64,000 nt of DNA from Pseudoxanthomonas sp. PXM02. Its GTDB lineage: Bacteria > Pseudomonadota > Gammaproteobacteria > Xanthomonadales > Xanthomonadaceae. The stretch spans positions 558,001 to 622,000 of the forward strand of contig NZ_JACVAK010000001.1 in assembly GCF_014851805.1 (NCBI RefSeq), written 5' to 3'. Both the position numbers and the translations under genes were made by a program. Position 1 is the stretch's first letter; each line of letters opens with the position of its first letter. This document shows positions 1 through 64,000 of this stretch, one piece after another. Under the pieces are notes generated by a model that saw only the letters and a list, made by a program, of their open reading frames with translations, was not told the origin of the DNA and ran no database searches.

Positions 1-754
1 GTGGCCAAGGGCGTGATGCAACGGCACCCGCATCCTGCGCGCGGTGCGAGAACGGATTGGACGCCGCATGCATATTCGCGGAGGCCGTCATCGTGGCAAC
101 CGCTTCCAACGGCGTGCCCTGTGTCGTGCCGTTCGCACGCACGGGCGCCTCAGCCCTCGCCACACGCTGCGCACTGCGCGCGGCCTGCTGGCTACGGGTC
201 GCGCTGCGGCGCGCACTATCCTGCCGCCGCGGCACGGATGCCGCCACGGCAACCGCCGCTGCTGCATACGCTTCGGCGTCGGGCGCTGGCGCAGACGGAG
301 ATTCCGGCAACACGGCAGGCGATGTCGCCTGGGCCGATGCCACCTGCGCGCCTTCTCCCACCGGCACGTCCTGCGGCGACTGCTGGCGCGCCATGAACAA
401 GGCGACCAGTGCGACCGAGGCTGCCAGCGCCCCGCCACCCCAGCGTGCGAGCAGACTGCGCGGACGCGACGCCTGCGGCGCTGCCGTTGCGGAAGGGGTA
501 GCTTCGGCCGCGATCGCCTGCGCCACGCGCTCGGCAAAGCCGGCAGGTGCCGGTGCTCGACCCTGGCCGCGCAGCACGTCGCCACACAGCTGCCAGCGCT
601 CCCAGCAGCCGGCCAGTTCCTGATCGTGCTGCACGCGGCGTAGCAGGAAGCGCGCCTCGTCGGCCGCCAGGTCACCGTCCATCAGGGCGGAGAGCTGCTG
701 GCGATGGTGGATGTCGAGCTTGTCGATGATCGGTGTCTCGTTGCGGGCGGTCAT
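1..754 (-). CDS. rseA: Anti-sigma-E factor RseA, C-terminus cut by window edge
   Basis: Inner-membrane anti-sigma factor that would hold RpoE inactive until envelope stress triggers its proteolysis. The frame is open from the ATG at 754 to the left edge (about 251 codons, no stop), so the C-terminus is missing. Residues 1-85 look like the RseA N-terminal sigma-binding domain (begins MTARNETPIIDKLDIHHRQQ, with a LSALMDGDLAADEARFLLRR helix). A single hydrophobic segment lies at about 106-123 (GGGALAASVALVALFMAR), followed by an Ala/Pro/Ser-rich periplasmic region. Its ATG overlaps the rpoE TGA (ATGA), which means translational coupling. Family and position make the call firm; the periplasmic end and the expected downstream mucD-type protease lie outside the window. 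Confidence 0.85.
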   Translation of the reverse strand, partial: MTARNETPIIDKLDIHHRQQLSALMDGDLAADEARFLLRRVQHDQELAGCWERWQLCGDVLRGQGRAPAPAGFAERVAQAIAAEATPSATAAPQASRPRSLLARWGGGALAASVALVALFMARQQSPQDVPVGEGAQVASAQATSPAVLPESPSAPAPDAEAYAAAAVAVAASVPRRQDSARRSATRSQQAARSAQRVARAEAPVRANGTTQGTPLEAVATMTASANMHAASNPFSHRAQDAGAVASRPWP

Positions 755-1371
755 GAGCGGGCACGCTCCCGGGGTTTGCTGTCCACGTCCAGCAGGGGAC
801 GCAGTTGTTCGTCGATCGCCTCACGCGCCCGGAAAATTCGGGAACGCACGGTGCCGATCGGGCAGTCCATCTTCTGCGCGATCTCCTCGTAGCTGAGGCC
901 ATCGACCTCGCGCAGGGTGATCGCGGTCCGCAGTTCCTCGGGCAGGCCGTCAACCGCCTTCATCACCGTCGCCTCCATCTCCTGGCGCATCAGTTCGCGC
1001 TCGGGGGTGTCGGTGTCGCGCAGCCGCGTGCCGATGTCGTACTGCTCGGCGTCGGCGGCATCGACGTCCGCGGTGGGCGGACGACGGTTGTGCGCGACCA
1101 GGTGGTTCTTGGCGGTGTTCACGGCGATACGGTGCAGCCACGTATAGAACTGGGAATCGCCCCGGAAGTTGCCCAGCGCGCGATATGCACGCAGGAAGGT
1201 TTCCTGGGCCACGTCCTGGCACTCGCTCCAGTCATGGATGTAACGCCCGATCAGTGCCACCACGCGATGCTGGTACTTGCGCACCAGCAGGTCGAAGGCC
1301 GCGCTGTCGCCGCGTTGCACGCGTCTGACCAGCTCGAGGTCCAGCTCCTGGGTTGGATCTACTTCGGCCAT
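751..1371 (-). CDS. rpoE: RNA polymerase ECF sigma factor RpoE (sigma-24)
   Basis: ECF sigma factor directing the envelope-stress regulon. The 206-residue product starts MAEVDPTQELDLELVRRVQR. Region 2 includes the typical YIHDWSECQDVAQETFLRAY stretch and region 4 the LREVDGLSYEEIAQKMDCPI helix-turn-helix with GTVRSRIFRARE. I chose the ATG at 1371 because AGGAG sits 11 nt upstream and a sigma-E-like promoter lies just upstream at 1412-1438. A longer TTG-initiated reading from 1452 would place the promoter inside the gene and has no good Shine-Dalgarno. The stop overlaps the rseA start. The protein matches the length (about 200 aa) and motifs of gammaproteobacterial RpoE. Confidence 0.95.
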   Translation of the reverse strand: MAEVDPTQELDLELVRRVQRGDSAAFDLLVRKYQHRVVALIGRYIHDWSECQDVAQETFLRAYRALGNFRGDSQFYTWLHRIAVNTAKNHLVAHNRRPPTADVDAADAEQYDIGTRLRDTDTPERELMRQEMEATVMKAVDGLPEELRTAITLREVDGLSYEEIAQKMDCPIGTVRSRIFRAREAIDEQLRPLLDVDSKPRERARS

Positions 1372-1411
1372 GCCGGGCCGCACTCCTGTCGGCTCGGCGG
1401 TGGCCGGGCCC

Positions 1412-1438
1412 TGTGACCGCGCTAGCGGGGGAAAGTTC
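1412..1438 (-). promoter_or_regulatory. Candidate sigma-E autoregulatory promoter of rpoE-rseA
   Basis: On the minus strand GAACTT (1438-1433) is followed after 15 nt by GTCACA (1417-1412). This fits the sigma-E type -35 GGAACTT and the -10 form GTC-N2-A that I recall for Xanthomonas RpoE. The start point would fall near 1405, leaving a leader of about 33 nt before the rpoE ATG at 1371. Inference from pattern and spacing only; the first G of the -35 is T here. Confidence 0.5.
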
Positions 1439-1611
1439 AACGCCTTGTCCAAACCGTTGCCCTATCAAGAATTTAACCGGCGCAACGGGAACATCCCCCT
1501 GCTGCCGGTCACGCCCGTGACGACGTTCCCACTCATATGTGGATTTGACGGGGATGAAACAACCTCGGGATGATAGCGGCCTTATCCATACGTGAACGGA
1601 TGGTCCCCCGC

Positions 1612-3675
1612 ATGGCCGCAAACTTCGATGGGCTGAGATTCAGCCACTGGCAGACCGAGGTACGCGACGACGGCATCGTCGTGCTGTCGTTCGATCGCCA
1701 GGGCGCCAGCGTCAACGCGTTCTCCCAGGACGTGCTGATCGAACTGGCCGACATCATCGAACGCCTGGCCATCGATCCGCCGAAGGGCGTGGTGCTGCGC
1801 TCGGCCAAGGCCAGCGGCTTCATTGCCGGCGCCGATCTGAAGGAATTCCAGGAGTTCGACCGCAAGGGCACCGTCAACGACGCGATCCGTCGCGGCCAGG
1901 CCGTGTTCCAGAAGCTGGCCGAACTGCCCTGCCCCACGGTCTCGGCGATCCACGGCTTCTGCATGGGCGGCGGTACCGAGATTTCGCTGGCCTGCGACTA
2001 CCGCGTGGCCAGCAGCGACCCGTCCACCCGCATCGGCCTGCCGGAAGTGAAGCTGGGCATCTTCCCCGGCTGGGGCGGCAGCGCGCGCCTGCCGCGCCTG
2101 GTCGGCGCGCCGAAGGCGATGGACATGATGTTGACCGGCCGCACGCTGTCGGCCAGTTCGGCCAAGGCCATGGGCCTGGTCGACAAGATCGCTGAGCCGG
2201 CCGTGCTGGTCGACGCCGCGGTTGCCCTGATCGCCTCGCGCACGAAGCGCGCCTTCAAGCAACGCTTCACCGGCTGGATCAGCAACAGCTGGCTCGCCCG
2301 CCAGCTGCTGGCGCCACAGATGACCAAGCAGGTCGTGCGCAAGGCGCCGAAGGCGCACTACCCCGCACCGTACGCACTGATCAACGTGTGGAAGACCGCC
2401 GGCGGCAAGGGCATCCAGGGCCGCCTGGACGCCGAACGCAAGGCGGTGGTGAAACTCGCCGGCACGCCGACCGCGCGCAATCTGATCCGCATCTTCTTCC
2501 TGACCGAGCGGCTGAAGGGTCTCGGCGGCAAGGACCATGGCATTGCGAACGTGCATGTCGTCGGCGCCGGCGTGATGGGTGGCGACATCGCCGCATGGTC
2601 CGCCTACAAGGGCTTCAACGTCACCCTGCAGGACCGTGAGCAGCGGTTCATCGACGGCGCTTTGACGCGCGCGCAGGAGCTGTTCGCCAAGAAGGTGAGA
2701 GACGAAAGCAAGCGCCCGGCCGTGGCCGCGCGCCTGAAGGGCGACCTGGCCGGTGATGGCGTGCCGCAGGCCGACCTGGTGATCGAAGCGATCATCGAGA
2801 ACCCGGAAGCCAAGCGCGATCTCTACCAGACCGTCGAGCCGCGCCTGAAGGCCGACGCGCTGCTGACCACCAATACCTCGTCGATCCCGCTGACCGAACT
2901 GCGCGAACACATCCAGCGTCCCGCCCAGTTTGCCGGCCTGCACTACTTCAACCCGGTCGCACTGATGCCGCTGGTGGAGATCGTGCAGCACGACGCGCTG
3001 GATGACGCCAACGTCCGTCGCCTGGCCGCGTTCTGCAAGGCGCTGGACAAGTTCCCGGTGCCGGTGGCCGGCACGCCGGGCTTCCTGGTCAACCGCGTGC
3101 TGTTCCCGTACATGCTGGAAGCCGCGACGGCCTACGCCGAAGGCATCCCCGGCCCGATGATTGACAAGGCGGCGGTGAAGTTCGGCATGCCGATGGGTCC
3201 GATTGAACTGATCGACACCGTCGGCCTCGACGTCGCGCAAGGTGTTGGGGCGGAACTCTCGCCCTTCCTCGGCCTGACGCTGCCCGCCGCACTGGCGACG
3301 GTGGAACCCGGCAAGCGCGGCAAGAAGGACGGCCAGGGCCTGTACAAGTGGGAGAACGGCAAGCCGGTGAAACCGCAGGTGCCGTCCGACTACAAGGCGC
3401 CCGACGATCTGGAAGACCGCCTGATCCTGCCGCTGCTCAACGAAGCCGTCGCCTGCCTGCACGATGGCGTGGTCGCCGACAGCGATCTGCTGGATGCCGG
3501 CGTGATTTTCGGCACCGGCTTCGCGCCGTTCCGGGGCGGCCCGATCGAACACGTCAAGGCCGTCGGCCCCGACGCGCTGCTGGAAAAACTCAAAGCGCTG
3601 CAGGCCCGCCACGGCGACCGCTTCGCGCCGCGCCCGGGCTGGGACAACCCGGTGCTGCGCCAGGCGACGGTGTAA
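1612..3675 (+). CDS. Bifunctional enoyl-CoA hydratase / 3-hydroxyacyl-CoA dehydrogenase (FadB/FadJ type)
   Basis: Multifunctional fatty acid beta-oxidation subunit acting with a thiolase on acyl-CoA chains. The 687-aa product has an N-terminal crotonase domain (about 1-190), with oxyanion loop FIAGADLKEF (70-79) and FCMGGGTE carrying the catalytic-type Glu at 123. It is followed by an NAD-binding domain with GAGVMGG at 318-324 and a 3-hydroxyacyl-CoA dehydrogenase domain with the HYFNP motif at 444. Length is close to the usual 700-715. The ATG at 1612 (MAANFDGLRF) is preferred over an in-frame ATG at 1570, but neither has a strong ribosome binding site. No thiolase gene is adjacent, so it may be a stand-alone FadJ-like protein. 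Confidence 0.9.
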   Translation: MAANFDGLRFSHWQTEVRDDGIVVLSFDRQGASVNAFSQDVLIELADIIERLAIDPPKGVVLRSAKASGFIAGADLKEFQEFDRKGTVNDAIRRGQAVFQKLAELPCPTVSAIHGFCMGGGTEISLACDYRVASSDPSTRIGLPEVKLGIFPGWGGSARLPRLVGAPKAMDMMLTGRTLSASSAKAMGLVDKIAEPAVLVDAAVALIASRTKRAFKQRFTGWISNSWLARQLLAPQMTKQVVRKAPKAHYPAPYALINVWKTAGGKGIQGRLDAERKAVVKLAGTPTARNLIRIFFLTERLKGLGGKDHGIANVHVVGAGVMGGDIAAWSAYKGFNVTLQDREQRFIDGALTRAQELFAKKVRDESKRPAVAARLKGDLAGDGVPQADLVIEAIIENPEAKRDLYQTVEPRLKADALLTTNTSSIPLTELREHIQRPAQFAGLHYFNPVALMPLVEIVQHDALDDANVRRLAAFCKALDKFPVPVAGTPGFLVNRVLFPYMLEAATAYAEGIPGPMIDKAAVKFGMPMGPIELIDTVGLDVAQGVGAELSPFLGLTLPAALATVEPGKRGKKDGQGLYKWENGKPVKPQVPSDYKAPDDLEDRLILPLLNEAVACLHDGVVADSDLLDAGVIFGTGFAPFRGGPIEHVKAVGPDALLEKLKALQARHGDRFAPRPGWDNPVLRQATV

Positions 3676-3692
3676 CCGCGGCGTCCCCGCGG
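3676..3692. terminator. GC hairpin between convergent genes
   Basis: CCGCGG at 3676-3681 and CCGCGG at 3687-3692 form a perfect 6-bp stem with a 5-nt loop in the 22-nt gap between the convergent beta-oxidation gene and the TPR lipoprotein gene. No T-tract follows on either strand, so termination activity is a guess. Confidence 0.25.
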
Positions 3693-3697
3693 CGACG

Positions 3698-5389
3698 TTA
3701 CAGGCGTGACGCCGACAGCGTGATGTCGGCGTTCTCCCAGGCGGCGGTGAAGCGACGTTCCACCTCCGCCGCGTCACGCGCCTTGCCCTGCACTTTCAGG
3801 CTCTGCGCCAGACCATACAGCGACCAGCCGTTGTCGGGATTGCGCTGCAGTTCCTCGCGGTAAGCCTGCTCCGCTTCCGCCGACCGATTCGCCGCCAGCA
3901 GGATCGCGCCCAGTGAATGGCGGACCGGCGCGTGCCAGCCGGGTGGCTCGTCATAGGGAATGCCGTCCTCGATCTTCACTGCCTCGCGCAACGCCGCCAC
4001 CGCGGCATCGTGATCGCCGCGGGCGGATGCCAGCTCCGCCGTGACGGTGCGTTCGGCGATCTTCGTCGCGTGCGTGAGCGGATACCGGTCCCACACCATC
4101 AACGTATCCATCTTCGGATCGGCGGCGATCGGACGCAGCGCCGCAAGGTGGCGCTCGGCATCCTCCAGCCGGGACTGGCGGATCGCGGCCATGCCCTGCG
4201 CGTAGTGCCAGATCGCGGTGACGTAAGGCAGATCCTCCGCGGGATTCTTGCCCGCGACGATCTCGTCCCACCGCCCGAAACGCACGCGCTCGAACCACGG
4301 CGTCATCCAGTAGTGCTGCAGGCCGGCGAAGCCCGGTTGCCGCATCAGCTCCGGCAGGTCGGTGCGCTCGGCGGTCTTAAGCGCCGCGTCGTGCGCCAGC
4401 GCGCCGCTGCCCTGCATGCTGGCGGCGAACCACAGGAAATGGTGGTTATGCGGCACGTAGCCCAACGGATACACGCCCTGCGTGTTGCCGCGGCAGACGG
4501 CGAGATAGGCATCGTCTGCCTCGACCGCGCGCTGGTTGGCGATCACCGCGTCATGCCAGCGCCCGACCCGCGCATAGATATGCGCCGGCATGTGGACCAG
4601 GTGTCCCGATCCGGGAATCAGTTCGCGCAACCGGTCCGCCGCGGCCACGCCGCGTTGCGGATCCGCCGATGCCTCGACCGCATGCACGTACAGATGCAGC
4701 GCGCCGGCATGGTCCGGGTTCTTCGCCATCACCGACTCCAGCACCGACACGACGTCGGCGGTATGGCCCTTCGGACGTAGGTCAGCGTCGTAGTAGTCCC
4801 ACGGCTGCAGGTCCATCATCGCTTCGGCATGCAGCACCGCCGCATCGGGATCCCCAGGAAGCTGCTTCACCATCGCGCGCGTGGCGTCCGCATAGGCTTC
4901 ATCCAGCGGACGGCGATTTTCCGGTGGCTGCTCCGCATACCGCGCCGACAGCGCCGTGATGAACGCCTGCTCGCGCGGCGTCGCCTTCGACGCCAGCGCA
5001 CGCGCGCGCTGCAGACGCTGCCAGGCGTCCGCGTTGTCGGCGGGATCCATGCCCGCGTTCACGTGCGGCCCCAGCACCAGCGACGCGCCCCACCAGCACA
5101 TGGCGCAGTCGGGATCGAGTTCGGTCGCCTTGAGGAACGAGCGCTCCGCGGCATCGTGGTTGAAGCCGTACGCCAGCATCAGCCCTTGGTCGAACCAGCG
5201 TTGGACGTCGGGGTGTTTCGAGGTCACCGGGAAACGGTAGCTGCCCAGGCCATCGAGCAGGTGCGCGCCCACCAGGGCCATTTCCGGCGGGGAAACGGCC
5301 GCCTCCGGTGGCGGCGCGGGTTGCCGGCATCCTCCACAGGCCAGGACCGTGATGCCGAACGACAAGGCGACGAGGTGCCGAATGCGCAT
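3698..5389 (-). CDS. TPR-repeat lipoprotein of unknown function
   Basis: The predicted 563-aa product starts MRIRHLVALSFGITVLACGG, a lipoprotein signal with a VLA-C lipobox near residue 18, then a Pro-rich linker (QPAPPPEAAVSPPE). The mature part has TPR-like helix pairs: RWFDQGLMLAYGFNHDAAE, then ATELDPDCAMCWWGASLVLG, and a C-terminal set AEQAYREELQRNPDNGWSLY. This resembles large tetratricopeptide proteins annotated only as TPR-containing in proteobacteria; no enzymatic motif is visible. The ATG at 5389 is chosen because the longer frame adds a non-signal leader. It is probably anchored on the periplasmic side of a membrane. Gene order gives no pathway; it converges on the beta-oxidation gene. 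Confidence 0.75.
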   Translation of the reverse strand: MRIRHLVALSFGITVLACGGCRQPAPPPEAAVSPPEMALVGAHLLDGLGSYRFPVTSKHPDVQRWFDQGLMLAYGFNHDAAERSFLKATELDPDCAMCWWGASLVLGPHVNAGMDPADNADAWQRLQRARALASKATPREQAFITALSARYAEQPPENRRPLDEAYADATRAMVKQLPGDPDAAVLHAEAMMDLQPWDYYDADLRPKGHTADVVSVLESVMAKNPDHAGALHLYVHAVEASADPQRGVAAADRLRELIPGSGHLVHMPAHIYARVGRWHDAVIANQRAVEADDAYLAVCRGNTQGVYPLGYVPHNHHFLWFAASMQGSGALAHDAALKTAERTDLPELMRQPGFAGLQHYWMTPWFERVRFGRWDEIVAGKNPAEDLPYVTAIWHYAQGMAAIRQSRLEDAERHLAALRPIAADPKMDTLMVWDRYPLTHATKIAERTVTAELASARGDHDAAVAALREAVKIEDGIPYDEPPGWHAPVRHSLGAILLAANRSAEAEQAYREELQRNPDNGWSLYGLAQSLKVQGKARDAAEVERRFTAAWENADITLSASRL

Positions 5390-5480
5390 GGCGGTCTCCC
5401 GGTGTGGACACCCACGCCAACGCGGCGGTGCGCGGACAGCGGCCAACCGGGGACACCCGCCGACGGCAGGCGCGTCGCCG

Positions 5481-6014
5481 TCAGTCGGCGGGCAAAGCCT
5501 GCGTCATCACCCAGTCGTCCTTGGGATCGTCGCCGACGCGGAACACCGAGCGTCCGACGATCTGGAACCCGTGCTTGCGGTAGAAGCGGATGGCCTGCTC
5601 CGACTCCTGCCAGACGTTGAGCCAGACCGAACGCGAATGGCGCAATCGCGCCGCCGCCAGCAGGTGCGTCACCAGCAACGCCGCGATGCCTTTGCCGTGG
5701 AAGGCGGCGTCCAGATAGATGCGACCCAGCTCCACCGCCGGCCGCAACGTCACCTCGGCCGGTGGCACCGTGCCCCAGCGCAGCTGCGCGAAGCCGGCCC
5801 AGGCCCCGTCCTGTTCGACGATCAACGTCAGCGTGTCGGGGTCGCGGATTTCCTGCGCCTGCCGTTCGGGGGTGTAGACCGTATCGAGGAACGCGGCCAC
5901 GTTCGCAGGCGTGCTGCAGTGGCCGTTGGCCGCCACGAAGGTGCGGCGCATCAGGTCGGACAGGGCGGCCGCCTCGGACAGGCGGGCGGGACGGATCGTG
6001 GTGCCAGAGCTCAT
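5481..6014 (-). CDS. GNAT family N-acetyltransferase
   Basis: A single-domain acetyltransferase of about 177 aa starting MSSGTTIRPARLSEAAALSD. The acetyl-CoA pyrophosphate-binding motif A region reads RIYLDAAFHGKGIAALLVTH, with the HGKGI loop standing for the family Q/R-x-x-G-x-G/A. A C-terminal FYRKHGFQIVGRS strand is typical of GNAT motif B. The substrate cannot be read from the sequence. The ATG at 6014 gives a normal GNAT N-terminus; an in-frame upstream ATG at 6050 would add 12 residues. It is followed on the same strand by the TPR lipoprotein after a 90-nt gap, with no sign of coupling. Confidence 0.85.
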   Translation of the reverse strand: MSSGTTIRPARLSEAAALSDLMRRTFVAANGHCSTPANVAAFLDTVYTPERQAQEIRDPDTLTLIVEQDGAWAGFAQLRWGTVPPAEVTLRPAVELGRIYLDAAFHGKGIAALLVTHLLAAARLRHSRSVWLNVWQESEQAIRFYRKHGFQIVGRSVFRVGDDPKDDWVMTQALPAD

Positions 6015-6111
6015 GCGGTGATCGGAGGGTCTCGTGTTCCTGATCGACACAACGCAGCCCGCGCCGTGCGCAGGTCATGGCGCCAGTCAAAGTGAGATGA
6101 GCAGACTGCCG

Positions 6112-6366
6112 TCAGCGGCGCGCGTACACATCCGGCGGTGCACGCACCGGGCTGCGATCGGCGGCGATGTCGCCCCGCACCCCGAGCTGCGCGGAGAAAT
6201 CGGTGAGCCGCGCCCAGACATAGGGCTGCAGGTCGTCGGGCGCCCGGTCGTAGACCTGCCGCCACAACGTGTCCATGAACACACGCGGATCCTCCCGCAG
6301 CGCACCGAGTTCGATGCGCTGCCCCGCGGCGGCCAGGACGGCCCGGATGTCAGCCAAGGAGTCCAT
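6112..6366 (-). CDS. Small hypothetical protein (84 aa)
   Basis: An 84-residue open frame starting MDSLADIRAVLAAAGQRIEL, largely helical in character and without a signal peptide or cysteines. I do not recognise a family. Its ribosome binding site is weak, so the gene call rests on the amphipathic, non-repetitive translation (EDPRVFMDTLWRQVYDRAPD) and on fitting between the GNAT gene and the upstream gap without overlap. It lies co-directionally upstream of the acetyltransferase by about 100 nt. Confidence 0.5.
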   Translation of the reverse strand: MDSLADIRAVLAAAGQRIELGALREDPRVFMDTLWRQVYDRAPDDLQPYVWARLTDFSAQLGVRGDIAADRSPVRAPPDVYARR

Positions 6367-6675
6367 GCCACGAGCCTAAGCCGCGCATGTGCCGCATGTG
6401 TGACATCAAGCCTCCATTTCCGACGACCGGTCCGGTTCTGTGAACCCGGTTACGGTGCGGCGGGGCCGTGGGACCGTGGGTGGCGCTCCCCACCAGACCG
6501 CCCACCCCGGGTGACGGCCGCAGGTCCATTGTGTGAACTGAGGGCGGAAATGTGACGCAGAGCGTCATTCGAGGCCGTGCTGCATCACTGTCACACCGCC
6601 GCGGCACCCTAGAAATGTAAATCCAATTACTTGGCATGGTTCCTACTGACCTGGGAATCATCAGGAGAGTGCGCC
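6367..6675. other. Intergenic region upstream of the Roadblock/GTPase cassette
   Basis: About 310 nt between divergent genes with no convincing coding sequence. It contains several TGTGA words and one perfect palindrome TGACGC-AGA-GCGTCA at 6553-6567, about 110 nt before the first cassette gene. A short AT-richer stretch (AGAAATGTAAATCCAATTAC, 6611-6630) could hold a -10 element, but I cannot assign promoter boxes. Confidence 0.4.
6553..6567. promoter_or_regulatory. Palindrome TGACGC-AGA-GCGTCA, possible operator
   Basis: A perfect 6-3-6 inverted repeat located about 110 nt upstream of the first Roadblock gene in otherwise non-coding DNA. It may be a regulator binding site for the cassette. 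No cognate regulator can be named. Confidence 0.3.
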
Positions 6676-7116
6676 TTGCATACCGCCACCGTAGAGAAGG
6701 TTCTGAGCGTCATGGGCGACCGAAGCCGTGAAGCCCTGCAGATGGATCAGGACGCGTTGCTGGCAGAGTTCCGGCGCGCCAAGGAACGCACGCCCGGCAT
6801 CTCGATGCTGCTGCTGACGACCGCCGATGGCCGCGCGCTCGCCGAATTGAGCGACGTCGACTGCGATCCGCGCCGTCTGGCCGCCATGACCAACTCGTTC
6901 CTCACCCTGGGCGAAACCGTGGTGAAGGAGCTCGGCCTGGCGTCGGCCGACTACGCCACCATCGCCACGCGCCAGGGAAACATGGTGCTGATCCGCATGG
7001 ACAGCGCCAAGCCGATGACGCTGGCGGCCCTGGGCACCTTCGACACCAATGTCGCGGTGGTGCTGTTCGCCGCACGCGAATGCGCCCAGCGCATCGCCGC
7101 CCAGCTGCAGCGCTAG
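6676..7116 (+). CDS. Roadblock/LC7 domain protein 1
   Basis: Product of about 146 aa with a Roadblock/LC7 (MglB-like) fold, a class that binds or activates small GTPases. Core segments include GISMLLLTTADGRALAELSD and the C-terminal GTFDTNVAVVLFAARECAQR helix. A TTG at 6676 is preceded by AGGAG with 7-nt spacing. An ATG at 6712 (MGDRSREALQ) is an alternative. It is the first of four co-directional genes ending in a small GTPase, so it is a plausible GTPase-activating or scaffold partner. The exact role (motility, polarity or signalling) cannot be determined here. Confidence 0.75.
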   Translation: MHTATVEKVLSVMGDRSREALQMDQDALLAEFRRAKERTPGISMLLLTTADGRALAELSDVDCDPRRLAAMTNSFLTLGETVVKELGLASADYATIATRQGNMVLIRMDSAKPMTLAALGTFDTNVAVVLFAARECAQRIAAQLQR

Positions 7117-7184
7117 TCCCCTTCCACCGCACGATCGCGCCCGCACGCGGCAACACCTCTCATCACCCCAAGGAAAGAAGAACG

Positions 7185-7544
7185 ATGTCGAAGCTGAATC
7201 TTGAAGGTCTGAATCAGATCACCGGTTTTGTGGGCGTTGCGCTGGTCGACAGCGACAGCGGCATGGCCATGGCCACGCTGGGCGGCGGCGGCATGGATCT
7301 GGAAGTGGCGGCTGCCGGCAACAGCGATGTCGTGCGCAGCAAGCGTCGCGTCGCGCAGCAGCTGTCGCTGGACGACACCATCGAGGACATCCTGATCTCG
7401 CTGAGCAAGCAGTACCACATCATCCGCCCGCTGGAGAGCAACCCCGCGCTGTTCCTCTACGTGGTGCTGGACCGCGCGCGCGCGAACCTGGCCATGGCGC
7501 GCCACGAACTGAAGAGCTTCGAGAAGACGCTCGACTTCAGCTGA
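7185..7544 (+). CDS. Roadblock/LC7-like protein 2
   Basis: Protein of 119 aa starting MSKLNLEGLNQITGFVGVAL, preceded by a strong AAGGAAAGAAG ribosome binding site. The sequence GVALVDSDSGMAMATLGGGG followed by a helix and LFLYVVLDRARANLAMARHE has the alpha-beta pattern of a compact Roadblock/LC7 domain, although similarity to the preceding gene is low. It lies 68 nt downstream of the first Roadblock gene and upstream of the GTPase, suggesting that the two Roadblock proteins form a heteromeric regulator of it. Family assignment is moderately certain. Confidence 0.65.
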   Translation: MSKLNLEGLNQITGFVGVALVDSDSGMAMATLGGGGMDLEVAAAGNSDVVRSKRRVAQQLSLDDTIEDILISLSKQYHIIRPLESNPALFLYVVLDRARANLAMARHELKSFEKTLDFS

Positions 7545-7560
7545 TCCTGCCTACCGTCGC

Positions 7561-7586
7561 CCGCCGGTCGTCGCCGCGACCGGCGG
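7561..7586 (+). terminator. Intra-cassette GC hairpin
   Basis: A perfect 10-bp stem (7561-7570 with 7577-7586) and a 6-nt loop lie 16 nt after the second Roadblock stop. No T-tract follows, so it is more likely an mRNA 3'-end stabiliser or attenuator that would leave the Roadblock genes more abundant than the GTPase genes. Function is inferred. Confidence 0.35.
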
Positions 7587-7627
7587 CATACGACTGTCGA
7601 CCACCTCCCCCGCTCCCCCGTCGCCTG

Positions 7628-8605
7628 ATGCAGCCTTCCTCTCCCTCCGATGTCACCGTCGCGATGGCCGGCCTCGACCTGCTGCCGGTCACGCGCCTGA
7701 AAGTCGCGTGCTCGCTGCTGGCCGCTGACCGCGTGACGGTCCGCCTGGTCGAATGGGGCGCCGAACCGGCGTCCCTGCTGGTGGCGGACGAGACCAGTTA
7801 CGCGGGCCGCCACGCGATCGATTCCGCGCGACACGACCAGGTGCCGGCTATCCGTCTCAACGGTGTGCCACGCGCGACCGATCCGATGCCGGCCCTGCCG
7901 AAGCTGGCGACCGTCCGCGATTTCGTCGACGCGCTGAAAGCCTGCCTGCAAGCCGGCACGAACGCTCCGCCGACCGACACGCCCTCGGGATGGGATGTGC
8001 CTCTCGCGCAGCCCTTGCTGGAACAGCTCCGCCTGGACCGTCGTCGACCGGGACGGGTATTGATCGAACTCGGCCTGTTCCGCGTGATCAGCGAACCGCT
8101 CGCCGGCCGGCTGCACATGCTGCGGCGGATGCCACTGGACGACCTGCTGGAGCGCGCGCTGAAGCCGGACTGGCGCATCACCGAGCTTTCGGAGAAAGAC
8201 TGGCAGACCACCTTCCTGCCCGATGTCACCGGCAGCCACGCGATCGAGAGCCTGTGGTGGCGACTGCTGCCGCATCTTGCGGGTGACGAACTGCCGCGCG
8301 TGACCGATACCCAGCGCCTGCGCGCATGGCCCGATCTCGATGTAGCCGCCACGCCGGCCGCGTGGCCGTTGGTGCTGGCCCATCTCGGGGGCAGATCGTG
8401 GCGCGCACACGAGCTGGCGTCCGCCACCGGCGTGTCTGCGCACGAGGTCCAGCGCGTGATGGCCCTGGTCCGCCTGAGCGGTCTGGAAGCCGCACCGTCA
8501 CAATCGCCTGCCAGCGTGCGGGCGACCGCCGCGCAGCATGCCGGCACGCTGTTGAGAATGGCCAAGCGCTTCGGCCTGACACTGTTGGGGAAGGCCCATG
8601 GATAA
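7628..8605 (+). CDS. Cassette protein with helix-turn-helix-like C-terminus
   Basis: A 325-aa protein I do not recognise by name. The N-terminus (VTRLKVACSLLAADRVTVRL) is mixed alpha/beta. The middle contains LEQLRLDRRRPGRVLIELGL and LLERALKPDWRITELSEKDW. The C-terminal 80 residues (WRAHELASATGVSAHEVQRV followed by MALVRLSGLEAA) read like a winged-helix or HTH module. Its stop overlaps the GTPase start by 8 nt, so the two are translationally coupled. The position between Roadblock proteins and a GTPase parallels the DUF742 (CvnC) slot in actinobacterial conservons. The start at 7628 lacks a clear ribosome binding site; an ATG at 7667 is possible. Confidence 0.6.
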   Translation: MQPSSPSDVTVAMAGLDLLPVTRLKVACSLLAADRVTVRLVEWGAEPASLLVADETSYAGRHAIDSARHDQVPAIRLNGVPRATDPMPALPKLATVRDFVDALKACLQAGTNAPPTDTPSGWDVPLAQPLLEQLRLDRRRPGRVLIELGLFRVISEPLAGRLHMLRRMPLDDLLERALKPDWRITELSEKDWQTTFLPDVTGSHAIESLWWRLLPHLAGDELPRVTDTQRLRAWPDLDVAATPAAWPLVLAHLGGRSWRAHELASATGVSAHEVQRVMALVRLSGLEAAPSQSPASVRATAAQHAGTLLRMAKRFGLTLLGKAHG

Positions 8606-9164
8606 CTACGGCAACAAACTCGTCTTCGTCGGTGGCATGGGCGCGGGCAAGACCACCGCCATCCGCGCCATCTCCGATACTGAGCCGGTGAGCACCGACA
8701 TGCCGCTGAGCACCGATGCCACGGAAGAGAAGTCCCTCACCACGGTGGCGCTGGACTACAGCAGCGTGGATCTGGACGAAGGCGAGCTGCTGCACGTGTA
8801 CGGCGTGCCCGGACAGAAGTACCTCAACTTCATGTGGCCGATGGTCTGCACCGGCGCGATCGGCATCATCGTGCTGGTCAATGCCTGCCAGAACGATGCG
8901 GTCGACAGCACCGCCGAACTGCTCCGCGATTTCGGCGAGCTCGCGCCGGAGGCAAGCTTCGTAGTCGGCGTGACCAAGAGCGACCTGGCCCCTGAGTTCC
9001 AGCTGCCCGTGTTCCGCGATGCGCTCAACGCCAGCGGCTACCAGGTGCCGGTCATGAAGGTCGACGCACGCGTGACCACCCAGGTCGAGTTCCTGATCAG
9101 GACGCTCCTGTCCTACCAGCACGCAGGCTCACAGCTGAACCTGGCAACCACCGGCGCACGCTGA
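8598..9164 (+). CDS. Small Ras-like GTPase (MglA/CvnD-like)
   Basis: A 188-aa GTP-binding protein. The P-loop GGMGAGKTT lies at residues 12-20, the switch II region GVPGQKYL at 69-76, and the G4 base-recognition motif TKSD at 126-129. In switch II the usual Asp of D-x-x-G is Gly (YGVPGQ), as in some bacterial Srp102/MglA-type GTPases, which may lower intrinsic hydrolysis. It is translationally coupled to the preceding HTH-like protein and lies last in a run with two Roadblock proteins, which likely act as GAP, GEF or scaffold. The output is unknown; bacterial relatives control polarity, gliding, pili or signalling. Confidence 0.85.
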   Translation: MDNYGNKLVFVGGMGAGKTTAIRAISDTEPVSTDMPLSTDATEEKSLTTVALDYSSVDLDEGELLHVYGVPGQKYLNFMWPMVCTGAIGIIVLVNACQNDAVDSTAELLRDFGELAPEASFVVGVTKSDLAPEFQLPVFRDALNASGYQVPVMKVDARVTTQVEFLIRTLLSYQHAGSQLNLATTGAR

Positions 9165-9172
9165 CACCGCCG

Positions 9173-9190
9173 CACCGCATCCCTGCGGTG
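9173..9190 (+). terminator. Hairpin after the GTPase cassette
   Basis: CACCGCA-TCCC-TGCGGTG is a perfect 7-bp stem with a 4-nt loop, 8 nt after the GTPase stop codon. There is no U-run, so it may be a weak or Rho-assisted terminator or an mRNA end. Confidence 0.35.
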
Positions 9191-9291
9191 ACGGCGACGC
9201 ACACAGCGGGAGATGCACTGCGATCGAGCGATCTGTTGCCTGCGTACTTCCTGCAGGTCTGTTCGACCTTGGACGGAACGCCCCAGGGTCG

Positions 9292-9567
9292 TCACGTGGA
9301 GAAAATCCCGATCAAGGCGAACGGCAGCAGGATGGCGCCTATGCCCACCATGAACGCGCCCGTCTTGAGGAGCCATCCTATGAAGAAGTGCCTTCTCCCA
9401 TGGACAAGGCTGGCTTCATGATCAGCGAACCTCACCACGCCGCCATCCGTCCTGTTGTCGAACTCGTACTTCATCAGATCGCGCTTCGCTTTCGATGCCT
9501 TGACGACGAATCGAAATCCGACAGCCATTAGCAGGATGCAGAAGATCAGAAATATCCATGCGCCCAC
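9292..9567 (-). CDS. Small membrane protein with GGVV motif, paralogue A
   Basis: From a GTG at 9567 (AGGGGG 6 nt upstream) this encodes about 91 aa. It has a hydrophobic segment (GAWIFLIFCILLMAVGFRFV), a soluble motif YEFDNRTDGGVVRFADHEAS, then a second hydrophobic segment ending FALIGIFST. The same module occurs at the C-terminus of the gene at 15791-16651 (YEFHNTSAGGVVEFASFEAS), so the two are paralogues. No named family is recognised. The longer upstream frame has no start with a ribosome binding site and its translation looks non-coding. Confidence 0.6.
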   Translation of the reverse strand: MGAWIFLIFCILLMAVGFRFVVKASKAKRDLMKYEFDNRTDGGVVRFADHEASLVHGRRHFFIGWLLKTGAFMVGIGAILLPFALIGIFST

Positions 9568-9748
9568 GATGAACCCCCTGTTTCTGATTGAACCCGGTTG
9601 TTTTCCAACGCCACTGTTGATGCCCAGCGCACTGCTCGCTCCTCCACGCATGCCTCCCGGTAGCGCCGCGACGGCTCCGGCAACGGCGAAGCGTTCGATC
9701 CCGGCAGGCATGTCGCGCCTGGCTGGATCCTGATCCGGTCGTCGACGC

Positions 9749-10054
9749 TCAGTCCGCCACCCGCCGGTAGATGACGCCCATCGGACCGGACAGCGTGTTG
9801 TCGTCCACGCGCGTGAGCACCAGCGCCGCGCCGTCGACTTCGGGATGGGACAGACGCACGCGGTCGTCATCCACCTCGTAGCGCAACCGCACCTCCACGC
9901 CGCCCAGCGCCGCGGACTGCACCACCGAGCCGTCGCGGTCGAATCGCAGCTGGCTCAGTCCCATCGCATCTTCGTAGGTGCCCTGCATGCCGCTGCCGCA
10001 GGCGGCCAGCAGCAACACCAGGCACGCCAGCGGGACGATTCGCGCGATCGCCAT
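9749..10054 (-). CDS. Small lipoprotein
   Basis: A 101-aa predicted lipoprotein, MAIARIVPLACLVLLLAACG, with a LLAA-C lipobox at Cys19. The mature domain (GTYEDAMGLSQLRFDRDGSV) is a short beta-rich fold with a C-terminal MGVIYRRVAD. It begins 2 nt after the stop of the preceding lipoprotein gene, so it is probably the last gene of the 12745-9749 group. Function unknown; the periplasmic location is supported by the signal sequence. Confidence 0.75.
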   Translation of the reverse strand: MAIARIVPLACLVLLLAACGSGMQGTYEDAMGLSQLRFDRDGSVVQSAALGGVEVRLRYEVDDDRVRLSHPEVDGAALVLTRVDDNTLSGPMGVIYRRVAD

Positions 10055-10055
10055 G

Positions 10056-10847
10056 TCATGGTCCTCCTGCGCCGAACTGCCGATCGCCCAGCGACACCGG
10101 TCTCCCGTAGCGGTCGCTGCCGATGCTGTAGCCCTCCAGGCGCGCGGTGATCACCGGACCATCGCTGCGGCGGTTGACGCCGGTGATGCGCAGGCGGCTG
10201 TCCAGCGTGACGTCGCGCAGTCCGCTGTTTCGCGCCAGTACGTCCTGCGCGGCGGCCGCATCGAGCGGCCAGAAGTTGAGCTCTTCCGGGTTGTCGATCT
10301 GCAGGCTGACGCGTTGCTGGCGTTCGGCGGGCGACGGCTGCGCGTTGAAATGGAACACGCTGCCCGGCATGAAGGCATCCAGGTAGTAGCCGCCGCGTGC
10401 ACTGTCGTACTCGCCGAACCGCGCGTTGACGTTCAGGCGCAACCGTCCGACGTCGGCAGTGCCGTCATGGATCGCCTGCAGGCGCCCCCGTTCGTCCTGC
10501 AACAGTGCGGGGCGCTGGAACTCGTCGGCATAGACCACCCGCGACTGCTGGCCCGCCCATGTGGCGATGGGCGGCTCGCGTCCTTCCAGACGATAGGACA
10601 GCAGCAGCATCTGCAGGTCGTCCGGATGGTCCAGCTGGCGTTCGCCGTAACGCGCTTCCGTCACCGCAGGCTGCGTGGAAGAAGACGTCGATGCCGCGCC
10701 TGCCACCGGCGCAGCGCTGGACGACGGTGCGGGCGTTGCAGTGGCCGCCGCCGCCTCCTCGACCGCGGCGTCGGTACCGCCACCACAGGCGGACAGCACC
10801 AGGAGCAGCGCCGCGATCGCGGACGCGCGTATCTCAGAGGCGGACAT
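10056..10847 (-). CDS. Lipoprotein of unknown function
   Basis: A 263-aa product from the ATG at 10847. The lipoprotein signal MSASEIRASAIAALLLVLSA ends at Cys21, followed by a low-complexity Ala/Thr/Ser/Pro linker (about 25-60) and a mature domain with YGERQLDHPDDLQMLLLSYR and DDLQ/NPEE segments. It overlaps the upstream gene's stop by 14 nt, indicating an operon. No family recognised. The linker suggests a tether between the membrane and a globular periplasmic domain. Confidence 0.75.
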   Translation of the reverse strand: MSASEIRASAIAALLLVLSACGGGTDAAVEEAAAATATPAPSSSAAPVAGAASTSSSTQPAVTEARYGERQLDHPDDLQMLLLSYRLEGREPPIATWAGQQSRVVYADEFQRPALLQDERGRLQAIHDGTADVGRLRLNVNARFGEYDSARGGYYLDAFMPGSVFHFNAQPSPAERQQRVSLQIDNPEELNFWPLDAAAAQDVLARNSGLRDVTLDSRLRITGVNRRSDGPVITARLEGYSIGSDRYGRPVSLGDRQFGAGGP

Positions 10848-11781
10848 CGCTGGCATCGCCGGCCTCCTTGACCTCGGCATCGCGACGCGCCTGGCCGAGC
10901 CGCTGCAACTCCGCCCCCATGCCTTCCACGACGGCGTAGGTGTCGCTCTGCTGGATCATGGCGGTGTAGAACTCCATCACCAGCCCCGGGTTCTTGCCGC
11001 TAAGCACGACACGCGCACTGATGTTCAGGCCGCACCCCTGGGTCCAGCGGGCGCTGGTGTTGTCGCTGGCCGCATAGACACCGTTGCGGCACTGGTTGAA
11101 CAGTGGATTGGCCTCGGACAGCGGACTGCCCGCACGGTCGTAGATCCACTGCAGATCGCGCGTGCCGGCCGCATAGCCGCGCGGCGAATCGATGTTCTCG
11201 CGCACCTGCGGCTGTCCGTACTTGCCGGTCAGCGCTTCCAGCGTGGCGTCCACCGAAGGCATCTGGCCATCGCGGAACTTCTGCGTGCGCCAGATCGCCA
11301 CCGCCGTTTCCTTGCCCGGCACGCCCGGCGTGGCGACGCTGACGATCTCGTCGGTGTGCTCCCACTTGAACTTGCCGCGGCACTCCTGCCACTCGCGCGC
11401 GAAGTTGCACGGCCGGTAGCTGCCTTTCTCGACGGTGAAGAACTGCGTGCCCAGCTCGACGCCGTAGGTATCCAGCCGATCGAGCCAGCGCTTTTCCTCG
11501 GTCACCACCGCGTCTTCGCCCAGCGTGCAGCGCACGGTGGACAGCGCTTCCTCGCGCGTCATGCCCGGGCGCAACCCGGTGATGTCCGGGCCGACCAGGT
11601 CCTTGCGCACCTTCGGCGGACAACGCAGCGACGCGGTGCCGTCGGGCGCGGCCGCCGCCGCTTCCTCCAGTTCATCGACCGGCACGCCCATTTCCTCCTG
11701 GCCGTCGGCGAGGTCGTTGTCGCCGCCGCAGGCGGACAGCAGCAGGACGGACAGGGCCAGCAGGGGCAAGGTCTTCGTCAT
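10834..11781 (-). CDS. Lipoprotein, cysteine-containing, unknown function
   Basis: A 315-aa product starting MTKTLPLLALSVLLLSACGG (lipobox LLSA-C18), with AAGGAA 8 nt before the ATG at 11781. An acidic linker (DNDLADGQEEMGVPVDELEE) precedes a globular domain with DITGLRPGMTREEALSTVRC and several cysteines (RPCNFAREWQECRG, NQCRNGVY, TQGCGLN), which probably form disulfides in the periplasm. The phrase LRPGMTREEA resembles the start of SmpA/OmlA-like domains, but the similarity is short. It overlaps the next lipoprotein gene. Confidence 0.75.
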   Translation of the reverse strand: MTKTLPLLALSVLLLSACGGDNDLADGQEEMGVPVDELEEAAAAAPDGTASLRCPPKVRKDLVGPDITGLRPGMTREEALSTVRCTLGEDAVVTEEKRWLDRLDTYGVELGTQFFTVEKGSYRPCNFAREWQECRGKFKWEHTDEIVSVATPGVPGKETAVAIWRTQKFRDGQMPSVDATLEALTGKYGQPQVRENIDSPRGYAAGTRDLQWIYDRAGSPLSEANPLFNQCRNGVYAASDNTSARWTQGCGLNISARVVLSGKNPGLVMEFYTAMIQQSDTYAVVEGMGAELQRLGQARRDAEVKEAGDASDVRL

Positions 11782-11842
11782 CGGCATTTCCTTTTCTGGG
11801 TGATGGGTGTCGTGGCGCGCGCGGGCGACACGGCGCAACGGG

Positions 11843-12745
11843 TCAGTCCAGCAACACGATCTCGACCCGGCGATTGGCTTCCGCCTCGGGCGTGCGCGGT
11901 TGCTTGAGGCGTGTCTTGCCGAAGCCCTGCACGTCGACGCGTTGCGGCGCGATGCCGAACGCACGCTGCAGGTATTCGGCGACAGCGGCCGCACGCTGGC
12001 GCGACAGGCGCAGGTTGGCGTCCGCGTTGCCGACGGCATCGGTATGGCCGTGGATGCCGATGCGCCGTGCGGACAGCGCGGGCGTCAGCAGGATCCGGCC
12101 CAACTCGTCGAGTTGCGGCAGGCTGTCTGGCCGGATCGTCGCCTGCGCGAAGTCGAACAGGATGTTCAGATCGACGCGGCCCGCGTTCGTCAGTGCGTCA
12201 CCCAGGCTTCCCGCATCCTGCAGGTCGGCCTGCGCGACCGGCATGGCGATGGCGCAGGTGGCTGGCGGTGTCACCGGTGATGGCGCGCGGGCCAGGTCGA
12301 ACTGCTTGCATGCGGGCGCACCGCTGACCTTGCCGGAGAACCGGCGACCCTCCGCATCGACATGGCCGTCGAAGTGCACCACGCGGTAGCCCCCGGGCTT
12401 GAGCAGCCAGTCCCCGCCCTTGAGTTGCAGCCGGCCTGACGCGGGGTCGTACTGGCCGGTCATGGTGAAGCAGCCGGTGGGCACCCGCGGGTTGCGCGGG
12501 TCCGCATAGAAATGGAAGAGCGCGCGCGCCTGCGTGGGCGTGGCCTCGGCGATGCTGAGCGTCAGCCCGGTCAGGCCCTGCGCACAGACATAGGTGCCCA
12601 CCCAAGGACCCAGGACGCTACGCGCAGGCGCTGGCGTCTGGGCGAGGGCCGGTCCGGCGACACCGCACCCTGCGGCGGCGATGAGCATGGCGACGGGCGC
12701 GCCCCGGCCCCGCCACCACCGCCAGTGTCCGCTGTCCGTTCCCAT
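11843..12745 (-). CDS. OmpA-family envelope protein
   Basis: A 300-aa protein. Signal segment GAPVAMLIAAAGCGVAGPAL is followed by ALA-Q (an alternative lipobox AAG-C exists). An N-terminal domain contains GPWVGTYVCAQGLTGLTLSI. The C-terminal OmpA/Pal peptidoglycan-binding domain (about 180-300) has ILFDFAQATIRPDSLPQLDE, the GIHGHTDAVGNADANLRLSR motif and RRVEIVLLD. Such domains bind diaminopimelate in peptidoglycan non-covalently. It is the first gene of a four-gene envelope group running to 9749. The start at 12745 (MGTDSG) is chosen because it sits directly before the signal. Confidence 0.85.
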   Translation of the reverse strand: MGTDSGHWRWWRGRGAPVAMLIAAAGCGVAGPALAQTPAPARSVLGPWVGTYVCAQGLTGLTLSIAEATPTQARALFHFYADPRNPRVPTGCFTMTGQYDPASGRLQLKGGDWLLKPGGYRVVHFDGHVDAEGRRFSGKVSGAPACKQFDLARAPSPVTPPATCAIAMPVAQADLQDAGSLGDALTNAGRVDLNILFDFAQATIRPDSLPQLDELGRILLTPALSARRIGIHGHTDAVGNADANLRLSRQRAAAVAEYLQRAFGIAPQRVDVQGFGKTRLKQPRTPEAEANRRVEIVLLD

Positions 12746-12915
12746 GCACGCCCCCCGGATGTCCGTCCGGGCGCCACACGGCCCGGCCATGGAACCGAGG
12801 CTGCGGGTGCTGCGCCCCCGGCGTCCTCATGGCGTTTTCAAGAAACCTTCAAGCCCGCCGGCACGGGCTTTTCGCCTGCCCAACCGCCCCTGTAACCGGC
12901 GTTATCATCGATCGC

Positions 12916-15663
12916 ATGCCACCTACCCCGCCTCCCGACGCCCGCCTCTACCGCTGGCGCTTCGGCACCGTCGAGTTCGACGAAGCCCGCCACGAGCTGC
13001 GGGTCGCCGGCCTGGCCGTCGACATCGAGCACAAGCCGCTGCAGGTGCTGTCGGTACTGCTGCGCCACGTCGGCGAGGTGGTGACCAAGGAGGAACTGTT
13101 CGACCAGGTCTGGACCGGCCGGATCACCGTCGACCACGTCCTGGCCACCGCCATCGGCAAGCTGCGCAAGGCGCTCGATGCCGCCGGCGAAGACCGCATC
13201 GCCACCGTCCCGCGCGTGGGCTACCGCCTCGACGGGCCGGTCGAACGCGTGGCGCAGGGACAGCGGCTCGGCACCGCGCTGAGCTTCGTCGCCGGCCAAC
13301 CGGTGCCCGGCCGCGAACACTTCCTGCTCGAACGCCCGCTCGGCCGCACCCTGGGCAGCGAAGTCTGGCTGGCCCGACAGCCGCGCAGCCGCGATGCGCG
13401 CGTGTTCAAGTTCAGCGTGGGCGGCGAGCGCCTGGCCGCCATCAAGCGCGAGGCCACGCTGATGCGCGTGCTGCGCGACACGCTGGGCGAGCGCGACGAC
13501 TTCGTGCGCGTGCTGGACTGGAATTTCGAAACCGAACCGTACTTCCTCGAATGCGAGTACGGCGGCCAGGCCCTGCCCGACTGGGCAGGCGAACACGGCG
13601 CGCTGGCCGGCTGGGACCGCGCGCGCAAGCTGGCGTTCTTCCTGCAGATCGCGGCAACGGTCGATGCCGCGCACGGCGTGGGTGTGCTGCACAAGGACAT
13701 CAAGCCGGACAACGTGCTGGTGCGTGCGCGCCAGGACGAACGGTGGCAGCCCTGCCTCACCGACTTCGGCAACAGCCGCCTGCTGCAACCGGAGCGGCTG
13801 GCCGAACTCGGCATCACCGGCATGGGCATGACGGTGACCACCGCCGGCAGCGACAGCTCGGGCACCCCGCTCTACCTGGCACCGGAACTGATCGCCGGCC
13901 AGCCGGCCACGGTGCGCAGCGATGTCTACGCGCTGGGCGTGCTGCTGTACCAGTGGCTGGTGGGCGACCTGCGTCGCCCGATGGCACCCGGCTGGGAGCG
14001 CGACATCGATGATCCGCTGCTGCTGGAAGACATCGGCCGCGCCACCGACGGCGACCCGGCGCGGCGCCTCGGCAGCGTGGCGGACCTGATCGATCGCCTG
14101 TCCTCGTTGCCGCAGCGACGCGCACGCGAGGACGAACAACAGGCGGCAGAGCGCAACGCCCGGCACGCGCAACGGATGCTGGAACGCACGCATGCGCGGC
14201 GTCCCTGGATCGTCGCCAGCTTCGCGCTGCTCAGCGCGGGCCTGCTGGCGAGTTCGCTGTTCTGGTACCGCAGCGAACAGCAGCGCCAGAGCGCCGCGAT
14301 GCAGGCCGCCCGCGCCGAGGCGGTGACGCGCTTCCTCAGCGACGACCTGATCGGCGCACTGAGTCCGGGCGGCGCCGGCTTCGAACGCGATCCCACCGTG
14401 CGGCAGATGCTCGAACAGGCCGGCACGCCGCTGGCCGCGCGCTTCGACAGGGACCCTGCCGTGCGCGGCGGCATCCACGCGGCACTGGGGGATGCCTGGC
14501 GCACGCTCGGCGACCGTGAACGCGCCGCCGACCACCTGCGGCAGGCGGTGCAGGACTACGGTCGTGCATTCGGCGTGGACGACGAGCAGACGCTGGTCAC
14601 GCGCTATGGCCTGGTGCGCACGCTGGCCTATGCCGGCACGCGCGAATCCTTCGCCGAGGCCGAGCGGCAACTGCAGGAAGCCGACCGCCTCGCCGGCCGC
14701 CTACGGCTGGACGGCCGGAACGACGTGGCCCTGTATGCCGCCATCGCACGCGGCCAGCTTCACTTCCAGCAACTGCAGATCGAACCGTCACTGGTCGCGC
14801 ACCGCCGCGCGGATGCGTTGCAGCGCGCCTTGCGTCCCGACGACGCCTCGATGGCCGCGCTGATCCGCTCCAACATCGCCGATGCCCTGCTCCGCTCCGG
14901 CAAGGCCGAAGAAGCGGTGCCGCTGCTGCAACAGCTGCTGGCCGATCCACTGCTGGATGCGGGCCGGATCGGCGAGTCCACGGTCGCGGGTTACCGCGTG
15001 ATGCTGGCGCGTGCGCTGCGCAACATGGGCCGTTACGCCGAGGCGCTGCCGATCGCGCAGACCGCGGCCGCCACCACCGAACGCATCCTCGGCCCCGACG
15101 ACTACACCACGCTGGTGCAGCTCTCGCTGGTGGCCAGCATCCACGACTACGCCGACGCCTGCCCCAAGGCATTGCCCATCGCGCGCACGGTGCGCGAGCG
15201 CATGGCGAAGCGCTATGGCGAAGAACGCCAGGCCACGCTGATCGAGACGGGCAACCTGGGCTTCAAGGAATACGCCTGCGGCGACCGTCCTGCGGGCCTG
15301 GCCTACCTGCGCCAGGCGGAGAGCGGATTGCGTCGGCACTTCGGCGAAGACAATGTCGCCGCGCACAGCTTCCGCTATGCGCTGGCCGGCCACCTCGCCA
15401 CCGAAGGCCAGTACACGGAGGCGCTGGAAATGGTCGAGGGCCTCAGCGTGCCCGCGCTCACTGCCGGCGACTCCACGCCCGGCTGGGAACACCGCCTGCA
15501 GGCGCTGCGCGGCCAGATCCTCATGCAGTCGGGCCACGCGCAGGAAGGTCGCCCGCTGCTGGTCGCCGCGGTCGCCGCACTGACCGACCTCGGCACGCCG
15601 GAGGAAGACGAGATGGCCGCGTGGCAACGCCTGTTGCAGGGCCCGGGGGGCGCGGGGGATTGA
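12916..15663 (+). CDS. Winged-helix / Ser-Thr kinase / TM / TPR fusion
   Basis: A 915-aa signalling protein. Residues 1-105 form an OmpR/PhoB-type winged-helix DNA-binding domain (DIEHKPLQVLSVLLRHVGEV, VPRVGYRLDGPVE). About 125-400 is a Hanks-type kinase domain with a Gly-rich loop (LERPLGRTLGSEVWLA), catalytic loop HKDIKPDN (H259, D261), TDFGNS (D283) and APE (322-324). A single transmembrane helix lies near 430-450. The C-terminal 450 residues carry TPR-like repeats, probably periplasmic. The ATG at 12916 is used; the upstream extension has no coding character. It is divergent from the OmpA/lipoprotein group. This looks like a membrane sensor that both binds DNA and phosphorylates; targets are unknown. 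Confidence 0.9.
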   Translation: MPPTPPPDARLYRWRFGTVEFDEARHELRVAGLAVDIEHKPLQVLSVLLRHVGEVVTKEELFDQVWTGRITVDHVLATAIGKLRKALDAAGEDRIATVPRVGYRLDGPVERVAQGQRLGTALSFVAGQPVPGREHFLLERPLGRTLGSEVWLARQPRSRDARVFKFSVGGERLAAIKREATLMRVLRDTLGERDDFVRVLDWNFETEPYFLECEYGGQALPDWAGEHGALAGWDRARKLAFFLQIAATVDAAHGVGVLHKDIKPDNVLVRARQDERWQPCLTDFGNSRLLQPERLAELGITGMGMTVTTAGSDSSGTPLYLAPELIAGQPATVRSDVYALGVLLYQWLVGDLRRPMAPGWERDIDDPLLLEDIGRATDGDPARRLGSVADLIDRLSSLPQRRAREDEQQAAERNARHAQRMLERTHARRPWIVASFALLSAGLLASSLFWYRSEQQRQSAAMQAARAEAVTRFLSDDLIGALSPGGAGFERDPTVRQMLEQAGTPLAARFDRDPAVRGGIHAALGDAWRTLGDRERAADHLRQAVQDYGRAFGVDDEQTLVTRYGLVRTLAYAGTRESFAEAERQLQEADRLAGRLRLDGRNDVALYAAIARGQLHFQQLQIEPSLVAHRRADALQRALRPDDASMAALIRSNIADALLRSGKAEEAVPLLQQLLADPLLDAGRIGESTVAGYRVMLARALRNMGRYAEALPIAQTAAATTERILGPDDYTTLVQLSLVASIHDYADACPKALPIARTVRERMAKRYGEERQATLIETGNLGFKEYACGDRPAGLAYLRQAESGLRRHFGEDNVAAHSFRYALAGHLATEGQYTEALEMVEGLSVPALTAGDSTPGWEHRLQALRGQILMQSGHAQEGRPLLVAAVAALTDLGTPEEDEMAAWQRLLQGPGGAGD

Positions 15664-15790
15664 GGTGGTATCCGGGGGGATGGACGTCCGCCTCGCTCAA
15701 AGCGGGGCCGGCCTGCATCCACTGCCGGCGATACGTGTTCGCAGAATCTGCGGGACATGTCCGGAACAGCGTCACTCACAGGGGAAGCGT

Positions 15791-16651
15791 ATGAAGATCG
15801 GCGCGATGTTGATGTTCGCCCTACTCGGCACACAGGCAGGACTGGCATGGGCGAATGACGAAGATGCCGCTGCCCTGGCGCACTATCCTTCCGCGGAACA
15901 GGTCCAGTCCGACCTTCTGGCGACCGCAGGGGACGCGGAACCCGACGAAATCGCCGGCCGCCAGGCCGGGCGGCTGATGATGCTGCACAGTGCCCTGGCG
16001 CATACCTCAAGCAGCAGCGGCAATGTGTCCCAAGCATCGCGCCCTGCTCGCGAGCTGCTCGACGCGTACAGCCAGGCGTATCGTTCCCTCGACGAAAAGA
16101 TGCAGGCCGATCCCGACTGGCGCAAGAAGTGCGGCTATCTGGACAACCTGTTCGATACCTGCCGCCGCCAGCGCTTTGCCAGGGAGAAGAACTACTTCAA
16201 GGCGAGTCCGCAGGCGGCGCAGGAGACGGCCCAGCTGTATTTTCCGCCGGGGTATCAGGACCGATTCGTGGACCTGACCGGCGTGGGCGGCAGCCGTCAG
16301 CGGTTCGCCGACTATCAGAGTGAACGCCGCGAAGCCGGACGTGCCGAACGCGGACGCGAATTCCGGAAGAAGCTGCCCCTGATTCTCGGCGGGCTCTCGT
16401 TGATTCCGCTGGGCATCGGCATCGCCCTGTTCGTGTTGGCACGCAGACTGGGCACCTCCCTTGCGCGCTACGAGTTCCACAACACCTCCGCGGGGGGCGT
16501 TGTCGAGTTCGCGAGCTTCGAAGCATCACAAGCCCATGAAAGGAAACGTCTGCTGCAGCGGCTTCTCGGCAATGCCGGCTACCTGATCCTGGCCATCGGC
16601 GTGCTCGGATTCGGCTTGGCCGTCGGCGTATTGATCGCCAATTCGCAGTGA
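15791..16651 (+). CDS. Secreted/membrane protein with GGVV motif, paralogue B
   Basis: A 286-aa protein with a Sec signal (MKIGAMLMFALLGTQAGLAW, cleavage near ANDED), a helical periplasmic region to about 195 (CGYLDNLFDTCRRQ offers two cysteines), then a hydrophobic segment LPLILGGLSLIPLGIGIALF, the motif YEFHNTSAGGVVEFASFEAS and a second hydrophobic segment. This last 90-residue module is paralogous to the small protein at 9292-9567. GGGGAAG before the ATG at 15791 serves as ribosome binding site. No family is recognised. It follows the kinase gene by 127 nt on the same strand, so a functional link is possible but unproven. Confidence 0.75.
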   Translation: MKIGAMLMFALLGTQAGLAWANDEDAAALAHYPSAEQVQSDLLATAGDAEPDEIAGRQAGRLMMLHSALAHTSSSSGNVSQASRPARELLDAYSQAYRSLDEKMQADPDWRKKCGYLDNLFDTCRRQRFAREKNYFKASPQAAQETAQLYFPPGYQDRFVDLTGVGGSRQRFADYQSERREAGRAERGREFRKKLPLILGGLSLIPLGIGIALFVLARRLGTSLARYEFHNTSAGGVVEFASFEASQAHERKRLLQRLLGNAGYLILAIGVLGFGLAVGVLIANSQ

Positions 16652-16736
16652 GAGGCGCTCGGCGAATCTGCGTCGGGACGCCAGCCTCACCAAGCTGGGC
16701 AAGCCCCAGGGCACCGAGCTGCCCGGATATGCCGGT

Positions 16737-16826
16737 TTAGGCAGAGACGGACAGTGCGTCCTCGGCCGCCGGCGCCATCGCGGTCGCCAGCCAGCACGCG
16801 AGCATGACGGTCAGCCTGCGCATCAT
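16737..16826 (-). CDS. Very short ORF encoding a signal-peptide-like sequence
   Basis: An ATG at 16826 with GGAG 7 nt upstream opens a 29-codon frame, MMRRLTVMLACWLATAMAPA followed by AEDALSVSA and a TAA. The translation has all parts of a Sec signal peptide (basic n-region, hydrophobic core, cleavage-like APAA) and then ends after about 8 residues. It could be a gene remnant truncated by a stop or a secreted micropeptide. The rest of the 16652-16963 gap has no other coding signal. Confidence 0.35.
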   Translation of the reverse strand: MMRRLTVMLACWLATAMAPAAEDALSVSA

Positions 16827-16963
16827 GCGGAATCTCCATCACAGCCGCGGCCTGCGGGCCCGTCCATTATGGCGACCGATCGCACCGGACGACGACGCAG
16901 GTGCGGGCACAATGCGCGTCGCGGACGAGCTGGCCGCGCCCTCGTCCTTCGGAGCCCCTGCCG

Positions 16964-17440
16964 GTGACCCAGAGCCCTGAACTGCTGCGCCGGTTGTTGC
17001 GCGCCAAGGACCGGATGGACGCGTTTCCCGACCAGGACTGGCCGGTCGAACGACTGGCCGAGGTCAGCGCCGTGTCGCCGGCGCACTTCGCGCGTTCGTT
17101 CAAGCAGGCGTTCGGCCTGCCGCCGCACCGCTACCTGCTGACACGACGCATCGAACGCGCAGCGTCGCTGCTGCGCGATACCGACGCGCCGGTCATCGAC
17201 ATCGCGCTGCAGACCGGCTGGACCAGCATCGGCACCTTCGGCCGCATTTTCCGCGACATCACCGGCGAGAGTCCGGGCGAGTGCCGCCAGCGCGCCCGTG
17301 CCGCCGTGGCGCCCCCGTTCGTGATTCCCGAGTGCGTGCTGCGCGCGGCCGAACGCCCGGATCTGAAGACCGCAGTTTTGGAGAAGCGCAGGCAGGCGGC
17401 CGCCGCTACGGTGGCGCCACCAACGAAGGAGGTCCCATGA
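16964..17440 (+). CDS. AraC-type helix-turn-helix regulator (short)
   Basis: About 158 aa from a GTG at 16964 (GGAG 9 nt upstream). The N-terminal 110 residues are an AraC/XylS DNA-binding domain: WPVERLAEVSAVSPAHFARS, FGLPPHRYLLTRRIERAASL and TGWTSIGTFGRIFRDITGES. There is no N-terminal sensor domain, and the short C-terminal tail has no recognisable fold. Its TGA overlaps the ATG of the VOC gene (ATGA), so the two are co-translated and the regulator may respond to, or be modulated by, the VOC protein. Confidence 0.85.
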   Translation: MTQSPELLRRLLRAKDRMDAFPDQDWPVERLAEVSAVSPAHFARSFKQAFGLPPHRYLLTRRIERAASLLRDTDAPVIDIALQTGWTSIGTFGRIFRDITGESPGECRQRARAAVAPPFVIPECVLRAAERPDLKTAVLEKRRQAAAATVAPPTKEVP

Positions 17441-17856
17441 ACCAGGGTATCGATGTGATCGGCGTGTACGTCCGCGACCAGGACGAAGCGCTGGCGTTCT
17501 ACGTGGACAAGCTCGGCTTTCGCGTCCAGGCCGACGTGCGCAACGGCGACTACCGCTGGCTGACGGTGCAGCACCCGGAGCAACCGTCCGTGCAGCTGGG
17601 CCTGTTCAAGCCCGGTCCGCCGGTGCACGACGCCGCCACCGCCGCCGCGCTGGACAGTCTGGTCGCCAAGGGCGCGATGCCGCCGCTGGTGCTGAAGGTG
17701 AAGGACTGCCAGGCCATGTACGACACGCTGAGCGGCAAGGGCGTGGAATTCATCCAGGCGCCTATCAGCCGCTACGGCCAGGTCGACGCCGGCTTCCGCG
17801 ATCCGTCCGGCAACGGCTGGAAGATGATCGAGAGCCAGCGCAGGGAGACGCCATGA
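17437..17856 (+). CDS. VOC/glyoxalase-like protein
   Basis: A 139-aa vicinal oxygen chelate fold protein. It contains two beta-alpha-beta-beta-beta halves: IGVYVRDQDEALAFYVDKLG with FRVQADVRNG, then PPLVLKVKDCQAMYDTLSGK and GYGQVDAGFRDPSGNGWK-like strands (actual RYGQVDAGFRDPSGNGWKMI). The D-P-x-G-N motif is typical of glyoxalase/bleomycin resistance proteins. The metal ligands are incomplete, so a binding or accessory role is as likely as catalysis. Start and stop overlap the neighbours by ATGA on both sides, placing it in the middle of a tight three-gene operon. Confidence 0.85.
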   Translation: MNQGIDVIGVYVRDQDEALAFYVDKLGFRVQADVRNGDYRWLTVQHPEQPSVQLGLFKPGPPVHDAATAAALDSLVAKGAMPPLVLKVKDCQAMYDTLSGKGVEFIQAPISRYGQVDAGFRDPSGNGWKMIESQRRETP

Positions 17857-18077
17857 ACATCGCGCGCTTGTCCCGCCAGAGCCATCGCTGGCTGTCCATC
17901 GTGTTCACCCTGACCGTGGTGCTCAATTTCGCCTGGCGTGCGGCCGTGGGTGGCGAACCGCCGGCGTGGGTGACCTACTCGCCGCTGCCGCCGCTGTTCC
18001 TGCAACTGTTCACCGGGCTTTACCTGTTCGCCCTGCCTTACCTTGGGCGGAAGCACGCGGGCACTGCGTCCCCGTAG
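17853..18077 (+). CDS. Small two-helix membrane protein
   Basis: A 74-aa protein, MNIARLSRQSHRWLSIVFTL, with two hydrophobic segments (about 14-32 and 48-64, PPLFLQLFTGLYLFALPYLG). The ATG at 17853 lies within an ATGA overlap with the VOC gene stop. It is the last gene of the AraC-VOC-membrane protein trio. Function unknown. Confidence 0.75.
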   Translation: MNIARLSRQSHRWLSIVFTLTVVLNFAWRAAVGGEPPAWVTYSPLPPLFLQLFTGLYLFALPYLGRKHAGTASP

Positions 18078-18101
18078 ACGGATCGGAACGCGCTGCTGCG
18101 C

Positions 18102-19115
18102 TTACAGCGTCGGCGGATCCGCATTGAGCACCTGTGTCTTCACCCCGGTGGTATCGGGCAGCACGTGCGCATCGGTCTGCACCAGCACCACGCCGGGCAC
18201 CAGCAAGGGCAGCACGTCGTCGACGAACGCCCTCGGCACCACCACGCGGGCAACGTCCTGCGGGCTGACCGGCTGGCGTGCTTCGTCCTCGTGCCCGGGA
18301 ATGCCGATGCGCAACCACGGCGGCATCCGTCCCGGTTGGCCACTGGTCGCCACGAGATACGCATGCGTGCCCTGCGGCGGACCCGCGGCGCTGAAATCGA
18401 TGCGGGCGCGACCGATCTCCACACCGTTGCGGTAGACGAAGAGGCGGCGGTCCGCCGTGCTCATCACCAGCGACACGACACCCTCGGGCGCCTTCTCCGG
18501 CTGCCAGCGGAAGGCTTCCCCGGCCGGCAGCGGCGCGGCTTCGTCATCCGCGCCCGTGGTGGCGCTGATCGGACTGATCGCGGTGGGATGCACGAGGCGT
18601 TCGGGCGCTTCGCCAGTCTTCGTGATCACCACCACCATGCCCATGTTCGTGCTGTCGAACAGCGTCTGTGCGAACTGCGACGGCAGGTGCACGCAGCCGT
18701 GCGATTCCGGATAGCCCGGCAGGCCGCCGGCATGCAACGCGATGCCATCCCAGGTCAGCCGCTCCTGGTACGGCATCGCCGCATTGTTGTACTTGCTGGA
18801 ATGGTGGTCCTTGTCCTTCTGCAGGATGGTGAACACCCCCGTCGGCGTCTCGTGCCCCGGCTTGCCGGTGCTGACCGTGGACACCGCCACCAGCACGCCG
18901 TTGCGGTACACATAGGCGCGCTGCTCGGTCAGGCTGACCAGCACCGCCATCGGCCCCATCGCCTTGCTGTCGCCGCCCCAGATCCACTCGCCGGGCTTGA
19001 GTGCCGACGGCGGCGTGTCCGCCGGACTGGACTGCTTGGCGCCCCAGAACGGCACCGCGTCCGCCGCGAACGGCATCAGCAGGCAGGCCATCACCACCAG
19101 CACGGTCGCCTTCAT
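18102..19115 (-). CDS. L,D-transpeptidase (YkuD family) with degenerate second repeat
   Basis: A 337-aa secreted enzyme with signal MKATVLVVMACLLMPFAADA and an AAGGAG ribosome binding site 7 nt before the ATG. The YkuD domain (about 55-165) has HAGGLPGYPESHGCVHLP with His128 and nucleophile Cys141, so it can crosslink peptidoglycan or attach proteins to it. Residues 212-258 repeat the first part of the domain (VVSLVMSTADRRLFVYRNGV against MAVLVSLTEQRAYVYRNGVL) but lack the His/Cys catalytic half. The gene follows the small membrane protein at 19144-19572 by 28 nt on the same strand. Confidence 0.9.
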   Translation of the reverse strand: MKATVLVVMACLLMPFAADAVPFWGAKQSSPADTPPSALKPGEWIWGGDSKAMGPMAVLVSLTEQRAYVYRNGVLVAVSTVSTGKPGHETPTGVFTILQKDKDHHSSKYNNAAMPYQERLTWDGIALHAGGLPGYPESHGCVHLPSQFAQTLFDSTNMGMVVVITKTGEAPERLVHPTAISPISATTGADDEAAPLPAGEAFRWQPEKAPEGVVSLVMSTADRRLFVYRNGVEIGRARIDFSAAGPPQGTHAYLVATSGQPGRMPPWLRIGIPGHEDEARQPVSPQDVARVVVPRAFVDDVLPLLVPGVVLVQTDAHVLPDTTGVKTQVLNADPPTL

Positions 19116-19143
19116 CGGACAGCTCCTTGGAGGGAAAACGCGT

Positions 19144-19572
19144 TCATGCGCGCGGTCGACGGGCGATCAGCCACATCACCACGAAGATCGGCAACGGCGA
19201 GGCCATCATCACCAGGCCGAGGCCGATGTTGGCACCGCCACCCGGGTTGAGCAGCGGATCGAGGAAGTACCACAGCCACAGCAGCAGCGACAGCGCGATG
19301 CCGGTTGCCCACGCCAACCGCACGCGCGCGGACCACACCGCGTGCCGGCGAACGAAGGCGTACAACGCCAGGCCGGCGAACGGCGCGAACGCCAGCGCCG
19401 TGCGCGTCCAGCGCGGCCCCACTTCGTACCCCATCGTGAATTCGCGCGCCGTGAACTGCGCGAACAGCCACTCGCCGCCCCACACCAGGGCAAGCGCATA
19501 CCACGCACCTCCGAGCAGCACGTGCCACGCCGTCGTCGATGTGGAAGGCGCGCGCGAGCGGTCAGAAGCCAT
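19144..19572 (-). CDS. Four-helix membrane protein
   Basis: A 142-aa hydrophobic protein with about four transmembrane segments (WHVLLGGAWYALALVWGGEW, LAFAPFAGLALYAFV, TGIALSLLLWLWYFL, VMMASPLPIFVVMWLIA). The ATG at 19572 lies 11 nt inside the end of the patatin autotransporter gene, suggesting translational coupling. No recognised family. Confidence 0.75.
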   Translation of the reverse strand: MASDRSRAPSTSTTAWHVLLGGAWYALALVWGGEWLFAQFTAREFTMGYEVGPRWTRTALAFAPFAGLALYAFVRRHAVWSARVRLAWATGIALSLLLWLWYFLDPLLNPGGGANIGLGLVMMASPLPIFVVMWLIARRPRA

Positions 19573-21808
19573 CGAGCGTCCTCAGCAGCGACCCGAAGGT
19601 GAGGTAGAACGAATCGCGCCCGCCCTCGGCGCGGCCCCAGCCCAGGAAGACCGGACCGAGCGGTGAATCGGCACCGACGAACAGACTGCCCGCCGGCATC
19701 ATGCTGCCCAGGTCCGCCTCGTCGCGCCTCGTCCAGAAGCCGCCCCACTCCGCACTGCCACCGACATACAGCGGCACGGTGATCAAGCTGTCCCGGCGCA
19801 ACACACGCCGGTAGTACATCAGGCGCAGCAGCGCGGTATGCGGCGCGAAAATGCTCTGCTCCGGATAGCCGGACAGATTGCCCAGCCCGCCGAGGAAGCC
19901 GTAGGTCGCCAGCAATGCATCACTGCCCGTGGACGTGGACGCACGCACGCCGCCCACGAAACGATGCTCGCCGTGCGACCACGCACCGTCCCACTGCAGG
20001 CGCGTGACCGCACTGTCCACGGTCGACCCCAGCGCGTCATCAAACCGCTGGTACGTCAGCGAGGCACGATGCCCCTGCGTGGGGAACGTGGAGCTGTCGA
20101 TCGAGTCGTGACGCAACTGCACGCCCAAGCTGCCCAGGTTGGCGTGGTAACGGCCGCTGAGGTCGGGATCGCCCAGATCGAAGCGCACACGTTCGTGGCC
20201 GCGTTCGAGGAACGTGGAGAACTCCCAGTCGCGATGCGGCGAATACGTCCATCGCGCACCCCCGTAAGCCTGGAAGTAGCGGTAGTCGCCCAGATCATCC
20301 TGCACGAACGAGATGTCACGGTTGGTCGCCCGGTACTGCAGGTACGTCGACAGCGCGTGGTGCGCACGCTTCCCGAGCGGGTGGTAGTACTCCAGGAACA
20401 GTTGCGACTCCTGGCCGATCGCCGCACGCACGCGCGCCTCGGCGCCGGCTTCGGACAGGCCGGTGCGGGTCAGTTCGGCGATGAACTGGTACGCACTGGC
20501 ACCGTCGAAATCGTCGGACACGCGCAGCGACAGGTGCAGGAAATCCGGCCCCCAGGCCTTGTCCACGGGACTGACCTTGAGCCCCCAGGCATCGTCCCGC
20601 CGCACCGGCGTCCATCCGATCTTCTCGTAGCGCCCTTCGCCGTACAGCGTGGCCAGCGTCTGCTCGACCACCGGGACTTCCAGCGGCTTGCCGGCCAGCG
20701 GCGCCATGCGCTGGCGCACGAAGTCCGCCGTGTTGGTGCTGCTGCCGTCGACATCGACGAACTGCACCACCGGCGTGTCGAAACGCGGCATGCGGTGACG
20801 CGCGGTGAACGTCGCGTAGGCATCGGCCTCCACGGCATACCGCTGCAACTGCGGCACCACCGCATCCGCGGCGCGCACGCCGGGCGCCACCGCCTCCGGC
20901 GCGCGGTTGAACTGTTCGCTGCCGATGTCGCCCAGGTCTGGCGCCAGCAGCAGGTCCTGCTCGCCCAGCGTGGCCAACTGCGCCTCCACCTCGCGCTGCA
21001 TCAGGATGCTGCTCATCTGCTCGGTGATCGCCAGCGGCGAAGTCAGCCCCTCTTCGGTCCGCAGTGGGCTACCCACGCGCGAGACGATCAGGCGCTGCGC
21101 ACCCAGCTTGCGCGCTTCGTCCACCGGCACGTTGTCCAGCACGCCGCCATCCACCAGCAGCCGGCCGTCGATCTTCACCGGCGCGAACACGCCCGGCACC
21201 GACATGCTGGCGCGGATCGCCGCCGCCAGATCGCCGCCGCCGAACACCACCTTCTCGCCCTTCACGATGTCGGTGGCAACGGCGCGGAATGGAATGGGCA
21301 GGTCGTCGAAGTCGTCCACCGTGGCGACCGGCAACAACAGCTTGCGCAGCAGCAGTTCCAGCCGCTGCCCCTGGATGACGCCGCGCGGAAACGCGATGCG
21401 GCCTTCGTGGATGCCCAGTTCGATGCCGCCCAGCAGGCGCAGGTCGTCTTCCTTGCGGCGCATGCCACGGTCGCTGCGCGGCGGCTTGTCGCGCAACTCC
21501 GCGTTCCAGTCCACGTTGTCCAGGATGGTCTGGATCTCGTCGGCGCTGTAGCCCGCCGCATACAGACCACCGACGACCGCGCCCATCGAGGTGCCGACGA
21601 TGCAGTCGATCGGGATGCGTTCGCGCTCCAGCACCTTCAGTACGCCGACATGCGCGCCACCCCGTGCGCCACCACCGCCCAGTACCAGGCAGGTCTTGGG
21701 GCGCGAAGCGGAGGCGTCGGCCGCCTGCGCACGGGCATCAGCACTCGACAGGACGCAGATCAGCAGCAGGCAGCAGGACAGCAGCAGGTGGCGCGTGATT
21801 CGGAGCAC
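19562..21808 (-). CDS. Patatin-like phospholipase autotransporter (type Vd, PlpD-like)
   Basis: A 748-aa protein from a GTG at 21808 with signal LRITRHLLLSCCLLLICVLS. The patatin domain has the oxyanion loop GGGGARGGAH (44-53), the nucleophile motif GTSMG (Ser74) and the catalytic Asp in LVDGGVLDN (D220). A POTRA-like segment follows (NTADFVRQRMAPLAGKPLEV, TLATLYGEGRYEKIGW), then a C-terminal BamA/TpsB-type beta-barrel ending in the aromatic YLTFGSLLRTLDGF. This is the architecture of type Vd secretion, where a lipase is exposed or released at the cell surface. The length is near PlpD (about 730 aa). Confidence 0.9.
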   Translation of the reverse strand: MLRITRHLLLSCCLLLICVLSSADARAQAADASASRPKTCLVLGGGGARGGAHVGVLKVLERERIPIDCIVGTSMGAVVGGLYAAGYSADEIQTILDNVDWNAELRDKPPRSDRGMRRKEDDLRLLGGIELGIHEGRIAFPRGVIQGQRLELLLRKLLLPVATVDDFDDLPIPFRAVATDIVKGEKVVFGGGDLAAAIRASMSVPGVFAPVKIDGRLLVDGGVLDNVPVDEARKLGAQRLIVSRVGSPLRTEEGLTSPLAITEQMSSILMQREVEAQLATLGEQDLLLAPDLGDIGSEQFNRAPEAVAPGVRAADAVVPQLQRYAVEADAYATFTARHRMPRFDTPVVQFVDVDGSSTNTADFVRQRMAPLAGKPLEVPVVEQTLATLYGEGRYEKIGWTPVRRDDAWGLKVSPVDKAWGPDFLHLSLRVSDDFDGASAYQFIAELTRTGLSEAGAEARVRAAIGQESQLFLEYYHPLGKRAHHALSTYLQYRATNRDISFVQDDLGDYRYFQAYGGARWTYSPHRDWEFSTFLERGHERVRFDLGDPDLSGRYHANLGSLGVQLRHDSIDSSTFPTQGHRASLTYQRFDDALGSTVDSAVTRLQWDGAWSHGEHRFVGGVRASTSTGSDALLATYGFLGGLGNLSGYPEQSIFAPHTALLRLMYYRRVLRRDSLITVPLYVGGSAEWGGFWTRRDEADLGSMMPAGSLFVGADSPLGPVFLGWGRAEGGRDSFYLTFGSLLRTLDGF

Positions 21809-21937
21809 GTGTGATTCCCGGGCATGACGTCGGGCACTCCCCGCAGGCGCGTGTTGAAGCAGTCGTCCCCGACAGTGGACCGCTCGCGAACGAGTATGAC
21901 CGAGCGCGTCGACCGTCGCACGCAGGGGCGACAGCAC

Positions 21938-22822
21938 TCAACCGTCGAGCGCGAACCCGCTGGTGAGGCTGCGCTCGGCACCGCTGAGCGGATCGATGAA
22001 GACCAGCCGCCTGGCCAGCAACTGCAACCGCGCCGTGTAGTCGCCCGGATCGCGATGACGCACCTCCGGATACAGCGGATCCCCGGCAATCGGTGCACCC
22101 AGCGCGGCCATGTGCACGCGCAGCTGGTGCTTGCGGCCGGTGACTGGCGCCAGTGCATAGCGCCAGCGATCGCCGTCGCGCGCGATCACCTCGATCCGGG
22201 TTTCGCTGTTCGCCACGCCATCCGCTTCCTGCATGCGGAAGAACGGGGTGCCGGCAACGAGCCGACTGGCGCGCGTATGCGGGAACGCAAGGTGCGGCAA
22301 CGCCGGGGCGAGCGCTTCGTAGTGCTTCACGATCCGTCGCTCGCGGAACAGCGCCTGGTACTGCGCGCGGCTCTCGGGACGGGTCGAGAACAGCACCAGT
22401 CCGGCCGTCTCGCGATCGATCCGGTGCAGCGGCGCCAGGGCGGTGTTGCCGGTGCGACGGATCAGCCGCCCCAGCAGCGTTTCATGCACATGGCCACCGG
22501 CGGGCGTGACCGGCAGGAAATGCGGTTTGTCGGCCACCAGCAGATCTTCGTCGACGTGCAGGATGGCTTCGTCGAAAGGAATCACCGGCTCGTCGACGAC
22601 TTCGCGGTAGTAGTGCACCTCCCGGCCGACGCGATGCGGCGTCTCCGGGGTGATCGCGCGGCCCGCACCATCCATCACGCGCCCGCGTGCCATCCGGTCG
22701 ATCCACTGCGCCCGGGAGACCGACAGAAACCGCTCGCACAGGCAATCCAGCACCGTCGCCCACGTGCCGGGCGGCAACTGCAGCGTGCTGGCCGCCAGTC
22801 CGTCGATGTCCGGCGGACGCAT
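21938..22822 (-). CDS. RluA-family pseudouridine synthase
   Basis: A 294-aa RNA pseudouridine synthase. The motif HRIDRETAGL carries the catalytic Asp of the family H-R-x-D-x-x-T-S-G. Other family blocks are LHVDEDLLVADKPHFLPVTP, GRKHQLRVHMAALGAPIAGD and PLYPEVRHRDPG. No S4 domain is evident. Such single-domain enzymes modify 23S rRNA or tRNA; the target is not readable. The ATG at 22822 is chosen because the upstream frame translates as noise. It starts 9 nt before the end of the next upstream gene (stop at 22831), so the two may be co-transcribed. Confidence 0.9.
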   Translation of the reverse strand: MRPPDIDGLAASTLQLPPGTWATVLDCLCERFLSVSRAQWIDRMARGRVMDGAGRAITPETPHRVGREVHYYREVVDEPVIPFDEAILHVDEDLLVADKPHFLPVTPAGGHVHETLLGRLIRRTGNTALAPLHRIDRETAGLVLFSTRPESRAQYQALFRERRIVKHYEALAPALPHLAFPHTRASRLVAGTPFFRMQEADGVANSETRIEVIARDGDRWRYALAPVTGRKHQLRVHMAALGAPIAGDPLYPEVRHRDPGDYTARLQLLARRLVFIDPLSGAERSLTSGFALDG

Positions 22823-22830
22823 GGCGCCGG

Positions 22831-23049
22831 CTACTTCTTCAGCCCGGCCACCACTTCGCGCACGCTGAGGCCCAGTTCCAGCTGAAGGCGAACGTACTCG
22901 CGCTCCTTGCGCGACAGCGCGCGACCCATCTCGATCCGCACGTCCTCGGCTTCCAGGATGCGCAGGATGCGCGGCATCGCCGAGCCGATGGCGTCCTGTC
23001 CGTACCCCGCTTCCCGCAGGGCGTTCGTCAGGAGGGTCTCGATATCCAT
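22831..23049 (-). CDS. Small conserved-looking protein (72 aa)
   Basis: A 72-aa product, MDIETLLTNALREAGYGQDA, mostly helical, with LSVREVVAGLKK at the end and a RILRILEAEDVRIEMGRALS core that resembles a short helical protein rather than an enzyme. The ribosome binding site is weak. It lies directly upstream of the pseudouridine synthase gene. No family recognised. Confidence 0.55.
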   Translation of the reverse strand: MDIETLLTNALREAGYGQDAIGSAMPRILRILEAEDVRIEMGRALSRKEREYVRLQLELGLSVREVVAGLKK

Positions 23050-23142
23050 GGGCTGTTCCGCTCGTTTCAATGGGCGGCATTGTGCACCAGCGCGCGTCTC
23101 CGGGATGTGGGCGCCGGTCCTGCGCGTCGTGCGATCAAAAGA

Positions 23143-23167
23143 AAAGGCCCCGTCATGCGGGGCCTTT
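23143..23167 (-). terminator. Intrinsic terminator of the 23671-23189 gene
   Basis: A perfect 10-bp stem (23143-23152 with 23158-23167) and a 5-nt loop TCATG. Read on the minus strand the stem ends in TTT and continues CTTTTGA, giving a T-rich tail. On the plus strand it is followed by CGTGG, so termination is directed to the minus strand and serves the gene ending at 23189. Confidence 0.85.
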
Positions 23168-23188
23168 CGTGGCATCAGGTGCAGCGCG

Positions 23189-23671
23189 TCACTCCGCGGC
23201 GTCGCTGCCTTCATCCTCGCCACTGCGCCGCGATGTGCGGCGGAAGCGGTTGGACAGGATCTTCCGCAGGTGATCCAGGCCCTCGCCTTCGCCGGAGATC
23301 TTCAGCACGGCATAGCCTTCCAGCGAGCCGGCCATCAGGTCGCTGCCCAGCGCCATCTCGCTGTCGAGCATGCGTTCGTAAAGGCGCTGCACGCGCATCA
23401 GGCGCGGGCGCAGCTCGTCGAGGGCCTTGAGGTCGTCGAGATAGCCTTGCAGGTCGAAGTTGCGCGGCAGCACGCTGCTGTTCTCGGAGAACACCACGAC
23501 CGCCTGCCGGCAGAAGGCTTCGGACTTGTCGCCCATCTTGTTGAGCTGGCGGCGTTCGTCGTTGGTCAGGCCGATGAGGTTGGCGAACTCGGTGTCCAGC
23601 ACCGCGAGTGCGGCGTCGATGACCTCCAGCGAGTTCTCGGAGTAGTTCAGGCTGATGCGGTTTTGACTCAT
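23189..23671 (-). CDS. Conserved hypothetical protein (160 aa)
   Basis: A 160-aa helical protein starting MSQNRISLNYSENSLEVIDA, with AAGGA 8 nt before the ATG at 23671. It has no signal peptide and one cysteine (AFCRQAVVVFSENSSVLPRN), and a charged tail RRTSRRSGEDEGSDAAE. I do not recognise a domain. The intrinsic terminator downstream and the good ribosome binding site indicate a real monocistronic gene. Confidence 0.75.
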   Translation of the reverse strand: MSQNRISLNYSENSLEVIDAALAVLDTEFANLIGLTNDERRQLNKMGDKSEAFCRQAVVVFSENSSVLPRNFDLQGYLDDLKALDELRPRLMRVQRLYERMLDSEMALGSDLMAGSLEGYAVLKISGEGEGLDHLRKILSNRFRRTSRRSGEDEGSDAAE

Positions 23672-23840
23672 GGTCGGTCCTTGATTCCGTGTCGTGGGAT
23701 ACCGGCCTCGCTGGCCGGCGCCCGCAGCGTAGCGCGCGATGCACGGGTCGAACGCATCCGGCGCGCTAATGGGAAACATGTCACGACAAGCCGTTGCCGC
23801 CCGCCCGCAAGGTTCGGAATGTGAGGCGTCGGCTGCGGAG

Positions 23841-24130
23841 ACTTGCGCGCAAGACAGAAACACTCGCCGGCAAGTCTCCGCGGCTTGCGCGCAACCCCCG
23901 GACGCTTGTCGCGGCAAGCCCGCGAGACTCGCCGGCGACTCTCAATGTGAGAGGCGCAAGCCTTGGAGGCTTGCGCGCGAGCATCCGAGGCTTGCAGGCG
24001 GGTCTGTGAGGCTTGCAGTGCAAGGCGCCGGAACTTGCGCGCAAGTCTAGACGAGTCGCGCGCAAGGTGGCGGCATGTCGAAGCCGGGATTCGGAGGGTT
24101 GCGGACGAGCCGCGGAGGCTTGCGGACCGC
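23841..24130. repeat. Degenerate 21-nt-period repeat array
   Basis: Roughly a dozen imperfect copies of a unit whose start reads RCTTGC or ACTCG. Starts fall at 23841, 23862, 23883 and 23904 (exact 21-nt steps), then 23927, 23969, 23990, 24011 and 24033. The sequence ACTTGCGCGCAAG, containing a palindromic core, occurs exactly at 23841-23853 and 24033-24045. No convincing start or ribosome binding site for a protein precedes it. The region lies between the 160-aa gene and interspersed repeats. Function unknown. Confidence 0.7.
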
Positions 24131-24135
24131 TTTCG

Positions 24136-24167
24136 TAGGATGGGTTGAGCCGCAGGCGATACCCATC
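24136..24167 (+). repeat. 32-bp interspersed repeat, copy 1
   Basis: Begins TAGGATGGGTTGAGCC and ends GGCGATACCCATC. Copy 2 (24247-24278) is its perfect reverse complement, 79 nt away, so the pair forms an inverted repeat that could fold into a long hairpin. The type is familiar in Xanthomonadaceae intergenic DNA. Confidence 0.9.
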
Positions 24168-24246
24168 ACGCATGTTCTACGCGACAAGGTTCGGCCGGAT
24201 CGTGGTCGCGTTGTTCCGTACCGGCATTCCCGACACTGACCGCATC

Positions 24247-24278
24247 GATGGGTATCGCCTGCGGCTCAACCCATCCTA
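24247..24278 (-). repeat. 32-bp interspersed repeat, copy 2
   Basis: Perfect reverse complement of the copy at 24136-24167 and identical in orientation and sequence to the copy at 24661-24692. It sits 4 nt past the stop of the small membrane protein gene at 24283-24615. Confidence 0.9.
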
Positions 24279-24282
24279 GGTG

Positions 24283-24615
24283 CTACATCCGATCGGTGGC
24301 GACGGCCCAAATCCCCAGCCCCAACAGGGCGATCAAAACGCAGGCAGGACCGAAAACAACCGCCAGCCAAAGCGACATGCGCTTGAAGGGGAAGGACAGA
24401 ACGCCCGCCAGAACACTCCCCACAAGAATGCTGCCCCAGAAGTAGATGTTGCCGATGCCACGTTCGCCCGGAAAGAGAATTTCGGCTGCGATAAAGATCG
24501 CGGAAGGAATGACGATCAATCCGGACAGGAAGGCAACCACGGCGTGGAGAACGCGACCTCTCGATTCGACGTCTGGCCTCAAGTCGGCATCGGGTGGTGA
24601 GTAAGGGCTATTCAC
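24283..24615 (-). CDS. Small membrane protein flanked by direct repeats
   Basis: A 110-aa protein, MNSPYSPPDADLRPDVESRG, with about three transmembrane segments (VLHAVVAFLSGLIVIPSAIF, FWGSILVGSVLAGVLSF, LWLAVVFGPACVLIALLGLG). The gene lies precisely between the direct 32-bp repeats at 24247 and 24661 and reads somewhat lower in GC than its neighbours, which suggests an inserted or accessory gene. No family recognised. Confidence 0.7.
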   Translation of the reverse strand: MNSPYSPPDADLRPDVESRGRVLHAVVAFLSGLIVIPSAIFIAAEILFPGERGIGNIYFWGSILVGSVLAGVLSFPFKRMSLWLAVVFGPACVLIALLGLGIWAVATDRM

Positions 24616-24660
24616 GGTGTCTCTTCACCGGTCGAAAGACGGGGTCTGGCTGATCTACCC

Positions 24661-24692
24661 GATGGGTATCGCCTGCGGCTCAACCCATCCTA
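24661..24692 (-). repeat. 32-bp interspersed repeat, copy 3
   Basis: Identical to the copy at 24247-24278 and in the same orientation, so together they bracket one small membrane protein gene as direct repeats. Confidence 0.9.
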
Positions 24693-24702
24693 CGGAATAT
24701 GG

Positions 24703-25038
24703 CTAATCGAAGCACATGCCCCCGACAACCACGCCCGCTTTTATCTCGTCGTAGCATCCATAGATGTCGTGCGTATCTTTCTGACATGTGCCGGTCGCCT
24801 CGGCGCCGATGACCGCGTCCGGGGCCGCTTTGCAAAGGCCCTCGCACTCCGAACCATCCTTGCATGCCTTTCCGGCGTCCGGGTAAGGGATGACACAGGC
24901 GGGCGTGCCAAACATGCCGACGCCTTGCACGGCTCCACCTCGCGCGTTGCATTGGGCAACATCAACCCTGGGAGGTGAGGCACAGGCCACGCAAGCCAAG
25001 GCAACCAGCAGTGAAGTCAACCCGTAACGTCGCGGCAT
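24703..25038 (-). CDS. Small cysteine-rich lipoprotein
   Basis: A 111-aa product starting MPRRYGLTSLLVALACVACA, with AAGG 8 nt before the ATG at 25038. It carries a lipoprotein or Sec signal ending in a Cys-containing AC-VAC region. The mature part is cysteine-rich: CNARGG, ACVIPYPDAGKACKDGSE, CEGLCK, GTCQK and GCYDE. These cysteines probably pair as disulfides in the periplasm. The pattern resembles small secreted Cys-rich proteins seen in Xanthomonadaceae, but no function is known. Confidence 0.7.
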   Translation of the reverse strand: MPRRYGLTSLLVALACVACASPPRVDVAQCNARGGAVQGVGMFGTPACVIPYPDAGKACKDGSECEGLCKAAPDAVIGAEATGTCQKDTHDIYGCYDEIKAGVVVGGMCFD

Positions 25039-25103
25039 CGTCGACCTTGGCATTTGATTAAGCGGACCCGCGAAGCGGCTTCGACTTGAGTGGACCATCA
25101 AGG

Positions 25104-25487
25104 TTACGCATCGCACGCGGGCGATACCGCCGGCGCAGGACTGATGTAGGTGACCTCGCCCTTGCAGACCAGATACGCAAACGACGTGCTGATGACGCCG
25201 GCACCCGGAATGGTCGCCGTGTGCATGACTTCGCCGGAAGGCGATACCAGCCTGACGCGTGCGCTGTCCGGACTGGCGGCGCTTCCCGGCGTCGCAAGCT
25301 CCAGCGAGGAGCCATCGGACAGGCGAAGCGTTGCGGCCTGTCTGGACGGCAACTGGAGATCGAGCGCAACGGGAGCCGATCCATCCTGCTGCACCGTGCC
25401 CGTGAACTGGACGCGCTCGGGTGCGGCAGCGGATGTGGCCAGAGAAACGCCTGTCAGAAGAAACCCTGCAGCGACGACTTTCATCAT
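25104..25487 (-). CDS. Small secreted protein
   Basis: A 127-aa product starting MMKVVAAGFLLTGVSLATSA, a Sec signal. The mature beta-rich domain includes FTGTVQQDGSAPVALDLQLP and ends PAPAVSPACDA. The ATG at 25487 overlaps the stop of the upstream gene (ATGATGA), so translation is coupled. Unknown function. Confidence 0.65.
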   Translation of the reverse strand: MMKVVAAGFLLTGVSLATSAAAPERVQFTGTVQQDGSAPVALDLQLPSRQAATLRLSDGSSLELATPGSAASPDSARVRLVSPSGEVMHTATIPGAGVISTSFAYLVCKGEVTYISPAPAVSPACDA

Positions 25488-25783
25488 GTACATCCCTGTC
25501 GATGGTTGGATGGCGTGCCGACGGACAAACCGGCATCGCGCCAGGCGGCGTTGAACTGCTCGGTGGACATGCAGGCGGTTTTGCGGCTGACGTCCACCGA
25601 TTGAAGGTCGAACAGGAAGAAGGCGGAGACCGGATCCGGTGCGCGATGCATAGGATTGCCGGAACGATCGAAGCCGATCTCCCGCAGCACCGATCCGTCG
25701 ATATCGCACTCCGTGACGACGTGGGCGAGTCCGACGCTCTCCAGATCGACGATGTCGTCCTTGCCCCAGCGCAGATAGATCAT
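25484..25783 (-). CDS. Hypothetical protein coupled to a small secreted protein
   Basis: A 99-aa product starting MIYLRWGKDDIVDLESVGLA, with a good GGAGGGG ribosome binding site 5-6 nt before the ATG. It has no signal peptide. The ending KTACMSTEQFNAAWRDAGLS carries one cysteine and a helical tail. I do not recognise a family. Its stop overlaps the start of the secreted protein gene, so the two are likely one operon. Confidence 0.6.
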   Translation of the reverse strand: MIYLRWGKDDIVDLESVGLAHVVTECDIDGSVLREIGFDRSGNPMHRAPDPVSAFFLFDLQSVDVSRKTACMSTEQFNAAWRDAGLSVGTPSNHRQGCT

Positions 25784-26011
25784 CCATGCCCCTCCGCAAA
25801 CTACGCGACAGCGGATCCGTGAATGCGGCCGCCCCCCATGCAATACAGCGGGATCTTAGGGCTGCCACGTCCGACCAACAAGCCGATGCGCGAACGGCGC
25901 GCCTCCTGCTGAACGCCCCACCACCGGAACACGCCAGCTTCACGACAGCGTGACCACCCCGCACCTAAGTTCGAGGCCACGACAGCATCGCGCGCGGCGC
26001 GGAGGGACACG

Positions 26012-26302
26012 ATGACGACGATCAGGCTCCGGGCCACCGGCCCACAGACCGGCTTCGATGCCTTGATGGCGGCGCTGGAAGGCGTCGACGGCGTGGAGCG
26101 CCTGGAGGAGCTGGCGGACCTGATGCCGCACATGGACGACGACGATTCCAGTTCCGCCGGGCTGCCCGACGACATCGGTGCAAGCGACGTGCACGACGTG
26201 GAAGTCGAGGTGGCCTCGCCCTATGCCGAGACCGTGACCGCCACCGCCGACGGGATCGCCGCGCAGTACGGTCTGGTGATCGAGTACGTCGACGACTTCT
26301 GA
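26012..26302 (+). CDS. Small protein adjacent to topoisomerase IB
   Basis: A 96-aa product from an ATG preceded by GGAGGGAC. It is acidic, with EELADLMPHMDDDDSSSAGL in the middle and a C-terminal DGIAAQYGLVIEYVDDF. It looks like a small regulatory or adaptor protein. It ends 6 nt before the topoisomerase start, suggesting co-transcription. No named family is recognised. Confidence 0.65.
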   Translation: MTTIRLRATGPQTGFDALMAALEGVDGVERLEELADLMPHMDDDDSSSAGLPDDIGASDVHDVEVEVASPYAETVTATADGIAAQYGLVIEYVDDF

Positions 26303-26308
26303 GCCGTC

Positions 26309-27310
26309 GTGGCCGGCCTGCACTACACCTCCGACGCCATGCCCGGCCTGCGCCGCCGTCGGCGCGGGCGCGGCTTCGCCTACCTGGATGCACGCGGCCG
26401 CGCGATCCGCGATGCGGCCACCCTCGCGCGCATCCGCCAACTGGCGATTCCCCCGGCCTATACCGATGTCTGGATCTGCCCCGACGCAAGTGGCCACCTG
26501 CAGGCGACCGGCCGCGATGCGCGCGGGCGCAAGCAGTACCGCTACCACGCCGCGTGGCAGGCCGAGCGTGGTGCGCGCAAGTACGACCGCCTGATCGCCT
26601 TCGCCGATGCCCTGCCCCGCCTGCGCCGCCAGGTGCGCGCCGACCTCGCTCTGCCCGGCTTGCCGCGCGAGAAGATCGTCGCGCTCGTCGTCGCCCTGCT
26701 CGGGCACACGCTGCTGCGCGTCGGCAACGCGAGCTACCAGAAGGAAAACGGTTCGTACGGCCTGACCACGCTGCGCAACGTGCACGCGCACTTCATCGCT
26801 GCCGGCGAAGTGCGCTTCGCGTTCCGCGGCAAAGGCGGCAAACCGCTCGAATCCAGCGTGTCCGATGCGCGGCTGGTGAAACTGGTGCGCCAGTGCCGGC
26901 AGCTGCCGGGTCAGGCGCTGTTCCAGTACCGCGAGGACGGCAAGGTGCAGCGCATCACCTCGGGCGACGTCAACGCGTACCTGCATGCGCACCTCGACGG
27001 GCCGTACACGGCGAAGGATTTCCGCACGCTGGGCGCCACCCTGCTCGCCTTCCGCACGCTCGCCGGCACGGACGTGCCCGACGAGGACGACGCTGCGCAG
27101 CGCACGCGGATAAGACAGGCGGTGTTGCGGGGCGCCGCCGACCTGCTGGGCAACACGCCGCGCATCTGCGAGAAGAACTACGTGGATCCGCGCGTGTTCA
27201 CCGGCTGGGAAGCCGGCCAGCTGCAACGCGCGGCGCGTGGTGCGAGTGGCCCGCGGCAATGGGAGAACGCGGCGATCCGTTACCTGCGGCGCGCACAGCG
27301 CGGCAGCTGA
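26309..27310 (+). CDS. DNA topoisomerase IB (poxvirus/bacterial type)
   Basis: A 333-aa type IB topoisomerase that relaxes supercoils via a 3'-phosphotyrosyl intermediate. Residues 9-30 match the TopoIB N-terminus (SDAMPGLRRRRRGRGFAYLD). Catalytic Arg137 lies in LLRVGNASYQKENGSYGLTT, Lys175 in FRGKGGKPLE, Arg239 in YTAKDFRTLGAT and nucleophile Tyr291 in ICEKNYVDPRVF. The family often has H or N where this has the L-G pair after R239, a possible activity change. A GTG at 26309 is used; an ATG at 26339 is possible. Confidence 0.9.
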   Translation: MAGLHYTSDAMPGLRRRRRGRGFAYLDARGRAIRDAATLARIRQLAIPPAYTDVWICPDASGHLQATGRDARGRKQYRYHAAWQAERGARKYDRLIAFADALPRLRRQVRADLALPGLPREKIVALVVALLGHTLLRVGNASYQKENGSYGLTTLRNVHAHFIAAGEVRFAFRGKGGKPLESSVSDARLVKLVRQCRQLPGQALFQYREDGKVQRITSGDVNAYLHAHLDGPYTAKDFRTLGATLLAFRTLAGTDVPDEDDAAQRTRIRQAVLRGAADLLGNTPRICEKNYVDPRVFTGWEAGQLQRAARGASGPRQWENAAIRYLRRAQRGS

Positions 27311-27322
27311 TCCGCGCGTGCA

Positions 27323-28219
27323 TCAGCGCCCGCGGACGTAGCGGCTGGGCGGCTCGCCCACGCGCCGGCTGAAGGCCACGCTGAAGGCGCTGGTCGAGCC
27401 ATAGCCCACGCGCTCGGCCACCTGCGCCACGGTGAGTTCGCCCTGGGCGAGCAGGTCCTTGGCGACTTCCATGCGCCACGTTGCCAGATACTCCATCGGC
27501 GCCACGCCGACGGCGCGGGTGAAGCGGTCGAAGAAGGTGGAACGCGACAACGCCGCGGCGTCCGCCAGTTCGGCCACCGTCCACGCGTGCGCGATATCCG
27601 CATGGATGCGCGTGAGCGCGCGCGCCAGCCGTTCGTCGCCCAGTCCACGCAGCAGGCCCGGCGGCGCATCCAGCGCACTGGTCCAGCGCATGGCTTCCAC
27701 CAGCAGCATCTCGACCAGACGCGACAGCAGGTAGTCGCTGCCGGGCTGCTGCGCCTCGTATTCCTCGCCGACCATCTGCACGAGCTGCTGCAGGCGTTGC
27801 GATCCCTGCACGTGCACGATCACCGGCAGCAGCGAGGCCAGCAGGCCGGCCTGCTTCGTATCGAACAGGAAGGCGCCGCCCAGCGAGCGCATGTCGGGCG
27901 GTCCATCCGGATCGCCGTGGCGCAGTTCGCCGCGTCCGCCCGGCACCACGCGCGGATCGATGAAGACCGGCGGCGCCGGCACGAAGCTGGAGAGGGTGAA
28001 TGGCGGCGTGGTGGGCAGCAGCACGAAATCGCCCGCGCGCAGGGTGACGGGGTCGTGCCCGTCCACGGCCAGCAGTGCGCTGCCTTCCAGCACGATGCAG
28101 AACCCGGGCAGCCCGTAGTCGGCATAGCGCACGGCCCAGTTGCCCTTGCCGCTGATGACGTTGGCGAAGACCGAGCGCGGATGCAGCAGGCGCACGACAT
28201 CGGAGAGCGGGTCAGCCAT
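27323..28219 (-). CDS. AraC-family regulator with cupin sensor domain
   Basis: A 298-aa regulator. The N-terminal cupin/AraC-binding domain (about 20-160; FCIVLEGSALLAVDGHDPVT, GDFVLLPTTPPF) is a ligand sensor. The C-terminal HTH (about 195-298) reads IHADIAHAWTVAELADAAAL, STFFDRFTRAVGVAPMEYLA and ERVGYGSTSAFSVAFSRRVG. It is divergent from the SDR gene at 28318 across a 98-nt gap, so it probably controls that gene. Ligand unknown. Confidence 0.9.
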   Translation of the reverse strand: MADPLSDVVRLLHPRSVFANVISGKGNWAVRYADYGLPGFCIVLEGSALLAVDGHDPVTLRAGDFVLLPTTPPFTLSSFVPAPPVFIDPRVVPGGRGELRHGDPDGPPDMRSLGGAFLFDTKQAGLLASLLPVIVHVQGSQRLQQLVQMVGEEYEAQQPGSDYLLSRLVEMLLVEAMRWTSALDAPPGLLRGLGDERLARALTRIHADIAHAWTVAELADAAALSRSTFFDRFTRAVGVAPMEYLATWRMEVAKDLLAQGELTVAQVAERVGYGSTSAFSVAFSRRVGEPPSRYVRGR

Positions 28220-28317
28220 TCCGGACGCTCGCTAAATAAATCACGACGATCTGTTATCGATCATCCGATGAGGCTGGCCTATCGTGCCTCCCGCGTCAAC
28301 CCACTCTCGGAGAACAC

Positions 28318-29061
28318 ATGAAGACCGTCCTGATCACCGGCTGCTCTTCCGGCTACGGCCTGGAGACTGCCCGCCACTTCCTGGCCCACGGCTGGAACGT
28401 CATCGCCACCCAGCGCCAGCCGCGCGAAGACCTGCTGCCCGCCTCCTCCCGCCTGCGCCTGCTGGCGCTGGACGTCACCCGGCCCGACAGCATCGCGGCG
28501 GCGATCGACGCGGCGGGTCCGATCGACGCGCTGGTCAACAACGCGGGCATCGGCCTGTTCGGTGCATTCGAAGCCACGCCGATGTCCACGGTGCGCGAGG
28601 TGTTCGAGACCAACACCTTCGGCACGATGGCGATGTGTCAGGCGGTGATCCCGCAGTTCCGCGAACGCGGTGCCGGCGTCATCGTCAACGTCACCTCCAG
28701 CGCCACGCTGGCGCCGTTCCCGCTGGTCGCTGCCTACACCGCGAGCAAGACGGCGGTGGAAGGTTTCACCGCATCGCTGCGGCACGAACTGGCGGCGTTC
28801 GGCGTACGCGCCGTGCTGGTCGAACCGGGCTACGGACCGTCCACGCGGTTCACCGTCAACGGACAGCAGCGCATGCAGGGACTGATTCCCGAGCACTACC
28901 AGCCGTATGCGCACAGCGTGTTCGCCGGACTCGGCCGCAGCACCGCCGTGACCCTGGAAACCGACGTGGCGGAAGGCGTGTGGCACGCGGTCCACGACAT
29001 TGACGGACAGCTGCATTTCCCGGCCGGCGCCGACGCGGTGGCGCTGGCGGCACAGCGCTAG
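28318..29061 (+). CDS. Short-chain dehydrogenase/reductase
   Basis: A 247-aa classical SDR. The cofactor motif TGCSSGYG is at 7-14, NNAG at 74-77, and the catalytic residues Ser127/128, Tyr140 and Lys144 (AAYTASKTAVEG). GGAGAA lies 5 nt upstream of the ATG. Without D-x-x-D in the loop the coenzyme preference is open. It is divergent from an AraC regulator, the likely regulatory partner. Substrate unknown. Confidence 0.9.
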   Translation: MKTVLITGCSSGYGLETARHFLAHGWNVIATQRQPREDLLPASSRLRLLALDVTRPDSIAAAIDAAGPIDALVNNAGIGLFGAFEATPMSTVREVFETNTFGTMAMCQAVIPQFRERGAGVIVNVTSSATLAPFPLVAAYTASKTAVEGFTASLRHELAAFGVRAVLVEPGYGPSTRFTVNGQQRMQGLIPEHYQPYAHSVFAGLGRSTAVTLETDVAEGVWHAVHDIDGQLHFPAGADAVALAAQR

Positions 29062-29065
29062 CGCG

Positions 29066-30067
29066 TCACGCAGGGAAGCGGATCGGCGCCGCATCCTGCC
29101 AAGTCATGACCAACGTGCTGCCGACGGCGGGCGGCGTTGCGGGGCCGAGGTCGACGTCCAGGCAGTCGCCATTCGGCAACTGCACGCGGCCTTCGAAATG
29201 CGGACCGCGGAACGTCACTGCGGTCAGCACGCCGCGCAGGTGGCCGGCGGGATCCGGACGCAGGTCGCCGGGTCGCAGCAGCACGTCGCCCTCGCCTCCT
29301 GCCTGCAGCACGGCGGCGGGCACCAGCACGCCGCGCCCGATGAAACGGGCCACCTCGCGGTGCGCGGGGTGCCGGTACAGGCGGTCGGGGCGATCCCATT
29401 GCAGCAGGTCGCCCTGCGCCATCACGCCGACGCGGTCCGCCATGGCGAAGGCTTCGGACTGGTCGTGGGTGACGAACAGCGAGGTCGTCTCCGCCGCCTT
29501 CAACAGACTGCGCAGATCCGCGGCGAGGCGCGCACGGGTCTGCACGTCGAGGCTGGAGAAGGGTTCGTCCAGCAGCAACAGCGATGGACGCGGCGCGAGC
29601 GCACGCGCCAGGGCGACGCGCTGCTGCTGTCCGCCGGAGAGTTCATGCGGATAGGCGCGTGCGGCATCGCGCAGGCAGACCAACTCCAGCAGTTCCTGCA
29701 CGCGCGCGGCGCGCGGCGCGGACGCGAGCGTGTGGATGCCGAAGGCGATGTTGCCGGCGACATCCAGATGCGGGAACAACGCGTAGTCCTGGAACATCAT
29801 GCCGACGCGCCGCTGTTCCGGTGCCAGCGCGTGGTGCTGTCCCGCGAGCTCGATGCCGTCGAGCACGATGCGGCCACCGGTGATCGGTTCGAAGCCGGCG
29901 ATGGCGCGCAATGCGGTGGTCTTGCCGCAGCCAGAGGCGCCCAGCAGTGCGCCGATCTCGCCGCGCGGCAGTGCCAGCGACAGGCCCTGCACCACCGTGC
30001 GCCATCCGTCCGGACCGGGATACCCGACCGCTACGCCGTCCAGTTCCAGCCAAGCGTCCTGCGTCAT
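29066..30067 (-). CDS. ABC transporter ATP-binding protein (Fe3+ type)
   Basis: A 333-aa ATPase. Walker A is GASGCGKTT, signature LSGGQQQR, Walker B LLLLDEPFSS and H-loop VTHDQSE. A C-terminal TOBE-like regulatory region follows the nucleotide domain. The ATG at 30067 overlaps the permease stop by ATGA. With the permease and substrate-binding genes this is a complete FbpABC/FutABC-type iron(III) importer; substrate is inferred from the binding protein. Confidence 0.9.
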   Translation of the reverse strand: MTQDAWLELDGVAVGYPGPDGWRTVVQGLSLALPRGEIGALLGASGCGKTTALRAIAGFEPITGGRIVLDGIELAGQHHALAPEQRRVGMMFQDYALFPHLDVAGNIAFGIHTLASAPRAARVQELLELVCLRDAARAYPHELSGGQQQRVALARALAPRPSLLLLDEPFSSLDVQTRARLAADLRSLLKAAETTSLFVTHDQSEAFAMADRVGVMAQGDLLQWDRPDRLYRHPAHREVARFIGRGVLVPAAVLQAGGEGDVLLRPGDLRPDPAGHLRGVLTAVTFRGPHFEGRVQLPNGDCLDVDLGPATPPAVGSTLVMTWQDAAPIRFPA

Positions 30068-31722
30068 GCGGCGCACCTCCCCATGCGATGGCCGGCACGC
30101 GCCAGCAGCACGACCGGCAACAGGCCGGCCACCACGATCAGTAGCGCCGCGATGGCGCCTTCCTCATACGCGCCACGCGCGGCATCGGCGTACAGCCAGG
30201 TCGCCAGTGTGTCGAAACCCAGCGGCCGCAGCAGCAGCGTCGCCGGCAGTTCCTTCATCACGTCGACGAATACCAGCAAGGCGCCCGCCGCCAGCGCCGG
30301 TCGAAGCAACGGCAGATGCACGCGGCGCAGTACGGCGGCGGGTGTCTCGCCGAGGCTGCGCGCGGCATCGTCCAGCGACGGTGCGATGCGCTCCATGCCC
30401 GCTTCGAGGTTGCCGATGGCGATGGTCAGGAACCGCAGCGTGTACGCGATCACCAGCGCGGCGGCCGAACCCATCAGCCACAGCTGTGGCCGAACATCGA
30501 ACGGCGCCAGCAGTGCGGACAGACCGGCATCGAACGCGCCCATCGGCGCCAGCAGGCCCAGCGCGAGCACGGTGCCGGGAATGGCGTAGCCCAGGCTGGC
30601 ACTGCGCAGGCTGATCGCCTCCACGCGGGAGTGCCGCCGCGCGCGCGCTAGTCGCAGCGCCCACACCACCACCAGCGCCGCGACCAGGGTGAGTGCGGTG
30701 GCCAGCACGGCGACTTTCAGGGTGTTCCACAGGCTGTCCAGCAATTGCGGCGACAACCCGGCCTGCCGCCAGCGCTGCCAGCCGCTCATCGCCAGGTGCG
30801 CGAACGGCAACAGGAAGCCGATCGTCACCGGCAACAACGTTGCCACGAACGCGGCAAACGCGCCGATGCCGCGCAGGCGCGTGGGCTGCATCGGCTGCGG
30901 GCGTCGCGCCGTGGCGTAGCGCTGCCGCCGTCGTGCGTAGCGCTCCAGCGCCAGCAATGCCAGCACCACCGCCAGCATGCCCAGCGCGATCTGCGCCGCA
31001 CCGGCCAGATCACCACGCGCGATCCAGGTGGTGTAGACGGACACGGTGAGCGTCTGCACGCCGAGGAATTCGGACGCGCCGATGTCATTGAGGGCTTCCA
31101 GTAGCGCCAGCACCATGCCGACCGCGATCGCCGGTCGCGCCAGCGGCAGCGCCACGCGATGGAACAGCGACGACGCCGGCGTACCCAGCGAGCGCGCGGC
31201 ATCCAGCAGGCCGCCGGCCTGCGTCATGAACATCGCGCGGGTGGTCAGGTAGACATACGGATACAGCACGAAACCCAGCAGCACGATGCAGCCCACCAGC
31301 GAGCGCGCATCCGGCAGGCGCAGGTCGCGCGGATCATCGATGCCGAGGACCGCACGCAGACCACCATGCAGCGGACCGAGCGGATGCAGCAGGTCGAGGT
31401 AGACGTAGGCAACGACGTAGGTGGGCACCGCGAGCGGCAGCAGCAATGCCCACGCCATCACGCGGCGACCCGGAAACGCGTACGCCGTCACCAGCCAGGC
31501 GGTGCCCGTACCCACGACGCCGACGATCACGCCGACGCCAGCCAGCAGCAGCAACGTGTTCACGCCCGCCTGCGGCAACACATGGCGCGCGAGGTGCGCC
31601 CACAGCCCGCCACTGCCACCGGCGGCTTCTACCACCAGCGCGATCAGCGGCGCCACCGCGGCCAGCCCGATGCCGGCCGCGGCGATGCGCCATCCTGCGG
31701 GCAGCCGGCGGGCTGTCCTCAT
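30064..31722 (-). CDS. ABC transporter permease (Fe3+ type, fused double permease)
   Basis: A 552-aa permease with two BPD_transp-1 halves of about six helices each, giving about 12 transmembrane segments. Cytoplasmic loop motifs resemble EAA loops: LDAARSLGTPASSLFHRVAL in the first half and LDDAARSLGETPAAVLRRVH in the second. This single-polypeptide form is the FbpB/SfuB arrangement. The gene begins 10 nt downstream of the binding-protein stop and overlaps the ATPase start. Inner membrane. Confidence 0.9.
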   Translation of the reverse strand: MRTARRLPAGWRIAAAGIGLAAVAPLIALVVEAAGGSGGLWAHLARHVLPQAGVNTLLLLAGVGVIVGVVGTGTAWLVTAYAFPGRRVMAWALLLPLAVPTYVVAYVYLDLLHPLGPLHGGLRAVLGIDDPRDLRLPDARSLVGCIVLLGFVLYPYVYLTTRAMFMTQAGGLLDAARSLGTPASSLFHRVALPLARPAIAVGMVLALLEALNDIGASEFLGVQTLTVSVYTTWIARGDLAGAAQIALGMLAVVLALLALERYARRRQRYATARRPQPMQPTRLRGIGAFAAFVATLLPVTIGFLLPFAHLAMSGWQRWRQAGLSPQLLDSLWNTLKVAVLATALTLVAALVVVWALRLARARRHSRVEAISLRSASLGYAIPGTVLALGLLAPMGAFDAGLSALLAPFDVRPQLWLMGSAAALVIAYTLRFLTIAIGNLEAGMERIAPSLDDAARSLGETPAAVLRRVHLPLLRPALAAGALLVFVDVMKELPATLLLRPLGFDTLATWLYADAARGAYEEGAIAALLIVVAGLLPVVLLARAGHRMGRCAA

Positions 31723-31732
31723 CGCGCGACGA

Positions 31733-32845
31733 TCAGTTGTCGAAGCCCACGCGATCGACCAGTTCGCTGGCCTTCTTGCGCTGGGCCACGACCTGCTGCA
31801 ATGGCAGCGGATCGCTGGTCAGCGTGCCGAAGCTGGCGACGACCGGATCCAGTTCGACGCCCGCCTTCACCGGATACTCGTAGTTGGCCTTGGCGTAGAG
31901 GCTCTGCGCTTCATCCGAGACGAGGTATTCGAGCAGCTTCACCGCGTTGTCGCGGTTGGGCGAGAACTTCGCCACCGAGGCGCCGCTGATGTTGACGTGG
32001 GTACCGCTGGGATTTGCCGAGGCGAACACCGGGCGCACCACCTGGATCGCATCGCCCCACTGGCGCTGTTCGGAGCCTTCCTCGCTGTTCTTCATGCGGC
32101 CGACGTAGTACGCGTTGGCGATGCCGATGTCGCAGATGCCGCCCAGGATGTCGCGCGCCACTTCGCGGTCGCCACCGGCAGCCTTGCGCGCCAGGTTGGC
32201 TTTCACTCCGCGCAGCCACTGTTCGGTGGCCGGTTCGCCGGCATGCGCGATCATCGCCGCGATCAGGCTGATGTTGTAGGGATGCTGGCCCGAGCGGATG
32301 CACACCTTGCCCTTCCATTCCGGCTTGGCCAGGTCTTCGTAGGCGAAGCCGGCCAGCGACAGGTCCTTGCGCGCATACAGCACGCGGTCGCGCAGCGACA
32401 GCGCGAACCACTGGCCATCGGCCGCACGCAGGTGCGCGGGGATCGCGGCATCGAGCACCTCGGATGCGACGGGCTGCGTGTGTCCGCCATCGACCAGTTC
32501 GATCAGGTTGCCGCTGTCGACGGTCATCAGCACGTCGGCCGGCGAACGCTCGCCTTCCGCACGCAGGCGCTCGGGCAGGCCGTCCTTGACGAACACCGTG
32601 TTGACCTTGGTGCCGGTCTGCGCGGTGAAGGCATCGAGCAGCGGCTGCACCAGGGCGGGTTCGCGCGTGGTGTAGAGGTTCAGTTCGCCACCGCCCGTGG
32701 CAGGCGTGGGCGCAGCGGCGGCGGGTTCGCTGGCGGGGGCCTGCGGCTTGCAGGCGACGAGCAGGACAAGCAGGCCGCCGGCAGCGGCGAGCTTGCAGGT
32801 ACGCGCCATCAAGGACGCAGGGACACGGTGCGCAACAGAACGCAT
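31733..32845 (-). CDS. Lipid-anchored Fe3+-binding protein of ABC transporter
   Basis: A 370-aa substrate-binding protein with a long lipoprotein signal ending LLVLLVAC (Cys32) and a Pro/Ala linker. It has the class II periplasmic iron-binding fold of FbpA/FutA: LNLYTTREPALVQPLLDAFT, IPAHLRAADGQWFALSLRDR and the paired tyrosines of GIANAYYVGRMKN that coordinate iron in the family. AGGAGAA lies 5 nt before the ATG. Classical FbpA is soluble, so lipid anchoring is a variant. It is the first gene of the operon; a Fur site was not convincingly seen. Confidence 0.9.
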   Translation of the reverse strand: MRSVAHRVPASLMARTCKLAAAGGLLVLLVACKPQAPASEPAAAAPTPATGGGELNLYTTREPALVQPLLDAFTAQTGTKVNTVFVKDGLPERLRAEGERSPADVLMTVDSGNLIELVDGGHTQPVASEVLDAAIPAHLRAADGQWFALSLRDRVLYARKDLSLAGFAYEDLAKPEWKGKVCIRSGQHPYNISLIAAMIAHAGEPATEQWLRGVKANLARKAAGGDREVARDILGGICDIGIANAYYVGRMKNSEEGSEQRQWGDAIQVVRPVFASANPSGTHVNISGASVAKFSPNRDNAVKLLEYLVSDEAQSLYAKANYEYPVKAGVELDPVVASFGTLTSDPLPLQQVVAQRKKASELVDRVGFDN

Positions 32846-33102
32846 GGGTTCTCCTAGGTGATTGAGTGGAGCGCTCTGGCGTAGCCGTGTGCGGGCTTGA
32901 GCGACGACGCGATACTAAGCGTTGGCCAGCAACGAAGCCACCGCGCGACGCCCTTCTTTAGTGCAAGGCACCGCGGAAATCATCCGCGCATGTGCGGATT
33001 GCCGCACAACATGAACGTAAGATTCAGTTAATCGCGCGGTAGAGAAAAGCGCATTGCGCGACGCGTGCGATGATCCAAGTCCCTTGGCTTCCACTTACCT
33101 GC

Positions 33103-34638
33103 ATGGAATGGTTATCCGACCCGACGATCTGGATGGGTCTGGCAACACTGGTGGTGCTCGAGATCATCCTCGGCATCGACAACCTCGTCTTCATCGCCAT
33201 CCTGGCGGACAAGCTTCCTCCGCATCAGCGCGACAAAGCGCGCCTGATCGGCCTGAGCCTGGCGCTGCTCATGCGGCTGGGCCTGCTGGCGACACTTTCC
33301 TGGATCATGCGGCTGACGACGCCGCTGTTCTCCGTCTTCGAACACGCCTTCTCCGGACGCGACCTCATCCTGCTGGTCGGCGGCCTGTTCCTGTTGTTCA
33401 AGGCCACCATGGAGCTGCACGAACGCCTTGAAGGCCGTGCGCACGAGGCCGGCGGCAACAAGGTGTACGCCAGCTTCGGGCTGGTGGTCACGCAGATCGT
33501 CATCCTTGACGCCGTGTTCTCGCTCGACTCGGTGATCACCGCGGTCGGCATGGTCGACGAACTCGGCGTAATGTTCGCGGCCGTGATCATCGCCATGGTC
33601 GTGATGATGCTGGCCAGCAAGCCGCTCACCAGCTTCGTCAACCGGCATCCCACGGTGGTGGTGCTGTGCCTGGGCTTCCTGCTGATGATCGGCTTCAGCC
33701 TCGTGGCCGAAGGCCTGGGCTTCAAGATCCCGAAGGGTTATCTGTACGCGGCCATCGTGTTCTCGATCCTGATCGAAGGCTTCAACCAGTGGTCGCGCTT
33801 CAATCGCGAGAAGCACGCCCAGCGCCTGCCCTTCCGCCAGCGCACCGCCAATGCGGTACTCACGCTGCTCGGCTCGCGCCCGTCGACCGATGCCGCCAAC
33901 GAACCGTCCGGCCAGGAAGCGCGTGAAGAACCCGGCCTGGAAGCCGTCGAGCACGACATGATCCGCAGCGTGCTGACGCTGGCGGACCGCTCGGTGGCCA
34001 GCGTGATGACCGTGCGCACCGACATCCAGTGGATCGACACCCGGAAGGGCCCCGAGCACGCCGCGCAGTTGCTGATGCAGTCGCCGCATACGCGCCTGCT
34101 GGTCGGCGATGGCGAACTCGACAACCTGCAGGGCGTGGTGCAGAGCCGCGACCTGCTGGCGGGCCTGCTGTCCGGCAAGCCGCTGGTGCTGGCCGACCAT
34201 CTGCGCGAGCCGCTGACGCTGCCCGAAGGCACGACGGCGCTGCGGGCGCTGGAGCGCATCAAGCAGCACGCCATCCCGCTGGCGGTGGTCGTGGACGAGT
34301 ACGGCAGCGTCGAGGGTATCGTTACCGCGAACGACCTGCTTGCCGCGATTGCCGGCGACCTGGCGGATACGCGCGATGCCGACTACGGCGCAGAGCAGGC
34401 CGACGGCGGCTGGATCGTCGATGCGTCCATGTCGATGGAAGACGTGGAGCGCGCCACCGGCATCGCGCTGGAGCGAAATCCCGCGTACGTCAGCCTGTCG
34501 GGCCTGTTCCTGCACGCACTGGAGCGGCTGCCTGCCGTTGGCGACAGCGTGCGCTCGGGCGATTGGCGCATCGACGTGCTGACGCTGGAGCGTCGTCGCG
34601 TCGGCAAGGCACGCATCACGGCCGTGGACGAAGAGTGA
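33103..34638 (+). CDS. TerC-family membrane protein with CBS and CorC domains
   Basis: A 511-aa protein. Residues 1-235 are a TerC-like membrane domain with about seven helices ([40 protein letters not shown]). Acidic residues in the LGIDNLVF and FSLDSVI motifs suit ion transport. Then come CBS domains (about 290-420; [35 protein letters not shown]) and a CorC/HlyC domain (about 430-505). This YegH/YoaE-like architecture is linked to metal ion export or homeostasis. MEWLSD at 33103 is chosen; an upstream ATG at 33070 has no ribosome binding site. Confidence 0.9.
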
Positions 34639-34718
34639 TCCCGGCACGGTCTGCGCGCAGCGTCGACCGTTCCTGATGCATCCCCGCCCCGCGCCTTCGA
34701 TGGCCGGGGCCGAGGAAC

Positions 34719-35642
34719 CTAGCGCGGTGGCTGGATGGCCGGCGCGTGCTGCGCCATCAGCTCCACGACCCAGTCGATGAGCACGCGCAGCTTGCGGCTG
34801 ACGTGCCGGCTGGGCGGGAACGCCAGGTACATCGGCATCGGGTCGAGCTGCCAGTCTTCGAAGAGCGTCACCAGTTCGCCACGCGCCAACGGTCCGCGCG
34901 CCATGTACTGCGGCAGCCACAGCACGCCCAGCCCCGCGAGGCCGGCGGCGAGATAGGCATTGCCATCATCCACCGACAGCACGTGGCGCCCTTGCACGCG
35001 CAGTTCCTCGTCACCGCGATGCATCGGCGTCATCAGCGCACTGCCGGTGCGCGAACTACGGTAGCCGACGATGCGGTGCCCGGCATCCTCCATCGCCGAC
35101 GGATGCGCCGGCACTCCGGCGCGCGCCAGATACGCGGGCGCGGCGTACACGCCTAGCGGCAGATCGGCGAGATGTCGTGCACGCAGCGACGCATCGGTGA
35201 GCTCGCCGCCGCGGATGACGCAGTCCACGTTCTCGTCGATCAGGTCGATCTTGCGGTCGCTGGCGCCGAGGTCGAGCTGGATATCGGGGTAGCGCGCATG
35301 GAAGTCCGGCAGCGCCGGTACCAGCACCAGGCTGGCCAGCGGTGCGGGCACGTCCACGCGCAGCCGGCCACGCGGCGAGGCGGACGCCGACGACAGGCTG
35401 GTTTCCGCGTCGTCGATATCCGCGAGCAGACGGACCACGCGTTCGTAGTACGCCGCGCCATCGGCGGTGACGTTGACCTTGCGCGTGGTGCGATGGAGCA
35501 GCTTCACGCGCAGGTGCGTCTCGAGCTGCTGCACCAGCTGCGTGACCCGCGTCCGGCTGGCCTGCAGCGTGTCGGCGGCCTTGGTGAAGCTGCCGGTCTC
35601 GACCACGCGGACGAAAGCCTGCATCGCGTCAATACGGTCCAT
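34719..35642 (-). CDS. LysR-family transcriptional regulator (CrgA-type)
   Basis: A 307-aa LysR regulator starting MDRIDAMQAFVRVVETGSFT. The HTH is at about 1-60 (KAADTLQASRTRVTQLVQQL), followed by a substrate-binding domain (LRVDVPAPLASLVLVPALPD). The ATG at 35642 is the standard LysR start; the frame further upstream runs through non-coding DNA. It is divergent from a RidA gene at 35781, with a T-N11-A-containing inverted repeat in the gap, so it probably regulates that gene and itself. Confidence 0.9.
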   Translation of the reverse strand: MDRIDAMQAFVRVVETGSFTKAADTLQASRTRVTQLVQQLETHLRVKLLHRTTRKVNVTADGAAYYERVVRLLADIDDAETSLSSASASPRGRLRVDVPAPLASLVLVPALPDFHARYPDIQLDLGASDRKIDLIDENVDCVIRGGELTDASLRARHLADLPLGVYAAPAYLARAGVPAHPSAMEDAGHRIVGYRSSRTGSALMTPMHRGDEELRVQGRHVLSVDDGNAYLAAGLAGLGVLWLPQYMARGPLARGELVTLFEDWQLDPMPMYLAFPPSRHVSRKLRVLIDWVVELMAQHAPAIQPPR

Positions 35643-35666
35643 GCGGGCTCCAGGGATGGATGGGAT

Positions 35667-35685
35667 TGTTTGGATTCTACAAACA
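35667..35685. promoter_or_regulatory. Candidate LysR box between LysR and RidA genes
   Basis: TGTTTG-GATTCTA-CAAACA is a perfect 6-7-6 inverted repeat. A T at 35670 and an A at 35682 fit the T-N11-A rule for LysR operators. It lies 25 nt upstream of the LysR start and 95 nt upstream of the RidA start. Confidence 0.55.
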
Positions 35686-35780
35686 GTGATCCCGCGATCG
35701 CGACGTATATCCGGGCGGAGGGCGTCTCTAGAGTGATCGCCATCCACCCCAGGGCCGTTGGCCCCATCAGGAGATTTCCC

Positions 35781-36173
35781 ATGACCATCCGAGACGTCGT
35801 CTTTCCCGAGGGCCGCCGGGCCCTGTACGACAAGCATCGCTATTCGCCCGCCATCCGTTCCGGCGGCTTCCTGTTCGTGTCCGGCCAAGTGGGCGCCCGT
35901 GAAGACGGATCGCCCGAACCCGACTTCGAGACCCAGGTGCGCCTGGCCTTCACCCGTCTCGAGGCGACCTTGCGCGCCGCCGGTTGTGGTCTGGACGACA
36001 TCGTCGACCTGACCAGCTTCCACACCGATCCCGAGCACCAGTTCGAGACCGTGCTGAAGGTCAAGGACGAGGTGTTCCCGACCACGCCCTACCCGAACTG
36101 GACCGCGCTCGGCGTCACCTGGCTGGCGGGCTTCGACTTCGAGATCAAGGTGACCGCGCGAATTCCCGAGTGA
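35781..36173 (+). CDS. RidA family protein (enamine/imine deaminase type) 1
   Basis: A 130-aa RidA/YjgF-like protein starting MTIRDVVFPEGRRALYDKHR, with AGGAG 8 nt upstream. It has the trimeric-fold blocks SPAIRSGGFLFVSGQVGARE and PNWTALGVTWLAGFDFEIKV. The family hydrolyses reactive enamines/imines formed by PLP enzymes and often sits in catabolic clusters; the invariant Arg of the active site is not clearly aligned here. Divergent from the LysR gene. Confidence 0.85.
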   Translation: MTIRDVVFPEGRRALYDKHRYSPAIRSGGFLFVSGQVGAREDGSPEPDFETQVRLAFTRLEATLRAAGCGLDDIVDLTSFHTDPEHQFETVLKVKDEVFPTTPYPNWTALGVTWLAGFDFEIKVTARIPE

Positions 36174-36205
36174 CAGTGGAGGAGCGCTTCATCCGTCAGC
36201 CAGAG

Positions 36206-36230
36206 GCGGACATCCGGGCAGGGTGTCCGC
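36206..36230. terminator. Hairpin between convergent RidA and AraC genes
   Basis: GCGGACA (36206-36212) and TGTCCGC (36224-36230) form a perfect 7-bp stem with an 11-nt loop in the convergent gap between the RidA gene and the AraC gene. No T-tract; weak evidence. Confidence 0.3.
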
Positions 36231-36300
36231 TTGACGCCATGAGCGGATTTCACGGTGTGGCCACCACTCGATAGCCGGCGATGCGCCAATGTCGGCGCGT

Positions 36301-36747
36301 CTACGGCCTGACGTCGCAAGAACCCTTCACGGTGGCGAGATACTGATGGGGACTTACGCCGGTCGCCGCACGGAATGCGCGCGAAAAATGGCTGTGGTCG
36401 AAGTAGCCCAGGTCCGTCGCCATCGTCGCCAACGGAACCCTCCCCGTCCGCAACAGACGCTTCGCTTCCAGCACGCGTCGCCAGCGCACGTACTGCATGG
36501 GGCTCATCCCGGTCTGCGAGCGGAAGGTACGCGCGAAGTGGAATCGGCTGACATGCGATGCCTCGGCGATGTCCTTCAGCGATATGGGCTCGCGGAACCG
36601 GAACTCGATGTAGACGAGCGCCGAGGTCACCGACCTGGCTTTCGAGCATCCACGCTGGAATGGAGCAGGCCCATGGGGCATCGACGGAGTGCCGCCAATG
36701 CCCTCCTGCATCCGAAACAGATTCCTCGGATTGGATCGTAGAGGCAT
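36301..36747 (-). CDS. Short AraC-type regulator, paralogue 1
   Basis: A 148-aa protein with a C-terminal AraC DNA-binding domain (about 45-140): FREPISLKDIAEASHVSRFH, TGMSPMQYVRWRRVLEAKRL and LGYFDHSHFSRAFRAATGVS. There is only a short N-terminal lead and no cupin sensor. It is strikingly similar to the AraC gene at 50041-50502 (shared GMSPMQYVRWRRVLEAKR and LGYFDHSHFSR). It is the last gene of the minus-strand run 45375-36301. The start at 36747 has a weak ribosome binding site. Confidence 0.8.
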   Translation of the reverse strand: MPLRSNPRNLFRMQEGIGGTPSMPHGPAPFQRGCSKARSVTSALVYIEFRFREPISLKDIAEASHVSRFHFARTFRSQTGMSPMQYVRWRRVLEAKRLLRTGRVPLATMATDLGYFDHSHFSRAFRAATGVSPHQYLATVKGSCDVRP

Positions 36748-36845
36748 GTCCACTTGCGTTACTTTCCGTCGTTCAACGAGGCAGCCGGTTCGCAGCCGCT
36801 TGATGGACGACTGCGATCCCAGACAGCTGGTGCTCAACACCGACG

Positions 36846-37289
36846 TCAAGGGCGGATTTCCGCACGGAACGCGATCTCGATCAGCTGATCCGGGCGCGCC
36901 AGCGAGGAGACGCCGATCAGGTTGCTCGCCAGCGGAGGAACTTCCTGTCCGTACACGGCCGGACGAACCTTTCCGCTTGCCGCGAATGCCGAGGGAATGT
37001 CCAGCACGAACAGCGTTTCTTCGACCACGTCGTCCAGGCTCGCCCCCAGTTCTCCGAGTATGAACTTCGCGTTTTCGTAGGTCTGCCGCATCTGCGCCTC
37101 CATCGTCGAGAAGTCTGCCGGCTTGCCGTTCTCGTCCAGTGTTGCAGGTGCGACGAACTCGCCCTGCGGGGTATGCGACAGCTGGCCGGACACATAGATC
37201 GTGTTGTCGATCCGGACGGCCTGCACGTAGCGGTAGGCGTTTTCCCACGGTACGCCGAAGCTCGCGGTGCGGCGGATGGTCTTGCTCAT
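36846..37289 (-). CDS. RidA family protein 2
   Basis: A 147-aa RidA/YjgF protein with an excellent GAGGAGGAAA ribosome binding site. Blocks: RYVQAVRIDNTIYVSGQLSH, FSTMEAQMRQTYENAKFILG, LASNLIGVSSLARPDQLIEI. It is a close paralogue of the protein at 43813-44274 (shared STMEAQMRQ, LFVLDI, SNLIGVS). Probable imine/enamine hydrolase or related detoxifying protein. In the middle of the minus-strand run, between the porin and AraC genes. Confidence 0.85.
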   Translation of the reverse strand: MSKTIRRTASFGVPWENAYRYVQAVRIDNTIYVSGQLSHTPQGEFVAPATLDENGKPADFSTMEAQMRQTYENAKFILGELGASLDDVVEETLFVLDIPSAFAASGKVRPAVYGQEVPPLASNLIGVSSLARPDQLIEIAFRAEIRP

Positions 37290-37365
37290 GGATGTTTCCT
37301 CCTCATCAGGTTGGGGACTGTTGATCGCTCAGCAGAATCGGGAACTGGCGACGGGTTGGCACGCT

Positions 37366-38706
37366 TCAGAACTGGTGCTGGATCGTCATCTCGACATGTC
37401 TTAGCGGCGCGTGTGCGCCCGTCTCGCGCAGGAATGATCCCGGCCGGAAATACGCGAGCGTCATTGCGGCGTCCCATCCCGGCGTCAGGACCCAGTCAGC
37501 GCTGAGCGAGGCGATCGTCGCCACATGGCGGGCATTGCTGTCACCTGGTGCGCGTATCAACCGGCCATTGGGTGCGTAAACCCCGTCCTGCGTGCGGTGG
37601 CGCCAGAAAAAGTCGACCCGGCCACTCAGTTCCATCCGCGGTGTGGGTTGCAGGCGGAGCACCGGCTGGAGATTGAAGAAATTTCGCGGCCCCAGCGTCG
37701 CCTCGTCGCCGAAGTAGTTGCCGCGGGGATACATCGGGTTGAAGGTCTGGAGCCGACCGTCGTCCGGGTCACGGTCGCCACTGGCGATGGATGCCAGTAG
37801 CGCGACCTGCGGTTGCCAGACGGTGGCCTCGAACGTGTAGCCCGTGTCGGTGGCGACCGACCACGCGCGAATGTCGGCGTTGCCGTAGCGGCCGCCCTGG
37901 GCCATGAATTCCCAGTTCCACGCCCACGCACCCCGATCCTCGAAACGCCTGGCACCAAAGGTCCAGCGACGCTCGTGCGCTGCAGCGTTCAGATAGCGGG
38001 CGCGCGCATCCTCGTAGTGCAGCAGGTAGACGTCCCAGCCGCGGCCAGCGCCGTAAACGCCATGGAGATGCTGGCTGTCGAGGCGAGCATCATCGAAGGT
38101 TCCCGGCCGATGCTCTCTGGGCACGCCGGCGATGACATCCACGCGCCAGTCGCCGTAATGCGCATAGGCACGTGCCATCTCGAAACTTCGCCGCACATTG
38201 GGCCCTTCCCGCACGTCGATCAGTCGGCCGGATCCGAACCGCAGTTCCTGGATGCCGACGCGCACACCGCGGGTCCCGGTCGCCGTGTTGGCGCGCCACT
38301 CGCCGAACAGGTTCGTCGGATCAAGGCGATTGGCATCGACCGGGGAGGGTCCGTCGGCCCGTCCATGTGCCAGCGACATGCCCAGCTGTGCGAAGCCACG
38401 CCAGTGCGCGCCCCATGCCAGGTCCGCGAAGATGGAGTAGCGCTGGAGCACCACCCCCGCGCGATCCTGCGGGGCATCGCCGAACGCCGGGTTGTCGATG
38501 TACTCGTAGCGCCAGCGCAGGCCGCCCCCGATGCTCACGGTCGCATCCTCGCCTAGCGGGCGATGCTTCCAGCAGGCCATCGGCCGACGCTCCGTACAGT
38601 TGTGGCGCTGGGTGGCGAAGTTGTCCTCGTAGCGCAGCAATTCGAACTGCGCCGCCGAAGATTCCACCGCCATCAGCAGCAGGACTGGAGACAGGACAGC
38701 GCGCAT
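37366..38706 (-). CDS. Alginate export (AlgE)-like outer-membrane porin
   Basis: A 446-aa secreted beta-barrel protein with signal MRAVLSPVLLLMAVESSAAQ. It has repeated amphipathic aromatic strands (GLRWRYEYIDNPAFG, LQRYSIFADLAWGAHWRGFA, QPVLRLQPTPRMELSGRVDF) and ends with MTIQHQF, a C-terminal aromatic typical of barrel proteins. The pattern matches the alginate_exp family of AlgE/OprE-like porins. Its neighbours (exporter, amidohydrolase, RidA) suggest uptake or release of a small molecule, not alginate itself, since no alginate biosynthesis genes are here. Confidence 0.75.
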   Translation of the reverse strand: MRAVLSPVLLLMAVESSAAQFELLRYEDNFATQRHNCTERRPMACWKHRPLGEDATVSIGGGLRWRYEYIDNPAFGDAPQDRAGVVLQRYSIFADLAWGAHWRGFAQLGMSLAHGRADGPSPVDANRLDPTNLFGEWRANTATGTRGVRVGIQELRFGSGRLIDVREGPNVRRSFEMARAYAHYGDWRVDVIAGVPREHRPGTFDDARLDSQHLHGVYGAGRGWDVYLLHYEDARARYLNAAAHERRWTFGARRFEDRGAWAWNWEFMAQGGRYGNADIRAWSVATDTGYTFEATVWQPQVALLASIASGDRDPDDGRLQTFNPMYPRGNYFGDEATLGPRNFFNLQPVLRLQPTPRMELSGRVDFFWRHRTQDGVYAPNGRLIRAPGDSNARHVATIASLSADWVLTPGWDAAMTLAYFRPGSFLRETGAHAPLRHVEMTIQHQF

Positions 38707-38788
38707 GATCAATCCGCTCGACGATCCTGGAGCGCGCGACGCGTACCCTGCCCGTTCCGTGCGGTATCCATCGTGCATCGCAGGACGG

Positions 38789-40444
38789 TCACACCATCTC
38801 CTTGCCGCCGGACATGTTCGACGTCTTCAACGGCGCGCCCGGGTTACCGCCTACGAAATGACGGACATGGGGTCGGACAGTCGGGTCCGAGAGGAGCGCG
38901 AGGATCTGCTCCTGCAGCACCCGCTCGCCTTCGGTGACCCGCTCGTGCTGTCGCAGGTGCTCCAGCCACGAGCCGTCCAGGAAATACTCGAGGTACGTGC
39001 CCGGCACTTCCGTATCCTCGGCGACACCCCACTGCACCGCGCCGTCGCGACGACGGCTGCGCCCCAGCGCCTGCATCAAAGCGAGGAATTCCTCGCGGTG
39101 ATCCAGCGCGATCCTGTATTCGATCGTGATCAGCACGGGTCCGCGATCGCCCGCGACATCGTCCACAAGCACCGGTTGCGGCCAGTGACCGGACGGGGTG
39201 ACGTTCACGCGCGCGGCTTCGCCCAGGCGATACCGCACACCGAACAGTGCGGCGACCACGGTGCCTGCGGCGGCGATCAGCAGGGCGGTGGTGGTGCTGG
39301 TCTGCTGCGCCAGCGTGCCCCAGCCCAGGCTGCCGATGGCCATGCCGCCCGAGAACACGACGATGTACAGCGACAACGCACGCGCCCTCACCCATGCCGG
39401 CACCGAGGTCTGGGCGGCGATCTGCAACGACGAGAGCACCGTGATCCACGCGAAGCCGTTGACCAGCGACACCACGAACAGCACCTGGACGTTGCGCAGC
39501 AAGGCCAGTGCCAGCATGCAACCGGCATAGACCAGCGTGGCGATCAGCACCATGCGGTCGGGATCGATGCGTGCGCGCAGTTTCGGCAGCAACAGCGCAC
39601 CACTGATCGCACCGATGCCGATGCAGCCCAGCAGCAACCCGTAGGTGCCGGCACTGGCCTGCAGGTCGCGGTTCACGACGATGGGCAGCAACGCCGTCAA
39701 CGCGCTGGCGAAGACGAAGAAGCTGGCGGCCTTCACCAGCACGGACTGCAGCACGGAGGCCTGCGTGGCGTAGCGCAGGCCCGCACGCAACGCGACACCG
39801 AACGATTCCGGCGGCAATGTCGTCGCGCTCGGCGTACGCCGCCAGGCGACCAGCACGATGGCCACGCCGAGGAAACTGAGCGCATTGATCGCGAAGGCCC
39901 ACTGGATGCCGGCATTGGCCACGATCAGCCCGCCCAGCGCGGGGCCCACGGCACGCGCGATGTTCATGCTCAGCGATGACAGCGCCACCGCCTGGCTCAG
40001 CATCGACTTCGGCACCATCTCGGGCACCGTCGCCTGCTGTGCGGGCAAGGCCATCGCCCCACCGATGCCGAGCGCGAACGTCAGCGTGATCAGGGTCCAT
40101 GGCCCCAGCATGTCGAGGTGCGCCAGCACGGCCAACGTACTGGCGACCAGCAGCATCCACAGCTGCGCCAGGATCAGGTACTTCCGGCGATCGACGATGT
40201 CCGCCAGCGTGCCGGCCAGCACCGCGAGCAGCACCACCGGCAGCGTGGTGGCCGACTGCACGGCGGCCACCATGAACGGCGAGCCGGTGGTCTCGGCCAT
40301 CACCCACGCAGCACTGACGTCGTGGATCCAGGTACCGATGTTGCCCGCGAGGACCGCGAGCCAGAGATTGCGGAACGTGGGCTGGCTCAAAGGCGACCAA
40401 GCACCGAGTACGGGGGCGCCCGGTGGTGAAGAGGGTTGGTTCAT
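38789..40444 (-). CDS. MFS_3 family exporter with C-terminal ABM-like domain
   Basis: A 551-aa major facilitator. About 12 transmembrane helices cover residues 20-410 (LWLAVLAGNIGTWIHDVSAA, LIVANAGIQWAFAINALSFL). A soluble C-terminal region (about 430-540; LITIEYRIALDHREEFLALM, YLEYFLDGSWLEHLRQHERV) looks like an antibiotic-biosynthesis-monooxygenase fold, as in MFS_3 (PF05977) proteins. AGGAAA is 6 nt before the ATG at 40444. Probably exports a small organic compound. Codirectional with the amidohydrolase upstream (43-nt gap). Confidence 0.85.
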   Translation of the reverse strand: MNQPSSPPGAPVLGAWSPLSQPTFRNLWLAVLAGNIGTWIHDVSAAWVMAETTGSPFMVAAVQSATTLPVVLLAVLAGTLADIVDRRKYLILAQLWMLLVASTLAVLAHLDMLGPWTLITLTFALGIGGAMALPAQQATVPEMVPKSMLSQAVALSSLSMNIARAVGPALGGLIVANAGIQWAFAINALSFLGVAIVLVAWRRTPSATTLPPESFGVALRAGLRYATQASVLQSVLVKAASFFVFASALTALLPIVVNRDLQASAGTYGLLLGCIGIGAISGALLLPKLRARIDPDRMVLIATLVYAGCMLALALLRNVQVLFVVSLVNGFAWITVLSSLQIAAQTSVPAWVRARALSLYIVVFSGGMAIGSLGWGTLAQQTSTTTALLIAAAGTVVAALFGVRYRLGEAARVNVTPSGHWPQPVLVDDVAGDRGPVLITIEYRIALDHREEFLALMQALGRSRRRDGAVQWGVAEDTEVPGTYLEYFLDGSWLEHLRQHERVTEGERVLQEQILALLSDPTVRPHVRHFVGGNPGAPLKTSNMSGGKEMV

Positions 40445-40487
40445 CGCGGTTTCCTGAAGTGCATGAAGCGGACGTGGGGCGCGTGCA

Positions 40488-42461
40488 TCAGAACGCGAAG
40501 CACGAACAGCCCAGCGCGCCCCAGAAGCTCTGGTAATCCTGGATCGGTGTCTTGTGGTGCGCCGCATGACCGTGCCGATGAACGCCGCATCCAGCACCCG
40601 CCACATGCGTGCGATCGTGCGCCGCGGTGAACACTGCCGTTGCCTGCTGCAACGTCGCGCCCTGGTAGCCGCCGAAGTGGCGCACCGGTGACCAGTCGGG
40701 CATCGGTGCGGGCAAGCTTGGCGCCAGCGACGCGAAGTTGCCCTCACCATGCACGACCTTGCCGCCGACGATGGTCAGCACGCTGGTGATGTCCTGGATC
40801 ACTTCGTCCTGCACCGAGAAGAAGTCCGCCGACAGCAGCGTGATGTCGGCGAACTGGCCCGTCGCCAGCACGCCTTTCCGTGTCTGTTCGGTGGAGAACC
40901 AGGCGCTCCCGTGCGTCCACAGGCGCAGCGCCTGCTCACGCTCCAGGCGATTGTCCTCGCCGTACAGCTGAAGACCGCCGAGCGTGCGCCCGGTGCACAA
41001 CCAGTACAGCGCCACCCACGGGTTGTAGCTCGCCACGCGCGTGGCGTCGGTACCGGCGCCCACCGGGACGCCCGCGTCCAGCATGCGCCGGACGGGCGGC
41101 GTCCGTGCCGCGGAATCCGCGCCGTAGCGCTCCACGAACGCCTCGCCCTGGTACGCCATCCGGTGCTGGATGGCGATGCCGCCGCCGAGCGCGCGCACGC
41201 GTTCGATGCTGCGCTCGGAAATGGTCTCCGCATGATCGATGATCCAGTGCAGCCCATCAAAGGGCATCTCGCGATCCACCTTCTCGTACACATCGAGGAT
41301 GCGCGCGATGCTTTCCTCGTACGTCGCATGGATCCGGAACGGCCAGCGATGCTGGACCAGCAGCTTCACCACGCTCTCGAGATCGGGCTCCAGGTTCGGC
41401 GTCAGTTCGGGACGCGGCTCGCTGAACAGTTCGAAGTCGGCCGCGGAGAACACCAGCATTTCGCCGGCACCGTTGTGCCGCAGCATGTCGTCGCCTTCGC
41501 GCGGCGCGAGCATCTTCGTCCAGCGATCGAAGTCGGCCAACTCTTCTCCCTTCTTCTGGGTGAAAAGGTTGTAGGCGATGCGCACCGTCAGCTCATCGTC
41601 GGCGTGCAACTTCCGGATGACTTCGTAGTCGTCGGGATAGTTCTGGAAGCCGCCCCCGGCGTCGATCACTGACGTGATGCCAAGGCGATTCAGTTCCCGC
41701 ATGAAATGCCGGGTGGAATTGACCTGGTACTCGATCGGCAGTTTCGGCCCCGCACCGAGCGTGGCGTAGAGGATCAGCGCGTTCGGCTTGGCCAACAGAA
41801 GACCGGTGGGATTGCCCGCCTTGTCGCGCTGGATCTCGCCGCCCGGCGGATTCGGCGTGTCCTTGTCGTAGCCGACCGCGCGCAATGCCGCGCGGTTGAG
41901 CAGTGCGCGATCGTAGAGGCGCATGATGAAGACCGGTGTATCCGGTGCGACCGCGTTGATCTCCTCGAGCGTCGGCAGCCGCTTCTCGGCGAACTGGTGT
42001 TCGGTGAAACCGCCGATCACCCGCACCCACTGCGGCGCCGGCGTGCGCGCGACCTGCGCACGCAGCATGGCCATCGCATCGGCCAGCGAGCGCACACCGT
42101 CCCAGCGCAGTTCCAGGTTGTAGTTCAGGCCACCGCGGATGAGGTGGGTATGGCTGTCGTTGAGGCCCGGGATCAGCCGGCGGCCACCGGCATCGATGAC
42201 GCGCGTGTGGCTGCCCGCCTTGCCCATGATGGTCGCGTCGTCGCCGACCGCCACGATGACGCCGTTGGCGATCGCGAGTGCCGAGGCAGCCGGGCGCGCC
42301 GGATCGAGGGTGGTGATTCTGGCGTTGTGCAGGATCAGGTCCGCCATGGGGGGCTCCTTCGCATGAGTGAAACCGTGTCGGGTCAGGCCGGCGGCAGCGG
42401 CGCCCGCCGCCAGCGCGCCGATGAAGCGGCGTCGTGATCCATCGTGATCGGCGGATGTCAT
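40488..42461 (-). CDS. YtcJ-like amidohydrolase, Tat-exported, His/Cys-rich tail
   Basis: A 657-aa metal-dependent amidohydrolase. The N-terminus has a Tat-like motif SRRRFIGALAAGAAAAG. Metal-binding blocks are NDSHTHL (H-x-H), RIHATYE, IIDHAE and GTDATR. After the shared family end (SPVRHFGGYQGA) a 55-residue tail (603-657) is rich in His and Cys: GCGVHRHGHAAHHK and ALGCSCFAF. The paralogue at 52950 lacks this tail. The start at 42461 (GGAG 8 nt upstream) overlaps the DoxX stop by ATGA. Substrate unknown; exported imidase/amidase or esterase-type hydrolase likely. Confidence 0.85.
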   Translation of the reverse strand: MTSADHDGSRRRFIGALAAGAAAAGLTRHGFTHAKEPPMADLILHNARITTLDPARPAASALAIANGVIVAVGDDATIMGKAGSHTRVIDAGGRRLIPGLNDSHTHLIRGGLNYNLELRWDGVRSLADAMAMLRAQVARTPAPQWVRVIGGFTEHQFAEKRLPTLEEINAVAPDTPVFIMRLYDRALLNRAALRAVGYDKDTPNPPGGEIQRDKAGNPTGLLLAKPNALILYATLGAGPKLPIEYQVNSTRHFMRELNRLGITSVIDAGGGFQNYPDDYEVIRKLHADDELTVRIAYNLFTQKKGEELADFDRWTKMLAPREGDDMLRHNGAGEMLVFSAADFELFSEPRPELTPNLEPDLESVVKLLVQHRWPFRIHATYEESIARILDVYEKVDREMPFDGLHWIIDHAETISERSIERVRALGGGIAIQHRMAYQGEAFVERYGADSAARTPPVRRMLDAGVPVGAGTDATRVASYNPWVALYWLCTGRTLGGLQLYGEDNRLEREQALRLWTHGSAWFSTEQTRKGVLATGQFADITLLSADFFSVQDEVIQDITSVLTIVGGKVVHGEGNFASLAPSLPAPMPDWSPVRHFGGYQGATLQQATAVFTAAHDRTHVAGAGCGVHRHGHAAHHKTPIQDYQSFWGALGCSCFAF

Positions 42462-42907
42462 GGCATGTTCTCCAGAGGGATGATCCCGGCGGCATCCAGC
42501 GAGAGAGAACCCCCGCCCAGCAGCGCCAGCGACAGCAGGGTCACTGTCCATAGCAACGGGTACTCCATGCCTCCGTGCATCCAGAACCAGCCGTGTCTGC
42601 GGTTCAATGCCGCCGTAAAGGCCAGGAAGCCGGCCCCCGCCAGCGCGGCGTATGAAGTGAACAGGCCCACCACGACGAGCATGCCGGCGAACGTCTGCAG
42701 CGCCGCCAGGGTCGCCGGGATGGGCGCGCGCGCCGGCAGGTTGAAGGCGCGCAGTTCGCCGGCGAATCCTTTCAGGCCCGGCCCGTTGAACCAGCCGAAC
42801 AACTTCCCCAACCCATGCGGCAGCAGGAATCCGCCCGCCACCAGGCGCAGCAACAGCAGGCCGACATCGGTGAGGGAATGCTCCGGTTGCAGGACGTGCA
42901 ACGACAT
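42458..42907 (-). CDS. DoxX family membrane protein
   Basis: A 149-aa protein with four hydrophobic segments (DVGLLLLRLVAGGFLLPHGL, LQTFAGMLVVVGLFTSYAAL, WTVTLLSLALLGGGSL). DoxX/DoxD-like proteins are membrane components linked to redox or oxidoreductase partners. GGAG lies 7 nt before the ATG at 42907. Its stop overlaps the amidohydrolase start (ATGA), so they are co-translated. Confidence 0.85.
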   Translation of the reverse strand: MSLHVLQPEHSLTDVGLLLLRLVAGGFLLPHGLGKLFGWFNGPGLKGFAGELRAFNLPARAPIPATLAALQTFAGMLVVVGLFTSYAALAGAGFLAFTAALNRRHGWFWMHGGMEYPLLWTVTLLSLALLGGGSLSLDAAGIIPLENMP

Positions 42908-43031
42908 GCTCAGGCTCCGTGTAGGTACGCGCCGACGGAATCGACGCGGTGATGACGCGCGGCACGACGATGCCCGCGCGCTTCCGCACGGGTGCGGCGC
43001 CAAGACGCCGCACCCGCGTACATCACATCGT

Positions 43032-43688
43032 TCAGTGGCCGCCTTCGCTGGCGTTGAACATCTTCTTCGCGTAGGTGATGCCGATGCCGTACGCGCCACC
43101 GTTGACGCGTGCGATGCCGGTGGTCAGGTCGTAGGTCTCGCCACGTGCCCAGTCGCGCTGCAGTTCGAGCAGGTACTGCAGGCTGGTCACCGGACGGGCA
43201 CCGACCTGGATCATCCGTTGCACCGAGCGCTCGTGCGCTTCGTCGCTGACGTCGCCGCAGGCATCGGTGATGACGTAGACCTCGAAGCCCTGTTCGATCG
43301 CCGACAGGACCGGCTGCACGATGCACACGCTGGTCCACAGGCCCGCGATGACCAGGCGTCCCTTGCCGATCTCGTTGACGCGCGCGGCGATGTTGGCGTC
43401 TTCCCAGGCATTCATGGTGGTGCGGTCGATCGTCGGCACACCCGGGAACGCGTCGGTGATCTCATCGAAGATGGGGCCGGAGAAGCTCTTCTCGGCCACC
43501 GTGGTCAGGATGGTCGACACCTTGAAACCCGCCGCGCTCTTGGCCACCAGTGCGGTGTTGTTGCGCAGGGTGGCGGTGTCCAGCGACTTCGTTGCGAACG
43601 CCATCTGCGGCTGGTGATCGATCAGGATCAGCGTGTGGTTGTCGGGGGTGAGCAGGCCCTTGGCGGGCGTCGGGGTGGCGGTAGGCAT
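43032..43688 (-). CDS. Isochorismatase-like (YcaC-type) cysteine hydrolase
   Basis: A 218-aa hydrolase. Family signature HTLILIDHQPQMAFATKSLD includes Asp24; nucleophile Cys122 lies in LVIAGLWTSVCIVQPV. A Lys partner is not obvious. AAGGAGAG lies before the ATG. YcaC-like enzymes hydrolyse amide or related bonds of unknown native substrates. In the same run as DoxX, amidohydrolase and RidA. Confidence 0.85.
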   Translation of the reverse strand: MPTATPTPAKGLLTPDNHTLILIDHQPQMAFATKSLDTATLRNNTALVAKSAAGFKVSTILTTVAEKSFSGPIFDEITDAFPGVPTIDRTTMNAWEDANIAARVNEIGKGRLVIAGLWTSVCIVQPVLSAIEQGFEVYVITDACGDVSDEAHERSVQRMIQVGARPVTSLQYLLELQRDWARGETYDLTTGIARVNGGAYGIGITYAKKMFNASEGGH

Positions 43689-43812
43689 GGAGTCTCTCCT
43701 TCTGTGGTGGGTGATGGGTGCTTAGGCGGGAGGCGTTCTTCGCAGGCGGAGCGAAACGCTTGATCGCCGATCTGTCTTCGTTCTTTGCAGCAGCGCGATC
43801 GATGCGCGGAAC

Positions 43813-44274
43813 TCAGGCGTCCTTCAACACGGCGCGGAACGTCACTTCGATCAGCTGGCCCGGTAGCGCCAGCTGGCTGACGCCGATGAGGTTGCTCGCG
43901 CACGCCGGCTGGTCGTTGCCGTAGAACTCGGCCCTGACTTTCTGCGCCACCGCGTACGACGCGCCGATGTCGAGCACGAACAGGTTTTCCTCGACGACGT
44001 CGTCGAAGGTGGCGCCGAAGCCGGCCAGCAGCGCCGCGGCATTGCGATAGCTCTGGCGCATCTGCGCTTCCATGCTGGAAAAATCGGTCGGACGGCCCTG
44101 CGCGTCCAGCGGGGCCGGTGCCACCAGATTGCCCTGCATGTCGTGGCTCAGCTGACCGGCCAGATACACCGTGTCCTTGACCTGCAGTGCCTGGGTATAG
44201 CCGTAGCCGGCCTGCCACGGCATGACCTTCTCGTGGTTGGCTATCTTCTTGTGGGGCGTGGTGGTGGTGCTCAA
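43813..44274 (-). CDS. RidA family protein 3
   Basis: A 153-aa RidA/YjgF protein from a TTG at 44274 with GGAG 8 nt upstream (LSTTTTPHKKIANHEKVMPW). Core: GYTQALQVKDTVYLAGQLSH, FSSMEAQMRQSYRNAAALLA, SNLIGVSQLALPGQLIEVTF. Close paralogue of the protein at 36846-37289. Possible protective deaminase. Second gene of the minus-strand run. Confidence 0.85.
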   Translation of the reverse strand: MSTTTTPHKKIANHEKVMPWQAGYGYTQALQVKDTVYLAGQLSHDMQGNLVAPAPLDAQGRPTDFSSMEAQMRQSYRNAAALLAGFGATFDDVVEENLFVLDIGASYAVAQKVRAEFYGNDQPACASNLIGVSQLALPGQLIEVTFRAVLKDA

Positions 44275-44460
44275 GATGCAGTCTCCAGATTCGTGGCGAA
44301 GGTGGTGGCAGCCTCGCAGGGAGGCCTTTCTGGTGGAGCGGACGCGGCATGACGCACGGCCCGGCGTCGCGCACAGGGCGACCGCCGTTGCCGGTCCGGC
44401 TCCGTCGTCTTGCAGCCGCGCGGTCACGTCATGCCGGGGCATGAGGCCGCGCTCATCGGT

Positions 44461-45375
44461 TCAAGGTGCGGTGCGAGGCGCGCTCGATGCGCCATGCACG
44501 GGCGGGCCGCCGTCTTCGGGCAACGGCGTGAACTCCTTGTCGTCCGCGTCCGGCAGCTTGATCCGTCCCGCCTTCCAGTCGGCGGCAGCCTCGACCAGCC
44601 GCTCCCGGGAAGACGACACGAAGTTCCAGTAGATGAAGCGTTCGCCGACGGGCTCGCCGCCGAGCACCATCAGCGCCGATCGTTCCAGGGCCGTCACGCG
44701 CGACGCGGTTTTGTCGAGTACGAGCATCCTGCCGGCGCCATGCACATCGCCTCCCATCTCGACGGTGCCGGATGCGATATAGAGCGCGCGCTCGGCGTAT
44801 CCGCCCGGAATCTCCGCCGTCGCGCCGGACGCCATGTCCAGGTGCGCGTAGAACAGCGGCGAGTGCGTCGCGGTACGTGCCTTCAGACCGTAGGCCTCGC
44901 CGGCGATCAGCTGGCCATGCACGCCGCCCTCGCTCCATTCCGGAAGGTCGCTTCCCGCATGATGCGAGAAACTCGGCGCGGTCTCCTCGTACTCGGTGGG
45001 CAGCGCGACCCAGGCCTGGATGCCGTGCAAATGGTCGCCATGAATGCGTGCGTGCTCGAAGCGCTCGCTGTGCGTGATGCCCCTGCCGGCCGTCATCCAG
45101 TTGACTTCCCGAGGCCTGATCGGCATCTCGAAGCCGAGGCTGTCGCGATGCATCATCTGGCCGGAGAACAGATAGGTCACCGTCGACAGACCGATATGCG
45201 GATGGGGACGCACGTCGGCGCTACGATCGAGGCCAGGTGCCAGGTCCATGGGACCCATGTGATCGAAGAAGATGAACGGCCCGACCATGCGTTGCTTGGC
45301 GAACGGCAGTACGCGCCCGACTTCAAAGGAACCACCCAGATTGCGGCGGCGCTGTTCGATGACCATCTCAATCAT
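44461..45375 (-). CDS. Pirin family protein
   Basis: A 304-aa bicupin. The N-terminal metal site includes His58 and His60 (RPHPHIGLSTVTYLFSGQMM), His102 and Glu104 (GITHSERFEH), as in pirins (quercetinase-like, YhhW-type). The C-terminal cupin reads DMASGATAEIPGGYAERALY. Bacterial pirins often act as redox-sensitive or quercetinase-type proteins. First gene of the minus-strand run, divergent from a LysR gene across a 280-nt gap that holds a 9-14-9 inverted repeat. Confidence 0.9.
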   Translation of the reverse strand: MIEMVIEQRRRNLGGSFEVGRVLPFAKQRMVGPFIFFDHMGPMDLAPGLDRSADVRPHPHIGLSTVTYLFSGQMMHRDSLGFEMPIRPREVNWMTAGRGITHSERFEHARIHGDHLHGIQAWVALPTEYEETAPSFSHHAGSDLPEWSEGGVHGQLIAGEAYGLKARTATHSPLFYAHLDMASGATAEIPGGYAERALYIASGTVEMGGDVHGAGRMLVLDKTASRVTALERSALMVLGGEPVGERFIYWNFVSSSRERLVEAAADWKAGRIKLPDADDKEFTPLPEDGGPPVHGASSAPRTAP

Positions 45376-45593
45376 GCGATCTCTCGAGTTTCATCTCGGC
45401 GATTCGGGACCGCCGGGATAGCGCATCTGAAAGAATCAGAGCGCAGCTGCGTTGGAACGTCATGGATTTCCTTGCTCTATCGCGCTATCCGCCAGCGAAT
45501 CTGCCGCAGACAAAGCACGTCATCCGGGTAACGAAGCGTGACACCTCCCGCCCCTGCATTGAACCCACCGTCCCGGCCAAGCTGTGTTGCAGA

Positions 45594-45625
45594 ACATGAA
45601 ACACAGCAACGGTTACGTTTCATGT
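45594..45625. promoter_or_regulatory. Inverted repeat ACATGAAAC-N14-GTTTCATGT, candidate LysR operator
   Basis: A perfect 9-bp inverted repeat with a 14-nt spacer in the divergent gap, 32 nt upstream of the LysR start and 220 nt upstream of the pirin start. Its position suggests autoregulation and control of the divergent run. Confidence 0.6.
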
Positions 45626-45656
45626 CAGGCTTCGCGATCACACAGGAATCGACACC

Positions 45657-46550
45657 ATGGATATAGAAGAGCTTCGTACCTTCGTCGAGCTTGCCGATGC
45701 CGGCGGCGTGACCCATGCCGCGCAGAGGCTCGGCATCTCGAAGTCGCTCGTCAGCCGACGCCTGAGTCGCCTGGAGGCGGAGCTCGGCGTGCAGCTTGTC
45801 GCACGCAATTCGCGTGGCGGCTCGCTCACCGAAGCAGGCACGACCTTCCGCGACCACGCGGCGCGCGCGTGCGCGGAGATAGACGCCGCCAAGGATGCGA
45901 TCCAGCCGGGGGGAGATCTGGTCGGGCGCCTGAGGATCGCGGTTCCGCTCTCGTTCGGGCCCACGCACTTCGCGCCGGTGCTGGCCAGCATGGCGCACAC
46001 GCATCCCCGCCTTCATATCCATACCGTGTACAGCGATCGCTTCGTCGATCTCATCGCGGAAGGATTCGACTGCGCCATCCGGCTTGGCGACCTGCAGGAC
46101 TCCAATCTGGTCGCGCGGCGCGTCGGCACCATCTATCGGGCGCTCGTCGCCAGTCCCGCCTACATCGAAGCCCATGGCTCACCGGAAACACCGGACGAAC
46201 TGGCCGCGCACGAGGCGCTCATGCAAGGAACCGAGACCTGGCGTCTGACCGATGGCGACCAGATCCTCACAATCAACCCGCGGGGACGCTTCAAGGCCGA
46301 CAACGGCGTTGCGCTCGTTGCCGCAGCGGTGGCGGGTGTCGGCATCGCATCGGTACCTGAAGGTCTTGTGCACGACCACCTTGTCTCTGGCGCCCTCGTC
46401 CCCGTAATGACCCGCTATCCCCCGCCGGAGACCGGCGTCTACGTCATCCGGCCGCCCGGCCTCCACCCGTCCCGCAAGGTACGGGCGCTCGCTGAAGAAC
46501 TCATCGAGCACTTCAGGAATGTCCCGAACTTCCTGAGCGCCCTTCGCTGA
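45657..46550 (+). CDS. LysR-family transcriptional regulator
   Basis: A 297-aa LysR regulator, MDIEELRTFVELADAGGVTH, with AGGAA before the ATG. HTH at 1-60 (RLGISKSLVSRRLSRLEAEL), substrate-binding domain downstream (LRIAVPLSFGPTHFAPVLAS, GVGIASVPEGLVHDHLVSGA). Divergent from the pirin-RidA-isochorismatase-DoxX-amidohydrolase-MFS-porin-RidA-AraC run and therefore its likely regulator. Effector unknown. Confidence 0.9.
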   Translation: MDIEELRTFVELADAGGVTHAAQRLGISKSLVSRRLSRLEAELGVQLVARNSRGGSLTEAGTTFRDHAARACAEIDAAKDAIQPGGDLVGRLRIAVPLSFGPTHFAPVLASMAHTHPRLHIHTVYSDRFVDLIAEGFDCAIRLGDLQDSNLVARRVGTIYRALVASPAYIEAHGSPETPDELAAHEALMQGTETWRLTDGDQILTINPRGRFKADNGVALVAAAVAGVGIASVPEGLVHDHLVSGALVPVMTRYPPPETGVYVIRPPGLHPSRKVRALAEELIEHFRNVPNFLSALR

Positions 46551-46861
46551 CATGCGTAGCGTCGACCGGCGCGAGCAGGGTCGCCCTGTTTTCGACGGCG
46601 ATATACCTCCTCCACGCGACGCCTTGATGTATCGGGAATCAGGCGTGTGCGCAGATGGACGATGCTGACCGGGTGGGGCAATAACGGAGAATCCACGAGC
46701 AGCGAAACGATCCGTCCTTGAAGCCGATGGCTGCCCGGTCAGCGCAGACACGATTGCGCATTTCGCAGCGTGCACCGCGCACTTCGGCGTCGCTTGCTAG
46801 ACTCGTCCCTGCACAACGTTCGTCCCGCTCCATCCGATTCACTGCCATGAGGATCCGGACC
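46551..46861. other. Gap before the ThDP-enzyme gene
   Basis: About 310 nt between the LysR gene and the ThDP-enzyme gene. No palindrome, repeat or coding sequence stands out; it may hold the promoter of the two-gene unit. Confidence 0.4.
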
Positions 46862-48517
46862 ATGCGCAAGGGTTCCACCCTGTTGGTCGAAGCGCTCGAG
46901 AACGAGGGCGTAGACCGCATCTTCGGCGTACCGGGCGAGGAGAACCTCGATTTCCTGGAATCGCTGCGGACCTCCCGCATCGAACTGGTCCTGACGCGCC
47001 ATGAACAGGCCGCCGCGTTCATGGCCGCCACGCACGGACGGCTCACGGGCCGGCCCGGCGTATGCCTCGCCACGCTGGGCCCCGGTGCACTGAACTTCTC
47101 GACCGGCGCGGCCTACGCCCATCTCGGGGCCTGGCCGATGATCCTCATCACCGGCCAGAAGGCCGTGATGAGCGCCCGGCAGGCGCGCTTCCAGATCGTC
47201 GATATCGTCGCGTCGATGAAGCCGCTGACGAAGATGACGCGCCAGATCGTCAGCGCGGCCGCCATTCCCGCGACGGTACGGGACGCGTTCCGTGTCGCGA
47301 TGGAAGAGCGCCCGGGCCCGGTGCATCTCGAACTGCCGGAGGACATCGCCGCCGAGGAAGTCGAAAGCGCCGCGGTCGTTCCCGTGCATCCGATCGATCG
47401 CCCGATCGCACCTCCTGCCGCGATCGACAGGGCCGCGGCGATGTTCCTCGCTTCCAGGCGACCGCTGGTGATGATCGGCGCCGCCGGCAGCCGGCCCTGG
47501 CTGGCCGACGCGCTGTCGGCCTTCGTGGCGCGTACCCGGCTGCCCTTCTTCAACACGCAGATGGGCAAGGGCGCCGTCACTGGCGGCTCCAACCTCTACA
47601 TGGGCACCGCAGCGCTGTCGGAGGGCGACTATGTCCACGAAGCGGTGGCCCGCGCGGACGTAATCATCGCCATCGGCCACGACACCGTCGAAAAGCCCCC
47701 GTTCCTGATGAAGAACGCCGGCGGCCCGAAGGTCATCCACATCGGCTTCCAGTCGGCCACGGTCGAACAGGTCTATCACCCGGACATCGAGGTGATCGGC
47801 GACATCGGCGCGTCCGTCGAAGCGCTCGCGACACGGCTCGAAGGCCGGCTCACGCCCGACGAGGGGATGATCGAGCTGCGCCAGAAGATCCTCGCCCGCC
47901 TCAACGACCGGGCCGAGGAAGACCGCTTTCCGGTCACGCCGCAGCGCCTGGTCCACGATGTGCGCGAGGTCATGCCGGACGACGGCATCGTCTGCCTCGA
48001 CAATGGCATGTACAAGATCTGGTTCGCGCGCAACTACCGCACGCATGTGGCCAATACGCTGCTGCTCGACAACGCGCTCGCCACGATGGGCGCCGGCCTG
48101 CCGTCGGCGATGATGGCGGCGATGCTGTATCCGCAACGCCGCGTGATGGCGGTCTGCGGCGACGGCGGCTTCATGATGAATTCGCAAGAAATGGAGACGG
48201 CCGTGCGGCTGGGGTTGAACCTGGTCGTGGTCATCCTCAACGACAGTGCCTACGGCATGATCCGCTGGAAGCAGGCGGTCGACGGCTTCGAGGATTTCGG
48301 CATGCGCTTCGGCAATCCGGATTTCGTGCGCTACGCGCAGGCCTATGGCGCGAAGGGATCGCGGGTGACCGCCGTCGAAGAGCTCGTGCCGACGCTCGAA
48401 GCCGCCTTCGCCGGCGGTGGCGTGCATCTGGTCGACGTGCCCATCGACTATTCCGAGAACACACGCGTGCTGGTCGATGAATTGCGCAACCGGAAGCCCG
48501 GCCTGGAGTGCGCGTAA
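46862..48517 (+). CDS. Acetolactate synthase-like ThDP-dependent enzyme
   Basis: A 551-aa three-domain ThDP enzyme: PYR domain with catalytic Glu48 (RHEQAAAFMAATHGRL), central domain, and PP domain with the ThDP/Mg motif from GDGGF (433) to N460 (ILNDSAYGMI). It looks like an acetolactate synthase large subunit, but no small subunit (ilvN) is adjacent; such stand-alone enzymes often use other 2-keto acids. An ATG at 46847 (MRIRTMRKGS) is possible; 46862 follows family length better. Followed by the ALDH gene at 58 nt. Confidence 0.85.
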   Translation: MRKGSTLLVEALENEGVDRIFGVPGEENLDFLESLRTSRIELVLTRHEQAAAFMAATHGRLTGRPGVCLATLGPGALNFSTGAAYAHLGAWPMILITGQKAVMSARQARFQIVDIVASMKPLTKMTRQIVSAAAIPATVRDAFRVAMEERPGPVHLELPEDIAAEEVESAAVVPVHPIDRPIAPPAAIDRAAAMFLASRRPLVMIGAAGSRPWLADALSAFVARTRLPFFNTQMGKGAVTGGSNLYMGTAALSEGDYVHEAVARADVIIAIGHDTVEKPPFLMKNAGGPKVIHIGFQSATVEQVYHPDIEVIGDIGASVEALATRLEGRLTPDEGMIELRQKILARLNDRAEEDRFPVTPQRLVHDVREVMPDDGIVCLDNGMYKIWFARNYRTHVANTLLLDNALATMGAGLPSAMMAAMLYPQRRVMAVCGDGGFMMNSQEMETAVRLGLNLVVVILNDSAYGMIRWKQAVDGFEDFGMRFGNPDFVRYAQAYGAKGSRVTAVEELVPTLEAAFAGGGVHLVDVPIDYSENTRVLVDELRNRKPGLECA

Positions 48518-48574
48518 CGGCGGCCTCGCGACATCGCCGATCTCCCTGGCATCCGGATTACAAGGACATCCCCC

Positions 48575-49957
48575 ATGTTGAACGTCGTGCAGGCCTTCGA
48601 TCGCGCATCGATCGCCGAATTGGAAACAGAAGACGCCGCGGCGCTGGAACGCAAGCTGCAGGCGGCCGACCGCGTCTTCAGGGACCGCGACGGCTGGCTC
48701 AAGCCGCATCAGCGCATCGCCATCCTGCGCAGGCTGGCCGCCTTGATGGAAGACCGGCGCGACCACCTCGCGCTGCAGATCGCGCGCGAAGGCGGCAAGC
48801 CGCTGCCTGACGCCATCGTCGAGACCACGCGTGCCATCGACGGCGTCCACAATGCCGCCGACGAACTGCGCAACTTCGCCGGCCGGGAAATCCCGATGGG
48901 ATTGTCGGCAGCGGCGGAGAACCGCTGGGCCTTCACCACCAAGGAGCCCATCGGCATCGTGGCGGCGATCTCGGCGTTCAATCATCCGTTGAACCTGATC
49001 GTCCACCAGGTGGCGCCCGCCATCGCGGTCGGCTGTCCGGTCATCGTGAAGCCCGCGGGCACGACGCCGCTCTCCTGCCTCGAGTTCGTGGCGCTGGTCC
49101 ATAAAGCCGGCCTGCCCGAACCCTGGTGCCAGAGCTTCCTTCCCGACGGCAACGAACTGGCCGAAAAGCTGGCGACCGACAAGCGCGTCGCGTTCCTGAG
49201 CTTCATCGGCTCGGCCCGGGTTGGCTGGTCGCTGCATGCCAAGCTCGCGCACGGCGCGCGCTCCGTGCTGGAGCATGGCGGCGCTGCGCCGGCCATCGTG
49301 GATCGCAGCGCCGATCTGGACAGGATCATCGAACCCATCGTGAAAGGCGGCTACTACCACGCCGGCCAGGTCTGCGTATCCACGCAACGCATCTACGTCC
49401 ACAACGCCATCGCCGACGACTTCATGCACCGGCTTGTCGCGCGTGTCGAGCGGTTGCGGACCGGCGACCCCACGCTGAAGGACACCGAAGTGGGTCCGCT
49501 GATCCTGCCGCGCGAGGCCGACCGCGTCGCGGAATGGATCGACGAAGCGACCAAGCGCGGTGCCACGCTCGCCACCGGGGGCAGACGCCTTTCGGAGACG
49601 ACGCTGCAACCGACGGTGCTGCTCGATCCCGGCACCGACGCGCGGGTCACCACGCAGGAGATCTTCGGTCCAGTAGTCGCGGTCTATCGCTATGACGATC
49701 TCGACGACGCCATCGCCCGTGCCAACGCCCTGCCGACGGCCTTCCAGGCCAGCATCTTCGCGCAGGACATCGACATCGCGCTGCGTGCGGCGAACCGCCT
49801 CGACGCCTCGGCCGTGATGATCAACGATCCCACCGCTTTCCGCACCGACTGGATGCCCTTCGCAGGTCGCCGCGAGTCCGGATACGGCACCGGCGGCATC
49901 CCTTACACCATGCGCGACATGACGCAGGAAAAGATGATCCTCATGCGCCGGAACTGA
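48575..49957 (+). CDS. Aldehyde dehydrogenase family protein
   Basis: A 460-aa NAD(P)-dependent aldehyde dehydrogenase. Cofactor-binding SAFNHPLNLIVHQVAPAIAV, Glu233 (VLEHGGAAPAIV, the family E-L-G-G) and nucleophile Cys267 (YYHAGQVCVSTQR). AAGGA precedes the ATG. The ThDP-enzyme partner suggests that an aldehyde made by decarboxylation is oxidised here. Substrate unknown. Last gene of the pair. Confidence 0.9.
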   Translation: MLNVVQAFDRASIAELETEDAAALERKLQAADRVFRDRDGWLKPHQRIAILRRLAALMEDRRDHLALQIAREGGKPLPDAIVETTRAIDGVHNAADELRNFAGREIPMGLSAAAENRWAFTTKEPIGIVAAISAFNHPLNLIVHQVAPAIAVGCPVIVKPAGTTPLSCLEFVALVHKAGLPEPWCQSFLPDGNELAEKLATDKRVAFLSFIGSARVGWSLHAKLAHGARSVLEHGGAAPAIVDRSADLDRIIEPIVKGGYYHAGQVCVSTQRIYVHNAIADDFMHRLVARVERLRTGDPTLKDTEVGPLILPREADRVAEWIDEATKRGATLATGGRRLSETTLQPTVLLDPGTDARVTTQEIFGPVVAVYRYDDLDDAIARANALPTAFQASIFAQDIDIALRAANRLDASAVMINDPTAFRTDWMPFAGRRESGYGTGGIPYTMRDMTQEKMILMRRN

Positions 49958-50040
49958 GCGCATCCGGGTGCAGAAGCCACCCCGCACCGCCATCCATGGA
50001 CGTCCCTGTCCACGTCACCGCGCATGGCCACACGGACGGG

Positions 50041-50502
50041 CTAGCCCCCGCGCTCGCGGCGGGTCCGCTGCGCGGCGAGAAGATACTGGTGCGGCCCCAT
50101 GCCGGTGAACGACCGGAATGACCGGGAGAAGTGGCTGTGGTCGAAGTACCCGAGATTCAGCGCGATCGTCGCCAGCGGATTGCGTCCGGCCCGGAGCATG
50201 CGTTTCGCCTCCAGCACGCGCCGCCAGCGGACATACTGCATCGGGCTCATCCCGATCTGTTCGCGGAATATCCTGGCGAAGTGGAATTTGCTGGCGCACG
50301 CGATCCTGGCGACATCGTCCAGCGTGACCGGCTCCCGGAAGTTCGACTCGATGTAGGTCATGGCGCGGATGACGGACCGCATCCTTACGTCCCGTCGCGC
50401 GGGCAAGCAACTGCCGGGATGATCGGATATGCGGCCATCCGGACGCACGGTATCGGCCCGGTCAGGCAAAGAAGACCGTACGTTCAACGCGCTTGCGTTC
50501 AC
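50041..50502 (-). CDS. Short AraC-type regulator, paralogue 2
   Basis: A 153-aa protein from a GTG at 50502, with GAGGGAAGA directly before it. It has only an AraC DNA-binding domain (about 48-145; NFREPVTLDDVARIACASKF, IGMSPMQYVRWRRVLEAKRM, LGYFDHSHFSRSFRSFTGMG) after a short unstructured lead. Very similar to the AraC gene at 36301-36747. Divergent from the LysR gene at 50731, with a palindrome in the gap. Confidence 0.8.
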   Translation of the reverse strand: MNASALNVRSSLPDRADTVRPDGRISDHPGSCLPARRDVRMRSVIRAMTYIESNFREPVTLDDVARIACASKFHFARIFREQIGMSPMQYVRWRRVLEAKRMLRAGRNPLATIALNLGYFDHSHFSRSFRSFTGMGPHQYLLAAQRTRRERGG

Positions 50503-50581
50503 TCTCTTCCCTCACACGGCTCATCACGACGATGAGCCACCGAGCATACGCACCGCAGTCGGTTTTCCCGCCTCCGGGTGC

Positions 50582-50598
50582 TTGGACGATCCGTCCAA
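50582..50598. promoter_or_regulatory. Palindrome TTGGACG-ATC-CGTCCAA (site 1)
   Basis: Perfect 7-3-7 palindrome in the divergent gap between the AraC gene (start 50502) and the LysR gene (start 50731), 133 nt before the LysR start. Two more copies of the half-sites lie at 52515 and 52808. Confidence 0.75.
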
Positions 50599-50730
50599 TG
50601 CATTGAACGCTTCCGGGGAAACGACGGAGCGCTCAACGACGCGGTACGCTCGCAGGTATCCTTGGTCAGGTTCCGCGCCCTGCAGTTCACCGTCTTCATC
50701 CGGCGCCCAGCCCATCTTCGCGAGCGGCCC

Positions 50731-51642
50731 ATGCTTGATCTGAATGACTTCCTGTTCTTCGTGAACATCGTCGACAAGGGCGGATTCACGGCCGCGAGCC
50801 GCGCGCTCGAGATTCCGAAGTCGACGCTCAGTCATCGGATGATGAAACTCGAGGAGGATCTCGGCACGCGCCTGCTGCACCGGACCTCGCGACATGTCGG
50901 CGTGACCGAGGCGGGCCGGGATTTCTACAACCATGCCGTGTCGGTACTGCGCGAAGCGGAGATGGCGGAGATCGTGGTACGTCAGCGGCTGTCCGAACCC
51001 AGCGGCGTGGTGCGGGTCACGGCCGCGCTGTCGACGATGCAGTACGCGCTGTCGGACATCATCGCGGACTTCCTGCTGAAGTACCCCAAGGTCAACATCG
51101 TCGCGATCGCGACCGACGCTTCCATCGATATCGTCAGGGAGAACTTCGACGTGGCGATCCGCGGGCATTCGGATCCGCTCCCCGACTCGTCCCTGGTGCA
51201 GCGCCGCCTGATCACGCAGAACTTCCACCTGTATGCCGGCGTGTCGTATCTGGAGGCAAACGGCGAGCCCCGGACACCGGACGAACTGCTGGGCCACGCA
51301 TCGCTGTTCATGGTGCGGGGAGATGCACCCCAGACCTGGCGCCTGCGCCACATCCGCGGCGAGGGCGAAGACGTGGTCGTTCCACTTGCACCGCGGCTGG
51401 TGAGCGACGACGTGTCGACCCTGCAGAAGGCGGCGGTGGATTGCCTGGGTATCGTCGCCCTGCCGCCCTATGTCTGCCGCGATGCCGTCACTTCCGGCAA
51501 GCTCCGCCGCATCCTGCCGGACTGGGCTGCGGGCTCCGGAACACTCACCGCGCTGGTGCCGCACCGGCAAGGCATGCTGCCGTCGGTGCGCGCCTTCCTC
51601 GATCACGTCGGCGCCGAACTTCCGAAGCTCGGCGCCTGGTAG
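50731..51642 (+). CDS. LysR-family transcriptional regulator, local
   Basis: A 303-aa LysR regulator, MLDLNDFLFFVNIVDKGGFT. HTH at 1-60 (SRALEIPKSTLSHRMMKLEE), substrate-binding domain downstream (VRVTAALSTMQYALSDIIAD). ATG at 50731. A TTGGACG-N3-CGTCCAA palindrome lies upstream of its own gene and twice in the promoter region of the next genes (SDR and amidohydrolase 2), so it is a good candidate for the protein that binds these sites. It is convergent with the SDR gene. Confidence 0.9.
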   Translation: MLDLNDFLFFVNIVDKGGFTAASRALEIPKSTLSHRMMKLEEDLGTRLLHRTSRHVGVTEAGRDFYNHAVSVLREAEMAEIVVRQRLSEPSGVVRVTAALSTMQYALSDIIADFLLKYPKVNIVAIATDASIDIVRENFDVAIRGHSDPLPDSSLVQRRLITQNFHLYAGVSYLEANGEPRTPDELLGHASLFMVRGDAPQTWRLRHIRGEGEDVVVPLAPRLVSDDVSTLQKAAVDCLGIVALPPYVCRDAVTSGKLRRILPDWAAGSGTLTALVPHRQGMLPSVRAFLDHVGAELPKLGAW

Positions 51643-51657
51643 CGATCGACGGCGGAA

Positions 51658-52398
51658 TCAGGTCACCTGGCCGCCATCGACGTTGAGGATGGCGCCGGTG
51701 ATGTGCCGCGCCGCGGGACTGGCGAAGAACGCCACCGCCGCCGCCACGTCAGTCGGCTCACCGAACCGGCCGAGCGGCGACAGCGCACGCTGGAAGTCCG
51801 CGAACTCGCCGTTAGCAGGATTCGACTCCGTGTTCGTCGATCCCGGCTGCACCAGATTCACGGTGATGTCGCGGGGACCCAGCTCGCGCGCGAGGCCGCG
51901 CGTGAAGGACTGCATCGCCGACTTGGTCATGTAGTAGACCGAACCTGGCTCGCCGACGATACGGTCGGCGCCCGCCGAGCCGATCGTGATGATGCGCCCG
52001 CCTGCCTGCAGGTGGGGAATGGCGGCCTGCGCAGCGAGGATCGGCCCGCGGACATTGATCCGCAGCATGGTATCGATCTCGTCGGCGCTGATGTCCGCGA
52101 TCAGGTTGTAGAGCGCAACTGCAGCGTTGTTCACCAGGATGTCCAGGCCACCCAGTACGCCGACCGCTTCGGCGACCGAGCGCTTGATCGCGTCCGGGTC
52201 ACCGCTGTCGGCCTGGAGGGCGACCGCCTTGCGGCCCTTCGCTTCGATCGCGCTGACGACATCGGCGGCGCGATCGGCCGATCCCGCATAGGTGATCGCC
52301 ACATCCGCACCCTTCTCGGCCAGTGCCAGTGCGATGGCCGCACCGATGCCGCGTGATGCGCCAGTCACCAGCGCGCGCTTGCCTGCCAGTTCACTCAT
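51658..52398 (-). CDS. Short-chain dehydrogenase/reductase
   Basis: A 246-aa classical SDR. Cofactor motif TGASRGIG at 12-19, NNAA at 90-93, catalytic Ser141 and Tyr155-x3-Lys159 (SVYYMTKSAM). AAGGAGAAGG before the ATG. Its upstream region contains two TTGGACG-N3-CGTCCAA palindromes shared with the divergent amidohydrolase gene. Substrate unknown. Confidence 0.9.
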   Translation of the reverse strand: MSELAGKRALVTGASRGIGAAIALALAEKGADVAITYAGSADRAADVVSAIEAKGRKAVALQADSGDPDAIKRSVAEAVGVLGGLDILVNNAAVALYNLIADISADEIDTMLRINVRGPILAAQAAIPHLQAGGRIITIGSAGADRIVGEPGSVYYMTKSAMQSFTRGLARELGPRDITVNLVQPGSTNTESNPANGEFADFQRALSPLGRFGEPTDVAAAVAFFASPAARHITGAILNVDGGQVT

Positions 52399-52514
52399 GT
52401 CCTTCTCCTTCTCATTGTGAGGAATGCGTTACCGGCATGACGACACTGCATCTGCCGGGTTCCGCTTGAGAGGCAAACTGGGTTACCCACGGCAGCTTCG
52501 CAAGCGTTCGCGCG

Positions 52515-52531
52515 TTGGACGCTCCGTCCAA
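52515..52531. promoter_or_regulatory. Palindrome TTGGACG-CTC-CGTCCAA (site 2)
   Basis: Perfect palindrome, extending to 9-3-9 with flanking CG/CG (52513-52533). It lies 117 nt upstream of the SDR start. Same half-sites as sites 1 and 3. Confidence 0.75.
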
Positions 52532-52807
52532 CGAATGGGACGGTCATCGCTGAACGGTGACGGATGAGGCGCGGAATGCAGATAAATCCAGTCGTACCAG
52601 GCGATCCACGCCATCCCGCACAGGCGATCGGATGCCTGTAGCGCCACGTTCCTGGTGGCGTCTCGCTGTGTCCGTTGACCAGGAACGCGTCCGTATTGCA
52701 CCGCGCGGCAACGCTGCGAGGCCTGCGCATGACGTGCATGCGCAGTGAGGACGCAACGCGCTGCAAGAGCGTAGGCCGCAAGCGGGCCGCGTGGAAGCGC
52801 ATCGACA

Positions 52808-52824
52808 TTGGACGCATCGTCCAA
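52808..52824. promoter_or_regulatory. Palindrome TTGGACG-CAT-CGTCCAA (site 3)
   Basis: Perfect palindrome, extended to 8-3-8 (52807-52825). It lies about 126 nt upstream of the amidohydrolase start. Same half-sites as sites 1 and 2. Confidence 0.75.
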
Positions 52825-52949
52825 TCCTGTTGACACCGACGGCGCGTCTTCGACCCCTCTTCGCGACCTATGCTGGCGTTGCCGCATCCCTTGCGGAACT
52901 CCACGGCACCCGCGCAACCCGCAGCCCTTCTTCAGGTACGAGGATCGAG

Positions 52950-54743
52950 ATGATCAGGACACTACTTGCTGCGCTGCTGGCGGCGCATGGCATCCAGAGC
53001 GCCCACGCACAGTCCACCCCGTCAGCGGCCGGCGCGGACCTGATCGTCTTCAACGCGAAGGTCTTCACTGGCAATCAGGCACAACCCGAGGCCTCTGCCG
53101 TGGCCGTCAAACAGGGACGTATCTACGCCGTCGGCACGGATGCCGACATCCTCGGCCTGAAGAACACCGGCACGCGCGTGATCGATGCAGGCAACCGCCG
53201 GCTGATCCCCGGCATCAGCGACGCCCACACCCACGTACTGAACGAAAGCCATTACACCTACACCCTGCGTTGGGACGGCGTGCCGACGCTGCGCCGTGCG
53301 CTCGACATGCTGGCCGAGCAGGCGAAGCGGACACCCAAGGGCCACTGGGTCAAGGTGATCGGAGGCTGGTCGCCCTACCAGTTCAAGGAGAACCGCTTTC
53401 CCACCATGGAGGAACTGCGGAAGGCCGTGCCCGACCACCCCATGGTGGTGCAGTACGCCTACAACCGCGCTTTCCTGAACCCGCAGGCGATGGCCGCGTT
53501 CGGCGTGGGCACCGATCGGTTCCCGACCCTGCCGGGCACCGAGTTCGAAAAGGACGCGCAAGGCAACTACACCGGCGTGGTGCACGGCTACACCTTCGTC
53601 TTCGTCACTCTGGAAACGATGGTGCCGCAGCCCAGCTTCGACGAGCAGGTGAGCGCGCTGACCCACACCATCCACGCGCTCAACCGCTTCGGCGTCACCT
53701 CGGCGATCGATGCCGGCAACCGCGGCTATCCCCTCGCCCAGCCCACCGTCGACGCACTCGCGCGCGACAACCGCCTGAACATCCGCCTGCCCTTCATGGA
53801 CATGCAGTTCGGCGGCACCGAGATGGTCGATGCGCAGATCGACGCGATCACGCGCACCGCGCCCATCAGTCCCGGACAGAACCTGCACCCCACCCTCGCG
53901 CATGGCCACGCCTACCAGGGCGCCGGCGAGGTGCTGCGGATGGAGCTGCATGACCACGAGAACTTCGACCAACCGGCGATCATCATCGATCCGGACACGA
54001 TGCGACGCCATGTCGAGCGGGACGTCGCCAAGCTGGTGCAGCGGCGGATCCCGTTCCGCATGCATATCAGTTACGACGAGAACATCACTCCGTTCCTCGA
54101 TGCGATGGAAACGCTCAACGCGACGATGCCGCTCGACGGCCTGCGCTGGAGCATCGAGCACGCGGAGACGATCAGCCCGGCCAATATCGCGCGGGTCAAG
54201 GCGCTCGGCGGCGGCATTGCGCTGGATCCCAAGATGGCCCTGCACGGCGATGGTTTCATCAAGACGCATGGCCGCGAGAAGGCGCTGCAGACACCGCATC
54301 TGCGCCACCTCGTCGACAGCGGCGTTCCGCTGGCCATGAGCACCGACGCGTTCCGTGCCGCCACATTCAACCCGTGGGTCGCGATCAGCTGGATCGTCTC
54401 GGGAAAGTCGGTGTCGGGTTCGGAAGTATTGGCCAAGGACAACCGCCTCTCCCGCGCCGAGGCGCTGAACCTGTTCACCCGCGGCCCGGCGTGGTTCATG
54501 CACCAGGAGCACGCGATGGGCAGGATCGCGCCCGGCCACCTGGCGGACTTCGCGCTGCTGGACAGGGACTACTTCACCGTGCCCGAGCACCAGATCGCGT
54601 CGGTGGCCTCGGTGCTCACCGTGATGGATGGCCGCGTGGTGTTCGGCGCGGAAGACTTCAGCCCGCTTTCGCCGCGTCTGCCCCACATCCTCCCGGCCTG
54701 GTCGCCGATCAAGCACTACGGCGGCTATTACGGCGCCCAATGA
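52950..54743 (+). CDS. YtcJ-like amidohydrolase 2, secreted
   Basis: A 597-aa metal-dependent amidohydrolase with Sec signal MIRTLLAALLAAHGIQSAHA and GAGG 6 nt before the ATG. Metal motifs: SDAHTHVLNESH, RMHISYDE, SIEHAET and MSTDAFR. Paralogous to the enzyme at 40488-42461, sharing VIDAGNRRLIPG-like and GGIALDPKMAL-like blocks, but ending with HYGGYYGAQ without a His/Cys tail. Likely exported; substrate unknown. Controlled by the divergent promoter with the TTGGACG palindromes. Confidence 0.85.
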   Translation: MIRTLLAALLAAHGIQSAHAQSTPSAAGADLIVFNAKVFTGNQAQPEASAVAVKQGRIYAVGTDADILGLKNTGTRVIDAGNRRLIPGISDAHTHVLNESHYTYTLRWDGVPTLRRALDMLAEQAKRTPKGHWVKVIGGWSPYQFKENRFPTMEELRKAVPDHPMVVQYAYNRAFLNPQAMAAFGVGTDRFPTLPGTEFEKDAQGNYTGVVHGYTFVFVTLETMVPQPSFDEQVSALTHTIHALNRFGVTSAIDAGNRGYPLAQPTVDALARDNRLNIRLPFMDMQFGGTEMVDAQIDAITRTAPISPGQNLHPTLAHGHAYQGAGEVLRMELHDHENFDQPAIIIDPDTMRRHVERDVAKLVQRRIPFRMHISYDENITPFLDAMETLNATMPLDGLRWSIEHAETISPANIARVKALGGGIALDPKMALHGDGFIKTHGREKALQTPHLRHLVDSGVPLAMSTDAFRAATFNPWVAISWIVSGKSVSGSEVLAKDNRLSRAEALNLFTRGPAWFMHQEHAMGRIAPGHLADFALLDRDYFTVPEHQIASVASVLTVMDGRVVFGAEDFSPLSPRLPHILPAWSPIKHYGGYYGAQ

Positions 54744-54796
54744 ATCAGCGCGCGTAGCGGCATCGCACCGCTACGCGTAACCCCGTCCAACGCGGC

Positions 54797-55393
54797 TCAC
54801 TCCGCGCTGCTGCGCTTACGGAACTGCGCGGCCTTATGCCGGTTGCCGCACTGGGCCATGCTGCACCAGCGCCGCTTGTGCGACTTGGTGCGGTCGTAGA
54901 ACCACAGGATGCAGTCGGGGTGTTCGCACTGCCGGACCAGGGCGAAGTCGCCTTCCGCCAGCAGGTGGGCCGCGGCTTCGGCGACCGGGCCGAGCATCGA
55001 CACGGCCCCGTCGCCGCGTGCGACACGAGCCAGCGTTACCGCGCCCGTATCGTCCCGTTGAAGAAGCGGCGCGGTGACGTACGCCTGAAGGTAGGTATTA
55101 AGACCTTCGATACCGACCGGTTCGCCCGCCTTGCGCGCGGCGATCGCTTCCCGGACCGCGGTCCTCAGTTCGCGACCGCGCATCAGTAGATCCGCAGGCA
55201 CCGGCCCGACGGGATCTGCCGGCAACACGCCCTGTCGCGCCAGCCATCGGCACACGTCTTCGGGCGTTGTCCAGTGATCGACGGTAAGGCCCTGGCTTCG
55301 CGCCTCCGTGTTGAGCAGGTCCAGCGCCAGGTGATCGCCCACCTGGGGGGCATCGGTAATGCCATTTGCTGCGCGCAGCTCCACAGCACCCAT
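54797..55393 (-). CDS. CGNR zinc-finger/ABATE transcriptional regulator
   Basis: A 198-aa regulator. The N-terminal ABATE-like domain (about 20-140; QVGDHLALDLLNTEARSQGL) is followed by a CGNR zinc finger with Cys156, Cys161, Cys177 and Cys182 (QCEHPDC, RRWCSMAQCGNRHKAAQF). Such proteins act as stress-linked transcription factors. The ATG at 55393 has AGAGG 9 nt upstream, and this Shine-Dalgarno overlaps the half-site of operator 1, consistent with autorepression. Divergent from the hydrolase gene. Confidence 0.9.
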   Translation of the reverse strand: MGAVELRAANGITDAPQVGDHLALDLLNTEARSQGLTVDHWTTPEDVCRWLARQGVLPADPVGPVPADLLMRGRELRTAVREAIAARKAGEPVGIEGLNTYLQAYVTAPLLQRDDTGAVTLARVARGDGAVSMLGPVAEAAAHLLAEGDFALVRQCEHPDCILWFYDRTKSHKRRWCSMAQCGNRHKAAQFRKRSSAE

Positions 55394-55397
55394 AAAA

Positions 55398-55428
55398 GTA
55401 ACCTCTAAAATAACTATTGACAGGTTAC
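55398..55428. promoter_or_regulatory. Operator GTAACCT...AGGTTAC, site 1 (TAACCT-N17-AGGTTA)
   Basis: Left half GTAACCT at 55398-55404, right half AGGTTAC at 55422-55428. The 17-nt spacing is the same as in site 2. The left half overlaps the CGNR gene's Shine-Dalgarno (minus strand), and a perfect TTGACA at 55417-55422 could be the -35 of the hydrolase promoter. Confidence 0.7.
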
Positions 55429-55454
55429 CACGACAGGCGCAGTCTAGGTCAAAG

Positions 55455-55483
55455 TAACCTCTTAAACAATCTTATTGAGGTTA
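55455..55483. promoter_or_regulatory. Operator TAACCTC...GAGGTTA, site 2 (TAACCT-N17-AGGTTA)
   Basis: TAACCTC at 55455-55461 and GAGGTTA at 55477-55483, so TAACCT-N17-AGGTTA as in site 1. It lies 38 nt before the hydrolase start, so binding would block its promoter. Confidence 0.7.
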
Positions 55484-55520
55484 TTTACGTTCAGCCTATC
55501 CACCATCACGAGAATCCGTC

Positions 55521-56456
55521 ATGAGCCTCAAAAGCCTATTTCTGGCTGCCGCCACGCTAGGCACCGCCCTCTCTGCCACGGCGGCTGAGTCCGCCAGCCA
55601 GGTTCACTACCGCACCGCCGACATCCAGGGCGTCAGCGTCTTCTACCGGGAAGCGGGACCTGCGGATGCCCCGGCCGTCCTGCTCCTGCACGGCTTCGGC
55701 GCCTCCTCCCACATGTTCCGCGACCTGATTCCGGTGCTGGCGCAGCGCTACCGCGTCATTGCCCCCGACCTGCCGGGCTTCGGACAGACGACGGTCAACC
55801 CGGGCGTCGCGTTCGATTACACCTTCGACAACGTGGCCTCGGTCATCGACGCCTTTACGGTCGAGAAGGGCCTGGATAGTTACGCGCTCTACGTCTTCGA
55901 CTACGGCGCACCCGTCGGATGGCGCCTGGCCGTGGCCAATCCCCGGAAGATCACCGCCATCGTCAGCCAGAACGGCAACGCCTATGAAGAAGGCCTCAGC
56001 GCCGGCTGGGCCGACATGCGCAAGGCGTGGGACGCACCGACCGCCGAGAACCGCGAAGCGCTGCGCCGCTTCAACACGCCGGACATGATCAAGTGGCAGT
56101 ACACCGAGGGCGTCCGCGATACCTCGCTGATCGCACCCGAGGCCTACCAATTGGCGTCCGCCGCGATCGCACGTATCGGCGACGAACCGCAGATGGACCT
56201 GCTGCTCGACTACGGCAGCAACGTCCGGCAGTACCCTCAGCTGCATGCGTTCTTCCGCGCGTACCAGCCGCCGACCCTGGCGATCTGGGGCAAGAACGAT
56301 CCGTTCTTCATTCCCGCCGGTGCCGAAGCCTACAAGCGCGACAACCCGAAGGCCGAAGTGCGTTTCCTCGACACGGGTCATTTCGCCATCGAGACGCACG
56401 GCGGCGAGATCGCGGCGAGCATGCTCGCGTTCCTCGACCGCAACATCGCGCGGTAA
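55521..56456 (+). CDS. Secreted alpha/beta hydrolase with Asp nucleophile
   Basis: A 311-aa alpha/beta hydrolase with signal MSLKSLFLAAATLGTALSAT (cleavage ATA-A). HGFGAS (57-62) is the oxyanion region. The nucleophile elbow is VFDYGAPVG with Asp127, not Ser, as in haloalkane dehalogenases and epoxide hydrolases; the acid is likely in WGKNDPFF and the His in DTGHFAIETHGG. Divergent from the CGNR regulator, whose operators lie between them. Epoxide or haloalkane substrates are inferred, not proven. Confidence 0.8.
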   Translation: MSLKSLFLAAATLGTALSATAAESASQVHYRTADIQGVSVFYREAGPADAPAVLLLHGFGASSHMFRDLIPVLAQRYRVIAPDLPGFGQTTVNPGVAFDYTFDNVASVIDAFTVEKGLDSYALYVFDYGAPVGWRLAVANPRKITAIVSQNGNAYEEGLSAGWADMRKAWDAPTAENREALRRFNTPDMIKWQYTEGVRDTSLIAPEAYQLASAAIARIGDEPQMDLLLDYGSNVRQYPQLHAFFRAYQPPTLAIWGKNDPFFIPAGAEAYKRDNPKAEVRFLDTGHFAIETHGGEIAASMLAFLDRNIAR

Positions 56457-56542
56457 GTCGGTCCTCGGAGATCAGGGCCACGACGTCACGCCCTGCACGA
56501 AGCATGTGGGCGCCCGCAGGTTCATGGGCGCCCCTCATGCCT

Positions 56543-56914
56543 TCAGCGAGCGAGATAGAACTCCATGGGAATGAGTTCGACGGCCCATCCGCCCGCTTCA
56601 CCCAGCGTGGCCGCCGGATGCATCGATGCAATCTCCAGGGCCTCTTCGTGGGTGTCCGCTTCGATGACAAACAGCCCACCCACCACTTCTTTCGATTCGG
56701 TGTAGGGCCCGTCACTGATCTGCGTCCTGCCGCTGCGGGGACGGAGCGTCCTCCAGCCTTCCAGGTCGCCCAGTGACGCGGATACGAGCACCTTGCCGGT
56801 GGCGCGCATCTTTTCGTCCAGGGCGGGGCACTGGCTTACCAGCGCCTCGATCTCGCCGGGGGCCATTGCGTTGAACGCGTCAGGGGTGAAGTAGGCAAGG
56901 CCGAGGTATTTCAT
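56543..56914 (-). CDS. YCII-related protein
   Basis: A 123-aa YCII/DGPF-fold protein, MKYLGLAYFTPDAFNAMAPG, containing DGPYTESKEVVGGLFVIEAD, the DGPF-type motif. AAGGAAC precedes the ATG. These proteins are small ferredoxin-like fold domains often found near sigma factors or oxidoreductases; function unknown. Confidence 0.85.
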   Translation of the reverse strand: MKYLGLAYFTPDAFNAMAPGEIEALVSQCPALDEKMRATGKVLVSASLGDLEGWRTLRPRSGRTQISDGPYTESKEVVGGLFVIEADTHEEALEIASMHPAATLGEAGGWAVELIPMEFYLAR

Positions 56915-57052
56915 GGGCGTTCCTTTGGGCAGGGATGTACTGGCGACGAAGCGGTAGACCGCAGATCGACCATTCCCCGCACGATGCCCGCTCCGCCCGG
57001 CGGGCCAGGCCAACGCAGCGCTTTCACGGCCCGACGCTAGGGCCGTGATCGC

Positions 57053-57406
57053 TCACATCGTGTGCGTCGGCTTCTCGCCGTTGAGGCTGCCGGCCAGCAT
57101 CGTCTCGATGCGGTTCTTGATGGCCTCGCCCTCGCCGTTCTCGGCGAACTGCACGCCGATACCGGCCGCACGGTTGCCCTGCGCGCCGACGGGCGTCACC
57201 CACACCACCTTGCCGGCCACCGGCAGGCGGTCGCTTGATTCGGGCAGCGTGAGCAGCAGGAAGACCTCGTCGCCGAGGAAGTAGCGCTTCGGCGTGGGCA
57301 CGAAGATGCCGCCGCCCTTCACGAACGGCATGTACGCGTTGTACAGCGCAGCCTTGTCCTTCACTGCCAGCGACAGGATGCCCTGCCGTCCACCTGCTGC
57401 ATTCAT
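57053..57406 (-). CDS. PilZ domain protein (type IV pilus type)
   Basis: A 117-aa PilZ protein, starting MNAAGGRQGILSLAVKDKAA, with KGGGIFVPTPKRYFLGDEVF and LPVAGKVVWVTPVGAQGNRA. It matches the non-canonical PilZ located after holB in Xanthomonadaceae, needed for type IV pili and FimX interaction. It lacks the RxxxR and DxSxxG c-di-GMP-binding pattern. Last gene of the fab-to-holB run, 20 nt past holB. Confidence 0.85.
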   Translation of the reverse strand: MNAAGGRQGILSLAVKDKAALYNAYMPFVKGGGIFVPTPKRYFLGDEVFLLLTLPESSDRLPVAGKVVWVTPVGAQGNRAAGIGVQFAENGEGEAIKNRIETMLAGSLNGEKPTHTM

Positions 57407-57425
57407 CAGCGTCTCCGTGTTTCGG

Positions 57426-58400
57426 TCAGCGGCGCGCCCCGACAGCGCGTCCGCGATCGCTGCCGGCCCAGGCCAGCAGCAGTTCCACCATGGCCAGGTC
57501 GCCGCGTACCGTGGTCCGCAACAGGTCGCGGGTACGGTTGGCGGCGTCGAACCAGGCGGCCAGCTTGTTCAATCGGGCCGGATCGGTCAAGCCGACGGTG
57601 CCGGCCTGTTCCAGCGCGAGGTCCGCCGCATGCCGCAGCCGTGCGTCGGCGAGTTCATCGTTGGCCCAGCGCTGTGCGGTCTCGACCACGCCGACCTCGC
57701 CCTTCTCCAGCCGCTGCATGTCGCGTGCCACGGCCTCGCGCAGTGCCAGCCCGTCGTTGCGCAGCCAGTCGTCGGCCAGGCCGGGGTGACCGCGCGCTGC
57801 ATCCAGCGCGCGCGCGGCATCGGTAGCGGAATGTCCCTGCGCCTGCAGCCAGGCGAGCGCTTCGTCGCGCGGCGGCAGCCGGAACTCGATGCGCTGGCAG
57901 CGGCTGCGGATCGTGGCGGGCAGCCGCGCGGGTTGCGCGCTGACCAACCACAGGTAGCGGTTGGGTGCGGGTTCTTCCAGCGTCTTCAGCAAGGCATTGC
58001 AGGCCGACCGGTTGATCGCATCGGCGGGATCGATCAGCGCCACCTGTGCGCCGCCGTACTGCGGTGTCAACGCCAGCTTCTGCGATACCTCGCGAATCTG
58101 GTCGATCACGATCTCGGTGCGCAGCTTGCTGCCGTCCTTGGTAGCGACGAACGAGATGACCTGCAGGTCCGGATGCGTACCGGCGTCGATCAGCCGGGCG
58201 CTGCGATCGTCCGGCGCGGGCTCACCGTGCGCATCGCGCTGCTGCGCCAGCACGCGGCGCGCCAGCCGGTCGAGCACCGCTCGCTTGCCCAGGCCGGCCG
58301 GACCACAGACGAGCAGGCCGTGGCCGAGACGGCCGGACTCCAGCGCCGCGACGGCATGGTCGTAGGCGCGTTGCTGCCAGGGCGAGAACGCTGCGCTCAT
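57426..58400 (-). CDS. holB: DNA polymerase III delta' subunit HolB
   Basis: A 324-aa clamp-loader subunit with a AAA+ domain. A P-loop-like GPAGLGKRAVLDRLARR and the SRC motif (TIRSRCQRIEFRLPP) are present. The ATG at 58400 overlaps the tmk stop by ATGA. Located in the standard tmk-holB-pilZ arrangement. Confidence 0.9.
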   Translation of the reverse strand: MSAAFSPWQQRAYDHAVAALESGRLGHGLLVCGPAGLGKRAVLDRLARRVLAQQRDAHGEPAPDDRSARLIDAGTHPDLQVISFVATKDGSKLRTEIVIDQIREVSQKLALTPQYGGAQVALIDPADAINRSACNALLKTLEEPAPNRYLWLVSAQPARLPATIRSRCQRIEFRLPPRDEALAWLQAQGHSATDAARALDAARGHPGLADDWLRNDGLALREAVARDMQRLEKGEVGVVETAQRWANDELADARLRHAADLALEQAGTVGLTDPARLNKLAAWFDAANRTRDLLRTTVRGDLAMVELLLAWAGSDRGRAVGARR

Positions 58401-59059
58401 GCCAGATCGCTGTCCGTCAGGGTGCGCAGGTAAGCGGTGATGGCCTGCTCGACCGCTGCGGCGACGCCGGTCGGTGGCAAGGCGGCATCGATCACGCGGA
58501 AACGGTTGGGCTCGGCGACGGCGCGCGCACGAAAGCCGGCGCGCACGCGTTCGAAGAAATCGTCCTGCTCACTCTCGATGCGGTCCGGCCACAGGTCGCG
58601 ACCGGCGGTACGTGCACGGCCCTCGCGCACGTCGAGATCGAGCAGCAGGGTCAGGCCCGGCTTCAATCCCACTGCGCGGCGCTCGAGCGCGGCGATCCAC
58701 TCGGGATCAAGGCCACGGCCGGCGCCCTGGTAGGCGTAACTGGAATCGGTGAAACGGTCGCTGATGACGAAGGCGCCGCGTCGCAGCGCCGGACGCACCA
58801 CTTCGCGCACGTGCTGCGCGCGCGAGGCGAACATCAGCAACAGTTCGGTCTCGGCGGCGAGCGGTTCGTCCTGCGCGCCCAGCAGCAGTTCGCGGATGCG
58901 CTCCGCGAGCGGCGTGCCGCCGGGCTCGCGCGTAAGCACCACGTCGTGGCCCGCGGCCTGCAGACGGTCGCGGATGGCCGCGATGGCGCTGGTCTTGCCG
59001 GCGCCCTCGCCGCCTTCCAGCGTGATCAGTCGCGGCTGCGACAGCAGGGCTTCGCTCAC
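58397..59059 (-). CDS. tmk: Thymidylate kinase Tmk
   Basis: A 220-aa dTMP kinase starting with a GTG that overlaps the mltG stop (GTGA). P-loop LEGGEGAGKTSAIAAI, DRFTDSSYAYQGAGRG with the DR-Y/Q region, and LTLLLDLDVREGRARTAGR. Makes dTDP for DNA synthesis. Confidence 0.95.
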   Translation of the reverse strand: MSEALLSQPRLITLEGGEGAGKTSAIAAIRDRLQAAGHDVVLTREPGGTPLAERIRELLLGAQDEPLAAETELLLMFASRAQHVREVVRPALRRGAFVISDRFTDSSYAYQGAGRGLDPEWIAALERRAVGLKPGLTLLLDLDVREGRARTAGRDLWPDRIESEQDDFFERVRAGFRARAVAEPNRFRVIDAALPPTGVAAAVEQAITAYLRTLTDSDLA

Positions 59060-60123
59060 GGCGCTTCCGCCTTGCGCAGGGTCTCGCGACGGGTCACCAG
59101 GTAGCGCGCCACGGCGGCGTTGTGCTCGGCGAGCGTGGCCGAAAAGATATGGCGCCCGCTGCCGTCGCCTACGGCCACGAAGAACAGCGCATTGCCGTCC
59201 GCCGGATTCACCGCGGCCTTCAGCGCATCGGCGCCCGGCATGGCGATGGGTGTGGGCGTCAGACCACGACGCGTGTAGGTGTTGTACGGCGTATCGGTCA
59301 GCAGATCGCGCTTGCGGATGTTGCCGTCATAGCTGCTGCCGATGCCGTAGATCACGGTGGGATCGGTCTGCAGCGGCATGCCGAGCTTCAGCCGGCGCGC
59401 GAACACGCCCGCGATCGCCGGGCGTTCCTCGGCGATGCCGGTTTCCTTCTCGATGATAGAGGCCAGGATCAGCGCCTCTTCGGCCGAGTTCAGCGGAATG
59501 TCCTGCGCGCGTGCCTGCCAGGCCGCATCGACCGCCTTCTCCATGGCGCCATAGGCGCGCTTGAGCACGTCCAGGTCGGTTTCACTACGGGTGTAGACAT
59601 AGGTCTCGGGCAGGAAGCGGCCCTCGGGATGCTGGCCGTCGTGGCCTAGCGCCGCCATCAGTTCGGCATCACTCATCTGCGCAGTCTCCTGCTGCAGCGG
59701 CGTGGCGGCGCGCAACGCGGCGCGCAGTTGCCGGATGTTCCAGCCCTCCACGATCGTGACGCGGTATTGCAGCGTGCGGCCTTCGCGCATGCGCTTGAGC
59801 AGTTCGCGAGGCGTGAGGGTCGGCTCCAGCGCGTATTCGCCCACCTTCAACTGGCTGGCAGTATCGGTCTCGCGCGCTAGCAAGCGCCATTGCAGATCCG
59901 ATCCCTGCGTCACGCCGCGCTCGCGCAGCTTGCGAAGCACGGTGGGGAATGCGTCGCCACGGGCGACCTCCACGGTGCTGCCGGGCGTCACGCCGTCCAG
60001 TAGCGCGTCGCCGAAGCCACGATGGCCCTGCCACAGCCACAGCCCACCGGCGACCGCCACGGCGAGCAACAGGACGAAGGTGATGACGATGAAGCGGCAA
60101 CCGCGCTTGAGTGCTGACGCCAC
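59056..60123 (-). CDS. mltG: Endolytic transglycosylase MltG
   Basis: A 355-aa YceG-like enzyme anchored by a single N-terminal helix (VITFVLLLAVAVAGGLWLW). Catalytic region: EALILASIIEKETGIAEERP with the catalytic Glu in EKETG, then PLQTDPTVIYGIGSSY. Cuts nascent peptidoglycan to terminate glycan strands. The GTG at 60123 has GAGGA upstream; stop overlaps the tmk start. Confidence 0.95.
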   Translation of the reverse strand: MASALKRGCRFIVITFVLLLAVAVAGGLWLWQGHRGFGDALLDGVTPGSTVEVARGDAFPTVLRKLRERGVTQGSDLQWRLLARETDTASQLKVGEYALEPTLTPRELLKRMREGRTLQYRVTIVEGWNIRQLRAALRAATPLQQETAQMSDAELMAALGHDGQHPEGRFLPETYVYTRSETDLDVLKRAYGAMEKAVDAAWQARAQDIPLNSAEEALILASIIEKETGIAEERPAIAGVFARRLKLGMPLQTDPTVIYGIGSSYDGNIRKRDLLTDTPYNTYTRRGLTPTPIAMPGADALKAAVNPADGNALFFVAVGDGSGRHIFSATLAEHNAAVARYLVTRRETLRKAEAP

Positions 60124-60207
60124 GCAATCCTCGGGGTGTGAAGCAGGCTGTGCAGGATACCCGGTCGCCGTCTCAGGCTGTAGGCGCAGGCGCCGGGCGA
60201 ACCCCGG

Positions 60208-61569
60208 TCAGCCTTCCAGCGCCCGCAGCACGCCCCGGGCCTTGGCGCGGGTCTCGTCCAGTTCCCTGTCCGGGATCGAGTCGGCCACGATGCCCGCGCC
60301 AGTGCGGAACCGGGCCACGCTGCCCGCACCGTCCGCGACCACCTCGGCGCTGCGGATCAGGATGTTCAGGTCGAGATCGCCGTCGCGGTTCAACCAGCCG
60401 AACGCGCCGGTGTAGGCGCCGCGGGGCACCTGTTCCAGTTCGGCGATGATCTGCATGCAACGCACCTTCGGGCAGCCCGTGATGGTGCCGCCGGGGAACG
60501 TGGCGCGAATGACGTCGCCGGGTGTGGCATCGGCCCGGAGGTGGCCGCGCACATTGCTGACGATGTGGTGCACGTGGGCGTAACTCTCCACCGTCATCAG
60601 TTCGTCGACCTGCACGCTGCCGGGCGTGCAGACGCGGCCCAGGTCGTTGCGCTCCAGGTCGATCAGCATGACGTGCTCGGCGCGCTCCTTCGGATGGCCG
60701 ACCAGTTCGCGGATGCGCTCCGCATCGTCGTCGCCTTCGAAGCGCGGTCGCGTACCGGCGATGGGCCGGGTCTCCACCACGTCGCCACGTATAGAAACGA
60801 GGCGCTCCGGCGATGAACTGACCACCGTCCATTCGGGTGTGGCGAACACACCGGCAAACGGCGCGGGATTGGCGGTGCGCAGCCGCGCATACAACGCGGC
60901 CGGATCGAGCGGCGCATCGAATCGCGCGTGCCAGGCACGCGACAGATTGACCTGGAAGATGTCACCCGCGCGCAGGTAGTCGAGGATGCGGTCGACGCCG
61001 TCAGTGAAGCGTTGCGGTTCGTCCTCGTGGATACGCGCGGGTGGTTGCCATGCCGGTAGCGGACGCATGCCAGCCGCGCGCGCGACGTCGTCGACGGTGC
61101 ACGCGATCAAGTCGCCCCGCCCCGCTTCGGCCACGATCACGCAGTCGCCCGTACTGCGATCGCGCAGCACGGCCGCGGGACAGCGCAGTGCGAGTGCGAC
61201 CGGCTGCGTCGCCGGCGCCTGCGGAAGCTGCAGCACCGGCTCCACCTGCTGTGCCAGCTCGTACGCCAGCAGCAACGCCCAGCCGCCGCGGAACGGCCAG
61301 CGCGGTTCTTCACGAGGAATGCGTTGCGACTTCCAATGGCGGTCGAGCACGGTCAGGAAATCGCCTGCTTCCACCCGACCTTGCAGATCGCGGGTGACCC
61401 CATCCGCCTCCAGCCGTAGCCCGGTGCCGTCGGCGACCAGCAGGAAATCCCAACGTCCTTGCGCAGTGCCTGACGCCACCGACTCCAGCAGCACCGGATA
61501 GCGTTGCGGGTCCAGGCGATGCAGGGACAGCAGATCGGTATCGGACGGAAGCGCGCGGGTTTCGATCAT
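60208..61569 (-). CDS. pabB: Aminodeoxychorismate synthase component I PabB
   Basis: A 453-aa chorismate-utilising enzyme in folate synthesis. Conserved segments: RIHEDEPQRFTDGVDRILDY, IFQVNLSRAWHARFDA, PIAGTRPRFEGDDDAERIRE, MLIDLERNDLGRVCTPGSVQ and TGCPKVRCMQIIAELE. Start ATG at 61569 (MIETRALPSD). No pabA neighbour; the glutaminase partner must lie elsewhere. Confidence 0.9.
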   Translation of the reverse strand: MIETRALPSDTDLLSLHRLDPQRYPVLLESVASGTAQGRWDFLLVADGTGLRLEADGVTRDLQGRVEAGDFLTVLDRHWKSQRIPREEPRWPFRGGWALLLAYELAQQVEPVLQLPQAPATQPVALALRCPAAVLRDRSTGDCVIVAEAGRGDLIACTVDDVARAAGMRPLPAWQPPARIHEDEPQRFTDGVDRILDYLRAGDIFQVNLSRAWHARFDAPLDPAALYARLRTANPAPFAGVFATPEWTVVSSSPERLVSIRGDVVETRPIAGTRPRFEGDDDAERIRELVGHPKERAEHVMLIDLERNDLGRVCTPGSVQVDELMTVESYAHVHHIVSNVRGHLRADATPGDVIRATFPGGTITGCPKVRCMQIIAELEQVPRGAYTGAFGWLNRDGDLDLNILIRSAEVVADGAGSVARFRTGAGIVADSIPDRELDETRAKARGVLRALEG

Positions 61570-61676
61570 CGGAGTCGTTGCACGCTCACATGGAGCGGCC
61601 GGGAATGCAGGGGAGGAAAACAGGAACGGCGGCCCCAAGGGTACCGCCGCTCCTCATGCCACGTGGACGCCGCGGA

Positions 61677-62918
61677 TCAGATCCGCTTGAACACCAGCGT
61701 GCCGTTGGTGCCGCCGAAGCCGAAGCCATTCGACACCGCGACATCGATCTTCTTCTCGCGCGCCGTGTTCGGCACGTAGTCGAGATCGCAGCCTTCGCCC
61801 GGTTCGTCCAGGTTGATGGTCGGCGGGATGATGCCGTGGTGGATGGCCAGTACGGAGAAGATCGCTTCCGCGCCGCCCGCCGCACCCAGCAGGTGGCCGG
61901 TCATCGACTTGGTGGAGCTGACCATGATCTTGTATGCGTGGTCGCCCAGCGCGCGCTTCATCGCCAGCGTTTCGGCCAGGTCGCCCAGCGGCGTGGAGGT
62001 GCCGTGCGCGTTGAGGTACTCGACCTGCTCCGGATTCAGCCCTGCGTCCTTCAGTGCCGACAGCATGCAGCGCGCGGGACCCTCGCCGTTCTCGCTGGGT
62101 GCGGTCATGTGGAATGCGTCCTGCGAAGCGCCGAACCCGGCCAGCTCGCAGTAGATGCGTGCGCCGCGCGCCTTGGCATGCTCGTACTCCTCCAGCACCA
62201 GGATGCCGGCGCCGTCTCCCAGCACGAAGCCGTCGCGATCCTTGTCCCACGGGCGCGAGGCGCGCGTCGGATCGTCGTTGCGGGTGGACATTGCTTTCAT
62301 CGCGCAGAACCCGCCCACCGAGGTGGGCGACGAACCGCGCTCGGCGCCGCCGGCGATCATCACGTCGGCGTCGCCGTACTGGATGCTGCGCATGGCAATG
62401 CCGATCGAATGGTTGGACGTGGCGCAGGCGGAGACCGCCGAATAACCGGGACCCTTCAGTCCCTTCATGATGCTCAGGTGGCCCGGCAGCATGTTGATGA
62501 TGGTGCTGGGGATGTAGAACGGAGAAATCTTGCGCGGGCCGCCTTCATGCAGCTTCACCGCGGTTTCCTCGATGCCGAGGATGCCGCCGATGCCGGCGCC
62601 GATGATCGCGCCGATACGTTCGGCATTGGCCTCGGTCACTTCCAGGCCGGCATCGTCCATCGCCATCAGCGAGGCGGCCAGGCCGTAGTGGATGAACGAG
62701 TCCATCTTCTTCACGTCCTTCGGCGATACGAAGGCGGTGGGATCGAAGCCACGGATCTCGCCCGCGATCTTCGTGCTGTAGCCCTCGGTATCGAACGTGG
62801 TGATCGGGCCCAGGCCCGAGCGCCCGTTGACGATGCCGTCCCAGCTGGTGGCCATGTCATTGCCCAGGGGGGACACCAGGCCCATGCCGGTGATGACGAC
62901 GCGACGACGCTGGCTCAT
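61677..62918 (-). CDS. fabF: Beta-ketoacyl-ACP synthase II FabF
   Basis: A 413-aa condensing enzyme, MSQRRRVVITGMGLVSPLGN, with AGAGGA before the ATG at 62918. Catalytic Cys is in SAVSACATSNHSIG, with His in AHGTSTPLGD and GHLLGAAGG. Elongates acyl chains on ACP. Sits between acpP and pabB. Confidence 0.95.
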   Translation of the reverse strand: MSQRRRVVITGMGLVSPLGNDMATSWDGIVNGRSGLGPITTFDTEGYSTKIAGEIRGFDPTAFVSPKDVKKMDSFIHYGLAASLMAMDDAGLEVTEANAERIGAIIGAGIGGILGIEETAVKLHEGGPRKISPFYIPSTIINMLPGHLSIMKGLKGPGYSAVSACATSNHSIGIAMRSIQYGDADVMIAGGAERGSSPTSVGGFCAMKAMSTRNDDPTRASRPWDKDRDGFVLGDGAGILVLEEYEHAKARGARIYCELAGFGASQDAFHMTAPSENGEGPARCMLSALKDAGLNPEQVEYLNAHGTSTPLGDLAETLAMKRALGDHAYKIMVSSTKSMTGHLLGAAGGAEAIFSVLAIHHGIIPPTINLDEPGEGCDLDYVPNTAREKKIDVAVSNGFGFGGTNGTLVFKRI

Positions 62919-62982
62919 ATCGGATTCCTCTTGGATCTTGGCGGCCACGCCCTACGCGGGCGGATGGGGGCCGGATACGCGC

Positions 62983-63002
62983 GGGGCCGCATGCGCGGCC
63001 CC
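62983..63002 (-). terminator. Strong hairpin between acpP and fabF
   Basis: Perfect 8-bp GC stem (62983-62990 with 62995-63002) and a 4-nt loop ATGC, 27 nt downstream of acpP. No T-tract: likely partial terminator or mRNA stabiliser that keeps acpP transcript more abundant than fabF. Confidence 0.45.
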
Positions 63003-63028
63003 GACACGGTTTGCCACAACTGCCGGAC

Positions 63029-63268
63029 TTACGCCTTGACGTGCGCCTTGACGTAGTCGATGGCCTGCTGCACCGAAGTGATCTTCTCGGCTTCCTCGTC
63101 CGGAATTTCGCATTCGAACTCTTCTTCCAGCGCCATCACCAGTTCAACGGTGTCCAGCGAGTCGGCGCCCAGGTCATCGACGAACGATGCGCTGGTGGTG
63201 ACTTCTTCTTCCTTAACGCCGAGTTGTTCGACGACGATTTTCTTGACGCGTTCTTCGATGCTGCTCAT
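63029..63268 (-). CDS. acpP: Acyl carrier protein
   Basis: A 79-aa acidic protein, [20 protein letters not shown]. The phosphopantetheine serine is Ser37 in [20 protein letters not shown]. Central carrier of fatty acid synthesis. Located between fabG and fabF, as is standard. Confidence 0.97.
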
Positions 63269-63410
63269 GGATTCGCTCCAGACGGAGATGGGTGACTTGT
63301 TGGATTCTGCCGACGCGGGGCGAAGGCAAACCGGGGATAGTGTAGTGGAAACCGGCGGCGGCGGGCAGATATCACCAAACACCACCGAATCAACCACTTA
63401 CAGCTAATTC

Positions 63411-64000
63411 TTACGGCATGTACATGCCGCCGTTGACGTGCAGGGTCTCACCGGTGATGTAGCCGGCAGCGGGTCCTGCGAGGAAGGCCACCGCATTCGC
63501 GATGTCGGCCGGCTCGCCAAGGCGACCCAGCGCGATCTGCTCGCCAAGCGCCTTCTTGGTCTCTTCCGGCAGGTCCTTGGTCATGTCGGTGGCGATGAAG
63601 CCCGGCGCGACCACGTTGACGGTGACGCCGCGACTGCCGATCTCTTTCGCGAGCGACTTGGAGAACGCGATGATGCCGGCCTTTGCGGCGGCATAGTTGG
63701 CCTGCCCGGCATTGCCGGTCACGCCGATCACCGAGGCGATGTTGATGATGCGGCCCTTGCGCGCCTTCATCATGCCGCGCATGACCGCCTTGGAGGTGCG
63801 GTAGACGCTGGTGAGGTTGGTGTCGAGGATGGCCTGCCAGTCCTCGTCCTTCATCCGCATCAGCAGGTTGTCGCGGGTGATGCCGGCGTTGTTGACGAGG
63901 ATGGAGATGCCGCCGAACTCCTTGCTGATGGCATCGATCAGCGCATCGACCGCCGCCGCATCGGTGACATTCAATTCGCGGCCATGGCCACCTGCCGCCG
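63411..64000 (-). CDS. fabG: 3-oxoacyl-ACP reductase FabG, N-terminus cut by window edge
   Basis: The frame continues to the right edge beyond a TTG at 63974 (residues AAGGHGRELNVTD precede and run on). The NAG motif ILVNNAGITRDNLLMRMKDE, catalytic Tyr-x3-Lys in NYAAAKAGIIAFSKS and a C-terminal ITGETLHVNGGMYMP identify FabG. Only the C-terminal 197 residues are visible; the nucleotide-binding TGxxxGIG is outside. Confidence 0.93.
   Translation of the reverse strand, partial: AAGGHGRELNVTDAAAVDALIDAISKEFGGISILVNNAGITRDNLLMRMKDEDWQAILDTNLTSVYRTSKAVMRGMMKARKGRIINIASVIGVTGNAGQANYAAAKAGIIAFSKSLAKEIGSRGVTVNVVAPGFIATDMTKDLPEETKKALGEQIALGRLGEPADIANAVAFLAGPAAGYITGETLHVNGGMYMP

Follow-up and report, generated by a model that had tools for sequence, protein, structure and literature searches.

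Which protein reads the three perfect TTGGACG-N3-CGTCCAA palindromes of Pseudoxanthomonas sp. PXM02, and which genes would it control? The window (the whole stretch of DNA that was analysed, 64,000 nt) carries the following genes around them.

50041 to 50502, minus strand: short AraC-type protein of 153 aa, consisting of a DNA-binding domain alone (Pfam HTH_18)
50731 to 51642, plus strand: LysR-type regulator, 303 aa, proposed binder (Pfam HTH_1 and LysR_substrate; comparative evidence)
51658 to 52398, minus strand: short-chain dehydrogenase/reductase (SDR), 246 aa, proposed target (Pfam adh_short_C2; palindrome 116 bp upstream)
52950 to 54743, plus strand: amidohydrolase (Amidohydro_3), 597 aa, proposed target (Pfam; palindrome 125 bp upstream)

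We are fairly confident that each palindrome is the core of an operator read by the LysR protein, which would regulate the lysR, SDR and Amidohydro_3 genes. The sites, their confinement to the locus, their association with a LysR subfamily and the extra half-sites described below were computed; binding is what we infer from them.

The proposed binder has the domains of a LysR-type transcriptional regulator (LTTR), an N-terminal HTH_1 (2.7e-17) and a C-terminal LysR_substrate domain (5.3e-29). It scored below the curated cut-offs of the named NCBIfam LTTR equivalogs PRK14997, YafC, AaeR and TtdR; its best score was 226.1 bits against a cut-off of 380 (PRK14997), and YafC gave 165.5 against 470. 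By sequence, the LysR family regulator in PDB 3hhg (E 4e-32), presumably CrgA, is one of the nearest full-length solved structures; the domain order is the same, but the two proteins are distant in sequence.

A second LysR-type gene (45657-46550), followed by acetolactate-synthase-like and aldehyde dehydrogenase genes, lies upstream of araC; the window search with up to three mismatches found no palindrome near its start. At the other end of the locus, a CGNR/ABATE protein (54797-55393) was considered as a binder and rejected: no match with up to three mismatches lies between its gene and the divergent hydrolase gene. By eye, the window alpha/beta hydrolase (55521-56456) resembles a hydrolase ORF in the G1468 locus (L140; LysR 61% identical), which has a 2-mismatch palindrome just upstream; the window hydrolase is without one.

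A pattern search placed all three 17-mers exactly where the preliminary description had them, between genes and within 2.3 kb.

50582 to 50598, unstranded: palindrome 1, TTGGACGATCCGTCCAA, araC-lysR intergenic
52515 to 52531, unstranded: palindrome 2, TTGGACGCTCCGTCCAA, 5' of the SDR gene
52808 to 52824, unstranded: palindrome 3, TTGGACGCATCGTCCAA, 5' of the amidohydrolase gene

The distances to the gene starts are similar: 132 bases separate site 1 from the lysR ATG (50731), 116 bases site 2 from the SDR ATG (52398, minus strand) and 125 bases site 3 from the amidohydrolase ATG (52950); 79 bases lie between site 1 and the araC GTG (50502, minus strand). The SDR and amidohydrolase genes are indeed a divergent pair, each with a site of its own, and lysR and the SDR gene are convergent. 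The placement before lysR, the SDR gene and an amidohydrolase gene was described correctly; the family name ‘amidohydrolase 2’ was not, as the Pfam match is Amidohydro_3 and not Amidohydro_2. The three-base spacers and the flanks differ among the palindromes, which therefore do not have the look of a recent duplication.

With up to three mismatches the window holds eight matches to the palindrome (shuffle mean 3.04; eight or more in 0 of 100 shuffles), and only those at 50582, 52515 and 52808 are perfect. The whole genome (4,343,195 bases in 12 contigs) adds no perfect copy to these three, and a pattern read backward as a control has none. The claim of no other copy in the window thus extends to the genome, and the case that had been named as speaking against a local regulon, copies spread genome-wide regardless of promoters, did not occur for the perfect palindrome. 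At up to two mismatches there are 25 sites genome-wide versus 32 for the backward control, so no weaker site stands out beyond the three. Among the 150 genomes searched as relatives, this one counted in, the perfect palindrome was found in only one other (G050), as a single copy located among overlapping ORFs.

To relate the sites to the regulator we compared 51 regions upstream of lysR genes, the window's own included; two distant loci (L035 and L036), which were distant matches from the LysR search of genome contigs, were dropped from all counts. The discovery set comprised 29 relatives with at least 43% identity, and a sister clade of 21 relatives (40-42.5%) served as control. A box was scored when the 18-bp sequence CGTCCA-N6-TGGACG occurred within 60 bp upstream of the lysR start codon at up to three mismatches. 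Such a box precedes lysR in 14 of the 29 relatives of the discovery set (300 shuffles: mean 0.65, maximum 4) and in 1 of the 21 of the sister clade. As the discovery set is where the motif came to light, the sole clean test is a held-out set of 13 new loci, fetched afterwards from the order of relative G760. The box was present in 11 of these 13 (shuffle mean 0.32, maximum 2), which are not 13 independent cases, as they include two same-genus pairs and two genomes that give two loci each.

Within 350 bp, the best match of 10 of the 13 held-out loci starts between −21 and −30, and 24 of 25 listed sites start at −21 to −32. Alternative gaps of 3, 4, 5, 7, 8 and 9 were found in the last 60 bp of 0 to 3 sequences in each set. 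The relatives in which the box is frequent are 43 to 63% identical to the window LysR.

When the 29 loci were scanned whole at up to one mismatch, the everted pair with gap 6 gave 12 sites versus 1, 1 and 3 in three shuffles, and everted gaps of 4, 5, 7 and 8 gave 1, 1, 0 and 1; at up to two mismatches gap 6 (32) was no commoner than gap 5 (33) or gap 8 (37). The inverted pair with gap 3 was not enriched at one mismatch (2 versus 2, 0 and 0 in shuffles), and that with gap 4 was (5 versus 1, 0 and 0). Whole-locus scans of the held-out set gave 3 sites for everted gap 6, hardly more than the 2 each for gaps 5 and 8; the inverted pair was found 3 times at gap 6 and 4 times at gap 7. The signal in this set is one of position.

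The window lysR and its near kin L081, L139 and L140 have no box in the last 60 bp at up to three mismatches. A 3-mismatch match lies at −137 in L139; in L140 there is none under five mismatches in 350 bp, with weaker intergenic matches farther off. In L081 (genome G801, LysR 63% identical) the sequence TGGACA-GAT-AGTCCA-CACCAA-TGAACA occurs at −282; it separates lysR from a gene for a GMC oxidoreductase and is 130 bp away from the start of the latter. Inspection by eye of the DNA upstream of the box in L006, L007, L009-L013 and L142-L149 revealed extra TGGAC/TAGAC-like half-sites in several of these loci, which suggests arrays longer than three half-sites.

The gap value of the relatives was taken over to the window and half-sites were sought beside the three palindromes, with 14 gaps tried. 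Each palindrome turned out to be flanked.

50571 to 50609, plus strand: operator 1, CCTCCG-N6-TGGACG-ATC-CGTCCA-N6-TGAACG (gap 6 on either flank; the outer half-sites differ from TGGACG at 2 and 1 positions)
52505 to 52542, unstranded: operator 2, CGTTCG-N5-TGGACG-CTC-CGTCCA-N6-GGGACG (outer half-sites: towards the amidohydrolase gene at gap 6, 1 mismatch; towards the SDR gene at gap 5, 2 mismatches)
52808 to 52835, plus strand: operator 3, TGGACG-CAT-CGTCCA-N6-TTGACA (a single outer half-site, facing the gene at gap 6, 2 mismatches)

The gap-6 half-sites TGAACG (one mismatch), GGGACG (one) and TTGACA (two) sum to four mismatches (random placement P = 1.15e-4), and the next best of the 14 gaps sums to eight. 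They lie on the lysR side of site 1 and on the amidohydrolase side of sites 2 and 3, that is, at site 2 away from the SDR gene. The other flank of site 1 bears an extra gap-6 half-site, CGGAGG (two mismatches), and the SDR flank of site 2 an extra one, CGAACG, at gap 5 (two mismatches); none was found on the second flank of site 3.

As every window palindrome has a gap-6 half-site, it can be taken as the inner part of a candidate LysR operator of three to four half-sites with T-N12-A spacing. This spacing occurs in the relatives' boxes and, with one to two mismatches in the outer half-site, in the window. The 7-3-7 palindrome, proposed before as the operator unit, gives way to the everted pair CGTCCA-N6-TGGACG as the conserved unit; the palindrome consists of an inner half of it plus one more half-site. 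The half-sites had also been called distinctive for not following the classical T-N11-A spacing. The departure is real, with 12 bases from T to A and specificity for gap 6; the distinctiveness is less than supposed, as T-n12-A was already known.

The genes next to lysR vary widely among the relatives, and so do the genes preceded by sites. In 40 loci we found 17 sites with up to one mismatch to the everted or the inverted pair, 13 of them intergenic and 4 inside script-called ORFs; three of the latter (L108, L148 and L149) are LysR-proximal sites. Measured from site centre to ORF start, sites lie 93 bp from a pirin gene in R. lentis (annotated; E. coli yhaK is also a pirin gene), 94 and 92 bp from isochorismatase-like genes (L041 and L141), 119 bp from a GMC oxidoreductase gene in Paraburkholderia hospita (L043), 58 and 83 bp from Fe-containing alcohol dehydrogenase genes (L045 and L047) and 109 bp from tryptophan-dioxygenase-like genes (L114 and L115). 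Products were assigned by Pfam in L041, L043, L045, L115 and L141, by annotation in L047 and by likeness to L115 in L114. The L139 locus has a neighbouring SDR gene (Pfam). The rhizobial loci of SDR and amidohydrolase homologues (L084-L089), where other LysR genes or none adjoin, have no box at up to one mismatch, so the enzymes do not bring the motif along. The comparison thus favours the LysR protein as the binder, as the preliminary description had proposed: the TGGACG box accompanies this LysR subfamily despite quite different neighbouring genes.

Matches to this LysR at E 1e-60 or better occur in 88 of the 150 genomes searched as relatives and, apart from the gene itself, are 38-47% identical; no near orthologue was found in these genomes. 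The nearest relatives are encoded elsewhere, on plasmids of Rhizobium lentis (63%) and Sinorhizobium sp. RAC02 (59%) and in genome G801 (63%); identities to the LysR relatives in G1502, G1468 and G1395 are 63, 61 and 59%. This distribution suggests that lysR was acquired horizontally. A blastn search against E. coli genomes gave no match, and family-wide searches around G801 (250 genomes) and G772 (198 genomes) returned, at the cut-offs used, only those two genomes themselves.

Mapped onto a 64-row LysR tree, the motif label changes 6 times, whereas shuffled labels average 20.6 and none of 500 shuffles was as low; the motif therefore follows the LysR phylogeny, near-copies contributing to the figure. 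The window LysR shares a supported clade with four box-bearing sequences (L040, L041, L141 and L043) and four that lack the box (L042, L081, L139 and L140). Of the 26 box-bearing sequences (up to three mismatches), 23 have PKST in the recognition helix, L009 has PRST, L151 PKSN and L017 PKSR; PKSR is found in all 21 control-clade sequences (L017 included) and in L037-L039. PKST is not confined to box carriers: L045-L047 and L110-L115, among others, have it but no box close to their own start codon, and L045, L047, L114 and L115 have a site before a neighbouring gene instead. This covariation of helix residue and box is confounded by kinship. We put forward, tentatively and as rather less than an even chance, a subfamily code in which PKST LysRs would read TGGACG half-sites as T-N12-A boxes and the PKSR clade would not; in the window species two such boxes would stand back to back, 21 bp apart, the 7-3-7 palindrome being their seam and not a dimer site.

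Could the palindromes be chance, or a repeat with no regulatory role? The three-half-site array, sought genome-wide with up to two mismatches, occurs at seven places, four of which belong to the three window sites, site 1 being matched on either strand. Two others (G000:C5:394912-394938 and G000:C4:1354598-1354624) were read by eye as xDEPTNxLD, which we take to be the likely ABC-ATPase signature; coding sequence can thus mimic the array, and that two of the seven best matches lie in probable coding sequence is a point in favour of chance. The seventh match is at C4:1142552. At three mismatches the array shows no excess except a one-strand surplus (15 and 24 on the two strands versus 16 and 11 for the control), and the everted box alone, at up to one mismatch and with coding and intergenic matches pooled, is not confined to the locus (43 places in the genome versus 16 for the control). 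Against this, the 4.34-Mb genome has its three perfect copies packed into 2.3 kb and all between genes, with spacers and flanks that differ, and the control pattern has none; chance is hardly credible here.

It is unlikely, though less so, that an unlinked regulator binds the palindromes and that lysR is merely one of its targets. A compact palindrome is usual for TetR- or GntR-type regulators, for example, and the inverted 7-3-7 form resembles a simple dimer operator, one that was not enriched around the LysR relatives at one mismatch. Against it stand the half-site at gap 6 that recurs before the lysR genes of this subfamily amid different neighbours, and the same gap-6 spacing at the window sites. 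No Pfam match for a linked TetR or GntR gene was found among the nine proteins scanned between 45657 and 56456. Binding of site 1, or of all three palindromes, by the short AraC protein is in our view very improbable. Its gene, divergent from lysR, starts 79 bp from site 1 with a TATGCT in between; araC may share the site as part of a divergent promoter, and to that extent the earlier suggestion of sharing stands. As a binder the protein was rejected: none of eight loci around AraC homologues (54-60% identical) or paralogues (62-64%) has a box at up to one mismatch, and the two weaker palindrome-like matches at homologue loci (L102 and L105) lie far off, at distances of roughly 0.8 and 1.6 kb from the homologous gene. 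AraC sites are, besides, usually direct or asymmetric. The L102 match (3206-3220, genome G029) has an exact TGGAC-N5-GTCCA core. Two more genes 62-64% identical to the short AraC protein of the window lie in the window's own genome, at 36328-36669 of the window (minus strand) and at G000:C4:944834-945232. We conclude that the LysR protein was probably the right regulator to name.

This LysR protein would recognize the half-site TGGACG, its dimer box being the everted pair CGTCCA-N6-TGGACG with 12 bases between T and A. Like-oriented half-sites in the window are 21 bp, or two helical turns, apart, so a tetramer could occupy one face of the DNA. Bound in this way, LysR would regulate three genes: it would most likely activate the SDR and Amidohydro_3 genes in response to an inducer and autoregulate lysR, although the sign of regulation is our reading. 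The signal may, at a guess, be a reactive carbonyl or aromatic compound, judging by the pirin, GMC oxidoreductase, Fe-containing alcohol dehydrogenase, isochorismatase-like and nitroreductase neighbours of lysR relatives.

No sigma-70-like promoter was found beside the operators, which fits dependence on an activator and proves little in a GC-rich genome. Downstream of palindrome 3, 53 bp from its centre, lies a TATGCT that would be compatible with an LTTR recognition site near −65 and an activation site near −35. No clear −10 was seen in the LysR and SDR promoters; −10-like hexamers with two mismatches occur elsewhere in the lysR, SDR and araC leaders.

Known systems make such an operator less alien than it first appeared, T-n12-A being a known variant of the LysR box: according to excerpts of PMC12609908, CutR of Mycobacterium sp. 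JC1 binds TTAAG-n6-CTTAA at sites IR1 and IR2 with T-n12-A spacing, and PcaQ is cited there for the same spacing. CutR shares with the proposed window system the inverted repeat, the n6 spacer, T-n12-A and the placing of a copy both at the regulator gene and at the target; it differs in its half-site and, in the same excerpts, acts as a dimer with no activation site found, whereas the extra half-sites of the window suggest a larger array (PMC12609908). E. coli YhaJ, in excerpts of PMC5031710 and PMC11739112, is a LysR-type regulator whose targets include yhaK, and in this it resembles those relatives that adjoin pirin genes; its proposed box is TCA-N7-TGA (T-N11-A), however, and not one of TGGACG half-sites. 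The OxyR-like arrays described in excerpts of PMC5002191, four half-sites in contiguous grooves bound by a LysR-type tetramer, resemble what may be present in the window, but their half-sites are ATAG-type and differently spaced. A LysR operator with TGGACG half-sites was not found in the literature searched and may be in print elsewhere; matches to TGGAC/GTCCA together with LysR were primers in the papers examined.

The operator thus appears larger and more conventional than first thought, and the locus would be a fairly ordinary, well-supported local gene switch. A LysR subfamily for which we found no described motif would gain a testable box and likely targets, and its members occur in several proteobacterial classes: in rhizobia, in Paraburkholderia, in Cupriavidus and in the window's own class. 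More generally, the unit conserved in evolution need not be the obvious palindrome, which may instead be a seam within a larger array.
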